Shown piece by piece: positions 1 through 59,009 of a stretch of 59,009 nucleotides of DNA; the first letter of the stretch is position 1; each line of letters starts with the position of its first letter. This DNA comes from a virus: positions 1 to 59,009 of the IMG/VR virus record IMGVR_UViG_3300048063_000379; one strand, 5' to 3'. The translations under genes were made by a program, and so were the position numbers. The notes below the pieces were generated by a model. It worked only from the letters and a program-made list of their open reading frames with translations. It searched no databases and was not told where the DNA came from.

Positions 1-3000
1 GATTCTTTAGAGACTAAAACTGGGAGTTTAACAACCGATATAAATACTTTAGATGGTAGGGTTGATTCCATAGAGTCATTTACCGCAAGTATTGATGATA
101 CTTATGCTACTGACACAGATGTAACTAACCTAACCAACAGAGTTGGTAGTTTAGAAACCAAAAGTGGTTCATTAGAAACTACGAATACTACTCAGAATAA
201 TAGATTAGGGTCACTTGAAACAACTTCAGGTTCTCATGACGGAAGGTTAGATTCATTAGAAACCAAGACAGGTAGTTTAGATACCACCAATACCAATCAA
301 GACGGTAGATTAGATTCAATAGAATCATTCACTGCGAGTATTGATGATACATATGCGAGTGATACAGATGTTACTACATTAAGAAATGATTTAAATACTT
401 ATACCTCATCTAACAACACAACCAACCAAAACCAAGATATTAGATTAACTAGTTTAGAAACTGAAAGTGGTAGTGTTAGAAGTGATTTTAATACCTACAC
501 ATCATCTAACGATTCGACCAATACATCACAAAATAATAGATTAAGTTCTTTAGAAACTAAGACTGGTAGTTTAGATGGTAATATTACAGGTTTAGATGGT
601 AGGTTAGATACAATAGAAGGTGGTTTAGAATTTACAGGTTCTAACGTAACTATCAAAGGTGATCTTTTAGTTAAGGGAACAGAAACAAGAGTGGATTCAA
701 CAACTGTTGAGATCGGTGATAATATCATATCTTTAAATGGTAGTGGGGCACAAAATGCGGGTATAGAGGTTAGAGACAACACTTCTCCTGATTTATTATC
801 GGGTTCATTATTATGGGACGGACAAAACAACTATTGGAAGGGTGGTCAAAAAGGATCTGAAGAAAGATTATTAGATAATACCGATTTAACCACTTTAGAT
901 AGTAGATTAGATGGTATCGAGGCAGAAACAGGAAGTTATCTTACAGACTACAACAATGAATACACAACAGGTGCTACATTTAATAGTGGTAACGGTGTAA
1001 TTACATTTAAAAGAAATGATGGTGACACATTTACTGTTGATATAGACGGTAGATTTTTAGACACAAGGGCACAAGTACATAGTGAATTATATAGTACAAA
1101 TGGTGACGCTAATGATTATACAGAATTTGGTATATATAGAAATTACGCGTCTAACGGACCTATCAGTGGTCACAACACAATATTACATGTATCTCAAACA
1201 GACGGTAATTATGGTTTCCAATTAGGGGGATCAACAATAGTTAATGGTGACGGATTATACTTTAGAAATTTTGCGGGTACTGACTCAATAACGGGATCAA
1301 CGTGGTATCACATCGCAACAAGAGATTGGGTTGATGATCAAAATTTCCTAACAGACTATAATGATGAATATACGACAGGTGCCACTTTTAATACTAGTGA
1401 CGGTGTAATTACATTCAAAAGAAATGATGGGGATACGTTTACCGTAGACATTGACGGAAGATTCCTAACAAGTTATTCTGAGACAGACACCTTAGATAGT
1501 GTAACTACAAGAGGGAATATTACAACAAACGACATAACTGTTGGTAATATAACTGCAGGACCCACTCTCGAATTGGGGGGTAATTTTAGTATACAAGGTA
1601 CTGACGGAACTTACTACCAAAGAATAAAAACTATTGACACTTCATCAACAAGTGCGAATACTTTTAGTTTTGATGTTAAATTAGGAGCGAGTGCGAATTG
1701 GAAATCATTATTAATACTTAACCAAAACGATACCGCTACTTTTTCAGGAGAAGTTATTGCTACTTCATTCACTAAAAGTGGGGGTACATCATCACAATTC
1801 TTAAAGGCGGATGGTAGTGTAGATTCAAATACATATTTAACACAGCACCCACCAATTGCATCACCAGCGTCTTCTAACAATAGTGGAAGAACATATATCC
1901 AAGATATACTATTAGACGGTAATGGACACGTAACAGGACTAACTACGGCCACTGAAACTGTCGTCAATACAGACACAAATGATATTGACTATGTGAGTTC
2001 CGCAACATTCAATACGGGTACAGGTGTAATAACAGGTACTGGTGTGGGTAATGCCGGATTTACTGTTGATATTGATGGTAGGTACGTTGAGTTAGGTGGA
2101 GGTACGATGACGGGTGGTTTAATTACAACAAATTTACAAGTTCATGGAGGTTCCTCACAAATAGTTTTAAAAGACACAACGGACGATGACGACCATTCTA
2201 TATTATTTAGAAATAACGCCGACGGTGACGATTACAAGATAACAACCAAAGACTTTACGTCAGCCGCTACGGGAGACGGATTCTACCTTGGTTCAACGGG
2301 GGGTGACAACGTTGCATTAGTAACAAACAACACAACCGCATTAAATATCGACACTTCTCAGAATTCGGTCTTTTCAGGGAACGTTACTGCATCTTCATTT
2401 ATTAAAAGTGGGGGTACTTCATCTCAATTCTTGAAAGCGGACGGTAGTGTTGATAGTAATACCTATTTAACACAACACCCGAATATATCTGCAGCATCTT
2501 CATCTAATAATAGTGGTCGAACTTACATACAAGACATATTACTTGATAGTAATGGTCATGTTACAGGTTTAACAACTGCAAGTGAGACTGTAACTAATAC
2601 AGACGAATTTACAACAGGTGCAACATTCAATACAGGTAACGGTATTATCACATTCACAAGAAATGACGGAGATACTTATACTGTAGATATTGATGGTAGG
2701 TATTTAACGTCATTCACAGAAACCGATCCAATATTTACGGCTCATGCCGCTTACAATATCACATCGACTCAAATAACTAATTGGGATACCGCATATGGAT
2801 GGGGTGACCATGCAGATGAAAATTACCTAACACAACACCCTAATGTAAATGCGGCAAGTAGTTCTAACAACAGTGGTAGAACATATATACAAGATATTTT
2901 ATTAGATGGTAATGGTCATGTTACAGGTATAACCACATCATCAGAAACTGTGGTCAATACCGATGAATATACGACAGGTTCTACTTTTAATAGTGGTACG

Positions 3001-6000
3001 GGTATCATTACATTCACAAGAAATGATGGTGACACTTATACTGTTGATATATCTGCAACATTATCGGAAGTTACTGTAACGGGTGGTACATATGATGGTT
3101 CAAGTCAAACATTAACATTGACAAAATCAGATGGCGACACGGTAGATGTTACGGGTTTTGCGTTGGATACTGACGTAAACTACTATCTAACAGGTGCAAC
3201 ATTCAATACAGGTACAGGTGTAATCACTTATAAAGTTAAGGGTGCATCCGATGTTACTGTTGATATTGATGGAAGATACTTACCACTTAGTGGGGGTACT
3301 ATTTCAAGTAATAACACATATACTTTAAAGTTAGAAAACTCAAGTAATGGGTTAGGTACGGGAATTGAATTTAGTGATAACCCAGGGGCTGGTACACAAA
3401 GAGCATATATAACACATTACCATGGTGACGGTTCTAGTTATGGTTCTGGTGCGTCTATAGTGTTATCAACAAATCAACCCACAATGACAATACTTGCCGA
3501 TGGTAAGTTAATGTACAAAGAAGGTATATACTCCAAACCGGCGACAGGTACAGGTGCGGGTACAAGAAAAGATCAAAATTGGGATACCGCTTATGGGTGG
3601 GGAGATCACAGTACTGTTGGATATCTAACTGGTTTTACTGAAACCTATACCGAACATGAGAATATAAGTGCGGCTTCCTCCTCTAATAATAGTGGAAGGA
3701 CATACATTCAAGATATATTAGTTGATAGTAATGGTCATATAACTGGTATCACTACCGCAACAGAAACTGTTACTAATACAGACACAATCGATTATATTAA
3801 TTCAGCGACATTCAATACAGGTACAGGTGTAATAACAGGTACTGGTGTGGGTAACGCAGGATTCACTGTAGATATTGATGGTAGATTTGTAAAATTAGGT
3901 GGAGACACCATGACAGGTACTCTTGACGTACACGTTCCTGATGCAGGTACAATATTAAGTTCAGGTAATTCATCTGCAACAGGTACACCTGACCAATTCT
4001 TCATTAAACACGTTAATGGTGGTGTTGCAATTGGGAACCTTAGAGGTGATATAAACTTCACAAGCGGTAACTTAAAGAATGACGGTAATCTCATATGGGA
4101 TGCCGGTGATTTCACATCAACCAACATAAGTAATTGGGACACCGCATATGGATGGGGTGATCACAGCACTGTAGGATACCTAACAGGATATACCGATACA
4201 AATGATATCGATTATGTTAATTCAGCAACATTTAATACAGGTACAGGTGTCGTAACATTATCGGGTGTTGGAAATGCGGGTGCAACTGTTGACCTTGATG
4301 GTAGATACCTATTAGATACAACAGACACATTTACGGGAGCACTTACAATTGCCGGTGATATAAGAGGTAATGGTCAACAACTAATATTAAACGCAGGTGA
4401 GTCCTACGCATATGCAACAGGACAGACAAACGAATATGTTTATATCAATGCAGAACAAGGTCTTGAGGTTAATTCAGAAACAGGTAATTGGACAGTAAAC
4501 GGATGGTCAGATAGAAAAACAGCATTACTTAGAGGGGATTTACTTAGGTTAGATGGGGAAGACCTCACCAAAACTAATATCCAAAACTTCAAAACCGCAT
4601 ATGGATGGGGTGACCATTCCACTGAAGGGTACGTGAAAAATGACGAGTATACAACAGGTGCCACATTTAATAGTGGTAATGGTATAATCACATTTACAAG
4701 AAATGATGGTGACACATATACGGTTGATGTAGACAATAGATATCTACAATTGTCGGGAGGATCGTTATCGGGTAATCTTAATATGACAGGTACTAACCCA
4801 ATGATAAAGTTTGTTCCGACAGGAACTAATGATGGTGCGGGTATTAGATTTAACTACACCAATAATGATGGTGAAATGGAGTTTTGGACTTCTGATGATT
4901 ATAGTGAACCATTTGTTTGGAGAGCATACGATGTAGGTTTAGATGGGACTGGAAACTATCAAGAGTGGATGAAACTCTACCAAAAGAAACTTTATATTGA
5001 CGGTGAGGAATTAAGTAAAACAAACATACAGAACTTTAAAACCGCATATGCATGGGGTGACCATTCAATAGCGGGATACTCGGAAGTTGATTATTACACT
5101 ACAGGTGCCACTTTTAATAATGGTTCAGGTACCCTTGAATTCACAAGAAATGATGGAAACACTTACAGTGTAAGTTTATCATCGGCCCTAGTAGACGTTA
5201 CTGTAACGAGTGGTACATATAACAGTAGTAATCAGATACTAACCTTAACCAAATCAAACGGAAGTACCGTAGATATTTCAGGGTTTGCGGTTGATACAGA
5301 TGTTAACTGGTATACGACAAGTGCATCATTCAATACGAGTAACGGTATTATAACAGGGACACACCATGGAGGTACATGGACTGTCGATATTGATGGTAGG
5401 TATGGTTTAAAATCACTTTCAGAAAATAAAACATATACAAGTGGTGGTAATGCTGTTGGTTCCTATTTAGGTGGACACTACTCAGGTGGTGGTACAGAAA
5501 AACCAAATTCAGCAACGTTTGGATCAGGAAAACTGAAGATAGCGATGCTATCAAACACTAACCTTGGATTCGGGGGATCTTGGAATGATGTACTTTGGAT
5601 TAGTGCATATAATGGTAGTGATGTAAAAGGGTCACACGCATTGGTGTTCGACAAGTACAGTACAAATGTTTACGTCTCTGACCAATCATACGACTCGGCG
5701 TCATGGGGTACTGGATACCAATTATGGCACACCGGACACTTCCAACAAAGCAGTATTAATAATTGGAATACCGCATATGGATGGGGAGACCACTCAGCGG
5801 CAGGATATGCATCAGGTGACTTCCTATTAAAATCTGGTGGAACTATGAGTGGTGCCATTAACATGAACGGTAGTGGTATTGATATGGTTAATGGTTCGAT
5901 AAGTAATGTTAACCATATTACAATTGCAGACCCAGGACCAACAGAAGGTATTGAATGGTTAGGTGGTAATGGGTTTAGAATTGTTGAATCACCAAACGAC

Positions 6001-7842
6001 TTAACAACAAACAGTGGTGGTAATTTACAATTCGTTAAATCAAGTACAAGAATATTAACTTTAGGATCAAATGGTCAGTCAGAATTTACTGATAAGTTAA
6101 CTCTAACATCTTCTACTTCAGGATCAACAATATTTGATATCCAAGGTACAAGTGGCCAGTTATTCTCAATCACTGATGATTTGACGGGTGATCTATTCGC
6201 GGTTTCAGATTCATCAGGTGTACCAATCCTAAATGTTAATGCGAATGGTGCGGTAACACTCGACCCACTTGGTTCTTTATATGTTGGAAATAATAAAGTA
6301 ATTAATGGTAGTGGTAATATTGAGTTTGATGGACCTGTAACCACATCCAACCAAGGTAGAGGTATCTATTGGACAGGTTATGATAAAGAAGGTACCACAG
6401 ATTTCTCAGATACCGCACATATATTACACACAAGTAATAGTGGTGGATTGGCAGGTTCTGTCATTGAGATTAAATCACATAACGATGCAACTGATGGTGT
6501 TAACTTTGTGGTTAATGGTAACAGTGCGGTTAGAATCAATGGTAACATTGTGGTTCACGCAGGTAACTATACTTCATACCAACAACACCCAACGATTACC
6601 GCGGCTAATTCTTCAGATAACTCGGGTAGAACATATATACAAGACATCTTATTAGATGGTAACGGACACGTTACGGGTGTTACAACAGCAACAGAGACAG
6701 TTACCGATAGTGGAAATGATAATGATATAGATTACATAAGTGGAGCTACGTTTGATGATACTACAGGTGTAATTACAGGCACAGGAACAGGTAATGCTGG
6801 ATTTACTGTCGATATTGATGGTAGGTATTTAACTACTGAAACTTATACAGCACACGATAATATTACTGCGGCCACATCTTCTAACAATAGTGGTAGAACG
6901 TATGTTCAAGACATTTTAGTAGATGGTAACGGACACGTTACGGGTATAACTACGGCTACAGAAACAGTCACCGATAGTGGAAATGATAATTACTATGTTG
7001 ATGGATTAAGTTTCGATACTGGTAATGGTGTTCTTACGGCGAGTGTGAATGGGGCAACTAATCAGACAGTCGATTTAGACGGTAGGTATTTAGGAACAGG
7101 AGACAAGGCGGCAGATTCTGATTTACTTGATGGTTTAGACCTTCATACGGGACGTAACAATGAGGCAAATAAAGTAGTACGTACAGATGCAAACGGTTAT
7201 ATCCAAGCTGGTTGGATTAATACAACATCGGGAGCGAACGGTGCTTCAGATACCATAAGTAGAATTTACGCGTCGGGAGATGGTTATATTAGATATTATA
7301 GTAAGGCCGACTTCATTAGTCAATTAGGTTTAATTACTACAGGTAATATTGGTTCACAATCTGTAAATTATGCAACAACGGCAGGATCGGCGGATATGAT
7401 TGATGGTGTTGCATTTAGAAACACAAATTCAACTGGAGGGATTGATGCGGACTCCTTAAATAGTGCGGGTATCACATACTACACAGGTGGTGTGACAAAC
7501 TTCTCAGGTAACGCAACTGACGGAGCTCTTTACTCACAAATATATAGTTCATCATGGCAACATCAAATTGCGGGTGACTATAGAAGTGGACGAATTGCGG
7601 TTAGAGGTAAAAATAATAATACTTGGCAATCTTGGAAAAAGATACCGGCGGTTAATGTTTCTACATTCAGTAATGTGGGTACCGTTACTTTTACCCATGG
7701 TTTAGGAACCGACAACGTGATTGTACAGGTATATGATAGTAATGGTGATTTATTTTTCCCTTCGGCAATAAATTCTTTAAATGGGGTGGTTGTGGTTAAA
7801 TTTGAAACAAATAGATCAGGAAGAGTAGTCGTAACAGGATAA
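1..7842 (+). CDS. Giant repeat-built tail fibre protein (5' end outside window)
   Basis: The frame is open from base 1, so at least 2613 residues are present and the N-terminus lies upstream; the first GTG at 691 is internal. Residues 1-210 are heptad-like repeats of the SLETKTGSLD type, expected to form a trimeric coiled coil. A module around 'IGDNIISLNG' follows, as seen in fibre proteins of large T4-like phages. The bulk consists of three interleaved families: about 13 copies of ATFN-GxGxITF-DIDGRY, 6 copies of GRTYIQDILLDGNGHVTG and 6 copies of TAYGWGDHSxxGY. The last ~200 residues carry 'GRIAVRGKNNNTWQSWKKI', similar to distal fibre tips, and end in a small beta domain. Role inferred: long tail fibre or host-recognition spike. 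The stop is 11 nt before three paralogous fibre-like genes. Recombination among the repeats could change its length. Confidence 0.88.
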   Translation, partial: DSLETKTGSLTTDINTLDGRVDSIESFTASIDDTYATDTDVTNLTNRVGSLETKSGSLETTNTTQNNRLGSLETTSGSHDGRLDSLETKTGSLDTTNTNQDGRLDSIESFTASIDDTYASDTDVTTLRNDLNTYTSSNNTTNQNQDIRLTSLETESGSVRSDFNTYTSSNDSTNTSQNNRLSSLETKTGSLDGNITGLDGRLDTIEGGLEFTGSNVTIKGDLLVKGTETRVDSTTVEIGDNIISLNGSGAQNAGIEVRDNTSPDLLSGSLLWDGQNNYWKGGQKGSEERLLDNTDLTTLDSRLDGIEAETGSYLTDYNNEYTTGATFNSGNGVITFKRNDGDTFTVDIDGRFLDTRAQVHSELYSTNGDANDYTEFGIYRNYASNGPISGHNTILHVSQTDGNYGFQLGGSTIVNGDGLYFRNFAGTDSITGSTWYHIATRDWVDDQNFLTDYNDEYTTGATFNTSDGVITFKRNDGDTFTVDIDGRFLTSYSETDTLDSVTTRGNITTNDITVGNITAGPTLELGGNFSIQGTDGTYYQRIKTIDTSSTSANTFSFDVKLGASANWKSLLILNQNDTATFSGEVIATSFTKSGGTSSQFLKADGSVDSNTYLTQHPPIASPASSNNSGRTYIQDILLDGNGHVTGLTTATETVVNTDTNDIDYVSSATFNTGTGVITGTGVGNAGFTVDIDGRYVELGGGTMTGGLITTNLQVHGGSSQIVLKDTTDDDDHSILFRNNADGDDYKITTKDFTSAATGDGFYLGSTGGDNVALVTNNTTALNIDTSQNSVFSGNVTASSFIKSGGTSSQFLKADGSVDSNTYLTQHPNISAASSSNNSGRTYIQDILLDSNGHVTGLTTASETVTNTDEFTTGATFNTGNGIITFTRNDGDTYTVDIDGRYLTSFTETDPIFTAHAAYNITSTQITNWDTAYGWGDHADENYLTQHPNVNAASSSNNSGRTYIQDILLDGNGHVTGITTSSETVVNTDEYTTGSTFNSGTGIITFTRNDGDTYTVDISATLSEVTVTGGTYDGSSQTLTLTKSDGDTVDVTGFALDTDVNYYLTGATFNTGTGVITYKVKGASDVTVDIDGRYLPLSGGTISSNNTYTLKLENSSNGLGTGIEFSDNPGAGTQRAYITHYHGDGSSYGSGASIVLSTNQPTMTILADGKLMYKEGIYSKPATGTGAGTRKDQNWDTAYGWGDHSTVGYLTGFTETYTEHENISAASSSNNSGRTYIQDILVDSNGHITGITTATETVTNTDTIDYINSATFNTGTGVITGTGVGNAGFTVDIDGRFVKLGGDTMTGTLDVHVPDAGTILSSGNSSATGTPDQFFIKHVNGGVAIGNLRGDINFTSGNLKNDGNLIWDAGDFTSTNISNWDTAYGWGDHSTVGYLTGYTDTNDIDYVNSATFNTGTGVVTLSGVGNAGATVDLDGRYLLDTTDTFTGALTIAGDIRGNGQQLILNAGESYAYATGQTNEYVYINAEQGLEVNSETGNWTVNGWSDRKTALLRGDLLRLDGEDLTKTNIQNFKTAYGWGDHSTEGYVKNDEYTTGATFNSGNGIITFTRNDGDTYTVDVDNRYLQLSGGSLSGNLNMTGTNPMIKFVPTGTNDGAGIRFNYTNNDGEMEFWTSDDYSEPFVWRAYDVGLDGTGNYQEWMKLYQKKLYIDGEELSKTNIQNFKTAYAWGDHSIAGYSEVDYYTTGATFNNGSGTLEFTRNDGNTYSVSLSSALVDVTVTSGTYNSSNQILTLTKSNGSTVDISGFAVDTDVNWYTTSASFNTSNGIITGTHHGGTWTVDIDGRYGLKSLSENKTYTSGGNAVGSYLGGHYSGGGTEKPNSATFGSGKLKIAMLSNTNLGFGGSWNDVLWISAYNGSDVKGSHALVFDKYSTNVYVSDQSYDSASWGTGYQLWHTGHFQQSSINNWNTAYGWGDHSAAGYASGDFLLKSGGTMSGAINMNGSGIDMVNGSISNVNHITIADPGPTEGIEWLGGNGFRIVESPNDLTTNSGGNLQFVKSSTRILTLGSNGQSEFTDKLTLTSSTSGSTIFDIQGTSGQLFSITDDLTGDLFAVSDSSGVPILNVNANGAVTLDPLGSLYVGNNKVINGSGNIEFDGPVTTSNQGRGIYWTGYDKEGTTDFSDTAHILHTSNSGGLAGSVIEIKSHNDATDGVNFVVNGNSAVRINGNIVVHAGNYTSYQQHPTITAANSSDNSGRTYIQDILLDGNGHVTGVTTATETVTDSGNDNDIDYISGATFDDTTGVITGTGTGNAGFTVDIDGRYLTTETYTAHDNITAATSSNNSGRTYVQDILVDGNGHVTGITTATETVTDSGNDNYYVDGLSFDTGNGVLTASVNGATNQTVDLDGRYLGTGDKAADSDLLDGLDLHTGRNNEANKVVRTDANGYIQAGWINTTSGANGASDTISRIYASGDGYIRYYSKADFISQLGLITTGNIGSQSVNYATTAGSADMIDGVAFRNTNSTGGIDADSLNSAGITYYTGGVTNFSGNATDGALYSQIYSSSWQHQIAGDYRSGRIAVRGKNNNTWQSWKKIPAVNVSTFSNVGTVTFTHGLGTDNVIVQVYDSNGDLFFPSAINSLNGVVVVKFETNRSGRVVVTG
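958..7095 (+). repeat. Interleaved protein-level repeats inside the tail fibre gene
   Basis: Three repeat families alternate within the fibre reading frame. The ATFN...VDIDGRY unit (about 32 residues) recurs from near 960 to 7090. The SSNNSGRTYIQDIL unit recurs near 1870, 2500, 2860, 3680, 6610 and 6880. The AYGWGDHS unit recurs near 2785, 3590, 4145, 4600, 5050 and 5775. Copies differ mostly at synonymous or conservative positions, so they are old duplications kept under protein-level selection, not recent DNA copies. Confidence 0.85.
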
Positions 7843-7853
7843 AAAAGAGTTAA

Positions 7854-8993
7854 ATGATTAGAGAAAACGTAATAGTTAGTGGTTCACTTGACGTGAGTGG
7901 ACAATTTATCATACCAAGAGGTAGTAGAGGGGAAAGACCTACTTCACCTGAGATAGGTTCTATGTACTTAGAAGAATCTACAAGTGGTAGTTTCGTTGTT
8001 ACATACACTGGTTCATCTAATTATGATGATGGTTGGGAACCAGTGGGTTCGCAAGATACTGACAGAACAGGATTCAAATACAGACAAATAATAAACTATT
8101 CATATTTGGCAGGTGGATATAAGTCAGGTTCACCTTGGAAGAATGTACATAAAACAATTAACGCAACCGACCAAACATCTCACTTAGGTGAGTTATTAGA
8201 TTACCCTGCAAACTATACCTCAGGGGCGTGTAGTAAAACTAAATTATTTCTTTGGTCAACAAATACGGATGGTGCTCATAAAGGCGCAACTAACATACAC
8301 TCAACACATACATCAGGTATTGATATGGTGAATGAAACAACATACACCCACCAATCTAAATGGGATTTATTAAATGCGAGAGATGATTGTGGTACCCTAT
8401 TTAAAGAAACGGAGTTTGCGTATGTTTTTGGTGGATCTGTAGCAACAGTTGAGAAATTCAATTTAACAAATGAGACAATGTATACCACTTATTATCCTGG
8501 TGGTTCACCATATGTAACAACAACTTCATCTATTACAAGTACTTTAGGTTCATCAGGATTCTCTGATGAAAATTATGGTTACGGTTACGGTTCTGAAAGT
8601 GGAAACAAATGTCACTTTGCTACTGATGTGTTCGAGACAAGGGCATCCTCATGGGCGTCTAGTGGACAACAGAAAGGGATTAGTTCTAAGGTTGGTAAAG
8701 GGTATTGTGGAAATGAAGGTACATATAATGGGGGTTATAATTTGAGAAGATGGGATGTCTTTACTGAAACCAATATAGGTAATGTACCTAAACCCCACCA
8801 AAATTGTGGTGAAGAAAACTTCACATTAGGACAAGACCATCAATACATGTTAGCAACATACGATGGTACAGGTCAAACAAATACAAGTTGGAAATTCTCA
8901 TATACGACAGATACGGGTACGGTAAATCCTGCAGGGTTAGCACCAGGTGTTAACGCAGGTGCATCATCAGGACATTGTGGTTGGAGAAATTAA
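7854..8993 (+). CDS. Fibre-associated adhesin-like protein, paralog 1 of 3
   Basis: 379 aa. First of three tandem paralogs. It begins with an IxENVIVSGSLxVSG-type N-terminus also seen in virion fibre proteins, followed by an SxGSMYLEES-TYTG strand region and the conserved core 'YSYLAGGYKSGSPWKNVHK', 'GELLDYPANYTSGAC' and 'GYNLRRWD'. It ends in a conserved SSGHCGWRN. Several conserved Cys (in TSGAC, NCGEE and GHCGW) could make disulfides or bind metal. The repeated short aromatic/Gly strands suggest a beta-propeller or beta-sandwich, but no enzyme motif is visible. Lying directly after the fibre gene, it is probably a virion tip protein or receptor-binding adhesin; this is inference from position and composition. 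Confidence 0.75.
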   Translation: MIRENVIVSGSLDVSGQFIIPRGSRGERPTSPEIGSMYLEESTSGSFVVTYTGSSNYDDGWEPVGSQDTDRTGFKYRQIINYSYLAGGYKSGSPWKNVHKTINATDQTSHLGELLDYPANYTSGACSKTKLFLWSTNTDGAHKGATNIHSTHTSGIDMVNETTYTHQSKWDLLNARDDCGTLFKETEFAYVFGGSVATVEKFNLTNETMYTTYYPGGSPYVTTTSSITSTLGSSGFSDENYGYGYGSESGNKCHFATDVFETRASSWASSGQQKGISSKVGKGYCGNEGTYNGGYNLRRWDVFTETNIGNVPKPHQNCGEENFTLGQDHQYMLATYDGTGQTNTSWKFSYTTDTGTVNPAGLAPGVNAGASSGHCGWRN

Positions 8994-9005
8994 CTATTTA
9001 TAGAT

Positions 9006-10124
9006 ATGATATTTGAAAATTTAGAAATTAGTGGGTCGTTAAGAGGTCAGGGAATAACAAGACCACCCTCAGGTGCAAAGGCGGATAGACCTTCCTCACC
9101 TGAAAAAGGATCTATGTTCTTAGAAATGACGACATCGGGTAGTTTCGACAATAGTTTTCTAATGGTTTACACGGGTAATGGAAATGATTCTGGTTGGGAG
9201 AGAATTGCGAATCAAAGTAATTTTGGTAAAACCAGTTTTAGGTTCAATCAAATTATTAACTACTCTTATTTGGCGGGAGGGTATAAATCCTCATCACCTT
9301 GGAAGAATGTACATAAGACGGTAAACTCTACAGATCAAACATCACACTTGGGTGAATTGTTAGATTATCCTGCATCATATACTTCAGGTGCGTGTAGTAG
9401 AACTATTTTCTACGTATGGTCTGTTAATAATGATGGTGCATGGAAGAGTGCGAGTAATGTACATGGTACATATACATCTGCGATTAATATGGTAACCGAT
9501 ACTAATTATACACACACCGCTGAGATGGATACTAATATAGCAAGAAGTGATTTAGGTACGATGCATAAGGAAACAGAAATGGCATATCTTTTTAGTGGGG
9601 GTAGTGCCACTGTTGAGTTATTTAATTTAACCACAGAATCCTTACATACGGCATATACACTATCAACAATAAACGGTAGTGATGGTGGTTCGGCATTTTC
9701 GGATGAACTATATGGTTATGGTTGGACTTCAAGTGGAGGTGTCAAATTAAACTTTTCAACGGAAACTTTTGCAACATCCCCTCATTGGTCAAACCATTCA
9801 CAACAAAAAGGTATCTCATCTAAAGTTGGTAAAGGTTATGCCGGTAATGAAGGTTCATATAGTGGTGGTTATAACTTAAGGAGATGGAGTAATCAAACAG
9901 ACACCAATATAGGTAATGTTGTCAAACCCGATGGTAACTGTGGTGAAGAGAATTTTACTATGGGTCAAGATTGGCAATACATGTTAGGTAATTATAATGG
10001 TCTCCAAAACAATAATTCATGGAAATTTACATACGCAACTGATACGGGTACAACAAGTGTAAGTGGGTTAAATCCCGCAGTAAACGCTGGTACTTCATCA
10101 GGTCATTGTGGTTGGAGAGAATAA
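9006..10124 (+). CDS. Fibre-associated adhesin-like protein, paralog 2 of 3
   Basis: 372 aa, colinear with both neighbouring paralogs. Core landmarks 'NYSYLAGGYKSSSPWKNV', 'LGELLDYPASYTSGAC', 'KGISSKVGKGYAGNEGS' and 'SSGHCGWRE' are kept. The central segment (about residues 140-260) and the segment just after the N-terminal leader differ most, as expected if those surfaces contact different receptors. The start is 12 nt after the preceding stop and lies within a TATTTATA-containing spacer, so a separate promoter is possible. Expected to be a virion surface protein; the exact role is unknown. Confidence 0.75.
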   Translation: MIFENLEISGSLRGQGITRPPSGAKADRPSSPEKGSMFLEMTTSGSFDNSFLMVYTGNGNDSGWERIANQSNFGKTSFRFNQIINYSYLAGGYKSSSPWKNVHKTVNSTDQTSHLGELLDYPASYTSGACSRTIFYVWSVNNDGAWKSASNVHGTYTSAINMVTDTNYTHTAEMDTNIARSDLGTMHKETEMAYLFSGGSATVELFNLTTESLHTAYTLSTINGSDGGSAFSDELYGYGWTSSGGVKLNFSTETFATSPHWSNHSQQKGISSKVGKGYAGNEGSYSGGYNLRRWSNQTDTNIGNVVKPDGNCGEENFTMGQDWQYMLGNYNGLQNNNSWKFTYATDTGTTSVSGLNPAVNAGTSSGHCGWRE

Positions 10125-10136
10125 AATTTTAAGAAT

Positions 10137-11252
10137 ATGATATACGAAAATATGTCCGTTAGTGGTTCACTTAAAGTGGACAGAGTTACTGCAAGACCAC
10201 CGAAAGGTGTTAAGTCACAGAGACCATCGAACCCATTATCTGGTTCTTTATTCTTGGAAGAATCATCAGAACACACAAGTTATTTAATGGTTTATACGGG
10301 TGTGTCTAATGTGGATGAGGGTTGGGAAAGAATTTCAGCACAACAAAACGAAGGAACTAATTTTAAGTACAGACAAATAATTAATTATTCTTACATCGCC
10401 GGTGGATATAAATCCTCATCACCTTGGAAGAACGTACATAAGGCAACCAACGCAACTGATCAAACAACCCACATTGGTGAGTTATTGGACTATCCCGCAA
10501 ACTACACATCAGGAGCGTGTAATCTTAGAATATTTTTTATGTGGTCTGTAAATACGGATAGTGCACATAAAGGACCAACGTCTCTACATAGTAACACAAC
10601 TTCTGCGGTCAACATGTTTACCGACACTAACTACGCCCACCAATCTAACCATGACTTACAATATAGTAGGTCCGATTGTGGAACCATGTGGAAAGAACAT
10701 GAGTTTGCTTGGATTTTTGCGGGTAACAGAACAGAGGTAGATAAATTTAATTTAACTAATGAAACGACAATAACAAACTATGGGGTAACCTCGATAAGTA
10801 GTAGTGGTGGAGCGAGTTCTTTTTGTAATGAAACCCATGGATATGGATGGAGTACAAGTAGTATAAAAATGGAATTCTCTACGGAGACTATATCAAGTTC
10901 ATCAAGTTCATGGTCAGCACACGGACAACAAAAAGGTATTCCATCTAAAGTTGGTAAGGGTTATGCCGGTAATGAGGGATCTTACCAAGGTGGTTACAAT
11001 TTGAGAAGATGGGATACATCTACAGATACGAATATTGGTAATGTTGCAAAATTAAGATCGAATTGTGGGGAAGAGAATTTCGCTATGGGCCAAGATTGGC
11101 AATACATGTTAGGTTGTTACGGTAGTTCTTTACAGAATAACGATAGTTGGAAAATGTACTATCAAACAGATACGGGAGTTTTAAATCCCGCGGGTCTTCC
11201 ACCGGCAGTAAACGCTGGTACTTCATCAGGTCATTGTGGTTGGAGAGAATAG
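10137..11252 (+). CDS. Fibre-associated adhesin-like protein, paralog 3 of 3
   Basis: 371 aa, third member of the tandem set. It keeps 'NYSYIAGGYKSSSPWKNVHK', 'IGELLDYPANYTSGAC', 'GYAGNEGSYQGGYNLRRWD' and the C-terminal SSGHCGWRE. The N-terminal leader (SGSLKVDRVTARPPKG) differs from the other two, while the ~30 residues at the C-terminus are nearly the same in paralogs 2 and 3. This suggests a fixed C-terminal scaffold with variable exposed loops. The ~58-nt spacer after it is AT-rich and separates the adhesion region from the next group. Confidence 0.75.
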   Translation: MIYENMSVSGSLKVDRVTARPPKGVKSQRPSNPLSGSLFLEESSEHTSYLMVYTGVSNVDEGWERISAQQNEGTNFKYRQIINYSYIAGGYKSSSPWKNVHKATNATDQTTHIGELLDYPANYTSGACNLRIFFMWSVNTDSAHKGPTSLHSNTTSAVNMFTDTNYAHQSNHDLQYSRSDCGTMWKEHEFAWIFAGNRTEVDKFNLTNETTITNYGVTSISSSGGASSFCNETHGYGWSTSSIKMEFSTETISSSSSSWSAHGQQKGIPSKVGKGYAGNEGSYQGGYNLRRWDTSTDTNIGNVAKLRSNCGEENFAMGQDWQYMLGCYGSSLQNNDSWKMYYQTDTGVLNPAGLPPAVNAGTSSGHCGWRE

Positions 11253-11310
11253 TAATAAACACTTTATTTAATTGTTTTTTATACTTATATTATAGTAAAA
11301 TTTTTATTAT

Positions 11311-12075
11311 ATGAAAGAAGAGTATAAATATGAAAAAACCAACAACCTAAAAGATGGTTTAGATACTAAGTTAATTGAAGTTGCGGAACAAGTTTCATTC
11401 GCACTACCAAGGTACAAGGCAGAAAATTTTGTTGGGGGTGCACAAATAACACCTTATGCGAAACTAAAACAATGGTTACTTGAACTTAGAGGTAGAGAAG
11501 ACGCCGTAGAACATTTAGAATATACCGTTAAAAAACAGGATTTGGAAATACAAATCCAAGAGGAGAGTAAAGAATTTTTAACAGACCCTAAAAGAAAACA
11601 GTTGGTAGATCTCACAATTTCAGATATGAAAATAGATCTTAGAAAATTTAAAAGAAATCTTAAAGATGCTTACATAGAGAGACAAGGTTTTATTGATTTA
11701 ATAAAAGATTTCTTAGATACTGACGATGCTAAACTACCTGATGGTAGTGATTTAATTGATGTAATCGGTAATAAAGAATTAGAAGATAAATTTGAACATG
11801 AGTATTGGACTGTTAGGATGGCAAAACAAGCAATGTTAGATATGATTTCATATGGTAGGATCGGTACAGGTAACTTGGATTCTATTTTAATGATGTCCGC
11901 AGAACAACAAAAACAAGTTTTATCTCTCGCTTCTTCTTACACAGTATTTATAGATAAGAACATTAATCAATTAATGGCAAACGCAACTACAAATAGTTTC
12001 TCAATAGAAGAGTCATTGAGAAAACAATTAAAGTTGGGGGAGGCAGATAAACCTGATACTGAAAAACTTTTATAA
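11311..12075 (+). CDS. Unknown phage protein, predicted mostly helical
   Basis: 254 aa, no recognised domain. It is rich in charged residues, with long helical stretches (about residues 60-130 and 200-240). The segment around 'EHEYWTVRMAKQAMLDM' and 'GRIGTGNLDSILMMSAEQQ' looks like a conserved core. The stop shares an A with the start of the next gene (TAATG), so the two are probably translationally coupled. The position just after virion fibre genes makes a structural or assembly role possible; nothing in the sequence proves it. Confidence 0.6.
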   Translation: MKEEYKYEKTNNLKDGLDTKLIEVAEQVSFALPRYKAENFVGGAQITPYAKLKQWLLELRGREDAVEHLEYTVKKQDLEIQIQEESKEFLTDPKRKQLVDLTISDMKIDLRKFKRNLKDAYIERQGFIDLIKDFLDTDDAKLPDGSDLIDVIGNKELEDKFEHEYWTVRMAKQAMLDMISYGRIGTGNLDSILMMSAEQQKQVLSLASSYTVFIDKNINQLMANATTNSFSIEESLRKQLKLGEADKPDTEKLL

Positions 12076-12815
12076 TGAGACATATTATTTTTAAAATAAC
12101 CGGAAACATACCTGGATACATACGAGTTGTTGGGTCCTACATGAATTACTATTATGGGCGTATTGATGACATCTATGACGATATGAGGTTGGAGTTAGAT
12201 AAACTAAATGCATCGGTAATTACTGAAGAAGAAGGTAAGGGTTTCATTTTCGCTGACATATACAAAGATTATATTAGTATTAGAACTAATTCATCGCTGA
12301 TGGATGAGGTTCCGGTCTTAGCCGAATCTTCAGAAACTGATGAAGAAAAAGTTAAGTATACACTTACTCAGGAAGATAGGGATTTAGGTGTTGTTTTTAA
12401 TAAAGTGGTTTTATTAAAAGTTATTTCAGATAGATTTTATACGAGACATAAAGATTTAATGGTTGATGCATCTAACTTAGAAAAGGATACTTGGGAAGAA
12501 CAAAAAAGAGAGGCGTTTGCATATCAATTAGATAATTCGTATTCAACACCCGTTATTGACATACTTTCATCTGGTAGAGGTATTGATAAACAAGTTTTGG
12601 TTGATAAAATAATATCTAACGTAACATCTTATAATACAAAATTAGCAACTTTATTACTTGAACAACAATTATTAGAACAAAGAGTAAAAGATTGTGTCAC
12701 TTTGGCGGATTGTCACAGACTCAAACACGAGAAGTTTGGTATCTCCTTAAGTAAACAACAAAGAGAAGAGGAAGGAATTGAGAGCACCCCATTGACACTG
12801 AAGATGGATTTCTAA
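12075..12815 (+). CDS. Unknown protein coupled to the preceding gene
   Basis: 246 aa, starting inside the stop codon of the previous gene. No catalytic motif or membrane segment is seen. The N-terminal ~90 residues look alpha/beta (IIFKITGNIPGYIRVVGSYM), and the C-terminal half is helical and charged, ending in a Lys/Glu-rich tail. It and its upstream neighbour probably form a pair. Ten A-rich bases separate it from the radical SAM gene, so the whole run to 15509 could be one transcript. Confidence 0.55.
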   Translation: MRHIIFKITGNIPGYIRVVGSYMNYYYGRIDDIYDDMRLELDKLNASVITEEEGKGFIFADIYKDYISIRTNSSLMDEVPVLAESSETDEEKVKYTLTQEDRDLGVVFNKVVLLKVISDRFYTRHKDLMVDASNLEKDTWEEQKREAFAYQLDNSYSTPVIDILSSGRGIDKQVLVDKIISNVTSYNTKLATLLLEQQLLEQRVKDCVTLADCHRLKHEKFGISLSKQQREEEGIESTPLTLKMDF

Positions 12816-12825
12816 AAAAAACTAA

Positions 12826-13824
12826 ATGAATTTAGCAATAAATGGTACATGTGCTAAAGGTTGTTCTTTCTGTTTCACAAAAGAAGATGCGAGACTAAAA
12901 CATACTCTTGGTGAGATGTCAATAGAAAAAGTAGGTGAACTACTTGATCATTTTGATATTGAAGGATCTAGAGAGGAGGTTACAATACTTGGAGGGGAAC
13001 CCACACAACATTCAAATTTTATGGGTCTGATGGATTATATAATCTCAAGAGGTTATAAGGTTAATCTTGTCAGTAATTTACTATTTGGTAAAAGAACCTT
13101 AGATTATATAACAAACAACATAAAACATATTAGGTGGATATTACCTAATGGTGCTGAGTTGGATGAAAAAAATAGGTTAAATCTATTTAAGAAAAACTAC
13201 TTATCACTTTACTCAACCTATGCAAACACATGGGGATTTGAGGACAATTCAAGATTATTTATTGCAATAACACTTTCGTCCGATTGGAAGGAAAGAAAAA
13301 TGTTTGAATACATTAAGTGGTTATATCATGCTTTGGATGGTAAATTAAATGCAATAAGGTTAGGTTTAGATTTAACAGGTACTTACCTAATTAACAATAA
13401 AGAAATGGGTAAAGAAGTTACTAAGATATTAAAGTTTGGACTTTACAATAATATTCAAGTGACCTCTGATTGTCAAGTACCACCGTGTTTGTGGGAGGGG
13501 GGAAACAAACAATCAATTATGGAGAACTCTTTAGGGTTCGCGACTTTCAAAATACCAGGTTACGATAAAATTTGTGGTTTCATGCCTTTAGATATATTCC
13601 CTGATGGATCCTCAATACACTGTTACCCATTACAAGATAAAGTTAAGATAGATAATGTATTGAAAATATCGGGAGAAAACAATATATTATCATTGAGGGA
13701 TAAGTTCGATGATTTATATCGAGAAAACCATAAAGATTATAGTATACCACAAGATTGTTTAGATTGTGTTTTTTATAAAACAGAATGTAATGGTATTTGT
13801 GGAGGTTGTTTAGAAAATGAGTAA
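12826..13824 (+). CDS. Radical SAM enzyme with C-terminal auxiliary-cluster cysteines
   Basis: 332 aa. The N-terminus carries the radical SAM [4Fe-4S] motif Cys9-x3-Cys13-x2-Cys16 (TCAKGCSFCF), followed by a GGEP-type SAM-contact motif (LGGEPTQH, about residues 53-60). The C-terminus has Cys311, Cys314, Cys321, Cys325 and Cys328, a SPASM/Twitch-like arrangement that normally binds extra FeS clusters. The family makes a 5'-deoxyadenosyl radical to modify peptides, sugars or RNA. It overlaps the following gene by 8 nt, and that gene overlaps a methyltransferase, so the three probably act on one substrate. The substrate cannot be read from sequence; peptide, nucleotide-sugar and RNA modification are all possible. 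Confidence 0.8.
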   Translation: MNLAINGTCAKGCSFCFTKEDARLKHTLGEMSIEKVGELLDHFDIEGSREEVTILGGEPTQHSNFMGLMDYIISRGYKVNLVSNLLFGKRTLDYITNNIKHIRWILPNGAELDEKNRLNLFKKNYLSLYSTYANTWGFEDNSRLFIAITLSSDWKERKMFEYIKWLYHALDGKLNAIRLGLDLTGTYLINNKEMGKEVTKILKFGLYNNIQVTSDCQVPPCLWEGGNKQSIMENSLGFATFKIPGYDKICGFMPLDIFPDGSSIHCYPLQDKVKIDNVLKISGENNILSLRDKFDDLYRENHKDYSIPQDCLDCVFYKTECNGICGGCLENE

Positions 13825-14857
13825 AATATTCTCAATACCATTAAATCCTATGTTAAGTGAACAGGCGTTCACACATGTATTCTATCCATTTCTACAAAAG
13901 AATAAGGATTGGATATATGATATATACTTTACCTGTAGAATACCCCCTTTTACTCAGGATGCTATGGGGTCTGTTATAAATGAAGACGATAGATATTCAG
14001 TTTTTGATAATGCGTTGATGATACAGGAGACTTTAGGTATAAAAATTAGTGCTACATTCAATAATTTTAACGTGTCTCCCAAATATGAAAATTATAAATT
14101 ATTTATTGAAAACTTAAAACCACTTTATGATAAAGGTTTAAGGTCCATGACGATACCTCACGGTCATTGGGTGGCTATGGGTTTAAAGGACCATTTTCCT
14201 GAGATGCATATTAAAAATACCATACTCAGGAAGGTTAATACCGCACAAGATTTTTGGTACTCCGCCGAACAAGGGTTTGACTACATTAATGTTGATAGAA
14301 TATTGATGAGGGATATGGAGGAACTAAAGAACATTAGAAGAGCACAACTCATGTTTCAACAAAAACATGGTAGATACGTTGAGATTGCGTTATTAACAAA
14401 TGAAGGTTGTTTAGGTAGATGTCCCGTTATGGATGAACACTACTCATATAATAACTTAAGAAAACCTAACGAATTACCGTATTTTCACCATGAGATATCA
14501 AAAGTCACATGTGAACATAAATGGGAAAACGAAATCGGTGCGTTCTTCTTTAAAACTGCAACCATACCACCATTTAAAAAAGAATTTGATGAATACCTAA
14601 ATCATATCGATGTCTATAAAATGCATGGTAGGGATAGTTTTGATAGATTAAATGAAACTATGGAAATAGTGGAATCTTATTCACAAGGTAAGGACATCTT
14701 ATCAAAATCCTCAGAAATATATTTAGATGGTGTCCCTCATGAAGAGTTAAGGGGTTGGAGAAATAAGATCAAGAAATGTAAATTTCAATGTTGGGATTGT
14801 AATTATTGTGATATTGTCTCTGAACACAAAAAAAAGAAATTAAATGGATCTAATTAA
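13817..14857 (+). CDS. U32-peptidase-like (UbiU/YhbU-type) FeS protein
   Basis: 346 aa. It resembles the U32 'peptidase' TIM-barrel family: an alternating beta/alpha first half, then 'INVDRILMRDMEELKNIRR' and 'LLTNEGCLGRCPVMDEH', the NxGCxxRCP signature with Cys198 and Cys202, then Cys232 in SKVTC. U32 proteins bind a [4Fe-4S] cluster through such Cys and act in O2-independent hydroxylations (ubiquinone, tRNA) or collagen-type peptide cleavage. A second Cys group near the end (Cys321, 325, 328, 331) could hold another cluster and parallels the radical SAM partner. It overlaps both neighbours. Family assignment is by motif and only moderately sure; the substrate is unknown. Confidence 0.6.
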   Translation: MSKIFSIPLNPMLSEQAFTHVFYPFLQKNKDWIYDIYFTCRIPPFTQDAMGSVINEDDRYSVFDNALMIQETLGIKISATFNNFNVSPKYENYKLFIENLKPLYDKGLRSMTIPHGHWVAMGLKDHFPEMHIKNTILRKVNTAQDFWYSAEQGFDYINVDRILMRDMEELKNIRRAQLMFQQKHGRYVEIALLTNEGCLGRCPVMDEHYSYNNLRKPNELPYFHHEISKVTCEHKWENEIGAFFFKTATIPPFKKEFDEYLNHIDVYKMHGRDSFDRLNETMEIVESYSQGKDILSKSSEIYLDGVPHEELRGWRNKIKKCKFQCWDCNYCDIVSEHKKKKLNGSN

Positions 14858-15509
14858 ACACATTGATGAATCCATTGAGTGGGGGAATAGAGAGGTTTCT
14901 AAACTTAACCAAGACGTACTCAACATTCACGGTATCACTAGTAACAAAGTTAGATGTTTCTTAAATAACCTATGTTCAATAGGTGGGACTTATTTGGAGA
15001 TAGGTGTCTTCAGAGGAGCAACTTTTTGTTCATCAATCTACAATAATGATAATCTTCACAGTATAGGTATTGATAATTTTGCATCACCCAACCTTATGCC
15101 GATGGGTGTGAGTCAGAAATTAGCAACATATTTAAAACAAGGTATTGACACCCCACCACAAGAAGATTTTTTAAATAATGTTAAGAGGTTTGGAAAAACT
15201 GAACAGATTGACGTTTATAAAACAGACTATACCACATTTGATTACACCCAACTACCTAAGTTAGATATTATATTTTATGACGGGGATACTAAATTCCATG
15301 ATCAGTATGTTACACTTAAAAAATTAATCCCCCAATTCTCAGACAAAACAATACTCATAATGGATGATTGGAATTGGAACAGTGGTGCGTTAGATCGAGT
15401 GATACACGAGGAAAAACTATTTGTGACCCATCAAAGAGAAATTTATACAAGTGGTGAGGATATGTCAGATTTTTGGAATGGATTGGGTATTTTTTTATTT
15501 GAAAGGTAG
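14844..15509 (+). CDS. Class I SAM methyltransferase (Methyltransf_24-like)
   Basis: 221 aa, starting 14 nt inside the preceding gene. Motif I is 'YLEIGVFRGAT' (about residues 50-60), followed by an acidic turn 'IGIDNFASP'. 'DIIFYDGDTKFHDQY' and 'ILIMDDWNW' correspond to the later strands of the Rossmann-like fold and to the metal-binding acidic residues of the Methyltransf_24 group. These enzymes often methylate sugars or small molecules. As the third gene of an overlapping radical SAM / U32-like set, it probably completes the same modification. It could draw on SAM from the MetK encoded at 47404-48372. Confidence 0.7.
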   Translation: MDLIKHIDESIEWGNREVSKLNQDVLNIHGITSNKVRCFLNNLCSIGGTYLEIGVFRGATFCSSIYNNDNLHSIGIDNFASPNLMPMGVSQKLATYLKQGIDTPPQEDFLNNVKRFGKTEQIDVYKTDYTTFDYTQLPKLDIIFYDGDTKFHDQYVTLKKLIPQFSDKTILIMDDWNWNSGALDRVIHEEKLFVTHQREIYTSGEDMSDFWNGLGIFLFER

Positions 15510-15540
15510 TTGACTATTGTCTAAATTTTATTTATATTTT
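15510..15540 (+). promoter_or_regulatory. Bacteroidota-type promoter
   Basis: TTG at 15510-15512, 20 bp, TATATTTT at 15533-15540. It begins just after the methyltransferase stop and precedes the outer-membrane protein gene by 20 nt. Spacing is the same as in several other sites in this window. Confidence 0.6.
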
Positions 15541-15560
15541 ATCTAAATAAAAACATATAC

Positions 15561-16418
15561 ATGCAAAAATTAATATTATCAATATTGTTAGTGTTAGGAA
15601 CACATCAATTATCGGCACAATACTCGGGACGAGCACTTAGTAATGGTCAACAAGACAGTACACAAGTTAAAAAATTAAACGAGGTTGTAGTTACAGCCAA
15701 AAAGTATAGTCAATTCGAATTAGTGGGTGAGAATAACCAACCCGCTTGGACATTAGTAAGAAAATTTCCATCAACCAGAACTTATATTATGGTCCCTAAG
15801 GGTACTGTGATGTATGAAAAATGGTTCGATATGAGAACACCAAGAGGTGGTGACCCAACAGAAGTTAGAATGAGAGATGAGATTGCATTTGGTCTAGCTA
15901 ATAGATTAGAGTTGGATCTATATATTCACACAGTTTATAAATCTGATGGGTATGAATCTTCATACGGTTTCAGAGGGTTTTCGTGGGAGATAAGATACGC
16001 ACTTGCCGAATGGGGTAAGATATGGGGTAATCCAACTTTGTACTTTGAACACAAATTATTGGATGGTAAATACCAAGGTATAGAACCAAAACTACTTTTA
16101 GGTGATCGTATTGGTAAAAGAGGAATATGGGGCGTAAACTTAATTTATGAGGCGTATACTGCACCAACACGAGAAGACCAAAAAAGAGAGTACGCTTATA
16201 CCGCATCTTATGGTCAGGTAATAAATGATGATTTAACGATAGGTCTGTCTAACATGTTTAGACATAACGATGTAGATGGTTCAAATGAATGGTATGTTGG
16301 ACCCGCACTACAATATAGATTTAACGGTAATGCATATGTAAACTTTGAATTACTGCCAGGTCTTAATGAAGATGCGAAGAAGTTTAGAAATACCATTATT
16401 TTTGGATGGAGATTCTAA
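15561..16418 (+). CDS. Outer-membrane beta-barrel protein with TonB-box-like motif
   Basis: 285 aa. A clear signal peptide (MQKLILSILLVLGTHQLSAQ, residues 1-20) is followed at residues 39-48 by LNEVVVTAKK, which closely resembles the TonB box of Bacteroidota TonB-dependent receptors. The rest alternates hydrophobic and polar residues in short strands and ends in 'TIIFGWRF', a typical barrel C-terminus. It is far too short for a full TonB-dependent receptor and has no plug domain. Possible roles are a small porin, a decoy receptor or superinfection exclusion by engaging TonB. It has its own promoter and overlaps the next gene by 13 nt. Confidence 0.75.
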   Translation: MQKLILSILLVLGTHQLSAQYSGRALSNGQQDSTQVKKLNEVVVTAKKYSQFELVGENNQPAWTLVRKFPSTRTYIMVPKGTVMYEKWFDMRTPRGGDPTEVRMRDEIAFGLANRLELDLYIHTVYKSDGYESSYGFRGFSWEIRYALAEWGKIWGNPTLYFEHKLLDGKYQGIEPKLLLGDRIGKRGIWGVNLIYEAYTAPTREDQKREYAYTASYGQVINDDLTIGLSNMFRHNDVDGSNEWYVGPALQYRFNGNAYVNFELLPGLNEDAKKFRNTIIFGWRF

Positions 16419-17419
16419 TTAAAAACCAAGACTTCCTACTTTACTTAGGATTCATTATGGTCATAACGGGAATCCTAAAAGAAAAGGGATACCTTACTGA
16501 CGTATTTAGTCTTTTACTAAAGACAGTGAAATCAAAGAAAATAGTTTTATTTCTAATTTCACTATTTGGTGGGGTTTTACCGATACCTGGTAGGGTTGCG
16601 GTTTCTGCGGGAATACTCGATACAATTGCCCCAAAAGATAAGAGGGGTAGGGAGAATTATGGTATCATAGATTACCTATCAACACACCACTATTACATAT
16701 GGTCACCTTTAGAGAAAACGGTAATCATACCTATGGCGATATTAGGTGTAACTTATGGAGAACTAATCAATATATTGTATCCACTTTTAATTATATCTTT
16801 ATTAGTTATATGTGGTTTTATATATAAATTTGAAGACGGTAATATAGAAATACCAAAAATCCATAAGATCAATTATAAGAACGTTTATCTTATATTCTTA
16901 CCGTTCATACTAACATTGGTATTATCGGGTCTTACGGATCGTTATTTACCTTTATTTTGTGGTTTTACTCTGTACTTAGTCAGTTACTCTAACTCGTGGG
17001 GTAAATTACTTAAACACGTCAATTGGAAATTGGTAATTAGTGTAGGGGTTGTGATTGTATTTTCTAATTTCATATCTCAATACAATGAACAAATAAAAAC
17101 ATATTTAGAGGGGGTTACCACAACTTATAATATTTTTTTGGTTGGAGGTTTATGTTTCTTGAGTTCGTTCTTATTGGGGTCATCAGGTAAATACGCGGGA
17201 ATAGTTTCAATAGTCAGCTCAATAGTGGGTATTGAATATTTTCTTTTCTTATTTACAATGTGTTACTCAGGTTATTTATTATCTCCAACACATAAGTGTG
17301 TTTACATAGGACAACAATATTTTGGTACTCCCATAAAAAAATATATCTCATCCATTTCGGTATGGACAATAATTATGATAGTCTACAGTGTTTTAGACTT
17401 GACTTTTAAATTAAAATAA
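16406..17419 (+). CDS. Polytopic inner-membrane protein, DUF401-like
   Basis: 337 aa with about 9-10 hydrophobic segments. Conserved-looking polar elements sit between them: 'GGVLPIPGRVAVSAGILD' and 'GIIDYLSTHHYYIWSPLEK' (about residues 55-120). The P-x-PG plus acidic/aromatic loop recalls DUF401 and related ion-transporter-like membrane proteins, which are usually encoded by cells, not phages. It starts inside the last codons of the outer-membrane barrel gene, so the two are probably co-translated and may form an envelope-spanning pair. The substrate is unknown. Confidence 0.6.
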   Translation: MEILIKNQDFLLYLGFIMVITGILKEKGYLTDVFSLLLKTVKSKKIVLFLISLFGGVLPIPGRVAVSAGILDTIAPKDKRGRENYGIIDYLSTHHYYIWSPLEKTVIIPMAILGVTYGELINILYPLLIISLLVICGFIYKFEDGNIEIPKIHKINYKNVYLIFLPFILTLVLSGLTDRYLPLFCGFTLYLVSYSNSWGKLLKHVNWKLVISVGVVIVFSNFISQYNEQIKTYLEGVTTTYNIFLVGGLCFLSSFLLGSSGKYAGIVSIVSSIVGIEYFLFLFTMCYSGYLLSPTHKCVYIGQQYFGTPIKKYISSISVWTIIMIVYSVLDLTFKLK

Positions 17420-17444
17420 ACTATATTTCTAAAAAAATAACATT

Positions 17445-17888
17445 ATGTCAACAAAGTTAACAATCGATCAAATCTTACAATTAGATGCAGAAATAAACGG
17501 ATATACCAATCCTCAAAATGGTGAAGTTATCTATGAAGGTTTTGCATCACAACCATTATCAATTCTTTTAAAATACGAACTCAGAGAATTGTCTGATAAA
17601 TTAAAAGAAGAAAGAACTAAGGTTGATGAATTAAGAAACGAACTAATTGAAAAATTTGGTGAAAAAACTGAAGAGGGTGGTATACAAATTACTCCTACAG
17701 TAGAACAAAAAAAGGGAAAGAAAACAGAAACGGTTAAAAATCCTAAGTATGTAGAATTCTTGAATGAATATAATAAGTTACTATCTAAGGAGATAGAGTT
17801 GGATCATCCTGTAATCACTAAAGAAGATCTTAAAGATGCGGGTAAAACCAAAGACCAATATAACATCCTATTTAATTTGGTAGGATAA
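17445..17888 (+). CDS. Coiled-coil phage protein of unknown function
   Basis: 147 aa. The N-terminal 35 residues contain 'NGEVIYEGFASQPLSILLKYEL', followed by a charged coiled-coil helix (about residues 45-75) and a Lys-rich linker (VEQKKGKKTETVKN). No catalytic motif. Preceded by TAACATT and an A run, with no Shine-Dalgarno. The stop is 2 nt from the 3' end of the convergent glycosylation operon. Confidence 0.55.
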   Translation: MSTKLTIDQILQLDAEINGYTNPQNGEVIYEGFASQPLSILLKYELRELSDKLKEERTKVDELRNELIEKFGEKTEEGGIQITPTVEQKKGKKTETVKNPKYVEFLNEYNKLLSKEIELDHPVITKEDLKDAGKTKDQYNILFNLVG

Positions 17889-17889
17889 A

Positions 17890-18990
17890 TTAAACTTTTC
17901 TTTTAATCACAATTTTCAAATTTCCGATTTGATATTCCCCTACATCGTAGTGTGGAATTGATAATCGGATTTTGTTTATTACATGAAGATCTTCTTCGTT
18001 CATTGGTTCGGTCTCGATTATCGTAACATCCACCATATCAGTTAATAGAAATTTAGATCTTAAATCGTAGTTGGTATTAGGTTGTTCGTTTGCAATATAT
18101 TCAGTGGGTGTGGTACCCCCTAAATACAATTTATCAAAATAAGGTTCCAACTTATATAGGTGTCTATCACTCCTCAATTTAATACCCATATTAAAAGTGG
18201 GGTAATTAAAAATTTCGTCCTCCCAATAATACAGTTCATTAAAAGTGGGTATGGTAATCCCCCATTTACGTATAAAGTTACGTATGTTTCTGTGTTCACT
18301 TAATTTACTTTCTTCGGACCTTAATACTCTACTGGTTTTAGAAACAAAATGATATACTACGGCACATTCAGTTGTTTTAAGTAGGTAACCCTTTAATTTG
18401 GCTCTAATAATGAAATCATCATCTTCACAGAAAAAAGGGTCAAAAGTAAAACCATCGAATAAACCAACATCAATAAATGTTTTCTTATAACCCGACATAA
18501 AAAATGTGGCCCCATTAACTAATTCCTTTCTTTCCTTAACTTTGTCAACGTATTGATCAAACAAGTGGTAATTAAAATCATTAAACCCTCTACCCAATTC
18601 TAATATAACTTTACCAGGTCTCTTATGTCCCTTAAAAATAGGGGGTTCAATAGTGGTATATGTGATGAGAGACTTTTCATCAATTAGTTCTGATAAATTC
18701 TCTAAAAAATTCTTACCGATCACCATATCATTATGAATCAAAACCAATTTATCAGTATCAACTAACTTGATCGCCGAATTATAATTGTCTGAGAAAGTTA
18801 ATTGATCGTCATCATGTATGTAGGAAAGGTTATCATCATCCAAAGACTGTAACCAATCTAATGTACCATCCGTAGACCCACCACTACTAATAACCATAGG
18901 GGCATCAGGGTATATATCCCTAATCCTTTTATGTGTATTCTTAGTATAATCTAAGTTATTAAAAACGGCAAGTACTAAAGAGATATCCAT
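17890..18990 (-). CDS. Family 2 glycosyltransferase
   Basis: 366 aa. The GT-A fold N-terminus 'MDISLVLAVFNNLDYT' is followed by the nucleotide-sugar region around 'VISSGGSTDGTLDWL'. A metal-binding acidic motif follows in 'LVLIHNDMVIG', then 'PFFCEDDDFIIRAKLKGY', the acceptor-side acidic motif of GT2 enzymes. It transfers a sugar from an NDP-sugar to an acceptor in the cytoplasm. The C-terminal ~100 residues are an unassigned extension. It is the last gene of a minus-strand glycosylation operon and abuts the previous gene (shared base at 18990). Confidence 0.8.
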   Translation of the reverse strand: MDISLVLAVFNNLDYTKNTHKRIRDIYPDAPMVISSGGSTDGTLDWLQSLDDDNLSYIHDDDQLTFSDNYNSAIKLVDTDKLVLIHNDMVIGKNFLENLSELIDEKSLITYTTIEPPIFKGHKRPGKVILELGRGFNDFNYHLFDQYVDKVKERKELVNGATFFMSGYKKTFIDVGLFDGFTFDPFFCEDDDFIIRAKLKGYLLKTTECAVVYHFVSKTSRVLRSEESKLSEHRNIRNFIRKWGITIPTFNELYYWEDEIFNYPTFNMGIKLRSDRHLYKLEPYFDKLYLGGTTPTEYIANEQPNTNYDLRSKFLLTDMVDVTIIETEPMNEEDLHVINKIRLSIPHYDVGEYQIGNLKIVIKRKV

Positions 18991-19592
18991 TACTTATTGG
19001 TGTTATCGAATATTGAAATGAATAGTCGTTCGAAGATCCACGGACCTAATACTTTATTGACACATAATTCATTAGCCCTTTTATAAAACTCCACACTTCT
19101 CATTCTGATAGTGTCTCTACTAACCGCAAATATTGCACCGGCGGTAAATGGATATAGTTCAAGAGGTGGATTTTCAAATAGTTCTACCCAAACACCATTT
19201 ATGTCCATACCTCCGTGATGGGGAGTCCCGTTTGGTCTCGAATGTAAAACTCTTTTAAAGGGTCCATCACTAAAAAATAGTAACTCATTAGGTTTTTCAA
19301 AAACCACTGATTTGGTAATATTTGGAAACTCTTTTAAAACCTCTTTGTAATTTCTAACGTGATCAAATGGGTGTCCTTGAGTAAAGAATACCCACTCACC
19401 TAAATTATCATAATTTTTTATTATGTGGGTTAGATAGGTGTTACCTTCTCGACCAACGTTAGGTAAATTAATTGAACCTTCGATAGGTTCCCCTTTATTA
19501 TATAAGAAAATTCTATAATCAGAAAACTCTGATAACCAAGATATGTCTTCTCTATATCTACTTACTATTAAATCACCTTTGTAGTTCATCAT
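18990..19592 (-). CDS. DUF3431-like protein in glycosylation operon
   Basis: 200 aa. 'LPNVGREGNTYLTHIIKNYD', 'WVFFTQGHPFDH' and a C-terminal 'PFTAGAIFAVSRDTI' match the pattern of DUF3431, a family that often occurs beside glycosyltransferases and may itself be a distant GT-A-like enzyme. The 'GAIFAVSRDTI' segment is typical of acceptor-binding parts of such folds. It overlaps the upstream GT2 gene by 20 nt, which supports coordinated expression. Catalytic activity is not established for the family. Confidence 0.65.
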   Translation of the reverse strand: MMNYKGDLIVSRYREDISWLSEFSDYRIFLYNKGEPIEGSINLPNVGREGNTYLTHIIKNYDNLGEWVFFTQGHPFDHVRNYKEVLKEFPNITKSVVFEKPNELLFFSDGPFKRVLHSRPNGTPHHGGMDINGVWVELFENPPLELYPFTAGAIFAVSRDTIRMRSVEFYKRANELCVNKVLGPWIFERLFISIFDNTNK

Positions 19593-20202
19593 AATAGTTA
19601 TTTTGTTTTTCTTGTTTCTTAATATCTTTATGATGTATTAGTGAAAATGTTTCGTCCTCAGGTAAGTTGGTGTACGTGTTATAGTTTACTAACCTTTCAT
19701 GTACCTTACCATACCATCTTATCCTACCCTCTCTTTTCCATATTCTTGTTTGTGTGTCAGGAAAATTAACCCATCCTTTTGAGTTTACATTCCATCCCCA
19801 CTTCTTAATGTGCTCTTCCGTCAAACCCTCAACAGTGTTTACTCTTGAAATTAAGAATACTTCGTTTTTAGGGTTGGCCTCAAGTATCGTTGGTAGGTAA
19901 TTAATTAAATTTGTATGAGGCATTTCATCTGCATCGATTTGAAAAATATAATCACCGTTACAGTAATCTGAAAGTTCATTCTTCCACTCACCAAAATGAC
20001 CTTCAAAGAAACCTCTCCACATTTGGAAGTTAGGTAACTTATTATGTTTAATTAACCATTCAGCAATCTCCTCAGAACCATTTTTATGATCGTACAAAAT
20101 GACTATCTCATCTTTAGGTCTTTTAATTCTAAGTAGAAATTCAACCAATCGTTTTATTTCCTCGAATTCATTACAGACAGTTATAGCATAACTAATTTTC
20201 AT
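19573..20202 (-). CDS. Family 2 glycosyltransferase, short form
   Basis: 209 aa. 'MKISYAITVCNEFEEIKRLVE' is the GT2 start, and 'DYIFQIDADEMPH' carries the DxD metal/nucleotide-sugar motif (about residues 90-102). 'WRGFFEGHFGEWKNE' precedes it. Such short GT2 enzymes act on lipid-linked or soluble acceptors. The next gene upstream on the transcript ends 1 nt away. Specificity cannot be predicted. Confidence 0.8.
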   Translation of the reverse strand: MKISYAITVCNEFEEIKRLVEFLLRIKRPKDEIVILYDHKNGSEEIAEWLIKHNKLPNFQMWRGFFEGHFGEWKNELSDYCNGDYIFQIDADEMPHTNLINYLPTILEANPKNEVFLISRVNTVEGLTEEHIKKWGWNVNSKGWVNFPDTQTRIWKREGRIRWYGKVHERLVNYNTYTNLPEDETFSLIHHKDIKKQEKQNNYYDELQR

Positions 20203-21051
20203 CTATAAGGTTTTTATATAGTCTTCCAATCTATCTTTAGGTGACCAACCTAATTTATTTAAAGTATCGTCATTCTCTCTTTTAGTGGATCTATAATTAC
20301 CTGGTTGATCAGGTATATTAATTTTTGGGTGATCACCAAACCTTTCAGTAAACATATTGTAAACTTGATTTATTGAGTAATTCATACCTGTTCCTAATTC
20401 CCATGCATCTTCATGTTTTTCATTTCCTGTACCCACTTTATAAAGTGCGTCAACGATGTCAATAACATGAGTGAAATCTCTTCTTTGTTCCCCATCACCA
20501 ACTATCGTAATAGGTTCCCCTTTTGATACTTGGTGTCTCCATATACCTATCACTGCAGCCCATGTACCATCCACCAATTCGTTAGGACCATACACGTTAT
20601 AAAATCTACAGATCTCGAAGTCACAACCATAAGCGGTTCTGTACATTTTGAATATATCTTCACCTGTTCTCTTATAAGTTGCGTACGGAGATGTTTGAGG
20701 GTTGCACCATCTTGAGGAGGAACCCGCATAAACCACTTTAATATTGTTTTCCTTAGCCCAATCAGCAACATACTGACAACCACCAGCATTAACTCTAAAT
20801 GTTTCAGTAGGGTCATCAAACGAGGGTTGTATTCTTGACAACGCAGCTAAATGATAACATATATCAAAATTACCACCTATCGAATTGATTTGTTCGATGT
20901 CATTGTAATGGTAATCACACCCATCTATTTCGTATTCTTTTAATCCCGTAGATAGGTCATCAATTGAGGACACTTCGTGACCCTCATCCATTAATCTACT
21001 GATTAAATTGGAACCAATAAACCCGTTCCCTCCTGTTACTAAAATTTTCAT
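20203..21051 (-). CDS. NDP-sugar epimerase/dehydratase (extended SDR)
   Basis: 282 aa. The Rossmann motif GGNGFIG at residues 7-13 binds NAD(P), and the sugar-epimerase hallmark 'DLSTGLKEY' follows. Catalytic Ser is in 'AGSSSRW', and YxxxK is Tyr123-Lys127 (SPYATYK). 'FYNVYGPNE' and 'RRDFTHVIDIVDAL' are typical of UDP-glucose 4-epimerase or dTDP-glucose dehydratase relatives. It probably makes the activated sugar used by the neighbouring transferases. Which of 4-epimerase or dehydratase activity applies is not decidable by eye. Confidence 0.8.
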   Translation of the reverse strand: MKILVTGGNGFIGSNLISRLMDEGHEVSSIDDLSTGLKEYEIDGCDYHYNDIEQINSIGGNFDICYHLAALSRIQPSFDDPTETFRVNAGGCQYVADWAKENNIKVVYAGSSSRWCNPQTSPYATYKRTGEDIFKMYRTAYGCDFEICRFYNVYGPNELVDGTWAAVIGIWRHQVSKGEPITIVGDGEQRRDFTHVIDIVDALYKVGTGNEKHEDAWELGTGMNYSINQVYNMFTERFGDHPKINIPDQPGNYRSTKRENDDTLNKLGWSPKDRLEDYIKTL

Positions 21052-21055
21052 ACTA

Positions 21056-22318
21056 TTAATCTATTTTTTTTAATTCAGGTAAAACCAATTTAGTTTTCTT
21101 TGGTTTAACCTCGTTTATTATTACTGTTTTTAAAATTTCTTCAAATCTAATTGTTGTGGACTCTAATGAGAAGTTTTCATTATTTTCATCTCTGAGTATT
21201 TTAGATTTATCTAAAAATTCATCGTACTTCTCTTCTACTATTTTAAAGACCTCAACAACCTCATTGTAATTACACGTAAACCATTTTGACTCTTTAAGTA
21301 TAAAATCATCGGCAGCACTCTCATGTACTTTAGTTAATTTACCTCCTAACATTATTGCCTTATCCATCGGTAAGAAATCCTTATGTCCTGACCAGTTAGA
21401 TGCAATAATTGGTTTACCCGTCATGGAAAATTCTAATAGGGGTCTACCAAAACCCTCACCCTTTGTTAGTGTTACCATAGATTTTACTTTGGGGTGATTA
21501 TACAAATCATTCATCTCATCATCAGTTAGTTGACCAAATAATAGATATACGTTAGGTGGGTTACTGTAGGTTGATGTAATTCTTTGTATTTTTTTTCTCA
21601 TAACTTCCCTTTGTTTAATAGAGAAGTTAGCACTAGACGTCTTTAAAATCAATCCTGGTGCGTCTTCCACATCATTGAATGATTCACAAAAACATTTAAT
21701 TAACATACCCACATCTTTTCTATCTTGACCGAGATCACCCTTCAACCAATGACCAACAAACAAATAATTAAAATCGTTTTCTAATTCTAATTTTAAGTTG
21801 GATTCTTTTTCATAGTATATTGAAGTGTCCACACCTTCATGAAGAACGTCTAAATCTACGTTTACTTTATGTTGAGATATTAATTTACCTGTGACCTTAT
21901 CTGTTTCATTATAAACTGTTTGTAATAACACATCTCTCGAAAACGTCGATGTGGTTATAACTTTATCCATCCTATTTATCCCATCTATCCACTCCTTAGG
22001 TGCTGCGGTGGTCTCTATCCCTGCGGTTATACCAATATTGTACTTACCTTTTCTTTGAAATTCATTAGGTACGGTGACTTGAACATATATGTCAGGATGA
22101 AAATCTAAACTATCTATTATGTTCTCTTCGATCCAAGAATGAAATAGATTAACTTCAGGTTCTAATGCGGTCATAGGGGTCTTTCCCCAATTACAACTAT
22201 CAATGTAGATATCGAATTTATCCATATCATATAAGGACTTCAATAAATCTCTTGAATGTGAACCGTAACCACTTAAAGTTTTGACTGGTCCTCTAAATAA
22301 TAGTTTCTGTTTAATCAT
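21056..22318 (-). CDS. Family 4 (GT-B) glycosyltransferase
   Basis: 420 aa. The C-terminal half contains the GT4 signature 'KGEGFGRPLLEFSMTGKPII' with the E-x7-E pair that contacts the nucleotide-sugar, preceded by 'NVYLLFGQLTDDEMNDLY'. The N-terminus 'GYGSHSRDLLKSLYD' is the glycine-rich acceptor-side loop of GT-B enzymes. Retaining transferase, cytoplasmic. It lies 4 nt from the epimerase gene in the same operon. Confidence 0.82.
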   Translation of the reverse strand: MIKQKLLFRGPVKTLSGYGSHSRDLLKSLYDMDKFDIYIDSCNWGKTPMTALEPEVNLFHSWIEENIIDSLDFHPDIYVQVTVPNEFQRKGKYNIGITAGIETTAAPKEWIDGINRMDKVITTSTFSRDVLLQTVYNETDKVTGKLISQHKVNVDLDVLHEGVDTSIYYEKESNLKLELENDFNYLFVGHWLKGDLGQDRKDVGMLIKCFCESFNDVEDAPGLILKTSSANFSIKQREVMRKKIQRITSTYSNPPNVYLLFGQLTDDEMNDLYNHPKVKSMVTLTKGEGFGRPLLEFSMTGKPIIASNWSGHKDFLPMDKAIMLGGKLTKVHESAADDFILKESKWFTCNYNEVVEVFKIVEEKYDEFLDKSKILRDENNENFSLESTTIRFEEILKTVIINEVKPKKTKLVLPELKKID

Positions 22319-22324
22319 GTTGAT

Positions 22325-22561
22325 TTAATCTTCGGTTTGTTTATTTATAAACTCTTGAGGAAAATATTTCGTTAAGGTTGATAATTTATCATCAGCATCA
22401 ACCAACATTGATAACGCCTCCTCTGCGTTTTTATAGAAGTCACCTGTTGAGTGATCCCCAATACCTGATCCTTTGTTACCTAAAAGATCTAAAGTTAATA
22501 ACGCTTTTGATTTTTCTGCCAAGGCGTTAGTTCTTAGCATATCGATTAATTTAGTGTTCAT
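22325..22561 (-). CDS. Small unknown protein inside glycosylation operon
   Basis: 78 aa, between the two GT4 genes with 6-nt and 2-nt spacers. It is helical and charged, with a central Gly-rich turn (LLGNKGSGIGDHSTGDF) and no Cys or membrane segment. It is not recognised as a family. The location suggests a partner or regulator of the transferases, but a passenger gene is equally possible. Confidence 0.6.
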   Translation of the reverse strand: MNTKLIDMLRTNALAEKSKALLTLDLLGNKGSGIGDHSTGDFYKNAEEALSMLVDADDKLSTLTKYFPQEFINKQTED

Positions 22562-22563
22562 AG

Positions 22564-23940
22564 TTATGTTATTTTAAATAATTCAAAATTTTTCTTAGGT
22601 GTGAATTTAGTTAAGGCGTTCTCCATACCTTTAATTAATGATTCACACATAGTTTTAGTTGAAAAGTTCTTTATCATGTATTTTCTACCTACAAGACCTC
22701 TTCTTTTTCTTTCCTCTCTACCTAAATCGTACATCTTCTGTATTGATGAAACAACATCATAATGATTTATCCTATCATCAAATATGTAAGGTGTATTAAT
22801 TGACCCGTTAAGAGTTGTAGATGCGGGCCACACAGGACTAACCCACTCACCGTGAGTAACTTTATCTTCCCATTTTTTAGGATCATGAAGTGTACCTATA
22901 TCAATGTAATCACCTGCAGTTAGTGGTTTACCATCTAATTTAAAACCACATTGATCTTGTAATCCACCAGTGACGTTTACTATTATTGGGGTACCCGACA
23001 TTACAGACTCTGCGGTGGTTAGACCAAAACCTTCATTGTTAGCAATGTTTATTGTACAATCTACTGTGTTGTATATTCTATTTAATTTATCCTGATCGAA
23101 TTTATCGTTGGTGAATTTAACATCATACTTAGGACATAATTCATTGACGACAGCAACCAAGTCAGTACCGTTTTTATCTATTGACCTTGTATGCATCAGG
23201 AGTAAACACTTACTCGCATCCTCTTCTGAAAGAGTATCACAAAATGTTTTGTATGAATAAATTACATCAGATGGTTGTTTACGTTTGATGTTTCTGTTAT
23301 TAAAGAATAATATGAAATCATAGTCTTTGTCACCATGAATAAATTTTTTCATCTCATCATCAACCTCTACGGGTTTGAATGTGTCTGGATTTATACCGTG
23401 AGGTACGTAACTTACCTGCCACTTTTTCAATGGGTTGTGAGTACTTTCCCTTTTAGACATACCAACTCTATTAACAATTCCATAGGTTTGTTTGGAGATA
23501 CACCCCAACCAATCACAAGATTCATAGTAATCTCTATTGTAATAAGGATCTGGTAAATCGTCCCATATATGATAAAAGAAAATTGGTACTTGTTGTCTTA
23601 TTTCATGTTCGTTATCGTACAACCATTGCCAGTAATGTGGGTCAGTAAAATGTAATATTGCGTCAGGTTTCTCTATAGAGATTAATTCTCTTAACCTTTC
23701 GATATTACCATAACCATTAGATGGGTATATTTTTACATTTGCATCTTTGACACCAGTTTTATTTCTAACATCATTATTAAGATCTACAATCTTACCGAAT
23801 TCAGGGTGTTTTATTGCCGCACCTAATTGAACCCAATCAAATTTATCGACTGTACCGATAACCATCTCTTTTGACATGGTCGCCACACCTGAAGTCATTC
23901 TCATGTCGTCAGATAAAAGTAAAATCTTTTTCTTACTCAT
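22564..23940 (-). CDS. Family 4 (GT-B) glycosyltransferase, larger form
   Basis: 458 aa. 'NNEGFGLTTAESVMSGTPII' gives the E-x7-E motif of GT4 enzymes, followed by 'VNVTGGLQDQCG'. The N-terminal domain begins 'KKKILLLSDDMRMTSGVATM', with the glycine loop for acceptor or nucleotide contact. A 'FFNNRNIKRKQPSDVIYSYK' segment lies at the hinge, where GT4 proteins recognise the donor phosphate. It is the first transferase of the operon after a small DNA-binding-like gene. Confidence 0.82.
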   Translation of the reverse strand: MSKKKILLLSDDMRMTSGVATMSKEMVIGTVDKFDWVQLGAAIKHPEFGKIVDLNNDVRNKTGVKDANVKIYPSNGYGNIERLRELISIEKPDAILHFTDPHYWQWLYDNEHEIRQQVPIFFYHIWDDLPDPYYNRDYYESCDWLGCISKQTYGIVNRVGMSKRESTHNPLKKWQVSYVPHGINPDTFKPVEVDDEMKKFIHGDKDYDFILFFNNRNIKRKQPSDVIYSYKTFCDTLSEEDASKCLLLMHTRSIDKNGTDLVAVVNELCPKYDVKFTNDKFDQDKLNRIYNTVDCTINIANNEGFGLTTAESVMSGTPIIVNVTGGLQDQCGFKLDGKPLTAGDYIDIGTLHDPKKWEDKVTHGEWVSPVWPASTTLNGSINTPYIFDDRINHYDVVSSIQKMYDLGREERKRRGLVGRKYMIKNFSTKTMCESLIKGMENALTKFTPKKNFELFKIT

Positions 23941-23943
23941 AAA

Positions 23944-24147
23944 TTAAAATCTTGAACCACTAACGGCTAAAACATTATGACTATCAATTAGACCTCTAAA
24001 TTCTTCATTGGTGTTATATAAATCTAAAGAACGATTTACCAATTTTTGAAAGTTAAGTCCATCAGTCTCTATCGTCTTGATTCTGAATTGTTTGTAAGTG
24101 TTTTCTATAACGTTAACAGTAGTTAACTTTGTCTTTGCTTTACTCAT
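23944..24147 (-). CDS. Small ribbon-helix-helix-like protein, first gene of glycosylation operon
   Basis: 67 aa. 'KLTTVNVIENTYKQFRIKTIE' (strand, then helix) followed by 'NFQKLVNRSLDLY' looks like an Arc/CopG-type ribbon-helix-helix DNA-binding fold. If so, it could autoregulate the seven downstream genes. It starts 3 nt before the GT4 gene's start in transcription order. The assignment is structural guesswork from pattern and length. Confidence 0.5.
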   Translation of the reverse strand: MSKAKTKLTTVNVIENTYKQFRIKTIETDGLNFQKLVNRSLDLYNTNEEFRGLIDSHNVLAVSGSRF

Positions 24148-24181
24148 ACTTGTATATATTTCTATATATATAGTTTATATC

Positions 24182-24216
24182 AAAAAAATACCACTGCAGA
24201 ATAATACTGTGGTATT
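24182..24216 (-). terminator. Intrinsic terminator, minus strand
   Basis: AATACCAC at 24187-24194 pairs with GTGGTATT at 24209-24216, with a 14-nt loop. On the minus strand the stem is followed by a run of seven T. It lies between the small MGCGCK gene and the glycosylation operon and should separate their transcripts. Confidence 0.65.
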
Positions 24217-24231
24217 AATTAGATTCATAAA

Positions 24232-24245
24232 TCCACGTACGTGGA
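24232..24245. promoter_or_regulatory. Perfect 14-bp palindrome, possible operator
   Basis: TCCACGTACGTGGA is fully symmetric and far more GC-rich than its surroundings. It ends at the stop codon of the small MGCGCK gene and lies ~90 bp upstream of the glycosylation operon's first gene. A dimeric regulator could bind it; no binding protein is known. Confidence 0.35.
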
Positions 24246-24368
24246 CTACGAATTTTTCTTTGCCTCTTCTACCTTTACTATTACAGGACTGTTCGGTTCC
24301 TGTTGAATAATTTTAGTTGTCTGACTGGTTGTCTGTTGTGTTTTCTTTTTTTTACATCCACATCCCAT
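24246..24368 (-). CDS. Tiny cysteine/lysine protein (MGCGCKKKK)
   Basis: 40 aa starting Met-Gly-Cys-Gly-Cys-Lys4, then a Thr/Gln-rich stretch and a short amphipathic tail. Very short proteins with this CxC-Lys start are common in large phages and have no known function. The frame is clean, and a terminator follows on the same strand. The Met-Gly-Cys start might also be lipid-modified, but no signal peptide is present. Confidence 0.55.
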   Translation of the reverse strand: MGCGCKKKKTQQTTSQTTKIIQQEPNSPVIVKVEEAKKNS

Positions 24369-24556
24369 AATATAAAGTGTTTTATAATAATTATTTGGTT
24401 TATTAAAAAGTATCACTACTTCTTGTATAGTATAAATATTTTAAAATGATTTATCAATAGTTAACTCAAATAAAAAATCCCACTTATTTTCTTTAGGGGG
24501 GGTTTCTTTTCTAATTTATTTTATGTATATTTTATTATAATCAAACTCAGAATAGA

Positions 24557-25249
24557 ATGGAAGAAGTACAAAAAGATTTTAAAATGGTAAAGAGTGTTTA
24601 CAACTCTAACTTTGAAACCATAACCAACATAATGCATCTCTACGGTATTGAGAAGTTTGATTTAGATTGTACTTACTCTAAAGGTAATTTTTGGAAGGGG
24701 TTACCAGACCCCACACATAAGACGGATTTAATTCCACATTATGAACATGTCATTCAGTCGGATTCTGAGAATCTTCCATTTGAAAATGAATCAATGAGTG
24801 CGATTATGTACGATCCCCCATTTATTATTGTTGGTAGTGGTAAGGGTTATAAAAAGAATGGACCAAATAGTTCTATTATAGCAAAAAGATTCGAAGGTTA
24901 TGGAACATATAATGACCTAAAAGAAAATTATTACAATACACTTAAAGAGTTGTATAGACTCACTAAGAAAGGTGGTTTTGTGGTTATGAAATGTCAAGAT
25001 ACGGTTTCTGGTGGTAAACAACATTTCAGTCACGTCATGGTAATGAATATGGCATATTCTTTAGGGTTTTACCCAAGAGATATGTTCGTATTGACATCCA
25101 ACGTTAGAGTAAATGCATTTAACGGAACTAAGTGGAAGAAACAGCACCACGCCAGAAAATATCACTCTTATTTTTGGGTTTTTGAAAAACGTAAACCTAG
25201 AGTACCTTACGAGTTTAGTAATTTAGATTCACACGATCACCAACTTTAA
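24557..25249 (+). CDS. DNA methyltransferase (N6-adenine or N4-cytosine, DPPF motif)
   Basis: 230 aa. The catalytic motif IV is D86-PPF in 'IMYDPPFIIVG', placed after a substrate region and before 'GGFVVMKCQD', the motif order of beta/gamma-type amino methyltransferases. 'LDLDCTYSKGNFW'-like residues near 36-47 form the N-terminal acidic/aromatic region common in phage DNA methyltransferases. It would methylate phage DNA to evade restriction or mark replication. No restriction gene is nearby, so it is an orphan enzyme. Its 3' end overlaps the convergent DUF192 gene by 35 bp. Confidence 0.78.
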   Translation: MEEVQKDFKMVKSVYNSNFETITNIMHLYGIEKFDLDCTYSKGNFWKGLPDPTHKTDLIPHYEHVIQSDSENLPFENESMSAIMYDPPFIIVGSGKGYKKNGPNSSIIAKRFEGYGTYNDLKENYYNTLKELYRLTKKGGFVVMKCQDTVSGGKQHFSHVMVMNMAYSLGFYPRDMFVLTSNVRVNAFNGTKWKKQHHARKYHSYFWVFEKRKPRVPYEFSNLDSHDHQL

Positions 25250-25550
25250 GATTATTACAAGTACCTGAAGGGAATTCTACTACATGATCCCCTATACCTG
25301 TATATCTCTTATCACATTCTAAATCACATGGTTGGCAATCTAAGTGTATATTCGTTATTACATTTTTATTGACAAATATAATGTCCAAAGGAATTAGACA
25401 TTTGTGCATCCAGAAACTGTGGTACCCCTTACCCATATCAAAAACCATACAACCCTTTAGTTCTTTACGACCCATCATACCCTGTTTTATTTGGTCGGGG
25501 GTTGTCATGTATTCTGCGTAAAATACTTGACCATCAATTATTACTGCCAT
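25215..25550 (-). CDS. DUF192 family protein without signal peptide
   Basis: 111 aa. 'YMTTPDQIKQGMMGRKEL', 'GCMVFDMGKGYHSFWMHK', 'IPLDIIFVNKN' and a final 'PSGTCNNLKVGDRVNL' fit the DUF192 pattern across almost its whole length. Most cellular members are exported; this one begins directly with 'MAVIIDGQVFYAEY', so it should be cytoplasmic. It holds several Cys (QPCDLECDKRY) at the position where the family has a short Cys motif. It runs against the DNA methyltransferase, overlapping its 3' end. Confidence 0.75.
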   Translation of the reverse strand: MAVIIDGQVFYAEYMTTPDQIKQGMMGRKELKGCMVFDMGKGYHSFWMHKCLIPLDIIFVNKNVITNIHLDCQPCDLECDKRYTGIGDHVVEFPSGTCNNLKVGDRVNLNY

Positions 25551-25562
25551 ATCTATAATTAG

Positions 25563-25593
25563 TTGATATTTAAATTTAAATTACGTATATTTT
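25563..25593 (+). promoter_or_regulatory. Bacteroidota-type promoter
   Basis: TTG at 25563-25565, 20-bp spacer, TATATTTT at 25586-25593, only 4 nt before the ATG of the next gene, so the mRNA would be nearly leaderless or start at an upstream site. It also lies in the divergent region with the DUF192 gene. Confidence 0.55.
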
Positions 25594-25597
25594 AAAC

Positions 25598-25948
25598 ATG
25601 ACAAAGTACAACGACTTAATTCTCGGAATAGTATATTTTTTAATAGGACATATTATGGTGTTCTACCAATTAAACGGTCAGTTCATTTGGAAGAGTTTCA
25701 AAGAGAATGAGGTGGTTGTTGCTGCAACAGGTATAATTATATCTTTTTTCTTTATATGGGGTACTAAGTACACTGTGGACGCGATGGACGGATTACTATG
25801 GCCCGCTAGATTTATTGGTTTCAGTATTGGTATGTTACAATATGCAATATTTGTAAACATCTATTTTAAAGAAGGTATAGATTTAAAAACGATCATTAGT
25901 TTAGGACTATGTTTCGTTCTAATTTCAATTCAAGTGTTGTGGAAATGA
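25598..25948 (+). CDS. Small polytopic membrane protein
   Basis: 116 aa with four hydrophobic segments (about residues 7-25, 37-57, 66-86 and 94-113), resembling a four-helix membrane protein. No charged pore or catalytic residues stand out. ATGA overlap with the flavodoxin-like gene suggests coupling. Function unknown. Confidence 0.55.
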   Translation: MTKYNDLILGIVYFLIGHIMVFYQLNGQFIWKSFKENEVVVAATGIIISFFFIWGTKYTVDAMDGLLWPARFIGFSIGMLQYAIFVNIYFKEGIDLKTIISLGLCFVLISIQVLWK

Positions 25949-26520
25949 AAAAACATTTAATAGTAATAGGACATCCCGATAAAAAATCATTTTGTTACAA
26001 TGGTATTTTCAAAACTATCGTAAGAGAGTTAACCAGATATAAAGAAGAGTTTGAGATTATTGATTTATATGATGATAAATTACATCGTGATAGAACCGAG
26101 TTAATCAAGGGATATAAAAAATTAGTTAAGTGGTCAACTCACATCTATTTTGTTTCACCTGTTTGGTGGTTTAGACTTACCCCTAAAACTGAGACATTCT
26201 TCGATGAGGTACTCACACCAGGTTTTGCATATAAGTTCATACCATTGTTTGGTAAGTATGCTTACCCAAAACCATTTCTTAGTGATAAGAAAGTTAGGAC
26301 CTATATAACACATGGTGCACCGATGTTACCTGTTGTTACTTTATATCTTAATTCAGTTAAGTTAAGATTAGTAATGGGGGTTTACACGTTTGTGTTTGGA
26401 TGGAAATTGAGTAGGTGGAGAAAAACAAAACAATTTTGGTCAGTACCATTTGTAGATGCGAAGAAACGAGCAAAATATTTACGAGTGGTAAAAAATGATA
26501 TTAGGAAAGATTTAAAGTGA
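25945..26520 (+). CDS. Flavodoxin-fold NAD(P)H dehydrogenase (Flavodoxin_2-like)
   Basis: 191 aa from the ATG that overlaps the previous stop; an upstream in-frame ATG at 25909 would lie inside the previous gene. 'HLIVIGHPDKKSFCYNGIF' is the FMN/FAD phosphate loop of Flavodoxin_2 quinone reductases, 'YFVSPVWWFRLTPKTETFFDEVL' is the isoalloxazine-contact segment, and 'GFAYKF' follows as in MdaB/KefF-type enzymes. It would reduce quinones or other acceptors with NAD(P)H in the cytoplasm. The upstream four-helix membrane protein could be its quinone-side partner; this is inference. Confidence 0.75.
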   Translation: MKKHLIVIGHPDKKSFCYNGIFKTIVRELTRYKEEFEIIDLYDDKLHRDRTELIKGYKKLVKWSTHIYFVSPVWWFRLTPKTETFFDEVLTPGFAYKFIPLFGKYAYPKPFLSDKKVRTYITHGAPMLPVVTLYLNSVKLRLVMGVYTFVFGWKLSRWRKTKQFWSVPFVDAKKRAKYLRVVKNDIRKDLK

Positions 26521-26747
26521 AGATAGAAGACTTAGATAGGATTATAGAAATGGCATGGGAAGATAGGACCCCCTTTGAAGCTATAGAATTCCAATTCGGT
26601 ATTAAAGAGAATGAGGTTCGTAAGATAATGAGAACTCATATGAAAGAGTCATCATTTAAGATGTGGAGAGAACGTGTAAAAGGTAGAAAAACTAAACATA
26701 GTAAAACATCAGAATCAAATAGATTTAAATCTAAAAATCAGAAATAG
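26517..26747 (+). CDS. DUF2805 / TIGR03643-like small protein
   Basis: 76 aa, with GTG start overlapping the previous stop. 'RIIEMAWEDRTPFEAIEFQFG' and 'ENEVRKIMRTHMKESSFKMWRERV' match the DUF2805 pattern, a helix-turn-helix-like small protein found in many marine bacteria. A Lys/Ser-rich tail follows. Possible DNA binding, not shown. Confidence 0.65.
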   Translation: MKIEDLDRIIEMAWEDRTPFEAIEFQFGIKENEVRKIMRTHMKESSFKMWRERVKGRKTKHSKTSESNRFKSKNQK

Positions 26748-26764
26748 TTGAACGATAACCTTTA

Positions 26765-27295
26765 ATGGTAGATGTAGATAAAATAGTACAATACAGAATG
26801 GTCGATGGGGACCTAACGTCACGTAAGACTCCGTCATATTATTCTCTTCAATATGTTGATGTAAATAATTACAAAACGTTTATTGATGACATCACTAAAG
26901 TATCTAACTTAATTATAAAACAAATACCTGATTGGGATGATGCTCCTACGGTAGAAACAGTCATTAAAAGGTTTGAATCAAAATCGTATACTTATTTATT
27001 TTATTATAAAGATAAGTGTATTGGGTGGAATTGGGGTAACCCTAATTTTACATATAATTGGATTGATGTTGATCAAGAATTAGAAGATGATGAAACTTAC
27101 TTAGGTGGGTGTTTTGTCAATTTAGATAAGAAAGACAGACCTAATAACGCTGGTTATATAATGTGTTATATGTTTTTCGAGGAGGAGAGTAGAAGAGGTT
27201 TTAAATCTATGTACGGTGTTACCGACGATTGGAACAGAAGAGCGTCGTTATTGTATTATCGATTAGGTTGGAAAACGTACAATTTTATAAAATAA
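26765..27295 (+). CDS. Possible GNAT-fold acetyltransferase
   Basis: 176 aa. 'YTYLFYYKDKCIGWNWGN' and 'LGGCFVNLDKKDRPNNAGYIMCYMFF' resemble the central strands and the C-terminal half of GNAT proteins, and 'NRRASLLYYRLGW' recalls the common last helix/strand (xxNxxAxxxYxxxGF). The acetyl-CoA P-loop (Q/RxxGxG/A) is not clear, so catalysis is uncertain. It sits 7 nt before thyA. Confidence 0.45.
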   Translation: MVDVDKIVQYRMVDGDLTSRKTPSYYSLQYVDVNNYKTFIDDITKVSNLIIKQIPDWDDAPTVETVIKRFESKSYTYLFYYKDKCIGWNWGNPNFTYNWIDVDQELEDDETYLGGCFVNLDKKDRPNNAGYIMCYMFFEEESRRGFKSMYGVTDDWNRRASLLYYRLGWKTYNFIK

Positions 27296-27301
27296 TTAAT
27301 T

Positions 27302-28324
27302 ATGAATAAGTTAGATGCACAGTACCAAGGATTATTGGATGATATATTAAATTTCGGAGTAAAGAAGAATGATCGTACAGGGACAGGTACATTATCTGTG
27401 TTTGGTAGACAGATAAGACATAACATGAACGATGGTTTCCCTCTACTAACAACTAAAAAAATGGCGGTCAAATCCGTAATGACTGAATTAAAATGGTTTT
27501 TAAAAGGAGATACTAATATCAAATACTTAGTGGACAATGGTTGTAAAATTTGGAATGGTGATGCATATAAAAATTACTTAAACATTTACAACTATAATTT
27601 TAAAGATGACGATACTATTGAACCCCTCACTATAGAGGAGTTCATGGAGGATTTCAATGAAGATCAAGAATTTAGAGATCAATGGGGTGAGTTAGGTCCT
27701 ATCTACGGAAAACAATGGAGACATTGGTTTGGATATGATAGTAATGTTAACCCATATTATGTAGATCAAATCTCAAATTTAATTAATGAACTTAAAGTTA
27801 ATCCTGATAGTAGAAGATTGATGGTGTCGGCATGGAATGTTGGAGAGTTAAGTCAAATGGTTTTACCTCCCTGTCATTATGGTTTCCAAGTGTATACCAG
27901 AGAATTAAATTTAGATGAAAGAATTGACTACCACAATAGAGGTTCTATAAACAAATCTTCAGATTATTTTAGTGAACATATGGATGCGATGGGGGTACCA
28001 AATAGATCCATATCCTTATCTTGGAATCAGAGATCTGTTGATACGTTTTTAGGTTTACCATTCAACATAGCATCTTATGGGATGTTACTACATCTAATTG
28101 CTAAAGAAGTAAATATGGTACCCGAAGACCTTATAGGTAATTTAGGTGACACCCACTTATATTTGAATCATGTGGAACAGGCGGAAGAACAATTAAGTAG
28201 AGAACCTAAACCCCACCTACCAAAATTGAAATTACTTAGTTCCGATATTATGAACGGTGATTTTGACTATGAGTTATTACATTATCATTCACACCCACCA
28301 ATAAAAGCACCACTAAGTAATTAA
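27302..28324 (+). CDS. thyA: Thymidylate synthase
   Basis: 340 aa. 'DRTGTGTLSVFGRQIRHNM' and 'FPLLTTKKM' form the N-terminal dUMP/folate site, 'LGPIYGKQWRHW' is the conserved loop, and the catalytic Cys is in 'VLPPCHYGFQVY'. 'SWNQRSVDTFLGLPFNIASY' completes dUMP binding, and 'GDTHLYLNH' lies near the C-terminus. It converts dUMP to dTMP using methylene-tetrahydrofolate. It is longer than E. coli ThyA (264 aa) because of an insertion around residues 95-135. First gene of an abutting/overlapping set with a thioesterase, a chorismate mutase and an Smr protein. Confidence 0.96.
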   Translation: MNKLDAQYQGLLDDILNFGVKKNDRTGTGTLSVFGRQIRHNMNDGFPLLTTKKMAVKSVMTELKWFLKGDTNIKYLVDNGCKIWNGDAYKNYLNIYNYNFKDDDTIEPLTIEEFMEDFNEDQEFRDQWGELGPIYGKQWRHWFGYDSNVNPYYVDQISNLINELKVNPDSRRLMVSAWNVGELSQMVLPPCHYGFQVYTRELNLDERIDYHNRGSINKSSDYFSEHMDAMGVPNRSISLSWNQRSVDTFLGLPFNIASYGMLLHLIAKEVNMVPEDLIGNLGDTHLYLNHVEQAEEQLSREPKPHLPKLKLLSSDIMNGDFDYELLHYHSHPPIKAPLSN

Positions 28325-28717
28325 ATGCAATTAATAACAACACACCCAATAAAGAAATCAGATTTAGGTTTTCACGCTAACTTGTTTGGTGGTAAACTAC
28401 TAGCATGGTTAGACGCTGCTGGTGCTGCATATGCAATGGAGATATGTGACACACCAAGAATGGTTACTGTCATGATTGATAAATGTATATTCAAAAAACC
28501 AGCTAAGGAAGGACAACTAATTAAGATTTATGGAAATGTAGTTCATGTTGGTAACACGTCAATTACGTTTTATTTAGAGGCGAGAGCCCATAATGTGTAC
28601 TCAGGTAATCAAACGGTTATATTACAAACTAACATAAGATTTGTAAGGATAGATGAAAATGGGGACTCCGTTCCATTATCTGACAAAATCAAAAACAAAT
28701 ATGGAACAAAAGAATAA
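28325..28717 (+). CDS. Hotdog-fold acyl-CoA thioesterase (YciA-like)
   Basis: 130 aa, start directly after the thyA stop. 'HANLFGGKLLAWLDAAGAAYAM' is the hotdog helix with the catalytic acidic residue, followed by 'MVTVMIDKCIFKKPAKEGQL' and 'VGNTSITFYLEARAHN', the order seen in YciA/BFIT-type thioesterases. It would hydrolyse acyl-CoA in the cytoplasm. The helix (HxNxFGG, xLDxAG) is well kept. Its place next to thyA and AroQ has no obvious metabolic link. Confidence 0.8.
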   Translation: MQLITTHPIKKSDLGFHANLFGGKLLAWLDAAGAAYAMEICDTPRMVTVMIDKCIFKKPAKEGQLIKIYGNVVHVGNTSITFYLEARAHNVYSGNQTVILQTNIRFVRIDENGDSVPLSDKIKNKYGTKE

Positions 28718-29000
28718 TTATAATTTTCGTTTAGACATATTAAGAAGAAAGATTGATGTTTTGGATGATGCGTTGTATGGTTGTATTAAAAAAAGATTTA
28801 ACGATACTAACCTCATAGGTAAGTTAAAAAGAGAATACCACATTACGGATATGTGTGAGAAGCGTAAAGAAGAAATTTACGGAAGACTTGAAACTAAATG
28901 TAATGATGATGGTTTACCACCACAATTACTTAAAGACATATACAACCTAATATTTGAGTACTCAATAAAAGACCAAAAAAGAATAATTGGTGAGAAGTAA
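28701..29000 (+). CDS. AroQ-type chorismate mutase domain protein
   Basis: 99 aa from ATG 28701, overlapping the thioesterase gene by 17 nt. Aligned by eye to E. coli chorismate mutase, Arg15 (LRRKID), Arg32 (KKRFND) and Lys43 (GKLKRE) fall where Arg11, Arg28 and Lys39 lie. Asp50, Ser88 and Gln92 (YSIKDQ) match Asp48, Ser84 and Gln88. The helix pattern LR-x2-ID-x-LD and the final S-x3-Q are hallmarks of the all-helical AroQ fold. The Arg51/Glu52 region (EKRKEE) is shifted, so activity is not certain. AroQ converts chorismate to prephenate; relatives act as isochorismate-pyruvate lyases. Confidence 0.7.
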   Translation: MEQKNNYNFRLDILRRKIDVLDDALYGCIKKRFNDTNLIGKLKREYHITDMCEKRKEEIYGRLETKCNDDGLPPQLLKDIYNLIFEYSIKDQKRIIGEK

Positions 29001-29223
29001 CGTTATTGATTTACATGGACTAAACAGGACGGAAGCGTTCATTCTTGTCGAAGATGAGTTATTAATTAGATCTAATAGTGGGACATTCAGTCTAACAATA
29101 ATCACAGGTAATAGTAAACCCATGAGAGATGGGGTTATCCGTATATGTGAAACACACGGTTTTAGTTACGTGGTACCATCACACAATATGGGTGAAATAA
29201 TAGTTAACTATTTTTCGTTTTAA
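28990..29223 (+). CDS. Short Smr-like domain protein
   Basis: 77 aa with GTG start (a TTG at 28987 is the alternative), overlapping the AroQ gene by 11 nt. 'VIDLHGLNRTEAFILVEDEL' and 'LTIITGNSKPMRDGVIRICE' match the Smr fold (IDLHG... TG-G), a nuclease-like domain found at the end of MutS2. The usual second HGxG-type loop is reduced (GNSKPM). It may bind or nick nucleic acid; the substrate is unknown. Confidence 0.65.
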   Translation: MRSNVIDLHGLNRTEAFILVEDELLIRSNSGTFSLTIITGNSKPMRDGVIRICETHGFSYVVPSHNMGEIIVNYFSF

Positions 29224-29227
29224 AACC

Positions 29228-29431
29228 CTACAGAACTCCTCTTTTTATAAGTTCTTTCTTAATTATATTCTTTTTTTTGTTATATGAGGGAGATTCGTAC
29301 AGTTTTTTTAATTCTTCAGTAGAAGTATTGGAAGTAGTATGGTGCTTGTAGTACCACTTACTGTTCATTATTTTACCTTTAGAATCTCTCATGTATTCTT
29401 TAGAAGAAGGTTTAATTTTATTTGATGCCAT
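29228..29431 (-). CDS. Small basic protein, convergent with Smr gene
   Basis: 67 aa from the ATG at 29431; the frame opens further upstream but that part lies in the AT-rich promoter zone. Highly basic (many Lys), with 'KEYMRDSKGKIMNSKWYYKHH' and a Lys-rich tail. It could bind nucleic acid. Upstream on the minus strand a TATTTATA motif lies 6 nt before the start. Confidence 0.5.
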   Translation of the reverse strand: MASNKIKPSSKEYMRDSKGKIMNSKWYYKHHTTSNTSTEELKKLYESPSYNKKKNIIKKELIKRGVL

Positions 29432-29516
29432 AATTTTATAAATATTATTATAAATACCTATATAAATTACTAAAATAACACTACACAATTATTTTTTTTT
29501 CACCTAAATTATTGGT

Positions 29517-30947
29517 GTGGAAAAGGTTTTCAATTACAAACAAAACAAGAAAACAGATAAAGGTAAATGTCAGGAGAAATGTTCTATTGATATATATCAT
29601 TACGATGATGTATTGATGGTAGAACTCTTTTACCTTTTTACCTATATGAGGTTCAACGAAAACAATGAAACCGAGTTCGAGTTAAGAAGACGAGTTGAGA
29701 CAGAACATAAACTAACGATTGATTTAAAAACCTCTGACTTCCATGTGTTCTCACAAACAACAAATAAAGGTTTTTTAGGGGATAAGAAATCCTCCAATGG
29801 AAGGACCTCCAAGAATAAGTTTTCACAGTTGGAGGATATAACAAGTGTTGGTTTTTTCGGGGGTTCTAAAAAAGGGTCAAGTTGGGGTAGTCGGTACAAA
29901 AAGAAGACTGAAGAGGCGTGGGAACTAATAAGGAAAATAATCCAACCTAGAATAAAAGATGAGTACCTTTCAAAAAAGGGGTACAATAAAGTTGAGATAG
30001 ATCCTTTATACGACCTTATAGTTGATTTTCACTTAGACAAAAAGAACATCAAAGGTCACGATTTGATTTACATAGATATACAAGAGGATTATCCTAAACA
30101 AAAGTATTTAAAAACCAATGATCGTAAGTTTGTACCTGCGGTATTAGAACAATACGGTATTAAAAACAGACAATTTATTAGTTCCATAAATAATGATAGT
30201 GAAGGGATGCCCATTATAATCAAAACACTTAATTATTTTAGTAAATTATTTGGTGACAACTACATTGATTATATGAATAGGATAGATTGGCATTTACATT
30301 GTTATAAGGCACCCCCCAACAGGAAAGTACACCCACTTAAAAATGAAACAGAGAAAAGGAACATGGTTAAGTTGATACAAAGATGGGAAGAGGAGGGGTT
30401 AAGATTAAATACTGATCTTACATCTGATGGTACTTTGATTATGTCTTTATTTCGTTTGTTTGAATTAAGAAACAAGATTGAAAAGAGAGGTATTGAATTG
30501 AAATTTACCGCAACAAAGGATTCTGAATTAGATACGTTATTTGAAGAATGGGAATCCTTAAGAAAATATTTACAGAAGGGGTACAGAGTTAGATACCTTT
30601 TTCCCGATGAATTTGTGAAACATGTTGAACAACCAATAAAGATCGGAGATGTAACCTACCAACCAAAATTACTATCTAAAGAAGAAGAGTTTAAAGTGGA
30701 GGGTCATATAATGAAAAATTGTATGGGTAATCAGTTTGTTCACGGTGTCGCGTCGATATTTATATCTTTAAGGAAGGGTAAAAGATGGGTAGATGTACAG
30801 TATCGTAAAGGTAAAAAAACCATGTGTTACGGTAAGGCAAATTCCCCCACTCCTTCTGATTTTAAAAGTGCAATAAACACACTCAACAAACGTATGAAAA
30901 TTTATGATCAAGTTAAGTGGACTAAAGAGAAATATGATTTGTTATAA
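29517..30947 (+). CDS. PcfJ-like protein, copy A
   Basis: 476 aa, with GTG start. The last third has the PcfJ-like core: 'EEFKVEGHIMKNCMG' with Cys402, a spacer, 'ASIFISLRKGKRWVDVQYRKG' and 'MCYGKANSPTP'. PcfJ domains occur in conjugative plasmids and phages; their biochemistry is unknown. The N-terminal two-thirds are basic and helical, with no motif. A second PcfJ-like gene lies at 56578-58188. No gene lies within 70 nt upstream, and an AT-rich divergent spacer could hold its promoter. Confidence 0.6.
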   Translation: MEKVFNYKQNKKTDKGKCQEKCSIDIYHYDDVLMVELFYLFTYMRFNENNETEFELRRRVETEHKLTIDLKTSDFHVFSQTTNKGFLGDKKSSNGRTSKNKFSQLEDITSVGFFGGSKKGSSWGSRYKKKTEEAWELIRKIIQPRIKDEYLSKKGYNKVEIDPLYDLIVDFHLDKKNIKGHDLIYIDIQEDYPKQKYLKTNDRKFVPAVLEQYGIKNRQFISSINNDSEGMPIIIKTLNYFSKLFGDNYIDYMNRIDWHLHCYKAPPNRKVHPLKNETEKRNMVKLIQRWEEEGLRLNTDLTSDGTLIMSLFRLFELRNKIEKRGIELKFTATKDSELDTLFEEWESLRKYLQKGYRVRYLFPDEFVKHVEQPIKIGDVTYQPKLLSKEEEFKVEGHIMKNCMGNQFVHGVASIFISLRKGKRWVDVQYRKGKKTMCYGKANSPTPSDFKSAINTLNKRMKIYDQVKWTKEKYDLL

Positions 30948-30969
30948 ATTTTTATTTTTCGTATATTTT
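30939..30969 (+). promoter_or_regulatory. Bacteroidota-type promoter
   Basis: TTG at 30939-30941, 20 bp, TATATTTT at 30962-30969, 5 nt before the start of the IscA-like gene. The TTG overlaps the end of the upstream coding frame. Confidence 0.6.
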
Positions 30970-30974
30970 ATAAT

Positions 30975-31304
30975 ATGGTAGACGTAACAGAAATAGCAAT
31001 AGAAAAAATAGTGGGTCTAATGATGGATGAAGGTATAACCCCCGACACTCACAATCTCAGGGTTGGTGTAAGTGGTGGAGGTTGTAGTGGATTACAATAC
31101 GAAATGGACTTTGATGATAAAATAAATGAGGGTGATAGTGTCTTTGAAGTGGACGCAATAAAGGTGGTTGTTAATAAACCTTCACTACTTTATTTAGCGG
31201 GAACAGTGTTAGATTTCCAAGGTGGTTTAAACGGTAAAGGGTTTGAATGGATCAACCCAAACGCATCAAGAACCTGTGGATGTGGGGAAAGTTTTAGTTT
31301 GTAA
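30975..31304 (+). CDS. IscA/SufA/ErpA-like iron-sulfur carrier protein
   Basis: 109 aa. The three ligands of the A-type carrier family are present: Cys37 in 'VSGGGCSGLQY' and Cys101/Cys103 in 'SRTCGCGESFSL'. 'FDDKINEGDSVFEVD' and 'VVNKPSLLYLAGTVLDFQ' fit the rest of the fold, so it is full length. A-type carriers hand FeS clusters to target enzymes. In this phage the radical SAM, U32-like and CDGSH proteins need clusters. Phage-borne HesB-like genes are known from marine phages. Confidence 0.88.
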   Translation: MVDVTEIAIEKIVGLMMDEGITPDTHNLRVGVSGGGCSGLQYEMDFDDKINEGDSVFEVDAIKVVVNKPSLLYLAGTVLDFQGGLNGKGFEWINPNASRTCGCGESFSL

Positions 31305-31347
31305 GGTTTAAACTAATAAATAAAGTATTTATATATAAAACGATCTA

Positions 31348-32925
31348 ATGGAAGAATTAAGTAAAAAAGATATTTTGACTCTTATTGGTGAGAATCTAAC
31401 CACTATAAGACGACCTGGGTATAAAGGTTTTGACGAATCTAAGGAGTTAGACGAAATGCCGTTAAGGCCAGACCAACTCCCAAAGAAAGAAATTGAACCA
31501 GGTAAACCCACAAAAAAATCTAAAAAAATTGTTTTAACTTTAGATAATGGTGAGGAGATGACATTTAGTACATCACAATCAGTTATAAAAGTTGATGGAG
31601 AAAATAAGAACACTGTTAAGGTAACACAAATACAACCTGGTGATGTTATTGTTGACGACAACAGAAGTGAACAAACCGTCTCTAGTGTGGATCAAAAGGA
31701 AGTAATTGCACCTTGGACAGCAATGTTCGAAACAGACAATGACGGTAAACCGATTGAACATGTTGGTTGGTATAGATATGAAAACGGAGAGGTCACCCCA
31801 ATTATTTTTACTTGTGAATGGGACGAACTGACAGAAAAACACCCTGATTTAGTACCTAAACTAAAAGAGAAATTTGGTAAGGTTAAGTTAAAAGAGGAGA
31901 ACTGTCCATCATATAAACCAAGAGGTAGAGATATAGGGGGTGTAAAACCTATCCCTGGCGATGATGGGGAAGAGGTCACTTTTGATAATGCGGATCAAGT
32001 ACCTGATGCAACAGGGACTAAAACTACATATACTAGGGAGAAGATAAATAGAACATTTAATTCTATCTTAAAAGATGAGTTAGTGGATGATGAAGATTTC
32101 GTAACTACATTAAAAAGAATAAGTTTACCTGAAATAGTTATCCTTAACCCAAAACACAGAAATAAATACAGTGAAGTAAACGATAAAGAGATTACATTTC
32201 AGTCACATAACATAAATTTATATAAAACACAGGAAGAGTTCCAAAATACCACAAGGAAAACGGTTATGAGGGGTAGAACACCTGAGTATTTTGAAAGTGA
32301 TGAGTACAATCCAAAAAAATCCAATAGTTTAAGAAGACAATACAATTCAGGATATTCTAATTGGTCCAAAACACGTTTTACTCAACAAGGTGCTGGATAC
32401 GGTAAAACACCTGTATTCAAATTAGATAGAGGTGATTTCCCAAATGAAGAAGATTTTTCAGTAATGGTATCATCTGATTTAGAAATAAAAGGTATTGCTC
32501 AGGGTGAAGGTGAGATGACATCTGGATATAGATGGGAATTAGTCTATACCGTTGAATACGCAAAGAAATTACCTACTGATAGAGTAGCAAGAAAAATATT
32601 CAAGGATGAGGATGTATCAATAAATCTTTTTGTTGATGTTGATTTAAGTGAAGAAAAGGATTTTGATGGTAAAGTAGATAAAGAACAAGACGGTAAAATT
32701 GTTGGTGGGGACACAGGAGATAATCACCCATTAACAGATGTTAACATTGTCCAAGGACTAAAAGAAATTTTAGATAACTTCAAGAAAGAAATGAGTGGTA
32801 AGAAACAATTCCAATTGGCAGCTAAAAGGGCTCAAATGACAAGACAGGATGTGGATACTGCAGATATGAGGTTAAATGAAGAAGAAATAAAAGACATCAT
32901 AAAGAAAACAATAAACAAGAAGTAA
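31348..32925 (+). CDS. Probable virion-associated protein with degenerate Hint-like segment
   Basis: 525 aa. Acidic, with no enzyme motif. Residues ~55-110 read 'LTLDNGEEMTF...VKVTQIQPGDVIVDDN', faintly like the first half of a Hint domain but lacking the catalytic start residue. The C-terminus ends in 'DMRLNEEEIKDIIKKTINKK', similar to leader-like peptides found on other proteins nearby. A TATTTATA motif lies upstream and a strong terminator downstream, so it is probably a monocistronic late gene. A structural or tail-associated role is inferred. Confidence 0.6.
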   Translation: MEELSKKDILTLIGENLTTIRRPGYKGFDESKELDEMPLRPDQLPKKEIEPGKPTKKSKKIVLTLDNGEEMTFSTSQSVIKVDGENKNTVKVTQIQPGDVIVDDNRSEQTVSSVDQKEVIAPWTAMFETDNDGKPIEHVGWYRYENGEVTPIIFTCEWDELTEKHPDLVPKLKEKFGKVKLKEENCPSYKPRGRDIGGVKPIPGDDGEEVTFDNADQVPDATGTKTTYTREKINRTFNSILKDELVDDEDFVTTLKRISLPEIVILNPKHRNKYSEVNDKEITFQSHNINLYKTQEEFQNTTRKTVMRGRTPEYFESDEYNPKKSNSLRRQYNSGYSNWSKTRFTQQGAGYGKTPVFKLDRGDFPNEEDFSVMVSSDLEIKGIAQGEGEMTSGYRWELVYTVEYAKKLPTDRVARKIFKDEDVSINLFVDVDLSEEKDFDGKVDKEQDGKIVGGDTGDNHPLTDVNIVQGLKEILDNFKKEMSGKKQFQLAAKRAQMTRQDVDTADMRLNEEEIKDIIKKTINKK

Positions 32926-32956
32926 TATTGGTTTCGGTTCTATTCAAATCTATTAG

Positions 32957-32988
32957 GGGATACAATTTAAATTGTGTCCCTTTTTTTT
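32957..32988 (+). terminator. Intrinsic terminator
   Basis: A 12+12 nt inverted repeat (GGGATACAATTT / AAATTGTGTCCC, 32957-32980) is followed by eight T. It lies just after the 525-aa gene and ends its transcript before the next promoter. Confidence 0.8.
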
Positions 32989-32992
32989 ATTC

Positions 32993-33023
32993 TTGATATA
33001 TTAAAAAAATATTCTTATATTAA
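32993..33023 (+). promoter_or_regulatory. Bacteroidota-type promoter
   Basis: TTG at 32993-32995, 20 bp, TATATTAA at 33016-33023, directly after a terminator and 16 nt before the ATG at 33040. Confidence 0.55.
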
Positions 33024-33039
33024 TAACAAAACATTAAGT

Positions 33040-33249
33040 ATGGTAAGTTTATTAAGACAAGAATGGTTATCCGATCCAAAACTTAAAAAATGGGATTCTG
33101 TGGGATGTACCGTAGAAGAAAATTGTACTTGTAAAACGGATAAATATCATGTAGAATTGTGGGAACAAGATTCATGTGTTAGAGGTAGAATAGACACCGT
33201 TGTTTGTACTAAATGTGACACCATTAAATCATTTAATATTGTAAGATGA
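33040..33249 (+). CDS. Small cysteine-rich protein
   Basis: 69 aa starting at the ATG after the promoter; a longer frame from 32974 would start inside the terminator. Six Cys occur as pairs (VGCTVEENCTC, DSCVRG, VCTKCDTIK), fitting a zinc-binding or treble-clef-like fold. The stop overlaps the next start (ATGA). Function unknown. Confidence 0.6.
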   Translation: MVSLLRQEWLSDPKLKKWDSVGCTVEENCTCKTDKYHVELWEQDSCVRGRIDTVVCTKCDTIKSFNIVR

Positions 33250-33365
33250 TTAATAGTTATGTTGATTCCACTTGGAACTGTGGTTGTGGTGCATTAAATG
33301 CCGGTTACAGAGAGACGTGCGGTGCGTGTGGGAAACCTAAACCCACACCTAAAATTATCTATTAA
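33246..33365 (+). CDS. RanBP2-type zinc-finger-like microprotein
   Basis: 39 aa. 'STWNCGCGALNAGYRETCGACG' spans W-x-C-x-C, a central N, and C-x2-C, very close to the RanBP2 zinc finger (W-x-C-x2-4-C ... N ... C-x2-C) except for the one-residue first loop. RanBP2 fingers bind RNA or ubiquitin in other systems. ATGA overlap with the preceding Cys-rich gene. Confidence 0.6.
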   Translation: MINSYVDSTWNCGCGALNAGYRETCGACGKPKPTPKIIY

Positions 33366-33389
33366 AATTTTAAACAGATATTTATTGTT

Positions 33390-33665
33390 ATGAGGATTGA
33401 TTTTAAAAAGATACTTGAGGCATATAAAGTAAAAATTAGCCCAACCATAGAACAAAAAGATCTGGCACTAAAAAGATTAGAAATTTGTAAAGGATGTGAA
33501 TTTCTTAAGGGTAGTGTTGAGGATAATTTTTGTAGTTGTGGTGTTTGTGGTTGTTTTATACATGGTAAGATATTTACTAATAAAGGGGATGAGTGTCCAA
33601 AAGGTAAATGGAGTGAAATAGACCGAGGACACTTTAAAACAAAAGTTAAAAACACATTAATATGA
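33390..33665 (+). CDS. Small cysteine-rich zinc-binding phage protein
   Basis: 91 aa. 'RLEICKGCEFLK' and 'FCSCGVCGCFIHGKI', then 'DECPKGKW', form a Cys-rich core seen in small proteins of many phages. Eight Cys imply at least two metal sites. The N-terminus 'MRIDFKKILEAYKV' is a leader-like amphipathic helix with I-L-E-A. The stop overlaps the start of the Hint-domain gene, suggesting co-translation with it. Confidence 0.65.
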   Translation: MRIDFKKILEAYKVKISPTIEQKDLALKRLEICKGCEFLKGSVEDNFCSCGVCGCFIHGKIFTNKGDECPKGKWSEIDRGHFKTKVKNTLI

Positions 33666-35710
33666 GAGCAGTTTTGGTAGGTAATGATTACCTTAAAGAT
33701 AATAACGGTAATTTTAAACACTTAGAAAGTAACACTTCTGTTTTACCTTCATTTGCAAGATCCGAAGACTACTTCAACAAGTCTGTATTTGATCAGTTTC
33801 TTTTAGATAATAACATAACAAGTATTGTCATTATAGACGCTTTAGGTCCTACCTTATTACAAGATGGGTTAGACAAACAACATGACGGTAATTCTTCCCA
33901 TCAAAAGATTAGTCATATGTTATCTAATGTATATGGTGAAACTCACAATGTTAGTTTTATCAGTCAAAATCAAGATGGATCTTTACCATTGATCGAGGAT
34001 GCGGATGATAAACTAATCTTAAGAATTGCATATGACGACAATGCTTTAGTTGATGAATCATACTGTAAAGATAATTTTGGGTTTCTAAAATTGATATCTG
34101 ACAGTAATCCCAACTCATTACCTAATGTATTTTTTAATGATGGGAATGAGATTAGTGTAGATACCATAGGTACGACGATAACAGACAATGGTAACCACCC
34201 TAACTTTATTATTAAGGAAAGGTATCCTACGACCAACTATAAAAATTACCCTAAAGTATATAGAATTAATAGTGTTGAGGAATTAAACACACTTAAAAAC
34301 GGATTAAATAGTAATGAATTACTTCAGGAATATATTTGTAACACTAACGATTTAATTGACGGTAAATTAAAAACGTACAGACATATTACAATACTATACG
34401 GAAGTGACCTGTCAGTTTTAAATCCGTTCGACGTATTCTGTCATTCTAATAGGTTACCAATAACAGATGCTGTGGATTACGATGGTACAACAAATGAACT
34501 ATCTCCATGGGAGAGACCTAAGTACTTACAAAAAACAGGGTCAACGGCAGCTTCGAAACTTTATACTGGATCTGAAAACGATAATGTTAAAAAAAGTGAT
34601 GGTTCGTTAGTTAAACTAAAAGATCTTAAAGTAGGTGATAACCTCTCAAGTGTGATATTATCGGGATTAGGACCTGATGACGAATCCCATGTTAATTTTT
34701 CTTCGAATATAGATGATTTAAATAGTAGCAATATAATATATTCACCCGTATTTGATGGCCCATTTGGGGGTATGTCTTATACCAAAGAAGAAGGTTATGA
34801 TCCAACATATAATAACCCAACTACATCTAACGAATGGGGTGGTTTTGCAAATACCAATACTGAATTGTCAAATGTTACCTTTCAAGAGGGTGGTAAATTA
34901 ACATTTAATGCATCCTGTGAAGGGTCAATTGATGTTAAATTCATATTTGAGAATAACCCATATAATCATAACGGAAATGGTGATGATGATACGTTACCTA
35001 GATATAATACTGATTTAATTACAGTTAGTGGTGAGGGTGGTAAATATTCTATTGAGATCCCATCTCAAGGTTCAAACACTTTTAGTTCTTTTGTATTAAA
35101 AGTTATTACTCAGGATTCAAATATTAAAATTACCAATTTTAAAATTATTACCTACGTAAGTGGACTCACCGATACTTCAGTTAGTACTGATAGTATTATT
35201 TCCGAAGAGTCGGGATTTTTTGAACACATTATAACCTTAAGTGGGGGTAAAACATATAACTTTTTAGGTAGAAGTCAAATCCTATCATCAGGACCAAACG
35301 ATGAGTTGTATCGATTCATGATTGCGGATAATTTATTGGTTGGGTGTAAAGTAATAACAAGAGAATTGAGTGGGGGGAACCTTATTCCCGAAACGATAGT
35401 TTCTATGGGTTATAGGTACGTCCATGAAGTTGCATATAGTATAGATGTCGAAGAGGTAGATTACTATTTCAGAACAGATAGTTCTGAAACCCCTACACAA
35501 AGTGTTATTCATCACAATAAAGAACAGATTGGGTGTATGTGTTATCATAAAGAATTTGAATGGACCAATTGTAGTTGCAATAGTCCATGTGTTTATGCCA
35601 TGGGTGAATGTATGGAGGATGGTGCGTTCATAGATTGTTGTGGTTCACAACCAATGTGTTATGGAGGTTCATATTCATCGGGTCCTTGTGGTGATATAGG
35701 TAAAGAATAA
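33662..35710 (+). CDS. Hint-domain protein with beta-sandwich insert and Cys-rich tail
   Basis: 682 aa. Residues ~1-290 are an alpha/beta region of unclear family; 'NFIIKERYP' and 'NELLQEYICN' recall ATP-grasp, weakly. From ~296 a Hint (intein/hedgehog) fold begins: 'NVKKSDGSLVKLKDLKVGDNL'. It resumes after an insert with 'ADNLLVGCKVITREL', 'VHEVAYSIDVEEVDYYF' and ends 'SVIHHN' at 617-619, the block-G position. The insert (~345-505) looks like a CBM4/9-type beta-sandwich ('GGKLTFNASCEG', 'VSGEGGKYSIEIPS'). The tail has ~14 Cys. The N-side nucleophile is Ser/Thr, not Cys, and the residue after Asn619 is Lys, so splicing is unlikely but cleavage is possible. Probably virion-linked. Confidence 0.65.
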   Translation: MRAVLVGNDYLKDNNGNFKHLESNTSVLPSFARSEDYFNKSVFDQFLLDNNITSIVIIDALGPTLLQDGLDKQHDGNSSHQKISHMLSNVYGETHNVSFISQNQDGSLPLIEDADDKLILRIAYDDNALVDESYCKDNFGFLKLISDSNPNSLPNVFFNDGNEISVDTIGTTITDNGNHPNFIIKERYPTTNYKNYPKVYRINSVEELNTLKNGLNSNELLQEYICNTNDLIDGKLKTYRHITILYGSDLSVLNPFDVFCHSNRLPITDAVDYDGTTNELSPWERPKYLQKTGSTAASKLYTGSENDNVKKSDGSLVKLKDLKVGDNLSSVILSGLGPDDESHVNFSSNIDDLNSSNIIYSPVFDGPFGGMSYTKEEGYDPTYNNPTTSNEWGGFANTNTELSNVTFQEGGKLTFNASCEGSIDVKFIFENNPYNHNGNGDDDTLPRYNTDLITVSGEGGKYSIEIPSQGSNTFSSFVLKVITQDSNIKITNFKIITYVSGLTDTSVSTDSIISEESGFFEHIITLSGGKTYNFLGRSQILSSGPNDELYRFMIADNLLVGCKVITRELSGGNLIPETIVSMGYRYVHEVAYSIDVEEVDYYFRTDSSETPTQSVIHHNKEQIGCMCYHKEFEWTNCSCNSPCVYAMGECMEDGAFIDCCGSQPMCYGGSYSSGPCGDIGKE

Positions 35711-35728
35711 ATTAAAAACTAAGTTATT

Positions 35729-35872
35729 ATGTCAGAAGTAAATAAAAATACCCTTTATAACGATAAAAATCAAATTAGGCCAATTATTGATAAATCCTCT
35801 ACGGAAGATAAAACAAGTATTGAGAACCTAACTAATAGTTTTGTTCAACTAATAAAGGACAAACACCTTTAG
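35729..35872 (+). CDS. Small charged microprotein
   Basis: 47 aa: a clean frame with ATG after an A-rich spacer. Mostly polar, with 'TSIENLTNSFVQLIKDK' as a probable helix. No family. The stop overlaps the TTG of the next promoter. Confidence 0.45.
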   Translation: MSEVNKNTLYNDKNQIRPIIDKSSTEDKTSIENLTNSFVQLIKDKHL

Positions 35873-35875
35873 TAT

Positions 35876-35906
35876 TTGATTTATTAAAATATTATTCGTA
35901 TATTAT
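35876..35906 (+). promoter_or_regulatory. Bacteroidota-type promoter
   Basis: TTG at 35876-35878, 20 bp, TATATTAT at 35899-35906, 4 nt before the ATG at 35911. Confidence 0.5.
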
Positions 35907-35910
35907 TTAT

Positions 35911-36162
35911 ATGAGTAATATTGAAAAAATACATGACCAATTCCCCGAACTTGAAGTTCTTCAGGCAGATGGGTTCGATGATGCAATTGTTGGTTTAGAA
36001 CCACTAAGTGGTAAATTAATCTATGACATCTCTAAAATGATAGACGTACTTTTGGAAGAAGGTTTATCTCATGAAGATGCAATAGAGTACCTAGATTTTA
36101 ATGTACTTAACGCATATGTGGGTGAAAATACACCACTCTACATACACACCATAGAGGAATAA
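35911..36162 (+). CDS. Conserved-looking phage protein of unknown function
   Basis: 83 aa, acidic. The pattern 'GFDDAIVGLEPLSGKLIYD' ... 'GLSHEDAIEYLDFNVLNAYVGENTP' is one often seen in unannotated small proteins of large phages, implying a conserved role. The stop and the next start share base 36162. No function can be assigned. Confidence 0.6.
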   Translation: MSNIEKIHDQFPELEVLQADGFDDAIVGLEPLSGKLIYDISKMIDVLLEEGLSHEDAIEYLDFNVLNAYVGENTPLYIHTIEE

Positions 36163-36362
36163 TGGTATTCATAAGTCAAACATACAAGAAGGCAATTAAA
36201 GTTATTGATAGTTGTGAAAATGAAGAACAACTAAAGGGGGCATCAAATTATGTGACCCTATTTAAGAATTACTTTGAAAAATTGGGATCTGACGACCAAC
36301 TAATAGAAATTTATTATTCAGAACTTAAAAATAAAATACTAACTAGATTAGATGAAAATTAA
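36162..36362 (+). CDS. Small helical protein
   Basis: 66 aa, helical, with 'TYKKAIKVIDSCENEEQLKG' and 'NYFEKLGSDDQLIEIYYSEL' suggesting a two- or three-helix bundle. It overlaps rfbC by 11 nt. Unknown. Confidence 0.5.
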   Translation: MVFISQTYKKAIKVIDSCENEEQLKGASNYVTLFKNYFEKLGSDDQLIEIYYSELKNKILTRLDEN

Positions 36363-36894
36363 AAGTACTGACATAAAAGACTGTTACATAATAGAGTCTG
36401 ATAAATATGTAGATAATAGGGGACACTTCCAAGTACCCTTTAATGTCGGTGAATTTAACCAAAAGACGGGAATCACGTTTAAGTTCATCCAAGAGAACGA
36501 GTCATTTTCGGAAAAAAATGTTATTAGAGGATTACATTTTCAAAAACCCCCATTCGAACAATCTAAGTTGGTTAGGTGTATTTATGGTGGTGTAACTGAT
36601 GTTATATTAGACATTAGAAAAGACTCCCCAACGTATGGGAGGGTGGTAAAGGTAGAGTTAAAAGGGGGTGATTTACAATCTGTTTTTGTACCTAAAGGTT
36701 GTGCACATGGGTTCTCCACACAATCAAGAGCGGTTTTTAATTATAAAGTTGACAATGTCTATTCTAAAGATAGTGAGGGTGGTGTGATATATAATGACCC
36801 CGAGTTAAATATAGATTGGAATGTGGGTAAAAAACCTAAAATATCTGACAAGGATTTATTACTACCCTTTTTCAAAGATTTAGATATTTATTAG
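36352..36894 (+). CDS. rfbC: dTDP-4-dehydrorhamnose 3,5-epimerase
   Basis: 180 aa, full length. 'DNRGHFQVPFN' (the DxRG start), 'FIQENESFSEKNVIRGLHFQ' with the catalytic His in RGLHFQ, 'DVILDIRKDSPTYGRV', 'VFVPKGCAHGFST' and 'YNDPELNIDW' are all RfbC hallmarks. It epimerises dTDP-4-keto-6-deoxyglucose on the way to dTDP-rhamnose. No RmlA, B or D is visible in the window; the SDR at 20203 might act as a partner, or the host supplies the rest. It lies 12 kb from the glycosyltransferase operon. Confidence 0.92.
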   Translation: MKIKSTDIKDCYIIESDKYVDNRGHFQVPFNVGEFNQKTGITFKFIQENESFSEKNVIRGLHFQKPPFEQSKLVRCIYGGVTDVILDIRKDSPTYGRVVKVELKGGDLQSVFVPKGCAHGFSTQSRAVFNYKVDNVYSKDSEGGVIYNDPELNIDWNVGKKPKISDKDLLLPFFKDLDIY

Positions 36895-36906
36895 TAAACA
36901 ATTATT

Positions 36907-37176
36907 ATGTCAAAAGTCATTAAATTAAAACAAGAGGATCTTGAGAAGTTAGTTCAGGATGTAATTAACGAACAAGAAGAGTGGAAAGGTTCCACTGATC
37001 CTGAGATAATGCAAATGGGACAACAAGGACCTGAGGAAATGGGGGACGAACCAGAAAGTGTGGAAAGTGACGAAGATGGTGTTCCACTTAAATTAGGTAA
37101 AGACGATAAAGGTAATTATTTTGTCTTTAAAGACGACGGATCGGAATCACCAACAGTATTCAAAATAAATAAGTAA
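36907..37176 (+). CDS. Small acidic protein with leader-like N-terminus
   Basis: 89 aa. The N-terminus 'KLKQEDLEKLVQDVINEQ' is an amphipathic helix ending in N-E-Q, shared in style with proteins at 42373-43830 and the tail of 31348-32925. After it the chain is very acidic (about residues 26-60) and then beta-like. It could be a head-core or scaffold-associated protein; this rests on the leader alone. A terminator follows. Confidence 0.5.
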   Translation: MSKVIKLKQEDLEKLVQDVINEQEEWKGSTDPEIMQMGQQGPEEMGDEPESVESDEDGVPLKLGKDDKGNYFVFKDDGSESPTVFKINK

Positions 37177-37179
37177 TAT

Positions 37180-37207
37180 AAACCCCACACAGTGGGGTTT
37201 CTTATTT
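37180..37207 (+). terminator. Intrinsic terminator
   Basis: AAACCCCAC (37180-37188) pairs with GTGGGGTTT (37192-37200) across a 3-nt loop, followed by a T-rich stretch. It ends the transcript carrying rfbC and the acidic protein gene. Confidence 0.8.
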
Positions 37208-37228
37208 AAAATCAAACTATTTATCAAT

Positions 37229-38068
37229 ATGAAGTTATCTTCTCTTTATGAGGAATTGAGCACTAGAAAAGTTCAAGCAATACTAAAACGTAATCCTGAT
37301 TTTTTCCAAAACAGAGTTAGGTTTGTTTTGGGTGCAAATAATGGTGTGTTTGATTTTGAGATACATATAAGTCCTGAAGATATTGGTGACTATGTTGGTG
37401 GTGACTACAACATACGTAGTTACACAACTAAAGATAATAGAAAAGTCGACATTGGACTTTTTGAGACCATATTAGATGGTGATATTTGGGATATTTATGA
37501 AAACTACCATTACGATGGGGATTGGGAGTCAGTTTTAGATTATTATTTAAGTCCCGAAAATGAAGAGAAAATTAAAGATATTATCAATAAACTAATTAAG
37601 AGAGAAGGTAAGGAAATAGAGGACCATGAGGGAGAGTCTTTACAGGACTTAATTGAACAGTACGACACTGAAGACCACATTAAAGGTATTCTAAGAGAAT
37701 GTTTGAGTAGTGCACAGGCTGACGATTATGTTAATTACCTAAAAGACCAATTAAGAGAATGTTTGATGGAATATGGGGATATAAAAAGTTTTGACCATGA
37801 AGGGGTTACACTTAAAATAAAATTCTCAACAATGATGGATATGTTAGGTCAAGATATTGATGATGTAGACGTAATAGATAAAATGGACGAAGATTGTGGT
37901 TACGACCCTAAATGTTATTTCGAGGAAATGTTTTATAAAAACACTTACGACTCACCTAAGTTTAGTCCTGATGATAGATATCAAGGTGATGCTAGTAACG
38001 AGAACGTTAATGATATGATTAACGATAGATTGGGAGAGGTTGAGTATGATTATAAATTAGAGGGATGA
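37229..38068 (+). CDS. Unknown acidic protein, paired with WCTA-motif protein
   Basis: 279 aa, rich in Asp and Glu. The N-terminus 'MKLSSLYEELSTRKVQAILK' is a short amphipathic helix. 'FDFEIHISPEDIGDYVGGDY' follows, then a helical core with repeated 'RECLSSAQADDYV' / 'RECLMEYGDI' segments. No catalytic signature. The stop overlaps the following gene's start by 4 nt. A TATTTAT motif precedes it after the terminator, so it probably opens a late transcript. Confidence 0.55.
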   Translation: MKLSSLYEELSTRKVQAILKRNPDFFQNRVRFVLGANNGVFDFEIHISPEDIGDYVGGDYNIRSYTTKDNRKVDIGLFETILDGDIWDIYENYHYDGDWESVLDYYLSPENEEKIKDIINKLIKREGKEIEDHEGESLQDLIEQYDTEDHIKGILRECLSSAQADDYVNYLKDQLRECLMEYGDIKSFDHEGVTLKIKFSTMMDMLGQDIDDVDVIDKMDEDCGYDPKCYFEEMFYKNTYDSPKFSPDDRYQGDASNENVNDMINDRLGEVEYDYKLEG

Positions 38069-39888
38069 AGTTAATAGAAACAATTTACGAACTTATTCTT
38101 GAGGCGAGACCAAAAGAAATATACAAAAAATACTATTCAGATATAGAATGGAATGTGTTTCTTAACATAATAAGTTTAGACCCCAAAACAAAACTTAAAC
38201 AAATACCAGAAGACTACGAAATACTAAAGATTGGTAAGTACGCTAAGTTACTTATTAAAATGTTTAAATCGAATAAACTAAAACCAGAGGATTATCCAAA
38301 GGCAAAAGAGTATCTTACGTTAGTCTACAAACATCAAGTACCTGTCGATGTGAACAAAGTAAAAGAATTAGGTGACCTATATACCCTCGTGGAGAAATAC
38401 TATGTTAAGGATGGGGACCGTAATTACTTTGATGTGGTTAATACTTTAACTGATTCTGATCATAAACTATTAATGAGTGGTGAGAAATGGATCATATACA
38501 CCCCAACAACTGAGAAAGGTGCCGCTTACTTAGGTCACGGAACACAATGGTGTACTGCATGGGGACCATATTCGACGAATGACCAATATAAAGGTCGTAG
38601 TAACCACTTCTCACAACATAATAACAAAGGAAGTCTATATGTTATTGTGAAAAGGGACGAACCAACACAGAAATTTCAGTTCCATTTTGAAACTAAACAA
38701 TTTATGAATCCCGCGGATAGAGGAATTTCCACTTCAGATTTCTTTAACAAACATAGGGAAGTTACAAAATACTTCTTCCCATCATTGTTTGATGACACAC
38801 CAGTCGACAGTACTGAATTAGACAGAATGGATTTCTTAGGTTATGTGGATGTGGCCACATTAACTGAAAAAGAGATTGGGGACACCGACAATAAGTTGGT
38901 AGAAATACTAATTAATAACAATGGTGACGAACTTATTGAAAAACTAAATGAGGGGTCATTTATTAACGACGGTAATGTATTAGATGTGTCGTCGGACCAA
39001 CGAGACAATAATAGAATAATATTTACACTTAGTGAGATAGGTGATGACGTTGAAACGACAAAATATGCGTTAGATGGGTATAAGTCCGCTTCAGGTCATT
39101 ATTCAGATCACGGGGAATACCTTAGGAGTGACATAACAGATACTGACGAAGATCAGCAAAAAGAAATATTAACACCAATACTCGAAGCATTCTACGATAA
39201 AAATTATATCCCTTATGCAAACAGTCGTGATGAATTTATTAAGAAAATAAGTTTTACGTATTTTGATGAACTTATTAATGATCTTGCGGATGAATACTCT
39301 CAATTAAATGAAGAGGGTGTTAGGTCTGCAAATGAAGTTAAAGAGAATGAGATAACGAAATATATAGACATTGATGAAGATCGTAATAGTCATGACATAT
39401 ACATACCGGTAATGAGGTTAGCTCTGTTTATATCCAAAGAAAATATTACACAAATAACCGATTGTGAGAGTTTATTTGATGCATATGTTGATAGTAAAGA
39501 TCTTAACTATGAGTACGAGAACCCAATGTGGGAAATTCCATTAGAACAAGTATCACTTAAAGATATGGAAACCCATATCGAGGGTTACTCATCTAAATTA
39601 GAAGAAGAATTTGAATCACATCCCGAATGTGAAAAATCAAGAAACGAGTTACAAGAAATACTAAATAAGTATTTTAAAAAATATGGTGGTTATAATACAA
39701 TATACCGTTTTAATAACGAACATGTACAGGTAACAATACAAGATAAATTCGATTGTGAAAAGAATGGTGTACCTGTAGAGGTTATAATCGAAGAGAAAGG
39801 TGAACAAAAAAGAGAACGATACACAGGTACTATCTCAATTGAGAAAGTGAAAGAATACATTTCCATGGAACCCCTTATGGAAGAATAA
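38065..39888 (+). CDS. Large protein with GTQWCTA motif and MKLIETIYELILEA leader
   Basis: 607 aa. The first 14 residues (MKLIETIYELILEA) resemble T4 capsid-targeting leaders, with a possible L-x-E|A protease site. Residues ~141-215 hold 'GHGTQWCTAWGPYS' (Cys163), 'NNKGSLYVIVKRDEPTQKFQFHFE' and 'FMNPADRGIS', a module found in other large-phage proteins. Its Cys-then-strand layout is like the PcfJ core. The remaining ~380 residues are acidic and helical. It may be an internal head protein delivered with DNA; this is a hypothesis. It is coupled to the preceding gene. Confidence 0.55.
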   Translation: MKLIETIYELILEARPKEIYKKYYSDIEWNVFLNIISLDPKTKLKQIPEDYEILKIGKYAKLLIKMFKSNKLKPEDYPKAKEYLTLVYKHQVPVDVNKVKELGDLYTLVEKYYVKDGDRNYFDVVNTLTDSDHKLLMSGEKWIIYTPTTEKGAAYLGHGTQWCTAWGPYSTNDQYKGRSNHFSQHNNKGSLYVIVKRDEPTQKFQFHFETKQFMNPADRGISTSDFFNKHREVTKYFFPSLFDDTPVDSTELDRMDFLGYVDVATLTEKEIGDTDNKLVEILINNNGDELIEKLNEGSFINDGNVLDVSSDQRDNNRIIFTLSEIGDDVETTKYALDGYKSASGHYSDHGEYLRSDITDTDEDQQKEILTPILEAFYDKNYIPYANSRDEFIKKISFTYFDELINDLADEYSQLNEEGVRSANEVKENEITKYIDIDEDRNSHDIYIPVMRLALFISKENITQITDCESLFDAYVDSKDLNYEYENPMWEIPLEQVSLKDMETHIEGYSSKLEEEFESHPECEKSRNELQEILNKYFKKYGGYNTIYRFNNEHVQVTIQDKFDCEKNGVPVEVIIEEKGEQKRERYTGTISIEKVKEYISMEPLMEE

Positions 39889-39921
39889 TTAGTATATTCT
39901 AAAAATATTCTTAGAATTTAG

Positions 39922-39951
39922 TTGTATATAATAAAATAATTATTATCTTTG
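39922..39951 (+). promoter_or_regulatory. Bacteroidota-type promoter
   Basis: TTG at 39922-39924, 19 bp, TATCTTTG at 39944-39951, matching TAnnTTTG exactly. 27 nt before the ATG at 39979. Confidence 0.7.
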
Positions 39952-39978
39952 TCAGTATAAAGGTAAAAATTATATATC

Positions 39979-40266
39979 ATGACAATTAAAGAAATTCAAT
40001 TCGAACCCCACCAAGTAGGTGGATTCAAATCCAAAACTAACATTAAAGATAATATAGATATCTCCATTGTATGTGGTCAGTTTTTCTACTGTTCACCGAG
40101 AGCTAACCTATCACATCCACTTGAATACGATTCTTATGAGATTGCCATTTTTAGAGATGGTGAGTTCACAAGGGAATTCTATGACGAGTTTCATGATGAT
40201 GATGTAGTCGGATATATAAGTGAAGATGAAATTACAAGTTTAATTAATAAAATAAAAAAATCATGA
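39979..40266 (+). CDS. Small phage protein of unknown function
   Basis: 95 aa. 'DISIVCGQFFYCSPRANL' followed by 'YDSYEIAIFRDGEF' suggests a small beta-rich fold, and the end is helical and acidic/basic (SEDEITSLINKIKKS). It has its own promoter. ATGA overlap with the next microprotein gene. Confidence 0.6.
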   Translation: MTIKEIQFEPHQVGGFKSKTNIKDNIDISIVCGQFFYCSPRANLSHPLEYDSYEIAIFRDGEFTREFYDEFHDDDVVGYISEDEITSLINKIKKS

Positions 40267-40373
40267 TACCAAAATTCGAAGATTTAAATCCAAAACTACA
40301 AGGGTTCGTAATAGGTGTGGGAGTTACACTACTTACGGTTTTTACTACGGGAATATACTTAACACATTTTTAA
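40263..40373 (+). CDS. Single-pass membrane microprotein
   Basis: 36 aa: a 14-residue polar N-terminus, then one hydrophobic helix (about residues 15-33, VIGVGVTLLTVFTTGIYL). Coupled to the preceding gene through ATGA and one base from the next ATG. Unknown role at the membrane. Confidence 0.55.
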   Translation: MIPKFEDLNPKLQGFVIGVGVTLLTVFTTGIYLTHF

Positions 40374-40374
40374 A

Positions 40375-40860
40375 ATGACATTATTTAATAATCTTAGATA
40401 CAAAATATTCTGTGATATGGATGGTGTTCTTGTCGATTTCGAGAAGGGTTACTTAGAACTCACAGGTTTAGATATATCAGGTCAGTGGCACACCACACCT
40501 GAATTTTGGAACCCCATAAATGAAAAAGGTCAAGAGTTTTGGGACAATTTAGAATGGATGAAGGACGGTAAAAAATTATGGTCCTATATTGAAGAATACT
40601 ATCCCGTACTATTGTCCTCCCCATCTCGTAACGGATACGGATCTAGAAAAGGTAAAAACTCTTGGGTTAATAGAGAGTTACCGGGAGTACCACTTCTATT
40701 GGAGTACTCAAACAATAAAAAGAAGTATGCGGGTGAAGACTGTATATTAATTGATGATAGGGATTCTAATATAGAACAGTGGATATCTAATGGTGGTATA
40801 GGTATTTTACATAAAGATTTTGATACTACCGTAATTGAATTAGAAAAATTAGGATTATGA
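40375..40860 (+). CDS. HAD-family 5'-nucleotidase-like phosphatase
   Basis: 161 aa. Motif I is 'IFCDMDGVLVDFEKGY' with nucleophile Asp14 and Asp16. 'LLSSPSRNGYGSRKGKNSWV' holds motifs II/III (Ser and Lys), and 'DCILIDDRDSNIEQW' is motif IV. The layout is that of 5'(3')-deoxyribonucleotidases and related phage nucleotidases. It would dephosphorylate nucleotides and tune the dNTP pool alongside ThyA. ATGA overlap with the downstream PH-domain gene. Confidence 0.8.
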   Translation: MTLFNNLRYKIFCDMDGVLVDFEKGYLELTGLDISGQWHTTPEFWNPINEKGQEFWDNLEWMKDGKKLWSYIEEYYPVLLSSPSRNGYGSRKGKNSWVNRELPGVPLLLEYSNNKKKYAGEDCILIDDRDSNIEQWISNGGIGILHKDFDTTVIELEKLGL

Positions 40861-41318
40861 TTAATAACACAAATAGTTTTCAAACAAATTTAAATGGATC
40901 GTCAGTCGATAAACCATCACAATGGATAAAAATACATTGGTTTGTATTGGCCATAGGTGTAACATATTTCTCACCAGAATTTGGTTTAATCCCTTTGGTA
41001 ATATGGTTATACCATGTAGTTGACCTATACTTTTGGTCATGGACATATACCTCAGATTCCGTTATTGAGAGAAGGGGTATATTAAACGTGAATACAGAAG
41101 AGATACAATACTTTAGAATAAAAGACGTTCAATTGTATGAACCATTTCTATATAGGTTAGTCGGGTTGTCTAAAATCATTTTAATCACCTCAGACGAAAC
41201 AAAACCAATTATAGTACTCAATGGTATCGAAGATGGAAAAGGTAAGCGAGAGATGTTTAAAACGTTCGCCCTGAAGTCGAGAAGGTCTGAAGGTATACGT
41301 GAATTTGATATTAGATAA
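40857..41318 (+). CDS. Membrane protein with bacterial PH domain (bPH_2-like)
   Basis: 153 aa. Two hydrophobic helices (about residues 24-60) are followed by a YdbS/DUF304-like PH domain: 'TSDSVIERRGILNVNTEEIQ', 'FRIKDVQLYEPFLYRLVGLS', 'KIILITSDETKPIIVLNGI'. Such proteins sit in the inner membrane with the PH domain in the cytoplasm. The function is unknown even in cells; a role in phage takeover of the membrane is speculative. Confidence 0.7.
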   Translation: MINNTNSFQTNLNGSSVDKPSQWIKIHWFVLAIGVTYFSPEFGLIPLVIWLYHVVDLYFWSWTYTSDSVIERRGILNVNTEEIQYFRIKDVQLYEPFLYRLVGLSKIILITSDETKPIIVLNGIEDGKGKREMFKTFALKSRRSEGIREFDIR

Positions 41319-41337
41319 AAAATTATGTATATTTATT

Positions 41338-41541
41338 ATGAAACAGGTATTAACCATGATTTATTTAAGTTCGGTTGACTCGTACTATGATCAACAAACA
41401 GGTCTTGTTTATGTATGTAAATCAAAATCATGTAGGGACACCAATGAAGGTATAATACTAAAAGAGATGAAGGAGCAATGGTGGGAAAGTCTCACATCTT
41501 CAGATCTATCAAGGATCCACTCAAATGGGGGTTTGTATTAA
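41338..41541 (+). CDS. Small protein before methylglyoxal synthase gene
   Basis: 67 aa from the ATG at 41338; ATGs at 41299 and 41356 are alternatives. 'DQQTGLVYVCKSKSCRDTNEG' holds two Cys and may bind metal; the rest is helical. The stop directly abuts the mgsA start, so the two are probably coupled. Confidence 0.5.
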   Translation: MKQVLTMIYLSSVDSYYDQQTGLVYVCKSKSCRDTNEGIILKEMKEQWWESLTSSDLSRIHSNGGLY

Positions 41542-41925
41542 ATGAAATTTGCACTTATAGCACACGATAACAAAAAGGCGGACATGGTCGCATTTGTGTC
41601 AAAAAGATTACCATTTTTTAATAGGGAAGATGTAGATATAGTAACTACGGGAACAACAGGTAAACACTGTAAACATGCCGGTATTAAGAATTTAGAGACA
41701 GTAAATTCAGGACCACTTGGTGGAGACGCTGAGATTGCCACTAAAGTCGTTAATGGTGAAATAACGGGTGTCATATTTATGAGAGACCCTTTAGATAAAC
41801 ATCCACATGATGTTGATATCAGTATGTTGATGAGGTTATGTGATGTTCACAATGTCCCACTCGCAACAAACTACAAAACTGCGAGTATCCTTATTAAGTG
41901 GTTTAAGATGAACAACGTAAAATAA
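41542..41925 (+). CDS. mgsA: Methylglyoxal synthase
   Basis: 127 aa. Family hallmarks in order: 'ALIAHDNKK' (Asp9), 'TTGTTGKHC', 'SGPLGGDAE' with the catalytic Asp62, 'VIFMRDPLDKHPHDVDI' with Asp82, His89 and Asp92, 'LMRLCDVHNVPLATN'. By alignment in the head, Asp62, His89 and Asp92 correspond to Asp71, His98 and Asp101 of E. coli MgsA. It turns dihydroxyacetone phosphate into methylglyoxal plus phosphate, bypassing lower glycolysis and releasing phosphate. It is shorter than E. coli MgsA (152 aa) at the C-terminus but has all active-site residues. Confidence 0.9.
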   Translation: MKFALIAHDNKKADMVAFVSKRLPFFNREDVDIVTTGTTGKHCKHAGIKNLETVNSGPLGGDAEIATKVVNGEITGVIFMRDPLDKHPHDVDISMLMRLCDVHNVPLATNYKTASILIKWFKMNNVK

Positions 41926-41929
41926 TTAT

Positions 41930-42025
41930 ATGTTTGAGTACCTCTTCAATTTGTTTTTGGGTGGAAGTTTTTTCCTAATCATTATATTCTTGATTAAGAG
42001 TATTAAGAGTGATAAGAAAAAATAA
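41930..42025 (+). CDS. Single-pass membrane microprotein
   Basis: 31 aa: 'MFEYLFNLFLGGSFFLIIIF' as one hydrophobic helix, then a basic tail (KSIKSDKKK), the classic inside-positive topology of phage membrane microproteins. 4 nt after mgsA. Confidence 0.5.
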   Translation: MFEYLFNLFLGGSFFLIIIFLIKSIKSDKKK

Positions 42026-42060
42026 TCACTAGTATATATTAAAAATTTTTAGTATTTTGT

Positions 42061-42089
42061 TTGTATATTCAAAAATATTGTTATCTTTG
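42061..42089 (+). promoter_or_regulatory. Bacteroidota-type promoter
   Basis: TTG at 42061-42063, 18 bp, TATCTTTG at 42082-42089, exact TAnnTTTG. 24 nt before the lipoprotein ATG. Confidence 0.72.
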
Positions 42090-42113
42090 TATAAGAATAA
42101 AAAATTAAATATT

Positions 42114-42392
42114 ATGAAAAAGTTAATTGTAATGATGGTGTTAGGGGTATGTTTTACCTCTTGTGTTGAAACTAAAGAAGTACCTAAATGTCAAAGTACT
42201 GAGGTTGTGTCTGTGGAAGACCCGAACAAAGAACGGTTTGAACTTATGGATAGAAATGATGGTGTACAATACTTCCGGTTTAAGGATAAATACTATACTG
42301 AAACTCAACTCGATTCAATCATGGAGGTTGTACATAAAAAGATCACTGAGGAAATGATTGAAGAATTGGATTCTACTGCCTCTTCGCAGTAA
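42114..42392 (+). CDS. Small lipoprotein
   Basis: 92 aa from the ATG after the promoter. The signal 'MKKLIVMMVLGVCFTSCVETKEV' ends in a lipobox (FTS|C) with the lipidated Cys at residue 17. The mature part is acidic, ending in a helix. Expected in the outer or inner membrane of the host. The last 20 nt overlap the end of the convergent OmpA-like gene. Superinfection exclusion is a common role of such phage lipoproteins, not shown here. Confidence 0.75.
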   Translation: MKKLIVMMVLGVCFTSCVETKEVPKCQSTEVVSVEDPNKERFELMDRNDGVQYFRFKDKYYTETQLDSIMEVVHKKITEEMIEELDSTASSQ

Positions 42393-43830
42393 TTGGATTA
42401 CCACATAGATCCGTTTCCAATAGAGTTACCTCTTTCAAACTACCTCTAGTAACTGATACTGATGGGTATCCCCTATACTTAGGTTTACTCTCACCGTCTT
42501 TAGTTATCTTAACGAAGGGAACATCACTGTGGGACCCATTATTGTAATAATGTGAGTATGGTCCTGATCGTGATACTAAAGGTACCATACTTAAAATTAT
42601 TTTATTATCTTTTATTTTACCCTGATCGAATATCTCCTTAGCTTTGGCGGTGTCTATGGTAAATGTTTGAGTTCTTTTACCTCCAAATTTCTTATCGGAA
42701 GTTCTACCAGGTAGAGTTGTTAATTTTTGGTGTAACGCTTTAACGGTCTTATTTTTTTGATCCTTATCAAATTTGAACGGTTTACCAACAGACCTTTTTA
42801 ATATATTCATATCATACTTTGAGAAAGGGGTCGTCCCCTTACGGTCTTCGATCATTTTATTTAACATTTCTTTAGTAAAAACAGTTTCATCGTTGTAAGT
42901 TACCTTAAGTGGATTGTTCTTTTTATAAAATGATTCCACGTATGCTTTATAGGAGGGTACATCACCTCTAGTTGTTAAATCCCCTATTCGTTTACCATCA
43001 AATACATACTCTTTATAAGAGGTTTCAGGGTTGGATTTTCTAAAGTTAACATATTTTCTACGTTCCGCATTTATCATCTTAGTGTACATCTTGTCATTAT
43101 GTGTTTTCATCAATTTCTTAACCCCAAGCATAGAATCAGTTAAAACTATATTTTTTGTAAAACCTGAAGTATCGTACTTACCATTATTTAGATTTGCAAT
43201 ACCTAAGGATACTCCATTCATTTTCAATTCAAATAACGCCTCATCACATTGGTGACCTGTTGTACCTATGTAACCTATCATAACTTCTAACCCAATTAGA
43301 CACTCACTCTGACTTGTTGCGGTTACTTTTAACCTAACAAATTGTTCTTTCTTATATTTTGGATCCTTAGGATTATCTTTACCTCTTACATACGGTGTAG
43401 CACCTACTATTGTTTTAGGTTTTGGAATTTCAGGGTATGTAAATGACATTCCCCCATTTTCTAATTTTTTAAAGAAAGTATTTAAATAATTAACCAATGA
43501 CTCACCTCTCCTCGAAGAAAGGTGACCTGGTTTTACCGGCTTACCCCCATCTTCATTATCTGCGTTTGTTACCTTAGATTCACCCGCTTCAACCTGAATA
43601 CTTAATTTAGTTTGAGGGTTTTTAACTAAGAAATTTTGAATAACCTTCATTTGGTTATTTAAGTTTAGGATCTGGTTACTTGTCAGTTTCCAATAACCCG
43701 CTCTCCAAACAGAATTAAAATTAACCGTTTCTGTTTTTGTTTCAGGATTAAACCCAACGGATTGTTCATTAATTGTTTTATAGTCACTAATTAATTTTTT
43801 AACCTGACTTTCAGAAAGATGTATTTTCAT
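42373..43830 (-). CDS. OmpA-like-domain protein with leader-like N-terminus
   Basis: 485 aa. The first ~22 residues (KIHLSESQVKKLISDYKTIN) form an amphipathic helix ending NEQ, like other putative virion leaders here. Residues ~60-135 resemble the OmpA C-terminal (peptidoglycan-binding) fold: 'IQNFLVKNPQTKLSIQVEAG' ... 'GHLSSRRGESLVNYLNTFF', i.e. the LSxxRAxxVxxYL pattern. The C-terminal half is basic, with no known motif. There is no signal peptide, so it is not a classical envelope protein; a virion protein touching peptidoglycan during entry is one reading. On the minus strand a TATTTATA motif lies 16 nt upstream. Confidence 0.55.
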   Translation of the reverse strand: MKIHLSESQVKKLISDYKTINEQSVGFNPETKTETVNFNSVWRAGYWKLTSNQILNLNNQMKVIQNFLVKNPQTKLSIQVEAGESKVTNADNEDGGKPVKPGHLSSRRGESLVNYLNTFFKKLENGGMSFTYPEIPKPKTIVGATPYVRGKDNPKDPKYKKEQFVRLKVTATSQSECLIGLEVMIGYIGTTGHQCDEALFELKMNGVSLGIANLNNGKYDTSGFTKNIVLTDSMLGVKKLMKTHNDKMYTKMINAERRKYVNFRKSNPETSYKEYVFDGKRIGDLTTRGDVPSYKAYVESFYKKNNPLKVTYNDETVFTKEMLNKMIEDRKGTTPFSKYDMNILKRSVGKPFKFDKDQKNKTVKALHQKLTTLPGRTSDKKFGGKRTQTFTIDTAKAKEIFDQGKIKDNKIILSMVPLVSRSGPYSHYYNNGSHSDVPFVKITKDGESKPKYRGYPSVSVTRGSLKEVTLLETDLCGNPITAKRQ

Positions 43831-43879
43831 AATATTACGATATTACTATAAATATCATAAAAAATATAAAATATTTATT

Positions 43880-43909
43880 TTGATATATCAACTAGTATTA
43901 TTATATTTG
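43880..43909 (+). promoter_or_regulatory. Bacteroidota-type promoter
   Basis: TTG at 43880-43882, 19 bp, TATATTTG at 43902-43909, 25 nt before the lipoprotein gene at 43935. Confidence 0.7.
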
Positions 43910-43934
43910 TACCCTAAACCTTAAAAAAGTTATT

Positions 43935-45194
43935 ATGAAAACATATAATATTAGATTATTAATTTTATCAGTTCTTTTTATTATCCTTTCATGTCAAAAA
44001 GAAGAATTATTATTGGAGGATGAGATAGTAATTGAGGACACCATACAACCCACAGTATTTGAAGGTGGTGAATACTTAACAGTACCTGAGTATCTAACAA
44101 CCCCAATAAGTGGTTCGGAGTTAATCATACCTACTATCATAATAAATTACATACCATCTAATGATGGTACTACCATCACAAATGAGTTCGCCGAATTAGA
44201 GGCGGTAAGAGATTGGGGTAATAATGTGATTTATGGTTTGAGTGTTGAGTCAGTTTTGAACTATTTCAAGGGTAGTGATATTAGACAAAAATGGTCTATG
44301 GAGGAAGGTTCAAGGTACCATGGACAAGAAGATAATACCTCAACACCATACTTAGGTTTTGATGTAATTGAATATATTAATATATATGAAATGGATTTCA
44401 ATGAACAAGGTCAAATTGATTATTTTAAGTTATTTGATAAGTTGGACATCAAAACTAAAGTTGAGGATTTGGGGGTAAAAGAAATATGGTTTAATCACTT
44501 CCCTGATGGTTATAGTATACCTGAAAGTAACATGAGTAGTCCACATAAAATATTCACACATAACGGATCGTTAACTAGTGATGTATCAAATAGTTACCGT
44601 AATGATGATGATTTACCCATATATAATAAAACATACGTAGTTTACGGACAAACGGGTTGGTATTCAAACAATCTACATAATAGGGGTCACCAAATCGAAG
44701 CCCAATTAAGTATATGGGAAACTTATAGGAACAATTACGATTTATCTTATTTGTTTTATCAGAAGTTTGGGGGTTATCCTGAAGGAGAACCACAACCTTA
44801 TTATAGAGGTGGTAGGGTTGGTTTGGTACACTATCCACCCAATGCGGATGGTGATTACCATTACGATAGTGATGTTCCTGTTGAGAGTGATATATTGGAT
44901 TGGATACCTAATGGGGGTGGATCTACTAAAACAATTAGTAAAAGTGATTGGGCATACCCAAGAACGATGGAAATACCCACACCTACTATTAATGACCACG
45001 ATAGGTTCGGTTCTTACGGAGGTAGTTATGAGGTTGGTAATGACCCCCACGGTGGTTGGTTAATATATTGGATGCAGTCCATACCATCTACTAATAATGA
45101 CATACCATACGGGGATCACACAATAACAAATTGGTGGGATATCATCTATAAATGGGATGAAACAATAGTAAATAATCACAATTTATTCGAATAA
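43935..45194 (+). CDS. Large lipoprotein of unknown function
   Basis: 419 aa. The signal 'MKTYNIRLLILSVLFIILSC' gives a lipobox ILS|C with Cys20, followed by the acidic 'QKEELLLEDE' export stretch typical of surface lipoproteins in Bacteroidota. The mature body has many aromatic/Gly segments (GQTGWYSNNLHNRGHQIEA, GNDPHGGWLIYWMQSIP). 'NRGHQIEAQLSIW' and 'WSMEEGSRYHG' look conserved, but no known enzyme class fits. It has a dedicated promoter and is likely displayed on the host surface. Confidence 0.7.
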   Translation: MKTYNIRLLILSVLFIILSCQKEELLLEDEIVIEDTIQPTVFEGGEYLTVPEYLTTPISGSELIIPTIIINYIPSNDGTTITNEFAELEAVRDWGNNVIYGLSVESVLNYFKGSDIRQKWSMEEGSRYHGQEDNTSTPYLGFDVIEYINIYEMDFNEQGQIDYFKLFDKLDIKTKVEDLGVKEIWFNHFPDGYSIPESNMSSPHKIFTHNGSLTSDVSNSYRNDDDLPIYNKTYVVYGQTGWYSNNLHNRGHQIEAQLSIWETYRNNYDLSYLFYQKFGGYPEGEPQPYYRGGRVGLVHYPPNADGDYHYDSDVPVESDILDWIPNGGGSTKTISKSDWAYPRTMEIPTPTINDHDRFGSYGGSYEVGNDPHGGWLIYWMQSIPSTNNDIPYGDHTITNWWDIIYKWDETIVNNHNLFE

Positions 45195-45195
45195 T

Positions 45196-45226
45196 TTGTA
45201 TATTCTAAAAAACATTAGTATATTTG
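45196..45226 (+). promoter_or_regulatory. Bacteroidota-type promoter
   Basis: TTG at 45196-45198, 20 bp, TATATTTG at 45219-45226, 21 nt before the caspase-fold gene. Confidence 0.72.
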
Positions 45227-45247
45227 TTTAAATAAAAAAAGTAAAAG

Positions 45248-45802
45248 ATGAAAACATTAGTAATTCACCCTAACGACAGAAGTACGTGGTTTTTAGAGAA
45301 TGTTTATAAGAACATAGAAAACCTGACACTGGTTACGGGTAATGTAAGTAGAAATGAAGTGAAATCAATGATAAGAGATCACGATCGTGTTATGATGATG
45401 GGTCATGGGTCACCTGGAGGATTATTCAGTGTAGGTCAATTCCCTTCACAATCCAATAATGGATATATTATTGATAGTGAAATGGTTGAACTTTTAAAGG
45501 AGAAAGATAACTCTATTTTTATATGGTGTAATGCCGATCAATTCGTGGAAAGACACAACCTTAAAGGTTTTTATACGGGTATGTTTATTAGTGAGGTGGG
45601 TGAAGCGATGTATTGTGGATTACCCAAAACCAGACAACCCGAGGTAGATGAGTCTAACTTCTCCTTCGTCGATATTATGGGTGAGTGTATTGATCACGAT
45701 CCAAAAACAATTCATTTCATCGCCACGGAAAGATATGGTAAGTTAACGGATCATAATCCCGTCGCTAAGTATAATCACGAACGTTTATATGTAAATCAAT
45801 AA
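45248..45802 (+). CDS. Caspase-fold (clan CD-like) protein
   Basis: 184 aa. The layout matches a caspase-haemoglobinase core: strand 'HDRVMMMGHGSPGGLF' with His53-Gly54, then 'GYIIDSEMVELLKEKDNSIFIWCNAD' with Cys94 after a hydrophobic strand, then 'LKGFYTGMFISEVGEA'. This is the His/Cys dyad spacing of clan CD peptidases (caspase, gingipain, CHAT). There is no signal peptide, so it should be cytoplasmic. Own promoter, and followed by a zinc-ribbon microprotein and an HEYTH metalloprotease. A similar unannotated family seems to exist in other phages, but proteolytic activity has not been shown to my knowledge. Confidence 0.6.
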   Translation: MKTLVIHPNDRSTWFLENVYKNIENLTLVTGNVSRNEVKSMIRDHDRVMMMGHGSPGGLFSVGQFPSQSNNGYIIDSEMVELLKEKDNSIFIWCNADQFVERHNLKGFYTGMFISEVGEAMYCGLPKTRQPEVDESNFSFVDIMGECIDHDPKTIHFIATERYGKLTDHNPVAKYNHERLYVNQ

Positions 45803-45805
45803 GTT

Positions 45806-45910
45806 ATGGTATCAGAATGTTGTGGGGCATCCCCATGGTTAGGAAATGAGGATTTAGGTAGGTGTGGTGACTGTAAAGAATGGTGTGAATTTATAGAGGA
45901 GGAGGAATAG
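45806..45910 (+). CDS. Zinc-ribbon microprotein
   Basis: 34 aa. 'SECCGASPWLGNEDLGRCGDCKEWCEF' carries CC at residues 5-6 and C-x2-C at 20 and 23, a compact zinc-ribbon pattern frequent among tiny proteins of large phages. Three nt after the caspase-fold gene and 2 nt before the metalloprotease gene, so one operon. Confidence 0.6.
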   Translation: MVSECCGASPWLGNEDLGRCGDCKEWCEFIEEEE

Positions 45911-45912
45911 TT

Positions 45913-46443
45913 ATGGAGTGGTATTTAGAAACTGATATGTTGATTGCCTACTTAGTCGTGGGTGTCTCCACTATATTATTATTATTACGTAATCGATACG
46001 AATATAATCCGAAACTTAGAGATATGGAAGATCCTCACATTATGGATGCCATAGATAATTTTGGGACAATGATGAGTAATATCTACTCATTACCACCAGT
46101 TAAAATAGTAATTGAAGACCTAAGTAATGAAAGTGCGGTCTACGTTGATGGTCCTATTGAAGCATGTTTTATGCCTAAAGACAAAAATGGATCAAGAATA
46201 ATTATTGACTTAGAGAGATTAAAAAGTGATGGTTGGGACCTAAGTACCTTATGTTCTGTTGTAATTCATGAGTATACCCATTACTATGACTGTTCCCTTT
46301 TCGATGATTACAAAGATTGGTTAAAGGATTATGAATCCAATCCATGGCACTACGAATTACGTTCCAAACAATCTGAAAAAGATTACACAAAAACACTTAT
46401 GAAAGAGTATTGTGCACCTACTGAACAAACTAATAGTTTGTAA
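45913..46443 (+). CDS. Membrane-anchored HEYTH zinc metalloprotease-like protein
   Basis: 176 aa. One N-terminal membrane helix (about residues 9-26, LIAYLVVGVSTILLLL). The zinc motif is His119-Glu120-Tyr-Thr-His123 in 'VVIHEYTHYYDC', with a candidate third ligand Glu148 in 'WHYELRSKQSE', a gluzincin-like order. 'IIIDLERLKSDGWD' lies before it. The catalytic domain would sit in the periplasm or cytoplasm depending on topology; 'RNRYEYNPK' after the helix favours the cytoplasm. Substrates unknown. Confidence 0.65.
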   Translation: MEWYLETDMLIAYLVVGVSTILLLLRNRYEYNPKLRDMEDPHIMDAIDNFGTMMSNIYSLPPVKIVIEDLSNESAVYVDGPIEACFMPKDKNGSRIIIDLERLKSDGWDLSTLCSVVIHEYTHYYDCSLFDDYKDWLKDYESNPWHYELRSKQSEKDYTKTLMKEYCAPTEQTNSL

Positions 46444-46464
46444 ACTCACTAAAAAATAAACTAT

Positions 46465-47091
46465 ATGGCAAAGTATAAATTAGAAATGTATGGATGGGAA
46501 GTTGAGTCAACAGGACATTCAATTACAGATGAACAGGTCAAATCTATTGAAGATTTAATTAAAACTAAGGGTGTTGATGAACTATGGGAAGTTCGTTTCG
46601 ACCTTGAAGATGAGGGGATAATTGAGGATCTTTATAATCCTGATTTATGGCACGTATCAAGAGCATCAGATAATGGTGGGTTATGGTTTGTTGTAAACGA
46701 TGAGAATGGTAAAGAGGTCTTGACTTTCAATGGTGAGGACATGAATGATTTTTACGAAGTATTAGGTGATGATGCCGATGACGTACCATATGAAGGGTAC
46801 TTAGCAATACCTGGTGAAGGTGATAAATCAAAGGTGGAAAACATATTTGTAACCTTTGACGAAAATAAAGGTGGTGTAGCTGAGTTTGAACCTTTTGAAT
46901 CAGACACAGTACCAACTGCGAAAGATTTCTGTTATCAAAGTGGTGACATTGGAACACCTGAAGGTGATTGGGATTTTGTCTCTAAAGTATTTTTTAGGGG
47001 TAAAGAGTTAGATGTTTATGATCACTTAGATAATCGTGGTAAATCGTCCACAGTCGAAATTTACCGTAAAAACAAACCCACAATTTCATAA
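46465..47091 (+). CDS. Acidic phage protein of unknown function
   Basis: 208 aa, strongly acidic, with a beta-rich pattern: 'KYKLEMYGWEVESTGHSI' at the start and a C-terminal strand set. 'EVRFDLEDEGIIEDLYNPDLWH' is a recognisable block also seen in other large-phage proteins. No catalytic or membrane signature. 21 nt after the metalloprotease gene. Confidence 0.6.
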   Translation: MAKYKLEMYGWEVESTGHSITDEQVKSIEDLIKTKGVDELWEVRFDLEDEGIIEDLYNPDLWHVSRASDNGGLWFVVNDENGKEVLTFNGEDMNDFYEVLGDDADDVPYEGYLAIPGEGDKSKVENIFVTFDENKGGVAEFEPFESDTVPTAKDFCYQSGDIGTPEGDWDFVSKVFFRGKELDVYDHLDNRGKSSTVEIYRKNKPTIS

Positions 47092-47095
47092 ACGG

Positions 47096-47126
47096 TTGAT
47101 TAATTCAAATTATTTATCTATATTTT
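47096..47126 (+). promoter_or_regulatory. Bacteroidota-type promoter
   Basis: TTG at 47096-47098, 20 bp, TATATTTT at 47119-47126, 14 nt before the ATG at 47141. Confidence 0.6.
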
Positions 47127-47140
47127 AAAAAAAGTATAGT

Positions 47141-47389
47141 ATGGATAGTAATGAATTTGTAATATGGTTAAGAGGTTTCGTTGAAGCTTCAGGTACAGAA
47201 TTAAGTGTCACTCAACTAAGTACCGTAAAAAATAAATTAGAAACCGTAACTGAGGTTGAATGTGGTTATAGTAATCCATTAATACCTCCAACTTATTCTC
47301 CACCTACCATTTCACCAAACACCCCTTTTGACACACCAGACAAAATATGGTGTTCCACAAATACAGGGGGAGTTGATTTTAACCAATAG
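47141..47389 (+). CDS. Small phage protein with FxxWLRGFV start
   Basis: 82 aa. 'NEFVIWLRGFVEASGTELSVTQLSTVKNKLETV' is a helical N-terminal half of a kind frequent in unannotated small phage proteins. The C-terminal half is Pro/Thr-rich and disordered. It precedes metK by 14 nt and probably shares its transcript. Function unknown. Confidence 0.6.
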   Translation: MDSNEFVIWLRGFVEASGTELSVTQLSTVKNKLETVTEVECGYSNPLIPPTYSPPTISPNTPFDTPDKIWCSTNTGGVDFNQ

Positions 47390-47403
47390 AAAATTTAAAT
47401 TAT

Positions 47404-48372
47404 ATGATTAGAACCGCAGAATGTGTATCCCCAATGCACCCAGATAAGATGTGTGACAGAATTTCGGACACATTATTAGACCTACATTTAGAACAAGACC
47501 CTAACTCACGATGTGCAATTGAAACTTGTGGTGGTATGGGAGAAGTTTACATTACAGGAGAAGTTACTTCAAATGCGGTAGTAACAAGAGAAAATATTGT
47601 AAAGGTGGTTCATGATGTAACTACCGATAACACAATTAATGTTATTATTAATATCAATCAACAATCATCGGAGATTGCTCAAGGAGTTGATATTGGTGGT
47701 GCAGGTGACCAAGGAATTATGATTGGTTATGCTTGTAGAGATAACGATCAAAAATTACCACAGGAATATTTCTTAGCACGTGAATTAAACAAACTTGTAT
47801 TCGAATTCTTTCCATATGATGGAAAAACTCAAGTTACAATGAATGGTAACTCACTTAGAGTTGTATGTTCATTTCAAAACGCACCTCAACACAAATTAGA
47901 AGAGTTATGTGTTTTATTTTTTGAAGAAAATTATCCAATGTATAGGATAGAGTCACTTCATTGTAATCCTGCGGGTGATTGGAACATTGGTGGGTTTACC
48001 GCTGATGCGGGTTTAACGGGAAGAAAACTAGCAGTGGATAACTACGGACCACGAATACCTATTGGTGGTGGTGCGTTTAGTGGTAAGGACGCAACTAAGG
48101 TTGATAGATCCGCAGCATATATGGGAAGAAGAATTGCAGTGGATATTTTAGAACAAAGACCAGAGGTAAAAGAAGTTATGGTTCAACTTGCGTATGCAAT
48201 TGGATATGACCAACCACTCCAAGCAACTGCAATCGTTGATGGGAAACATGAATTTATCAAAGGATATGATTTATCACCTAAAGGTATAATTGATTTCTTA
48301 GAATTAAGAAGACCGATATATAAAGATACCGCGTCATTTGGACACATGGGATGTGATTTTACGTGGAAATAG
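47404..48372 (+). CDS. metK: S-adenosylmethionine synthetase
   Basis: 322 aa. 'MHPDKMCDRISDTLLD' is the ATP/Mg site (HPDK), 'VDIGGAGDQGIMIGYA' is the methionine/ATP loop (GAGDQG), and 'GRKLAVDNYGPRIPIGGGAF' plus 'GKDATKVDRSAAYMGRRI' form the conserved phosphate-binding segment. 'QLAYAIGYDQPLQ' follows. It makes SAM from ATP and methionine. It is about 60 residues shorter than E. coli MetK (384 aa), mainly by losses in loops. It could raise SAM supply for the DNA methyltransferase, the radical SAM enzyme and the class I methyltransferase. Confidence 0.95.
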   Translation: MIRTAECVSPMHPDKMCDRISDTLLDLHLEQDPNSRCAIETCGGMGEVYITGEVTSNAVVTRENIVKVVHDVTTDNTINVIININQQSSEIAQGVDIGGAGDQGIMIGYACRDNDQKLPQEYFLARELNKLVFEFFPYDGKTQVTMNGNSLRVVCSFQNAPQHKLEELCVLFFEENYPMYRIESLHCNPAGDWNIGGFTADAGLTGRKLAVDNYGPRIPIGGGAFSGKDATKVDRSAAYMGRRIAVDILEQRPEVKEVMVQLAYAIGYDQPLQATAIVDGKHEFIKGYDLSPKGIIDFLELRRPIYKDTASFGHMGCDFTWK

Positions 48373-48403
48373 TTGATTATTAAAATTATTTGCGGTATAT
48401 TTG
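48373..48403 (+). promoter_or_regulatory. Bacteroidota-type promoter
   Basis: TTG at 48373-48375, 20 bp, TATATTTG at 48396-48403, immediately after metK and 30 nt before the histone-H1-like gene. Confidence 0.75.
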
Positions 48404-48433
48404 TAATATCATAAAAATTAAATATTTAAAAAC

Positions 48434-48601
48434 ATGAGTAAGAAAGCAGAAATTTTCGAACAGATTCAAGAACACTTTATTGCGTTCACGGAGAATCACA
48501 ATTCAACAACCAAGGCGGGAGCGACAAGAGCTCGTAAACACATTGGTGAAGTTAAAAAGTTAGTTACTGATTATAGAAAAGCGTCAGTTTCCGAATCTTA
48601 A
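48434..48601 (+). CDS. Histone-H1-like (Hc1-type) DNA-binding protein
   Basis: 55 aa. 'HNSTTKAGATRARKHIGEVK' followed by 'KLVTDYRKASVSE' closely follows the short bacterial histone-H1-like family common in Bacteroidota, in which the KAxxxRARK segment contacts DNA. It is basic and has no Cys. Dedicated promoter upstream and strong terminator downstream make a monocistronic unit, as expected for an abundant nucleoid protein. It could condense host or phage DNA. Confidence 0.75.
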   Translation: MSKKAEIFEQIQEHFIAFTENHNSTTKAGATRARKHIGEVKKLVTDYRKASVSES

Positions 48602-48629
48602 TATCGTATATCGAGATACACGATAATAG

Positions 48630-48660
48630 AAAACCCCCACAGAAATGTGGGGGTTTTTTT
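48630..48660 (+). terminator. Intrinsic terminator
   Basis: A 12-bp stem (AAAACCCCCACA, 48630-48641, with TGTGGGGGTTTT, 48646-48657), GAAA loop and T run. It ends the histone-like transcript; the A run on the other side could also let it work for the convergent minus-strand genes. Confidence 0.88.
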
Positions 48661-48683
48661 ATTTATACTAAGTAATGTGCCAA

Positions 48684-49085
48684 TTAGAATTTATTACCTT
48701 GTCGTAATTCGTCTATGTCCTCTTGAATTTCCTTTAGATCTTTAGGTAACATTAAATCTAAACCAGATTTAATTGACTTCTCCATAATACCATCAACAAA
48801 AATAAGTAATGTGGGTGCCATTCTGATCCTATATTTCTTCTTCGCTTTAGGTGCTGACTCTATATTACATCTAAAGTAAGTCACTCCCTTTAAGGATTTC
48901 CATTCTTTAAATGAATTTGTTTTGTTAAAGTCTGCCCAAAATTCCACTACAGTTATTGTTACATCATCATCCCCAAATGGGTGACGTTGACTTACCTCAG
49001 ATTCAAAGTTTAAATCACTAACCCATTGTTGTGAATATAACTGTGTAGATATCAATAGAGATAATAATATGATTATACCTTTCAT
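48684..49085 (-). CDS. Exported thioredoxin-fold-like protein lacking CxxC
   Basis: 133 aa from the Met that begins the signal peptide 'MKGIIILLSLLISTQLYSQ' (a longer frame starts at 49124, inside the neighbouring gene). The mature part has 'TITVVEFWADFNKTNSF', where thioredoxins have WAxWCxxC, then 'YFRCNIESAPKAKKKYRIRMAPTLLIFVDG' with the cis-Pro 'MAPTLL'. So the fold is thioredoxin-like but the redox Cys pair is absent. Likely periplasmic with a binding or assembly role. Confidence 0.65.
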   Translation of the reverse strand: MKGIIILLSLLISTQLYSQQWVSDLNFESEVSQRHPFGDDDVTITVVEFWADFNKTNSFKEWKSLKGVTYFRCNIESAPKAKKKYRIRMAPTLLIFVDGIMEKSIKSGLDLMLPKDLKEIQEDIDELRQGNKF

Positions 49086-49086
49086 T

Positions 49087-49371
49087 TTAGTTTTGTTTTT
49101 GTAACTCATATAATCTCCCATCAATCTTCTCCAACTCTTTTAATATGGACTCTACATCTTCTTGAGTATCCATAATAGTTTGTCTAATCAGTTCATCCTT
49201 AAGATCATACTCTGTTCTAGTTATGTTTGGTTTAGGTAATTCCTTAGCTTCATTAATGTCGGACTGTAAGGTAAACCACATACCCACAACGGTCGCAACA
49301 AAAAATAAAATAATACCTATTGTTTTTAAATCTAATGTAATTTTCGTCTCTTCACTTAATTGTTTACTCAT
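49087..49371 (-). CDS. Single-pass membrane coiled-coil protein
   Basis: 94 aa. A short basic/acidic N-terminus, then one membrane helix (about residues 17-36, IGIILFFVATVVGMWFTL), then a long charged helix (55-94) likely to form a coiled coil outside the membrane. The layout is that of an inner-membrane spanin-like or holin-associated protein, though this is only a topology argument. It sits between an exported thioredoxin-like gene and a beta-barrel gene. Confidence 0.6.
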   Translation of the reverse strand: MSKQLSEETKITLDLKTIGIILFFVATVVGMWFTLQSDINEAKELPKPNITRTEYDLKDELIRQTIMDTQEDVESILKELEKIDGRLYELQKQN

Positions 49372-49378
49372 TGTTATA

Positions 49379-50608
49379 TTATCTAAATGTGTAGTTTAAT
49401 CCGAATGTGCTATAGAAAAATTCCGAATCCCACATCCTTGTATATTCTCCTTCAACAAACAAACCTAACTTTCTACCAACTTTCCAACCTATGTTGGCTC
49501 CGAATTGGAAGTCATCCCATTGTTTGAATTGTGCGTCTTGAACTAGACCACCTTTACCCCAATTATCTCTATTACCATAATTAAAATCATCATCACCCAT
49601 TACATAAGTGTGAAATGGTAAGAGGTAATTACCGTAGACGTGTGCCCAAAATTTTGGTGTATAATGATAGAAATCAAAACCAACAACAGGTGAAACCAAA
49701 CCAAATTGTCCTATTTCATCCCACGCACCATTATTAAAATCGTTAATTAAGTCCCTGAAAACACCATCTCTAAACTCCAAATCTGAATCGGCAACTCTAT
49801 CACCATTCTCATTTAACCAAAACCAATCACTTCTTTCAACTTCTTCACCAGTAACTGGATCTATATAAGTTTCAGTATAAAATTGATCGGTGTATCCATT
49901 ATTGTAACCAAGAGTGTACCAAGGGTTTAATGGGTTACCATCTGCATCTTCCTCATTAACCCAAATTTCAAAAGGGTTATATCCGTAAGCCCTGTCATGA
50001 GTTCTGAAGATTGCACCTCCAGATAAAGAGAACTTTTTACCTATAGGTAGTCTTAATCTCGCTTCCGCTGATTGGTATTCGAAATCAAACGCCCCCTGTT
50101 TTCTACTTTCTAATTTTAATATGTGGTGTTTACCTGTATGTCTTATAAAATATCTACTATTGGTCCATACGTCACCTCTGTTACGTTCTTTTTCCCAATG
50201 GAATAGATATTCAAATCCCTTAACTGCTGATGTAGGTGCGGACAACGCTATTTGTCTTTCTCTATCAGCATTACCTGTCCAAAAGTTACCGGGTTTTCTT
50301 TCGTAATCAAATCTCGCTAATTTTCTAATACCGAAACCGATTCTATAATCAAATGGGTTATAATCCGTACCATCCACCACTTGTGGAATACTATATATAC
50401 TACCATTATCGTTTGTTCTTACAAAATATTCTTTTCTTGCTGGTTCATACGAGTTACGAATATCACCCGCACCATAGATTGTCCCATACTTTAAAAAATC
50501 ATTGTAAAATTCCTTAATAAAAGAGTCTTTTTTCTCTTTTTTACTTTCTTGTGCAAGCGAAGGTACCGCCCATAAAATGCACATTAATAAAACCATTATG
50601 TTTTTCAT
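49379..50608 (-). CDS. Outer-membrane beta-barrel protein
   Basis: 409 aa. The signal peptide 'MKNIMVLLMCILWAVPSLAQ' is followed by many aromatic amphipathic strands and the C-terminal 'STFGLNYTFR', the usual Bacteroidota barrel end. Segments such as 'RLRLPIGKKFSLSGGAIFRT' and 'FGANIGWKVGRKLGLFVEGE' are typical transmembrane hairpins. No TonB box or plug is seen. First gene of a three-gene minus-strand set directed to the envelope. It could act as a porin or alter phage receptors. Confidence 0.75.
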   Translation of the reverse strand: MKNIMVLLMCILWAVPSLAQESKKEKKDSFIKEFYNDFLKYGTIYGAGDIRNSYEPARKEYFVRTNDNGSIYSIPQVVDGTDYNPFDYRIGFGIRKLARFDYERKPGNFWTGNADRERQIALSAPTSAVKGFEYLFHWEKERNRGDVWTNSRYFIRHTGKHHILKLESRKQGAFDFEYQSAEARLRLPIGKKFSLSGGAIFRTHDRAYGYNPFEIWVNEEDADGNPLNPWYTLGYNNGYTDQFYTETYIDPVTGEEVERSDWFWLNENGDRVADSDLEFRDGVFRDLINDFNNGAWDEIGQFGLVSPVVGFDFYHYTPKFWAHVYGNYLLPFHTYVMGDDDFNYGNRDNWGKGGLVQDAQFKQWDDFQFGANIGWKVGRKLGLFVEGEYTRMWDSEFFYSTFGLNYTFR

Positions 50609-50659
50609 CTCTAAATAAAGTGTTTTTTAGTCATTATTTTTACTTTAATAATAAATATC

Positions 50660-50691
50660 TTGCGTTTATTAAAAAAATATTATTATATTTG
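50660..50691 (+). promoter_or_regulatory. Bacteroidota-type promoter
   Basis: TTG at 50660-50662, 21 bp, TATATTTG at 50684-50691. It reads into the small-gene cluster that starts at 50707. Confidence 0.65.
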
Positions 50692-50706
50692 TATAAATAT
50701 TTTTTT

Positions 50707-50871
50707 ATGAGCTACCAAGAAATAATTAAAAACTTAACACAGATAAAGGGTCTGTGTGATGATGATTGTCCAAGAATGGCGTCAGAAAGGATAAACTGGT
50801 TGATAAATGATATCAAAAAATACAAGGAAAAAGTATCTCTTTGGGATAGATTAACCTCATCTAATAAATAA
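50707..50871 (+). CDS. Small helical protein
   Basis: 54 aa from the ATG after the promoter. 'YQEIIKNLTQIKGLCDDDCP' and 'RINWLINDIKKYKEKV' form two probable helices with a Cys pair (CDDDC). First gene of a small-protein cluster. Confidence 0.55.
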   Translation: MSYQEIIKNLTQIKGLCDDDCPRMASERINWLINDIKKYKEKVSLWDRLTSSNK

Positions 50872-50874
50872 AAA

Positions 50875-50967
50875 ATGAAAAAAAGGTCTTCTTATAGTAT
50901 CCTATTCACGATATTTTTATTTCTTTATATACTCTCAAGAGTTATCAGATACATTGTAAACAATTAA
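50875..50967 (+). CDS. Single-pass membrane microprotein
   Basis: 30 aa: basic start (MKKRSSYS), then one hydrophobic helix (ILFTIFLFLYILSRVI). 3 nt after the preceding stop. Unknown. Confidence 0.5.
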   Translation: MKKRSSYSILFTIFLFLYILSRVIRYIVNN

Positions 50968-50984
50968 TAAATTAATATAAAATT

Positions 50985-51164
50985 ATGAAAAAAGTCAAAG
51001 ATTTTATGATGGTGTGGTATCCCGTGGTATTTGCATTCATATGTTTACTCTACTCAGTAGGGTTGGGTTTACTTGGTAGAACCGAGGAGGCACAGTATTC
51101 GGCACATTGGCCGGGAACAATTTTATTATTTGCATTAGTAATCAGACAAAGAAGAAACTCATGA
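50985..51164 (+). CDS. Small two-helix membrane protein
   Basis: 59 aa with a hydrophobic helix at about residues 9-30 and a second at 44-55 (WPGTILLFALVI), and a basic end (RQRRNS). ATGA overlap with the next gene. Could be a holin-like or host-takeover membrane protein. Confidence 0.5.
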   Translation: MKKVKDFMMVWYPVVFAFICLLYSVGLGLLGRTEEAQYSAHWPGTILLFALVIRQRRNS

Positions 51165-51400
51165 GTGTAGCAATGTTTGTAATTGGGTTTGTGATATTCT
51201 CAGCGTATGTATATTTTCTGATTTGGAATATATACTATGGATCCAAAAAACAAAGAGAAGAAAATTATCCTAATATCCCCGATGTTATGGATATGGATGG
51301 GATGGGGAACTTTAGTAGATTCCCAACTGACGATATCAAAATAGAAGAACGTAAATTAAAAAGAAAAAAATATGAAACTTTACGACGTACCAAGAAATAG
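51161..51400 (+). CDS. Single-pass membrane protein with charged tail
   Basis: 79 aa from the ATG overlapping the previous stop. One helix (about residues 4-24, AMFVIGFVIFSAYVYFLIW), then a polar tail ending in 'ERKLKRKKYETLRRTKK'. The tail overlaps the next gene by 29 nt. Unknown. Confidence 0.55.
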   Translation: MSVAMFVIGFVIFSAYVYFLIWNIYYGSKKQREENYPNIPDVMDMDGMGNFSRFPTDDIKIEERKLKRKKYETLRRTKK

Positions 51401-51572
51401 TAGAATTAAAGTGATCAGTGATGTTAAGGTTCCACCCGCAGCACCACATATCGAGGAACAGGAAGAACTTAATTTCAGATCCATAGATGGAATGTATAGT
51501 TATTGTACACGAGACAATGGTGAGGTGGTTCATTTGGTTGCTTGGGCGGATGTTGAAGTCATAAATAAGTAA
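51372..51572 (+). CDS. Small conserved-looking phage protein
   Basis: 66 aa. 'KLYDVPRNSRIKVISDVKVP' starts a short beta fold, and 'DGMYSYCTRDNGEVVHLVAW' resembles a repeated theme in small phage proteins of unknown role. Soluble, slightly acidic. Confidence 0.6.
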   Translation: MKLYDVPRNSRIKVISDVKVPPAAPHIEEQEELNFRSIDGMYSYCTRDNGEVVHLVAWADVEVINK

Positions 51573-51592
51573 ATTAAACTATTTATAGTATT

Positions 51593-51763
51593 ATGATAGA
51601 ATTTTTTAGACATATATTTGGATTTTGTGGTGAACACTTTCACCCAAATGTATGGACCGCAATGGCATCGGCCCCGATCATTGCAACAACAGTACACTAC
51701 ATAAAATGTAAGTGTGGTGGTTGGTTCTTTCATAAGAAGAGTTGTGATGAGAAAAATAATTAA
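51593..51763 (+). CDS. Small Cys/His membrane-associated protein
   Basis: 56 aa. 'FFRHIFGFCGEHFHPNVW' holds a Cys and three His, then one weakly hydrophobic helix, and 'KCKCGGWFFHKKSC' holds three more Cys. A metal site is likely. A TATTTATA motif lies just upstream. It overlaps the next lipoprotein gene by 17 nt. Confidence 0.55.
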   Translation: MIEFFRHIFGFCGEHFHPNVWTAMASAPIIATTVHYIKCKCGGWFFHKKSCDEKNN

Positions 51764-51959
51764 AATATCCCTGTTATTCTTATTGGTATTGAGTTTTACT
51801 TCTTGTGCATGTTATCATTGTCCAAGAGTATACAAAGATCGTAGTGTCCCAACCGGCATACATGTACCCCTCAAAAAGAATACAAAACAAAACAAGTACG
51901 GACCAAAAAAACCGTATTATGGTAAACCTGAAAAAAGAACCAGGTTAAGACCTTGGTAA
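51747..51959 (+). CDS. Small basic lipoprotein
   Basis: 70 aa. The signal 'MRKIIKISLLFLLVLSFTSC' has a lipobox FTS|C at Cys20. The mature part is basic and Pro/Lys-rich (KKPYYGKPEKRTRLRPW), unlike the acidic mature part of the lipoprotein at 42114. It may sit on the periplasmic face of a membrane. Confidence 0.65.
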   Translation: MRKIIKISLLFLLVLSFTSCACYHCPRVYKDRSVPTGIHVPLKKNTKQNKYGPKKPYYGKPEKRTRLRPW

Positions 51960-51993
51960 TTACCTAAACTATTTAATCTTAGACCCCTAAAAC

Positions 51994-52026
51994 TTGACTT
52001 TTCCGTTGTTTTTAGTTATATTTTTG
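51994..52026 (+). promoter_or_regulatory. Possible Bacteroidota-type promoter (wide spacing)
   Basis: TTG at 51994-51996, 22 bp, TATTTTTG at 52019-52026. Spacing is at the upper edge of the range, so this is weaker than the other sites. 35 nt before the TTG start at 52062. Confidence 0.4.
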
Positions 52027-52061
52027 TATACTTATATTAATACAATAATAATATCTAAAAA

Positions 52062-52331
52062 TTGAGAAATAAATTGTTCGACAACTTCGATACACCTTCC
52101 GAATTTTATAATTTTGATGATGAATTTAGACAAAGTTTAGACAACTCGTACGATATATTTACGGGTAGAAGGACTTATGTTGAAATCATTTGCAATTCTG
52201 AAAAACCTCACTTCTTTTTCTTTGAACCTACTGAGACACCTTCTAAAGAGGATATCGAGGATCTTATATACATATATGAAGACTATGAGGAATACGAAAG
52301 ATGTGGAGAACTAATGAATTTAATAAAATAG
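52062..52331 (+). CDS. Small acidic protein, TTG start
   Basis: 89 aa, with TTG as the most plausible start since no ATG lies nearby. 'NSYDIFTGRRTYVEIICNSEKP' forms a strand region, and the C-terminal helix is acidic. Soluble. Unknown. Confidence 0.5.
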   Translation: MRNKLFDNFDTPSEFYNFDDEFRQSLDNSYDIFTGRRTYVEIICNSEKPHFFFFEPTETPSKEDIEDLIYIYEDYEEYERCGELMNLIK

Positions 52332-52335
52332 TTAA

Positions 52336-52527
52336 TTGAAAGATAAGATAATAGATAAATTAGTTACTGGTATCCTAATCGTATTAGTTATTTTAATTGT
52401 TGGGGACTATATGATCGCCTATAGCGAGAATAGACCAATAAACGAAAAAATAATTGATTTAATCCACATAACCATCGCAGGTTTAATTGGAATTATAGGT
52501 ACTTATTATGGTATGAAAAACAAATAA
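52336..52527 (+). CDS. Small two-helix membrane protein (holin-like topology)
   Basis: 63 aa, TTG start. Two hydrophobic helices (about residues 10-27 and 43-59) joined by a short charged loop, ending in a basic 'YGMKNK'. This is a class II holin-like topology but is not proof. 4 nt after the preceding stop. Confidence 0.5.
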   Translation: MKDKIIDKLVTGILIVLVILIVGDYMIAYSENRPINEKIIDLIHITIAGLIGIIGTYYGMKNK

Positions 52528-52528
52528 A

Positions 52529-52684
52529 ATGAGATCACAATTCCTACAAAAATTAATAGAAAAGTTTCCGAATGATTATCAGTTAGGTCAGGCAATTAGA
52601 AAGTATCACCGATTGAGGTCAGGGGGAAAAATAAAACCAGAATGTGAGAAGATTGTATTAAGATCAACCTTCGACGATAACTAA
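52529..52684 (+). CDS. Small basic protein
   Basis: 51 aa, basic: 'QLGQAIRKYHRLRSGGKIKP' could bind nucleic acid. The ATG is one base after the preceding stop. Unknown. Confidence 0.45.
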   Translation: MRSQFLQKLIEKFPNDYQLGQAIRKYHRLRSGGKIKPECEKIVLRSTFDDN

Positions 52685-52692
52685 GTAAAAAA

Positions 52693-52836
52693 ATGAGTCA
52701 CGAACAACAAACTAATGGAACTCCTCAACTACAAGGAGAAAGAAACTCTTTCAATCAGAAAGTAGGTTCTTATAGTATATTGGGTAGAACTAAGAAAGTT
52801 CTATGGTCTAATAGACGTAGGTGGAGAAACATATAG
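52693..52836 (+). CDS. Small basic protein
   Basis: 47 aa: a Gln/Asn-rich start followed by a basic C-terminus (GRTKKVLWSNRRRWRNI). Unknown. A hairpin (ATGTC...GACAT, near 52849-52873) follows in the spacer. Confidence 0.4.
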   Translation: MSHEQQTNGTPQLQGERNSFNQKVGSYSILGRTKKVLWSNRRRWRNI

Positions 52837-52924
52837 AAATGTCAAATGTCTCCTTTACTAATAGAGGGACATGGTTAGTACTCTTGAGTACATAATATTA
52901 GGATTAAATACATTTAAATATAAT

Positions 52925-53716
52925 ATGGGAAATTGGTTTAAAAAGGCGGGAAAAACTATTAAAAAGTCTGCCGATAAGGCCGCAGATAAGGTTAAGGATA
53001 CAACCAACACCGTTGCGAAAGAAACTACTAATGCGGCGAACACCGTTGCGAAAGAAACTACTAAGGTAGCTAACACAGTTGCCAAAACAACTACAAATAT
53101 TTATACTGACTCTAAAAAGGCAGTGGTGAAAACAACTAACGTAGTTGCTAAAAACACTGAAGAGGCTGCGAAACAAGGATTGGATGTTGCATCTGATACT
53201 TGGAAGGAAGGAAGTTCACAAGTAATTGAGTTTTCAAAAGATGGGTTAGAGGCAATCGAGGACGCTGCGGAGGCGACAGTCGATTGGTTAGATGAGAATG
53301 CATGTTACATCGGATTAAATATGGCATTAACAACAGGTTGTGTTGCGTACTTCACACCTAAACCGGCACCTGCAGATCCAGGTACTGTGACATCAACTAC
53401 TATTAGTGCAACCATGTTGGGTGCGATCGCGTCAGTTGGTCAGAAAGTTGCGATAATGGTGGTCTCCAAAGAGGTTGGTAAACTTTTGGCGGATGGTATA
53501 TTTTTAATACCTGGTGTGAAAGGAAAATGTGATAAGGAATTATTGACAAGAGTTCTCACTAATGTGATTGCTAAGTCGAATCCTATATATACCACAGCCG
53601 CGTTATCAACACCAGCAGGGGTTGGTTTGTTTGTTGGGTCAGTAGTTTCACCGATAGTGGCAACACTAATTTGTGAGGGAGTGGTACCAAATGGGTTCTC
53701 TAAATTAGACGATTAA
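52925..53716 (+). CDS. LEA-like 11-mer repeat protein with hydrophobic C-terminal domain
   Basis: 263 aa from the Met of 'MGNWFKKAGKTIKKSADKAA'; the frame extends upstream through a spacer. Residues ~10-85 are amphipathic helical 11-mers (NTVAKETTNAA-type), as in LEA/apolipoprotein-like or phasin-like proteins. Residues ~86-130 are a linker, and the C-terminal ~120 residues have three hydrophobic, Gly/Ala-rich helices (SATMLGAIASVGQKVAIMVV, STPAGVGLFVGSVVSPIVAT). The fusion could bind a membrane through the repeats and insert the tail, i.e. a membrane-shaping or pore-type role; speculative. Two Cys bracket the linker. Confidence 0.6.
   Translation: MGNWFKKAGKTIKKSADKAADKVKDTTNTVAKETTNAANTVAKETTKVANTVAKTTTNIYTDSKKAVVKTTNVVAKNTEEAAKQGLDVASDTWKEGSSQVIEFSKDGLEAIEDAAEATVDWLDENACYIGLNMALTTGCVAYFTPKPAPADPGTVTSTTISATMLGAIASVGQKVAIMVVSKEVGKLLADGIFLIPGVKGKCDKELLTRVLTNVIAKSNPIYTTAALSTPAGVGLFVGSVVSPIVATLICEGVVPNGFSKLDD
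53006..53104 (+). repeat. 33-bp tandem repeat encoding LEA-like 11-mers
   Basis: A 25-bp string (AACACCGTTGCGAAAG...) occurs identically at 53006-53030 and 53039-53063, and again diverged near 53072, with period 33 bp. The period equals 11 codons, matching the amphipathic 11-mer, so the array is a recent in-frame duplication. Confidence 0.75.
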
Positions 53717-53745
53717 AAAAAAATATAAATATTTTTATTATTTTA

Positions 53746-53776
53746 TTGATTTAATAAAAAATGTTTTATATATTTG
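53746..53776 (+). promoter_or_regulatory. Promoter of structured RNA
   Basis: TTG at 53746-53748, 20 bp, TATATTTG at 53769-53776. It reads directly into the non-coding region beginning ~53783, with no start codon placed to use it for a protein. Confidence 0.75.
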
Positions 53777-53782
53777 TACCAA

Positions 53783-54287
53783 CAAAAGGGATAGGTTGAA
53801 CAAAACGATACCGATTGACCCCTAACGTTCTTTAAAATATTGAAAAGAGGCAGGATTAAGATTGATCATCAATATCCTGAGTGTATGGGAGAATAAATCT
53901 TTGTGAAAGGGGATTAATCCACACTGACAGTAGACACGTTCTACTATTTTTGCTGAGGTTCGCAAGACTGATGTAAAGATATCTTGACAAAGAAGAAGTG
54001 GTAGACATTACACAAGCTAAACAGCTTACTTTCAAACTCATTGTGAGACGGTCGAAAGATCAAACTCATCTTGTGACTGAATAACCCTTCTGTTCGGGGG
54101 TAAGGTAAACTATAAGGGGTTGTACCCGCATCGTAGGATTAACACTCCGAAAATGAATCAATGTAAAAATTGGTATAGTTGTATGAGTATAAAACACGAC
54201 AGAATGATCTTCCTTGGATAGCATACCGAGGTATACATCCTCTTTTTTATAATAAACCCTTTTCCGGTAACGGTTAAGGGTTTTTTT
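53783..54287 (+). ncRNA. Large structured non-coding RNA, family not recognised
   Basis: About 505 nt between a promoter and an intrinsic terminator, with no plausible coding frame on the plus strand. Local helices include: CAGGAT/ATCCTG enclosing ATTGA-TCA-TCAAT (53851-53879); AGTG..TGG/CCA-CACT enclosing AATC..TTT-GTG-AAA..GATT (53880-53925); AGTAGA-loop-TCTACT (53929-53945); AAGCT-AAAC-AGCTT (54014-54027); CTCA-TTG-TGAG (54037-54047); GGTC-GAAA-GATC (54050-54061); GGGT-TGT-ACCC (54117-54127); GGAT-ATAC-CGAG-GTAT-ATCC (54216-54240). GC content is higher than in flanking spacers. It does not fit RNase P, tmRNA or 6S landmarks by eye. Role unknown. Confidence 0.72.
54254..54287 (+). terminator. 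Terminator of structured RNA
   Basis: AAACCCTT / AAGGGTTT outer stem (54254-54261 with 54276-54283), a TT/TT internal loop, a CCG/CGG inner stem and a GTAA tetraloop, followed by T residues. A strong intrinsic terminator. Confidence 0.88.
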
Positions 54288-54320
54288 ATGCAATAATATT
54301 AAAGAATTTCAATTATAATT

Positions 54321-54350
54321 TTGTATATCCTAAAAAATATACTATATTTG
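54321..54350 (+). promoter_or_regulatory. Bacteroidota-type promoter
   Basis: TTG at 54321-54323, 19 bp, TATATTTG at 54343-54350, 14 nt before the ATG at 54365, restarting transcription after the RNA gene. Confidence 0.7.
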
Positions 54351-54364
54351 GTGAAATTAAAAGT

Positions 54365-54556
54365 ATGAAAATTTTTGCAGTAAAAAACGGTATAAGATAT
54401 TTCAGAGAACGATTAGAGTCTACAGACAATAAAGACAGAAAGGTCTACTATAGAAACGAAATTTATAGGTTGGAAGAAAAACTGTATAATTTACAATTTA
54501 AAGAAGAAGAAAAACATTATGGTGAAATTATTCAGGAACGAGAAGGGTCAGATTAA
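54365..54556 (+). CDS. Small helical/coiled-coil protein
   Basis: 63 aa, highly charged. 'NGIRYFRERLESTDNKDRKV' and 'NEIYRLEEKLYNLQFKEEEK' predict a helical hairpin. It overlaps the next gene by 38 nt. Unknown. Confidence 0.5.
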   Translation: MKIFAVKNGIRYFRERLESTDNKDRKVYYRNEIYRLEEKLYNLQFKEEEKHYGEIIQEREGSD

Positions 54557-54710
54557 ATTATTAGAAGGTCAGGTAGAACTTGTGGGTTCAGACGGTAAAA
54601 AGATACGACACCACCCAACTAAATTCTCAATATGTGGGTGCGGAAAAAGTAAAACAATATTATGTGATGGTTCACACAAACCAAAAGAAGATGAAAGTAA
54701 AGAAAATTGA
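54519..54710 (+). CDS. CDGSH-type iron-sulfur protein
   Basis: 63 aa. 'FSICGCGKSKTILCDGSHKP' carries Cys39, Cys41, Cys49 and His53 in the order C-x-C ... C-D-G-S-H, the 3Cys/1His ligand set of mitoNEET-like [2Fe-2S] proteins. The loop between C41 and C49 is one residue shorter than usual and lacks the common Pro. The N-terminal half is a small beta region. It could transfer electrons or clusters. It overlaps both neighbours. Confidence 0.8.
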   Translation: MVKLFRNEKGQIKLLEGQVELVGSDGKKIRHHPTKFSICGCGKSKTILCDGSHKPKEDESKEN

Positions 54711-54972
54711 TACACCATTAGAGGTTGTTTCCAAAGAAGTACAACGATGGATAGACAAAACAGAAGATGAGAACGCAAAGTTTCCTCTTCATGCGGTCTT
54801 AGAAATAATTAAAACCTTATCTGTGGAAGAAGAAAAGTTTGCGGGTAAAATGTACGACTATGGTGCAAGTGGTCGATATGGATATACCACAGGTAGAAAG
54901 TTTTATAAATCTGAATTTTTGGGTCATGGGAAAGAAGAAAACAACAAAATTGAAGAGTTGGGAGTTCGTTAA
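54691..54972 (+). CDS. Small phage protein of unknown function
   Basis: 93 aa from the ATG inside the CDGSH gene. 'VVSKEVQRWIDKTEDENAKF' and 'EKFAGKMYDYGASGRYGYTTG' suggest a helix followed by a loop with aromatic residues. Overlaps the next gene by 47 nt. No family recognised. Confidence 0.5.
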   Translation: MKVKKIDTPLEVVSKEVQRWIDKTEDENAKFPLHAVLEIIKTLSVEEEKFAGKMYDYGASGRYGYTTGRKFYKSEFLGHGKEENNKIEELGVR

Positions 54973-55111
54973 AGATAAAAAACACTCTTTAACGACATTA
55001 AGTGAATGGGATGATCCCTCACAATTTTATTACCAATTTGATGGATATATGTACTATCCCGCAGTTTCTAAACATGATCTGGATATGTTGTATAGGTCCC
55101 CAAACACATGA
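54926..55111 (+). CDS. Small protein of unknown function
   Basis: 61 aa from the ATG within the previous gene: 'MGKKKTTKLKSWEFVKDKKH' is basic, then 'DPSQFYYQFDGYMYYP' is aromatic. Unknown. Confidence 0.45.
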   Translation: MGKKKTTKLKSWEFVKDKKHSLTTLSEWDDPSQFYYQFDGYMYYPAVSKHDLDMLYRSPNT

Positions 55112-55169
55112 CTTTACATCATCAATTATTTTACTTAAGTTAAGGTAAGAATCTTAAATTGTATAAATT

Positions 55170-55334
55170 ATGAATCACTGGTTAAATGAGGGGAGACAAA
55201 TCCTTGATGAAAAACAAATAGATCAATATAATAAAATAGAGAGAAGACCTACATTGGGTTGTTTGATCGTAGTTGGAGGGACGATCATGTTTTGGTCATT
55301 TGTTTATTGGGTTTATCTATTATTCACCACATAA
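55170..55334 (+). CDS. Small single-pass membrane protein
   Basis: 54 aa: a ~28-residue charged N-terminus followed by one long hydrophobic helix (LGCLIVVGGTIMFWSFVYWV). ATG after an A/T-rich leader. Unknown role at the membrane. Confidence 0.5.
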   Translation: MNHWLNEGRQILDEKQIDQYNKIERRPTLGCLIVVGGTIMFWSFVYWVYLLFTT

Positions 55335-55335
55335 T

Positions 55336-55366
55336 TTGATTTATTATAAAATTTTATTTATATTTT
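55336..55366 (+). promoter_or_regulatory. Bacteroidota-type promoter
   Basis: TTG at 55336-55338, 20 bp, TATATTTT at 55359-55366, 20 nt before the ATG at 55387. Confidence 0.6.
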
Positions 55367-55386
55367 AATAACAACACCAAAGAGAG

Positions 55387-55710
55387 ATGAGAAAATGGTA
55401 TAGAAATTTGGATTCCGTAGGTTTATTATTAACAATAATGTTATTGTTTTTCATTATAGTGTATTCGGGAATACAATTTAATCAGGGAGAACCTGAGATA
55501 GTTGTAAAAGAACGTCAGATCTTTAAAACCGACACAATTTATATAGAGCAACTAATAAACTTAGATAGGTTAGATAGTATAGAAGAGATATTATACTACG
55601 AAGTCATCGAGGACCAACTTTATCTATATACAAAGAAAGACTCTATTAGGGATGAGATTGAAAGATGGAACTACATAAGAAGTTTAGATCCTGAAGGGTG
55701 GGAACAATGA
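55387..55710 (+). CDS. Membrane-anchored coiled-coil protein
   Basis: 107 aa. One N-terminal helix (about residues 9-29, SVGLLLTIMLLFFIIVYSGI), then a polar domain with 'LINLDRLDSIEEILYYEVIE' likely to form a coiled coil. With a positive N-terminus, the polar part should be periplasmic. ATGA overlap with the next gene. Confidence 0.55.
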   Translation: MRKWYRNLDSVGLLLTIMLLFFIIVYSGIQFNQGEPEIVVKERQIFKTDTIYIEQLINLDRLDSIEEILYYEVIEDQLYLYTKKDSIRDEIERWNYIRSLDPEGWEQ

Positions 55711-55820
55711 GTGAAAAGGTACCTTACGAACCAAAATGTAAGAAATGTGGTAAGATATTACCATTGGGTTTAGGTTTAACAGTAGTTTGTATAGAATGTA
55801 TAATAAAAAGACCAAAATAA
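55707..55820 (+). CDS. Zinc-ribbon microprotein
   Basis: 37 aa: C-x2-C at 11 and 14 (PKCKKCGKILP) and a second C-x2-C near 28-31 (VVCIECII), the four-Cys zinc-ribbon layout. Starts inside the previous stop. Unknown. Confidence 0.55.
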   Translation: MSEKVPYEPKCKKCGKILPLGLGLTVVCIECIIKRPK

Positions 55821-55831
55821 ATTAATGAACT

Positions 55832-55984
55832 ATGGCAAAATTTAAATTCACAACAAAGAGCGGTACTCATGTTTCCGCATGTGAAACTAACACCGAAGAG
55901 AAAGCGTGGTTATGGATCTCTAAAGTTAAAGACCTAACCCTAAAACAATCGAAAGATTTGTATAATATTAAAAAATTAGATTAA
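55832..55984 (+). CDS. Small soluble protein
   Basis: 50 aa. 'KFKFTTKSGTHVSACETNTE' forms strands, and 'EEKAWLWISKVKDL' is a helix. One Cys. Unknown. Confidence 0.5.
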   Translation: MAKFKFTTKSGTHVSACETNTEEKAWLWISKVKDLTLKQSKDLYNIKKLD

Positions 55985-55994
55985 ATAAAAACAA

Positions 55995-56369
55995 ATGAGT
56001 GAAAAAATTTACGTCCGTAAAGTAGAGACTTGGACAATCTCATCTGCAAGTACACCTATTGAGATTAACGTAGACGCATTAAGAAAGTGTGTACCACCAT
56101 ATGAAGGTGATTCAGAACAAGAATTGGTAAACTATCTACAAAACGAAGTGTGGAATGAATACGAATTCTATGAGAATGAAACTAATAAAGAAGTTTATGG
56201 TGAGGATGCCGTATATGATTTATGTATGGAAGAAGCTTATGTTGAAAATGAGTTCTTCGATTCTCGTACTAAGGGATGTGATGAATCTATTCAAGTGGGT
56301 GTACCAAATGAGGAGTGGACAAAACAAGGTGGTTTCCAACCATTAGCATATGGAGAAAACGAATATTAA
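55995..56369 (+). CDS. Acidic phage protein of unknown function
   Basis: 124 aa, strongly acidic (many Glu/Asp). 'KVETWTISSASTPIEINVDAL' is beta-like and 'SEQELVNYLQNEVWNEYEFY' is helical. Acidic composition could mimic DNA, but no specific family is recognised. Confidence 0.55.
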   Translation: MSEKIYVRKVETWTISSASTPIEINVDALRKCVPPYEGDSEQELVNYLQNEVWNEYEFYENETNKEVYGEDAVYDLCMEEAYVENEFFDSRTKGCDESIQVGVPNEEWTKQGGFQPLAYGENEY

Positions 56370-56374
56370 TATAT

Positions 56375-56557
56375 ATGGACAAAGGACAATTATACCAACA
56401 GTTTCTATCTGAGTACACCAGATTAGAAAATCAGATAGGTCAGATTAAAATGAACAAGTTTGAATTAAATGTGGAGGATCAAAAGAAGGTGGACCTATTA
56501 GAAAGAAAGAAAACCTACATTATGGGTAGAGTAGAAGAATTACAAAGAAATATTTAA
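56375..56557 (+). CDS. Small coiled-coil protein
   Basis: 60 aa. Nearly the whole chain is a heptad-rich helix pair ('YQQFLSEYTRLENQIGQIKM' and 'QKKVDLLERKKTYIMGRVEE'), typical of a two-helix coiled-coil. 5 nt after the preceding stop; the PcfJ-like gene follows 20 nt later. Confidence 0.5.
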   Translation: MDKGQLYQQFLSEYTRLENQIGQIKMNKFELNVEDQKKVDLLERKKTYIMGRVEELQRNI

Positions 56558-56577
56558 CTAATAACCCGTGGTAATCA

Positions 56578-58188
56578 ATGGAACTTGTACAGAAATTTAA
56601 TCAAGTAACTAAACAACAAAGTGGAGATAAGGGACAGGTTGGTGTAGAGGAGATCATTACGGATCAGGATGAGATCAAAAAATTATATGGAGATAAGAAT
56701 TACCGTATAGTAAGCGAGACTTTAGAGAGAAAGTTAAGTATAAAAGATAATGTACTAATTCTCAAGAAGAGTCTCTTTATAAAAACACGTAGAGAGGGTA
56801 AACTATACTTCTCAAAGAAATTAGAAGTTAGGTATCTAAAAATAGACTTCAACACCGGTAATTTTCTAACTCTATATAGTTTCGGTGGGATTAAAAGGAA
56901 GAGACAACTAATCATAAGAAGAAATTGTTTTGATAGGTTAGAACCGTTCTTTAATTTCGACAAGGGATACAGTGATTTTTGGGATTCAGGTGTATTCAAA
57001 AATATACCGTACGGTGATAGATTGTTTAGAATCCATAACGCAACCCTACAAAAACCAATTACCGATTTTCTAATGAGGAAATATTCATCCTCATGGTCAG
57101 GTAAAGATATTACGGGTCTATTCTCCCGTATTTTCATAGAAATAAAAGGAATAAAGGTACCAAATAATGATATTGACAGACTTATCACATGTTTTTATCC
57201 TACACAGAAATTCTTAAAGAAAAATAATAATAAGTTAGTCCAATCTGCATTGGATTATATGGGTATGAACGAAAGTTACACTGTAAAATTAGTTCACAAA
57301 TACCCTGAATTGGACTATAGGTTATTGAAAACTCTTCACCACATGTTAGGTGGATCAAAATATCTAAGTAATGTAGATCCAAGGTTTTTCACGGACATAA
57401 AAGATTTTGTGGATCAGGGGGTAATAGTAAGTGACCCCAATATAAATAAATTCAGTTTACGAGTATTGGCGGAAAACCTAAAACAACTACCCGAGTTGTC
57501 TAATAAGGAAAAGGGTAACTTAGTCAAAGTTATAAATGATGTGGTTGATAATGAAACTATGTCAAAAATTGGTTTACCGTGGCATATGTTTATGGATCAC
57601 CTCAACATGATAGGAAAGATACGTCCTTATGATTCAAATGTGGGTTTACATTCAACAACATTCAGGACATTCAATATAGAACATACCGAACTTGCAAATC
57701 AAGTAAGTAAAATAGATAAAGGATTCGTTATTTCATATAAGTTTAATCCTCAGATGGTTAAAGATATAGAAACACCTTTAGGTCTTAATGGTGAGTATGT
57801 ACCATACATACTTAAAGATGAGTTTGAATACACTGAAGAGGGTAAGTATATGAAACATTGTGTGGGAACTTATTACGATAAGGACAAATCAATTATTGTC
57901 TCCCTAAGAAATAAAAGTGAGTTCACTGCCGGTGGAAGAAATGAAAGATGGACAATGGAATTTGACACAAGGAGTGGTTACCTGATTCAATGTAAGGGTA
58001 AACAAAATATCCAGGCACCACCACATATAATGGACATGGTAAAAAATGACCTTTTAAAGAAAACAATTACGTGGTCAAGTTCCAATAAGTTGAAGTCTAT
58101 GAAGAAAGTGGTGATTCCATTGAAAATAAACGGTAAGGAGATAGATGTATCAAATCGTATTATACATGATATGGATTTACCATTTTAA
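56578..58188 (+). CDS. PcfJ-like protein, copy B
   Basis: 536 aa. 'EYTEEGKYMKHCVGTYYDKD' with Cys428, 'SIIVSLRNKSEFTAGG' and 'RWTMEFDTRSGYLIQCKGK' match the PcfJ-like core better than copy A (29517-30947). The N-terminal ~380 residues are basic, with helices and a 'FDRLEPFFNFDKGYSDFW' block, and show no clear resemblance to copy A outside the core. The function of PcfJ domains is unknown; its placement among small early-type genes suggests a host-interaction role. Confidence 0.65.
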   Translation: MELVQKFNQVTKQQSGDKGQVGVEEIITDQDEIKKLYGDKNYRIVSETLERKLSIKDNVLILKKSLFIKTRREGKLYFSKKLEVRYLKIDFNTGNFLTLYSFGGIKRKRQLIIRRNCFDRLEPFFNFDKGYSDFWDSGVFKNIPYGDRLFRIHNATLQKPITDFLMRKYSSSWSGKDITGLFSRIFIEIKGIKVPNNDIDRLITCFYPTQKFLKKNNNKLVQSALDYMGMNESYTVKLVHKYPELDYRLLKTLHHMLGGSKYLSNVDPRFFTDIKDFVDQGVIVSDPNINKFSLRVLAENLKQLPELSNKEKGNLVKVINDVVDNETMSKIGLPWHMFMDHLNMIGKIRPYDSNVGLHSTTFRTFNIEHTELANQVSKIDKGFVISYKFNPQMVKDIETPLGLNGEYVPYILKDEFEYTEEGKYMKHCVGTYYDKDKSIIVSLRNKSEFTAGGRNERWTMEFDTRSGYLIQCKGKQNIQAPPHIMDMVKNDLLKKTITWSSSNKLKSMKKVVIPLKINGKEIDVSNRIIHDMDLPF

Positions 58189-58197
58189 AATAATGAT

Positions 58198-58383
58198 ATG
58201 AGTAAAGATGAAATTAAAGATTTAGAGTTTGATGTGGACAGCATCGATTCTTTGGAGGTAATTAGAGTTACCGATAAAAGTGAGTACCAGCTCGTTTTCA
58301 AATTAGAAAAGGGGGAACACTACCAAGACATAGAGTTTGGTGTGGGTGAAGATGGTAAGTCACTAAGAATATTTGTTAAATAA
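58198..58383 (+). CDS. Small acidic protein
   Basis: 61 aa, acidic, a strand-helix-strand pattern with 'SIDSLEVIRVTDKSEYQLVF'. The stop is 1 nt before the next ATG. Unknown. Confidence 0.5.
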   Translation: MSKDEIKDLEFDVDSIDSLEVIRVTDKSEYQLVFKLEKGEHYQDIEFGVGEDGKSLRIFVK

Positions 58384-58384
58384 T

Positions 58385-58693
58385 ATGGGAAAAGTTAAAG
58401 ATCATTTAAAAAAGTACATAGGTTATTACTTCTTGGTAATGGCCGCTTGGTTAATTTACGAAGGAGAAGGATTAGGGTGGTTCCTTATATTGGTAACCTT
58501 CCTAAAGGCACCACCATTTGACTGGATCGGTAGATTAGAGTCATGGGGTGGGGAACTATCTTATAAGTGGGGGATGAAACTAAGAAAGTGGAAAGAAAAA
58601 CAGGTTAAACCGATCAGAATATTAGTCACGATAATCTGTATCATTATAATCATATTAATTTTTTGGTTCGCACCTGAATGTGAACTGTGTTAA
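58385..58693 (+). CDS. Three-helix membrane protein
   Basis: 102 aa from the ATG two bases after the previous stop. Hydrophobic segments near residues 13-27, 30-42 and 77-98 (RILVTIICIIIIILIFWF); a basic middle region stays in the cytoplasm. It ends in a Cys pair (PECELC). Unknown. Confidence 0.5.
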   Translation: MGKVKDHLKKYIGYYFLVMAAWLIYEGEGLGWFLILVTFLKAPPFDWIGRLESWGGELSYKWGMKLRKWKEKQVKPIRILVTIICIIIIILIFWFAPECELC

Positions 58694-58754
58694 TCCCCCG
58701 AAGGGGTCCGTTTCGGTCTGAGGCGGTCGTTCGGGTAAAACGAGGGAGTAAATT
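58694..58754 (+). promoter_or_regulatory. GC-rich structured leader or terminator region
   Basis: About 55 nt much richer in G+C than anywhere nearby: CCCC-GAA-GGGG (58696-58706), CCG-TTT-CGG (58708-58716) and a CGTT...AACG pairing across 58728-58742. No T run follows the first hairpin, so it is more likely an RNA leader of the 58755 gene than a simple terminator. Confidence 0.4.
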
Positions 58755-59009
58755 ATGATAAAAGACATATATACGTACGAAGAAAACATGCATCTTATGG
58801 ATCATCTGATCAATGAGTTAATGATTGTAAGGACCACACAGGAAATCGAGGGGTTCGATAAGGCAATTATGATAACGTTCCTAACTATGTTCCCATCAGT
58901 ATCTGAAAAGGGGGATATTATAGAGAGAATGTTTAATGATTATTGTGATGACTATACGGTAAAAGAATGGTACGAGAGTCTATTCAAAGTAAAAATCACA
59001 AAGAGATGA
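58755..59009 (+). CDS. Small helical protein at window end
   Basis: 84 aa, complete; the stop TGA is the last codon of the window. Helical throughout: 'EENMHLMDHLINELMIV' and 'IIERMFNDYCDDYTVKEW'. One Cys. Preceded by an unusually structured leader. Unknown. Confidence 0.55.
   Translation: MIKDIYTYEENMHLMDHLINELMIVRTTQEIEGFDKAIMITFLTMFPSVSEKGDIIERMFNDYCDDYTVKEWYESLFKVKITKR

Follow-up and report, generated by a model that had tools for sequence, protein, structure and literature searches.

The window analysed here is the whole stretch of 59,009 nt that makes up the IMG/VR virus record IMGVR_UViG_3300048063_000379. Between a 281-aa ORF (52871-53716) and a series of small ORFs that begins at 54365 lies a stretch of the plus strand (53783-54287) that is predicted to be copied into a stand-alone noncoding RNA. 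This RNA, called here the window RNA, would start near 53783, behind a promoter, and end in the U-run of a terminator, with no ORF of its own. An initial annotation had seen no plausible gene here, and the reading frames agree; the ORFs of at least 40 aa that overlap the stretch (75, 61, 47 and 41 aa) are all antisense, and stops interrupt all three frames of the plus strand. The same annotation had set aside tmRNA, RNase P and 6S RNA, and these exclusions stand: ARAGORN finds no tRNA or tmRNA gene in the window, and Rfam scans of the window RNA match none of the three, nor GOLLD or ROOL.

The first ORF downstream (54365-54556, plus strand, 63 aa) has no Pfam match, and a CDGSH iron-sulfur ORF (54519-54710) follows it; no metabolic gene was recognised directly 3' of the window RNA. 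The phage setting that the annotation had assumed is borne out by the virus record itself and by a 142.7-kb sister contig with genes for a DNA primase of phage type and for nuclease subunits like SbcC/SbcD. Among isolates, the closest match to that primase is in Flavobacterium phage vB_FspM_immuto_2-6A, at 31% identity. Elsewhere in the window, three ORFs of 379, 372 and 371 aa in a row (7854-11252) resemble tandem paralogues and adjoin a 2383-aa repetitive fibre-like protein, while 47404-48372 encodes a 322-aa S-adenosylmethionine synthetase whose match to the central domain is partial.

Upstream of the RNA stands an exact TTG-N20-TATATTTG sequence (53746-53776, plus strand), with TTG at 53746 and TATATTTG at 53769-53776. 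We take this to be the Bacteroidota promoter consensus. Three copies of the full pattern occur in the 59 kb, where a first-order Markov control predicts 0.2; the two further sites, at 45196 and 48373, each have an ATG directly downstream. The contig of the nearest relative retains 32 nt of the promoter region (53741-53772) at 88% identity (E 2.4e-5). Because of this excess, the position of the other two sites ahead of ATGs, and the retention in a relative, the promoter is probably real, as the annotation had claimed. The annotation's strong terminator with a GNRA tetraloop is likewise recovered at 54254-54287 (plus strand), where AAACCCUU-UU-CCG-GUAA-CGG-UU-AAGGGUUU precedes U7, with a folding energy of -15.9 kcal/mol. 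A simple consensus scan for terminators missed it, and the UU facing UU within the stem is the probable reason. A second promoter-like site (TTG ... TAnnTTTG, 54321-54350, plus strand) lies upstream of the next genes; looser sites of this type number 15 in the window, against 5.8 expected.

Folding by energy says little here. The 505-nt fold (-122.7 kcal/mol) has a z-score of -1.80, and seven of 100 dinucleotide shuffles are equally or more stable; by part, the z-score of the minimum free energy is -0.79 for the 5' part and +0.37 for the manA-like part described below. Thus, of the eight or more hairpins that had been noted by eye, the GGUC-GAAA-GAUC hairpin exists, but the abundance of hairpins is near that expected by chance. 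The evidence for structure is comparative, and is restricted to the 3' part of the RNA.

The 5' part, some 275 nt (53783-54056, plus strand), gave homologues solely in identical contigs of the same virus. A blastn search of the window RNA against phages gave short matches in five records, at E 0.2 or worse. When the records of ten relatives were searched, nine gave short matches, the best two (E 2.4e-5 and 8.2e-4) within the promoter; the best match outside the promoter, of about 25 bases, has E 0.007. A candidate outer closing helix pairs GAAAAGAGG (53842-53850) with CCUCUUUUU (54239-54247), both on the plus strand. It appears in both the minimum free energy fold and the centroid fold, and its nine pairs are no better than chance. 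Were this helix real, most of the 5' part would amount to an insertion separating closing helix from core.

A manA-like domain

A permissive Rfam scan aligns 54057-54241 (185 nt, plus strand) with positions 1-192 of the 192-position manA model (RF01745), at 47.3 bits and E 5.3e-11, or E 1.1e-12 when the whole record is scanned. This is below the manA gathering score of 55.2 bits. No Rfam family is thus matched at its gathering score, yet at permissive thresholds manA is matched over its full model. The virus is also represented by contigs of 142.7 kb and 75.7 kb, which score the same, the stretch being identical letter for letter. Another Rfam candidate, L10_leader (E 0.0082), was rejected; it reaches 29.4 bits against a cut-off of 44, mainly from the terminator and a U-rich spacer.

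Within this domain, two conserved core strands, UGACUGAAUAA (54074-54084) and UAAGGU (54101-54106), enclose a hairpin, H1 (CCCUUCUGUUCGGGGG, 54085-54100), all on the plus strand and all intact. The GGU of UAAGGU is able to pair with ACU of the UGACUGAAUAA strand. Following these, the Rfam alignment places the manA multibranch stem, with AACUAU (54108-54113) as its 5' strand and AUAGUU (54175-54180) as its 3' strand. A regular-expression search gives a possible terminal hairpin, GAGG-UAUACAU-CCUC (54228-54242, plus strand), which resembles the GGUA..AAUCC hairpin of the manA family; the Rfam alignment uses 54212-54231 instead, and the hairpin and the candidate outer helix exclude one another. 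Two possible likenesses, one between the terminal hairpin and a tRNA T-arm, the other between UAAGGU and 23S rRNA, were dropped.

Weinberg et al. described manA in 2010 as a candidate riboswitch that lies in potential 5' UTRs and is almost confined to marine metagenomes and T4-like cyanophages (PMC2864571); another paper places it also in an estuarine cyanophage (PMC9964418). The window RNA resembles it in matching the full model, in the UGACUGAAUAA-H1-UAAGGU core, in the multibranch stem, and in its phage setting. There are differences too. Just 5' of the core, where manA has a GGGAG..CUCCC closing helix or pseudoknot, the Rfam alignment puts positions of the window RNA that do not pair, and no closing helix adjacent to the core was found. 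The window RNA carries some 275 nt extra on its 5' side and its own terminator at its 3' end. Last, manA stands in the 5' UTRs of mannose/fructose, nucleotide, ibpA or photosynthesis genes, whereas the window RNA is followed by a terminator and other ORFs. Since it scores below the cut-off and two positional features are missing, it is not filed here as a member of manA; it is likely a longer, divergent relative.

A core shared by many phage RNAs

Viral contigs were scanned with the pattern TGACTGAATAA-gap-TAAGGT, which gave at least 120 stretches, and with patterns for other forms, which gave 14, 103 and 71 stretches, with overlaps. At this pattern length chance matches are expected, of course, and the hairpin was therefore used as a test. 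Of at least 221 distinct matches, 203 passed a filter for the hairpin or for the cyanophage type, and 200 were left after three that lay within ORFs were dropped. Here, "cyanophage-type" is a label for an H1 sequence like the cyanophage form, assigned by sequence and not by host.

Among the matches listed, before any hairpin filter, H1 abuts both core strands with at least four pairs in 84 of 95 viral cases and in three of 109 cellular ones, a comparison in which three of the four viral scans limited the bases at the hairpin edges. Without edge limits, and again among the matches listed, the TAAGGTA form has at least four abutting pairs in 12 of 14 viral cases (against 3/109 cellular), and the TAAGGT form at least three pairs in 87 of 94 (against 6/101). 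An alignment, A2, was built from 48 of 67 dereplicated members and one Sepunavirus row, 19 members being omitted as extra cyanophage-type sequences or as doubtful. Across 49 sequences, in rows pre-filtered for the hairpin, 97.4% of H1 cells are paired, against 48.1% when shuffled, and the covariation score is 1.257, against 0.245. Because these rows were selected for the hairpin, the abutting-pair test is the fairer of the two. Covariation, which the annotation had expected of a structured RNA, is thus heavy in the group that carries the core hairpin; this evidence does not extend to the 5' part, for which the searches gave no homologue.

Many members have a closing helix, P1, immediately beside the core, and its sequences are unrelated (for example GCATAG/CTATGC, GAAGTG/CACTTC, GGTCTCG/CGAGACC). 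Of 30 distinct 5' strands, 13 form a helix of at least 5 nt with the 3' strand of the same member; with the 3' strands of others, shuffled, the mean is 5.3% and the maximum 23.1%. A looser test for helices within 700 nt is little above its control at eight pairs (97/164 against 44%), and is clear for the longest helices alone, of at least 12 pairs (11/164 against 1.8%).

The manA model captures part of this group. In two sets of records picked for carrying the motif, with one record common to both, it matched 30 of 42 at E <= 0.01 (17 above the cut-off, 12 with no match) and 25 of 32 at E <= 1 (six above the cut-off), the seven of 32 with no match including both staphylococcal records. In cellular genomes the core pattern gave at least 119 stretches, and the sole apparent real member among the matches listed is in a WOR-3 MAG (L248, JAGMCL010000063.1), with the closing helix GGTCTCG/CGAGACC; this is possibly a phage contig in the MAG bin. 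A BLAST search of five other members against phages gave no match.

A second motif, CUUAGCGGA, occurs with at most one mismatch in 11 of 66 dereplicated members, against 1.55 expected, and is absent from the window even at two mismatches. It recurs in members of the tRNA-array group (L061, L080, L114, L417 and L454) and in the staphylococcal RNAs. Some individual members have features of their own. One 136.8-kb viral contig (L064, G020:C1:95347-95736) has two adjacent manA-like matches that overlap by about 30 nt, as if in tandem. Another (L018:2997-3287) has a tmRNA (Rfam 110.3 bits) on the same strand, about 1.1 kb downstream of a manA-like core, and in L445 ARAGORN predicts a tmRNA.

The Rfam model did not find the RNA in nine contigs, mostly fragments, that are linked to the window virus by their primases (42-100% identity), and a model of the core gave nothing better than E 0.16 in these nine and in phage immuto. 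That search gave matches in 12 of 21 records, all at E 0.16 or worse except for the window virus, phage K and one Sepunavirus. Because it was not found in the contigs of related viruses, the window RNA looks like an accessory element.

Staphylococcal phages and lncRNA2 of phage K

Two of the scan matches (L425 and L473) are isolates of staphylococcal phages. A 501-base query around the staphylococcal RNA was covered over at least 80% of its length in 237 of 361 matching phage records. In six staphylococcal records, which include Kayvirus, Baoshanvirus and Sepunavirus, the core strands are constant except for one base, while H1 differs fully between branches and retains its pairing. In these six, P1 has 12 to 26 pairs with no mismatch; with one mismatch allowed it has 25-27 pairs in five and 17 in Baoshanvirus, where its sequence is quite different from the others. 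Together, P1 and H1 show changes on both sides in 14 of 25 pairs, against 5.4 in shuffles, and RNAalifold predicts 165 pairs in the staphylococcal RNAs, 68 of them with changes on both sides. In Silviavirus the core itself has changed, to UGGCUGAUUUAA...UAAGGC, so that an A-U pair of the core has become G-C; H1 is new, the closing helix is different (27 and 18 bp in the two records), and the architecture is retained.

A core model from whose training the window and the staphylococcal rows had been left out was run against 14 records. It matched seven: the window (E 1.5e-9), phage K (E 1.8e-8) and five other staphylococcal phages, E-values that are not free of selection, the staphylococcal records having been reached through the motif or through BLAST from such a match. 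T4, SPO1, P100, Twort, immuto and two Silviavirus records were unmatched. The exact core is missing from eight of ten isolate records, namely T4, SPO1, Listeria P100, Twort, immuto, the two Silviavirus records and PG-2021_12.

In phage K (NC_005880.2), the core runs on the minus strand from 38564 and is flanked by a 21-bp closing helix that covaries among relatives. In the same accession, the published coordinates of lncRNA2 are 38,024-38,566 (PMC11598898). The published 5' end is therefore two bases beyond the core and falls at the base of P1. According to the same source, lncRNA1 and lncRNA2 account for 27% of overall phage K reads, the highest of any region; in phage 515A1, lncRNA2 is given 8.4% of counts and a promoter, p78 (PMC7698491). 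Another study places lnc002 at 37679-38832 and likens these lncRNAs to GOLLD and ROOL by location and abundance (PMC9241854). GOLLD and ROOL are indeed large phage or prophage RNAs, and both are absent from permissive Rfam scans of the window RNA and of two staphylococcal RNAs. In the article text reached by a PMC search, no link of the kayvirus lncRNAs to manA was found.

The window RNA shares with lncRNA2 identical core strands with a hairpin between them, a promoter of its own, the lack of an annotated ORF, and approximate size (543 bp as published, against about 505). The extra domains lie 3' of the core in lncRNA2 and 5' of it in the window RNA, and lncRNA2 has the 21-bp helix abutting the core and tRNA genes downstream, where the window RNA has neither. 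The Rfam manA model does not match the two staphylococcal records, one of them a related Kayvirus; the link to phage K thus rests on core, H1 and architecture. Judged from sequence, some chance of convergence between the core of phage K and the manA-like core has to be allowed.

Two other candidates were set aside. lncRNA1 of phage K is without the core followed by UAAGGU, and its matches to lncRNA2 reach at most 15 bp. The rnaC and rnaD of T4 are, by annotation, also small stable phage RNAs beside tRNA genes; they are without the core motif, and rnaC has a hairpin like a tRNA T-arm. Upstream of the phage K RNA, NC_005880.2 is annotated at 38833-39051 with a ribosome associated inhibitor A, zinc finger domain; in relatives such a gene is likewise annotated upstream, in some of them one ORF further off.

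Leader or separate RNA

What, then, would such an RNA do? Rfam types manA as cis-regulatory, and Weinberg et al. list it as a riboswitch candidate. By this account, the window RNA would be a leader whose ligand-dependent terminator gates the genes at 54365 and 54519 (CDGSH), as a manA riboswitch or attenuator, and the terminator does come directly after the manA-like domain. Of the cyanophage-type loci among the matches listed, 37 of 70 have an ORF starting within 100 nt downstream on the same strand, against 19 of 96 of the other loci, by simple ORF calls. The genes downstream do not, however, share a theme: for loci listed with enough flank, 152 proteins fall into 84 clusters. The larger of these, judged by eye, are presumably a gp32-like protein, ThyX, transaldolase and Hsp20. 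Some members stand instead beside tRNA genes, which begin within 300 nt downstream on the same strand at 13 of 96 loci not of the cyanophage type and at four of 70 that are, among the matches listed. Within 1 kb, and again among the matches listed, 13 of 38 dereplicated loci not of the cyanophage type have a tRNA, where random positions give 6.3 +- 1.9 and at most 12; for all dereplicated loci the figures are 13 of 45 and 6.7 +- 2.0, and the highest of 300 random draws also gives 13. The association with tRNAs is modest. In phage K, the tRNAs downstream of the abundant RNA are much less transcribed (PMC11598898), and in the window the genes downstream could be transcribed from the promoter-like site at 54321. 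We regard a leader as unlikely here. Taken with the RNA's own terminator and the site at 54321, the varied downstream genes and the tRNA neighbours speak for a separate RNA rather than for a leader tied to one kind of gene, which does not by itself prove action in trans.

The initial annotation had offered a possible new class of large phage RNA, and one might still suppose such a class, unrelated to manA, in which the core matches by chance. No Rfam family does reach its gathering score, and the 5' half has no homologue that was found. This supposition must, however, accommodate an end-to-end manA alignment at E 5.3e-11 and the match of the held-out core model, and the core with its hairpin is common to more than 100 viral contigs; novelty in that sense is lost, and a chance match is very improbable. 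The most skeptical view is that no functional RNA exists, the stretch being an AT-rich intergenic spacer with a decayed remnant of manA. Fold energies near chance, a closing helix that is not recognisable, and the failure to find the RNA in contigs of related viruses would all suit this view. Yet a decayed remnant would hardly be expected to keep both core strands and H1 intact between a promoter and a terminator, and we give this view almost no weight. The identical stretch in two other IMG/VR contigs might be cited against decay, but these are copies from the same virus, uninformative on constraint.

Thus, a real phage noncoding RNA at this locus is likely on the sequence evidence, given the promoter, the terminator and the highly significant core. 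More specifically, 53783-54287 probably encodes a stand-alone RNA of about 0.5 kb, with a 3' part that is a divergent relative of manA and a core common to a wide group of phage RNAs that includes lncRNA2. Comparison of sequences establishes the core, the covariation of its hairpin, the occurrence of the core in the lncRNA2 of phage K, and the predicted promoter and terminator. The best reading of these is a structured phage RNA that stands alone and acts in trans, rather than a metabolite switch. Such an RNA would be made during infection, would fold around its conserved core, and may accumulate as a stable and abundant species. For the window virus, the abundance that the annotation had proposed is plausible by relationship to phage K lncRNA2 alone. 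The RNA would then act in trans, with the core as the contact site for a host partner presumably common to many bacteria. The likeliest partner is perhaps the translation machinery, offered as a guess that could well be wrong; the ribosome associated inhibitor A neighbour, known from annotation, would fit it.

The wider link to phage K lncRNA2 is the point worth following. In the available text of the sources, manA is a riboswitch candidate that has stood without explanation since 2010 (PMC2864571), and the kayvirus lncRNA2 a very abundant RNA without explanation since 2020 (PMC7698491). A common, covarying core would merge these into one question, that of the host factor bound by UGACUGAAUAA-H1-UAAGGU, and would make it testable in a culturable phage. 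It would also bring into the range of such RNAs a phage whose promoter we take to be of the Bacteroidota type, and implies that the Rfam manA model, at its cut-off, captures a part of the group only. More tentatively, manA, lncRNA2 and the window RNA might have branched from a single ancient superfamily of phage RNAs that act in trans, with a common core that docks onto a host machine conserved across bacteria; within that reading, the ribosome or some other factor of translation would be the likeliest such machine. Were this true, manA would not count as a riboswitch, and the superfamily would take in the most abundant transcript of the kayviruses.
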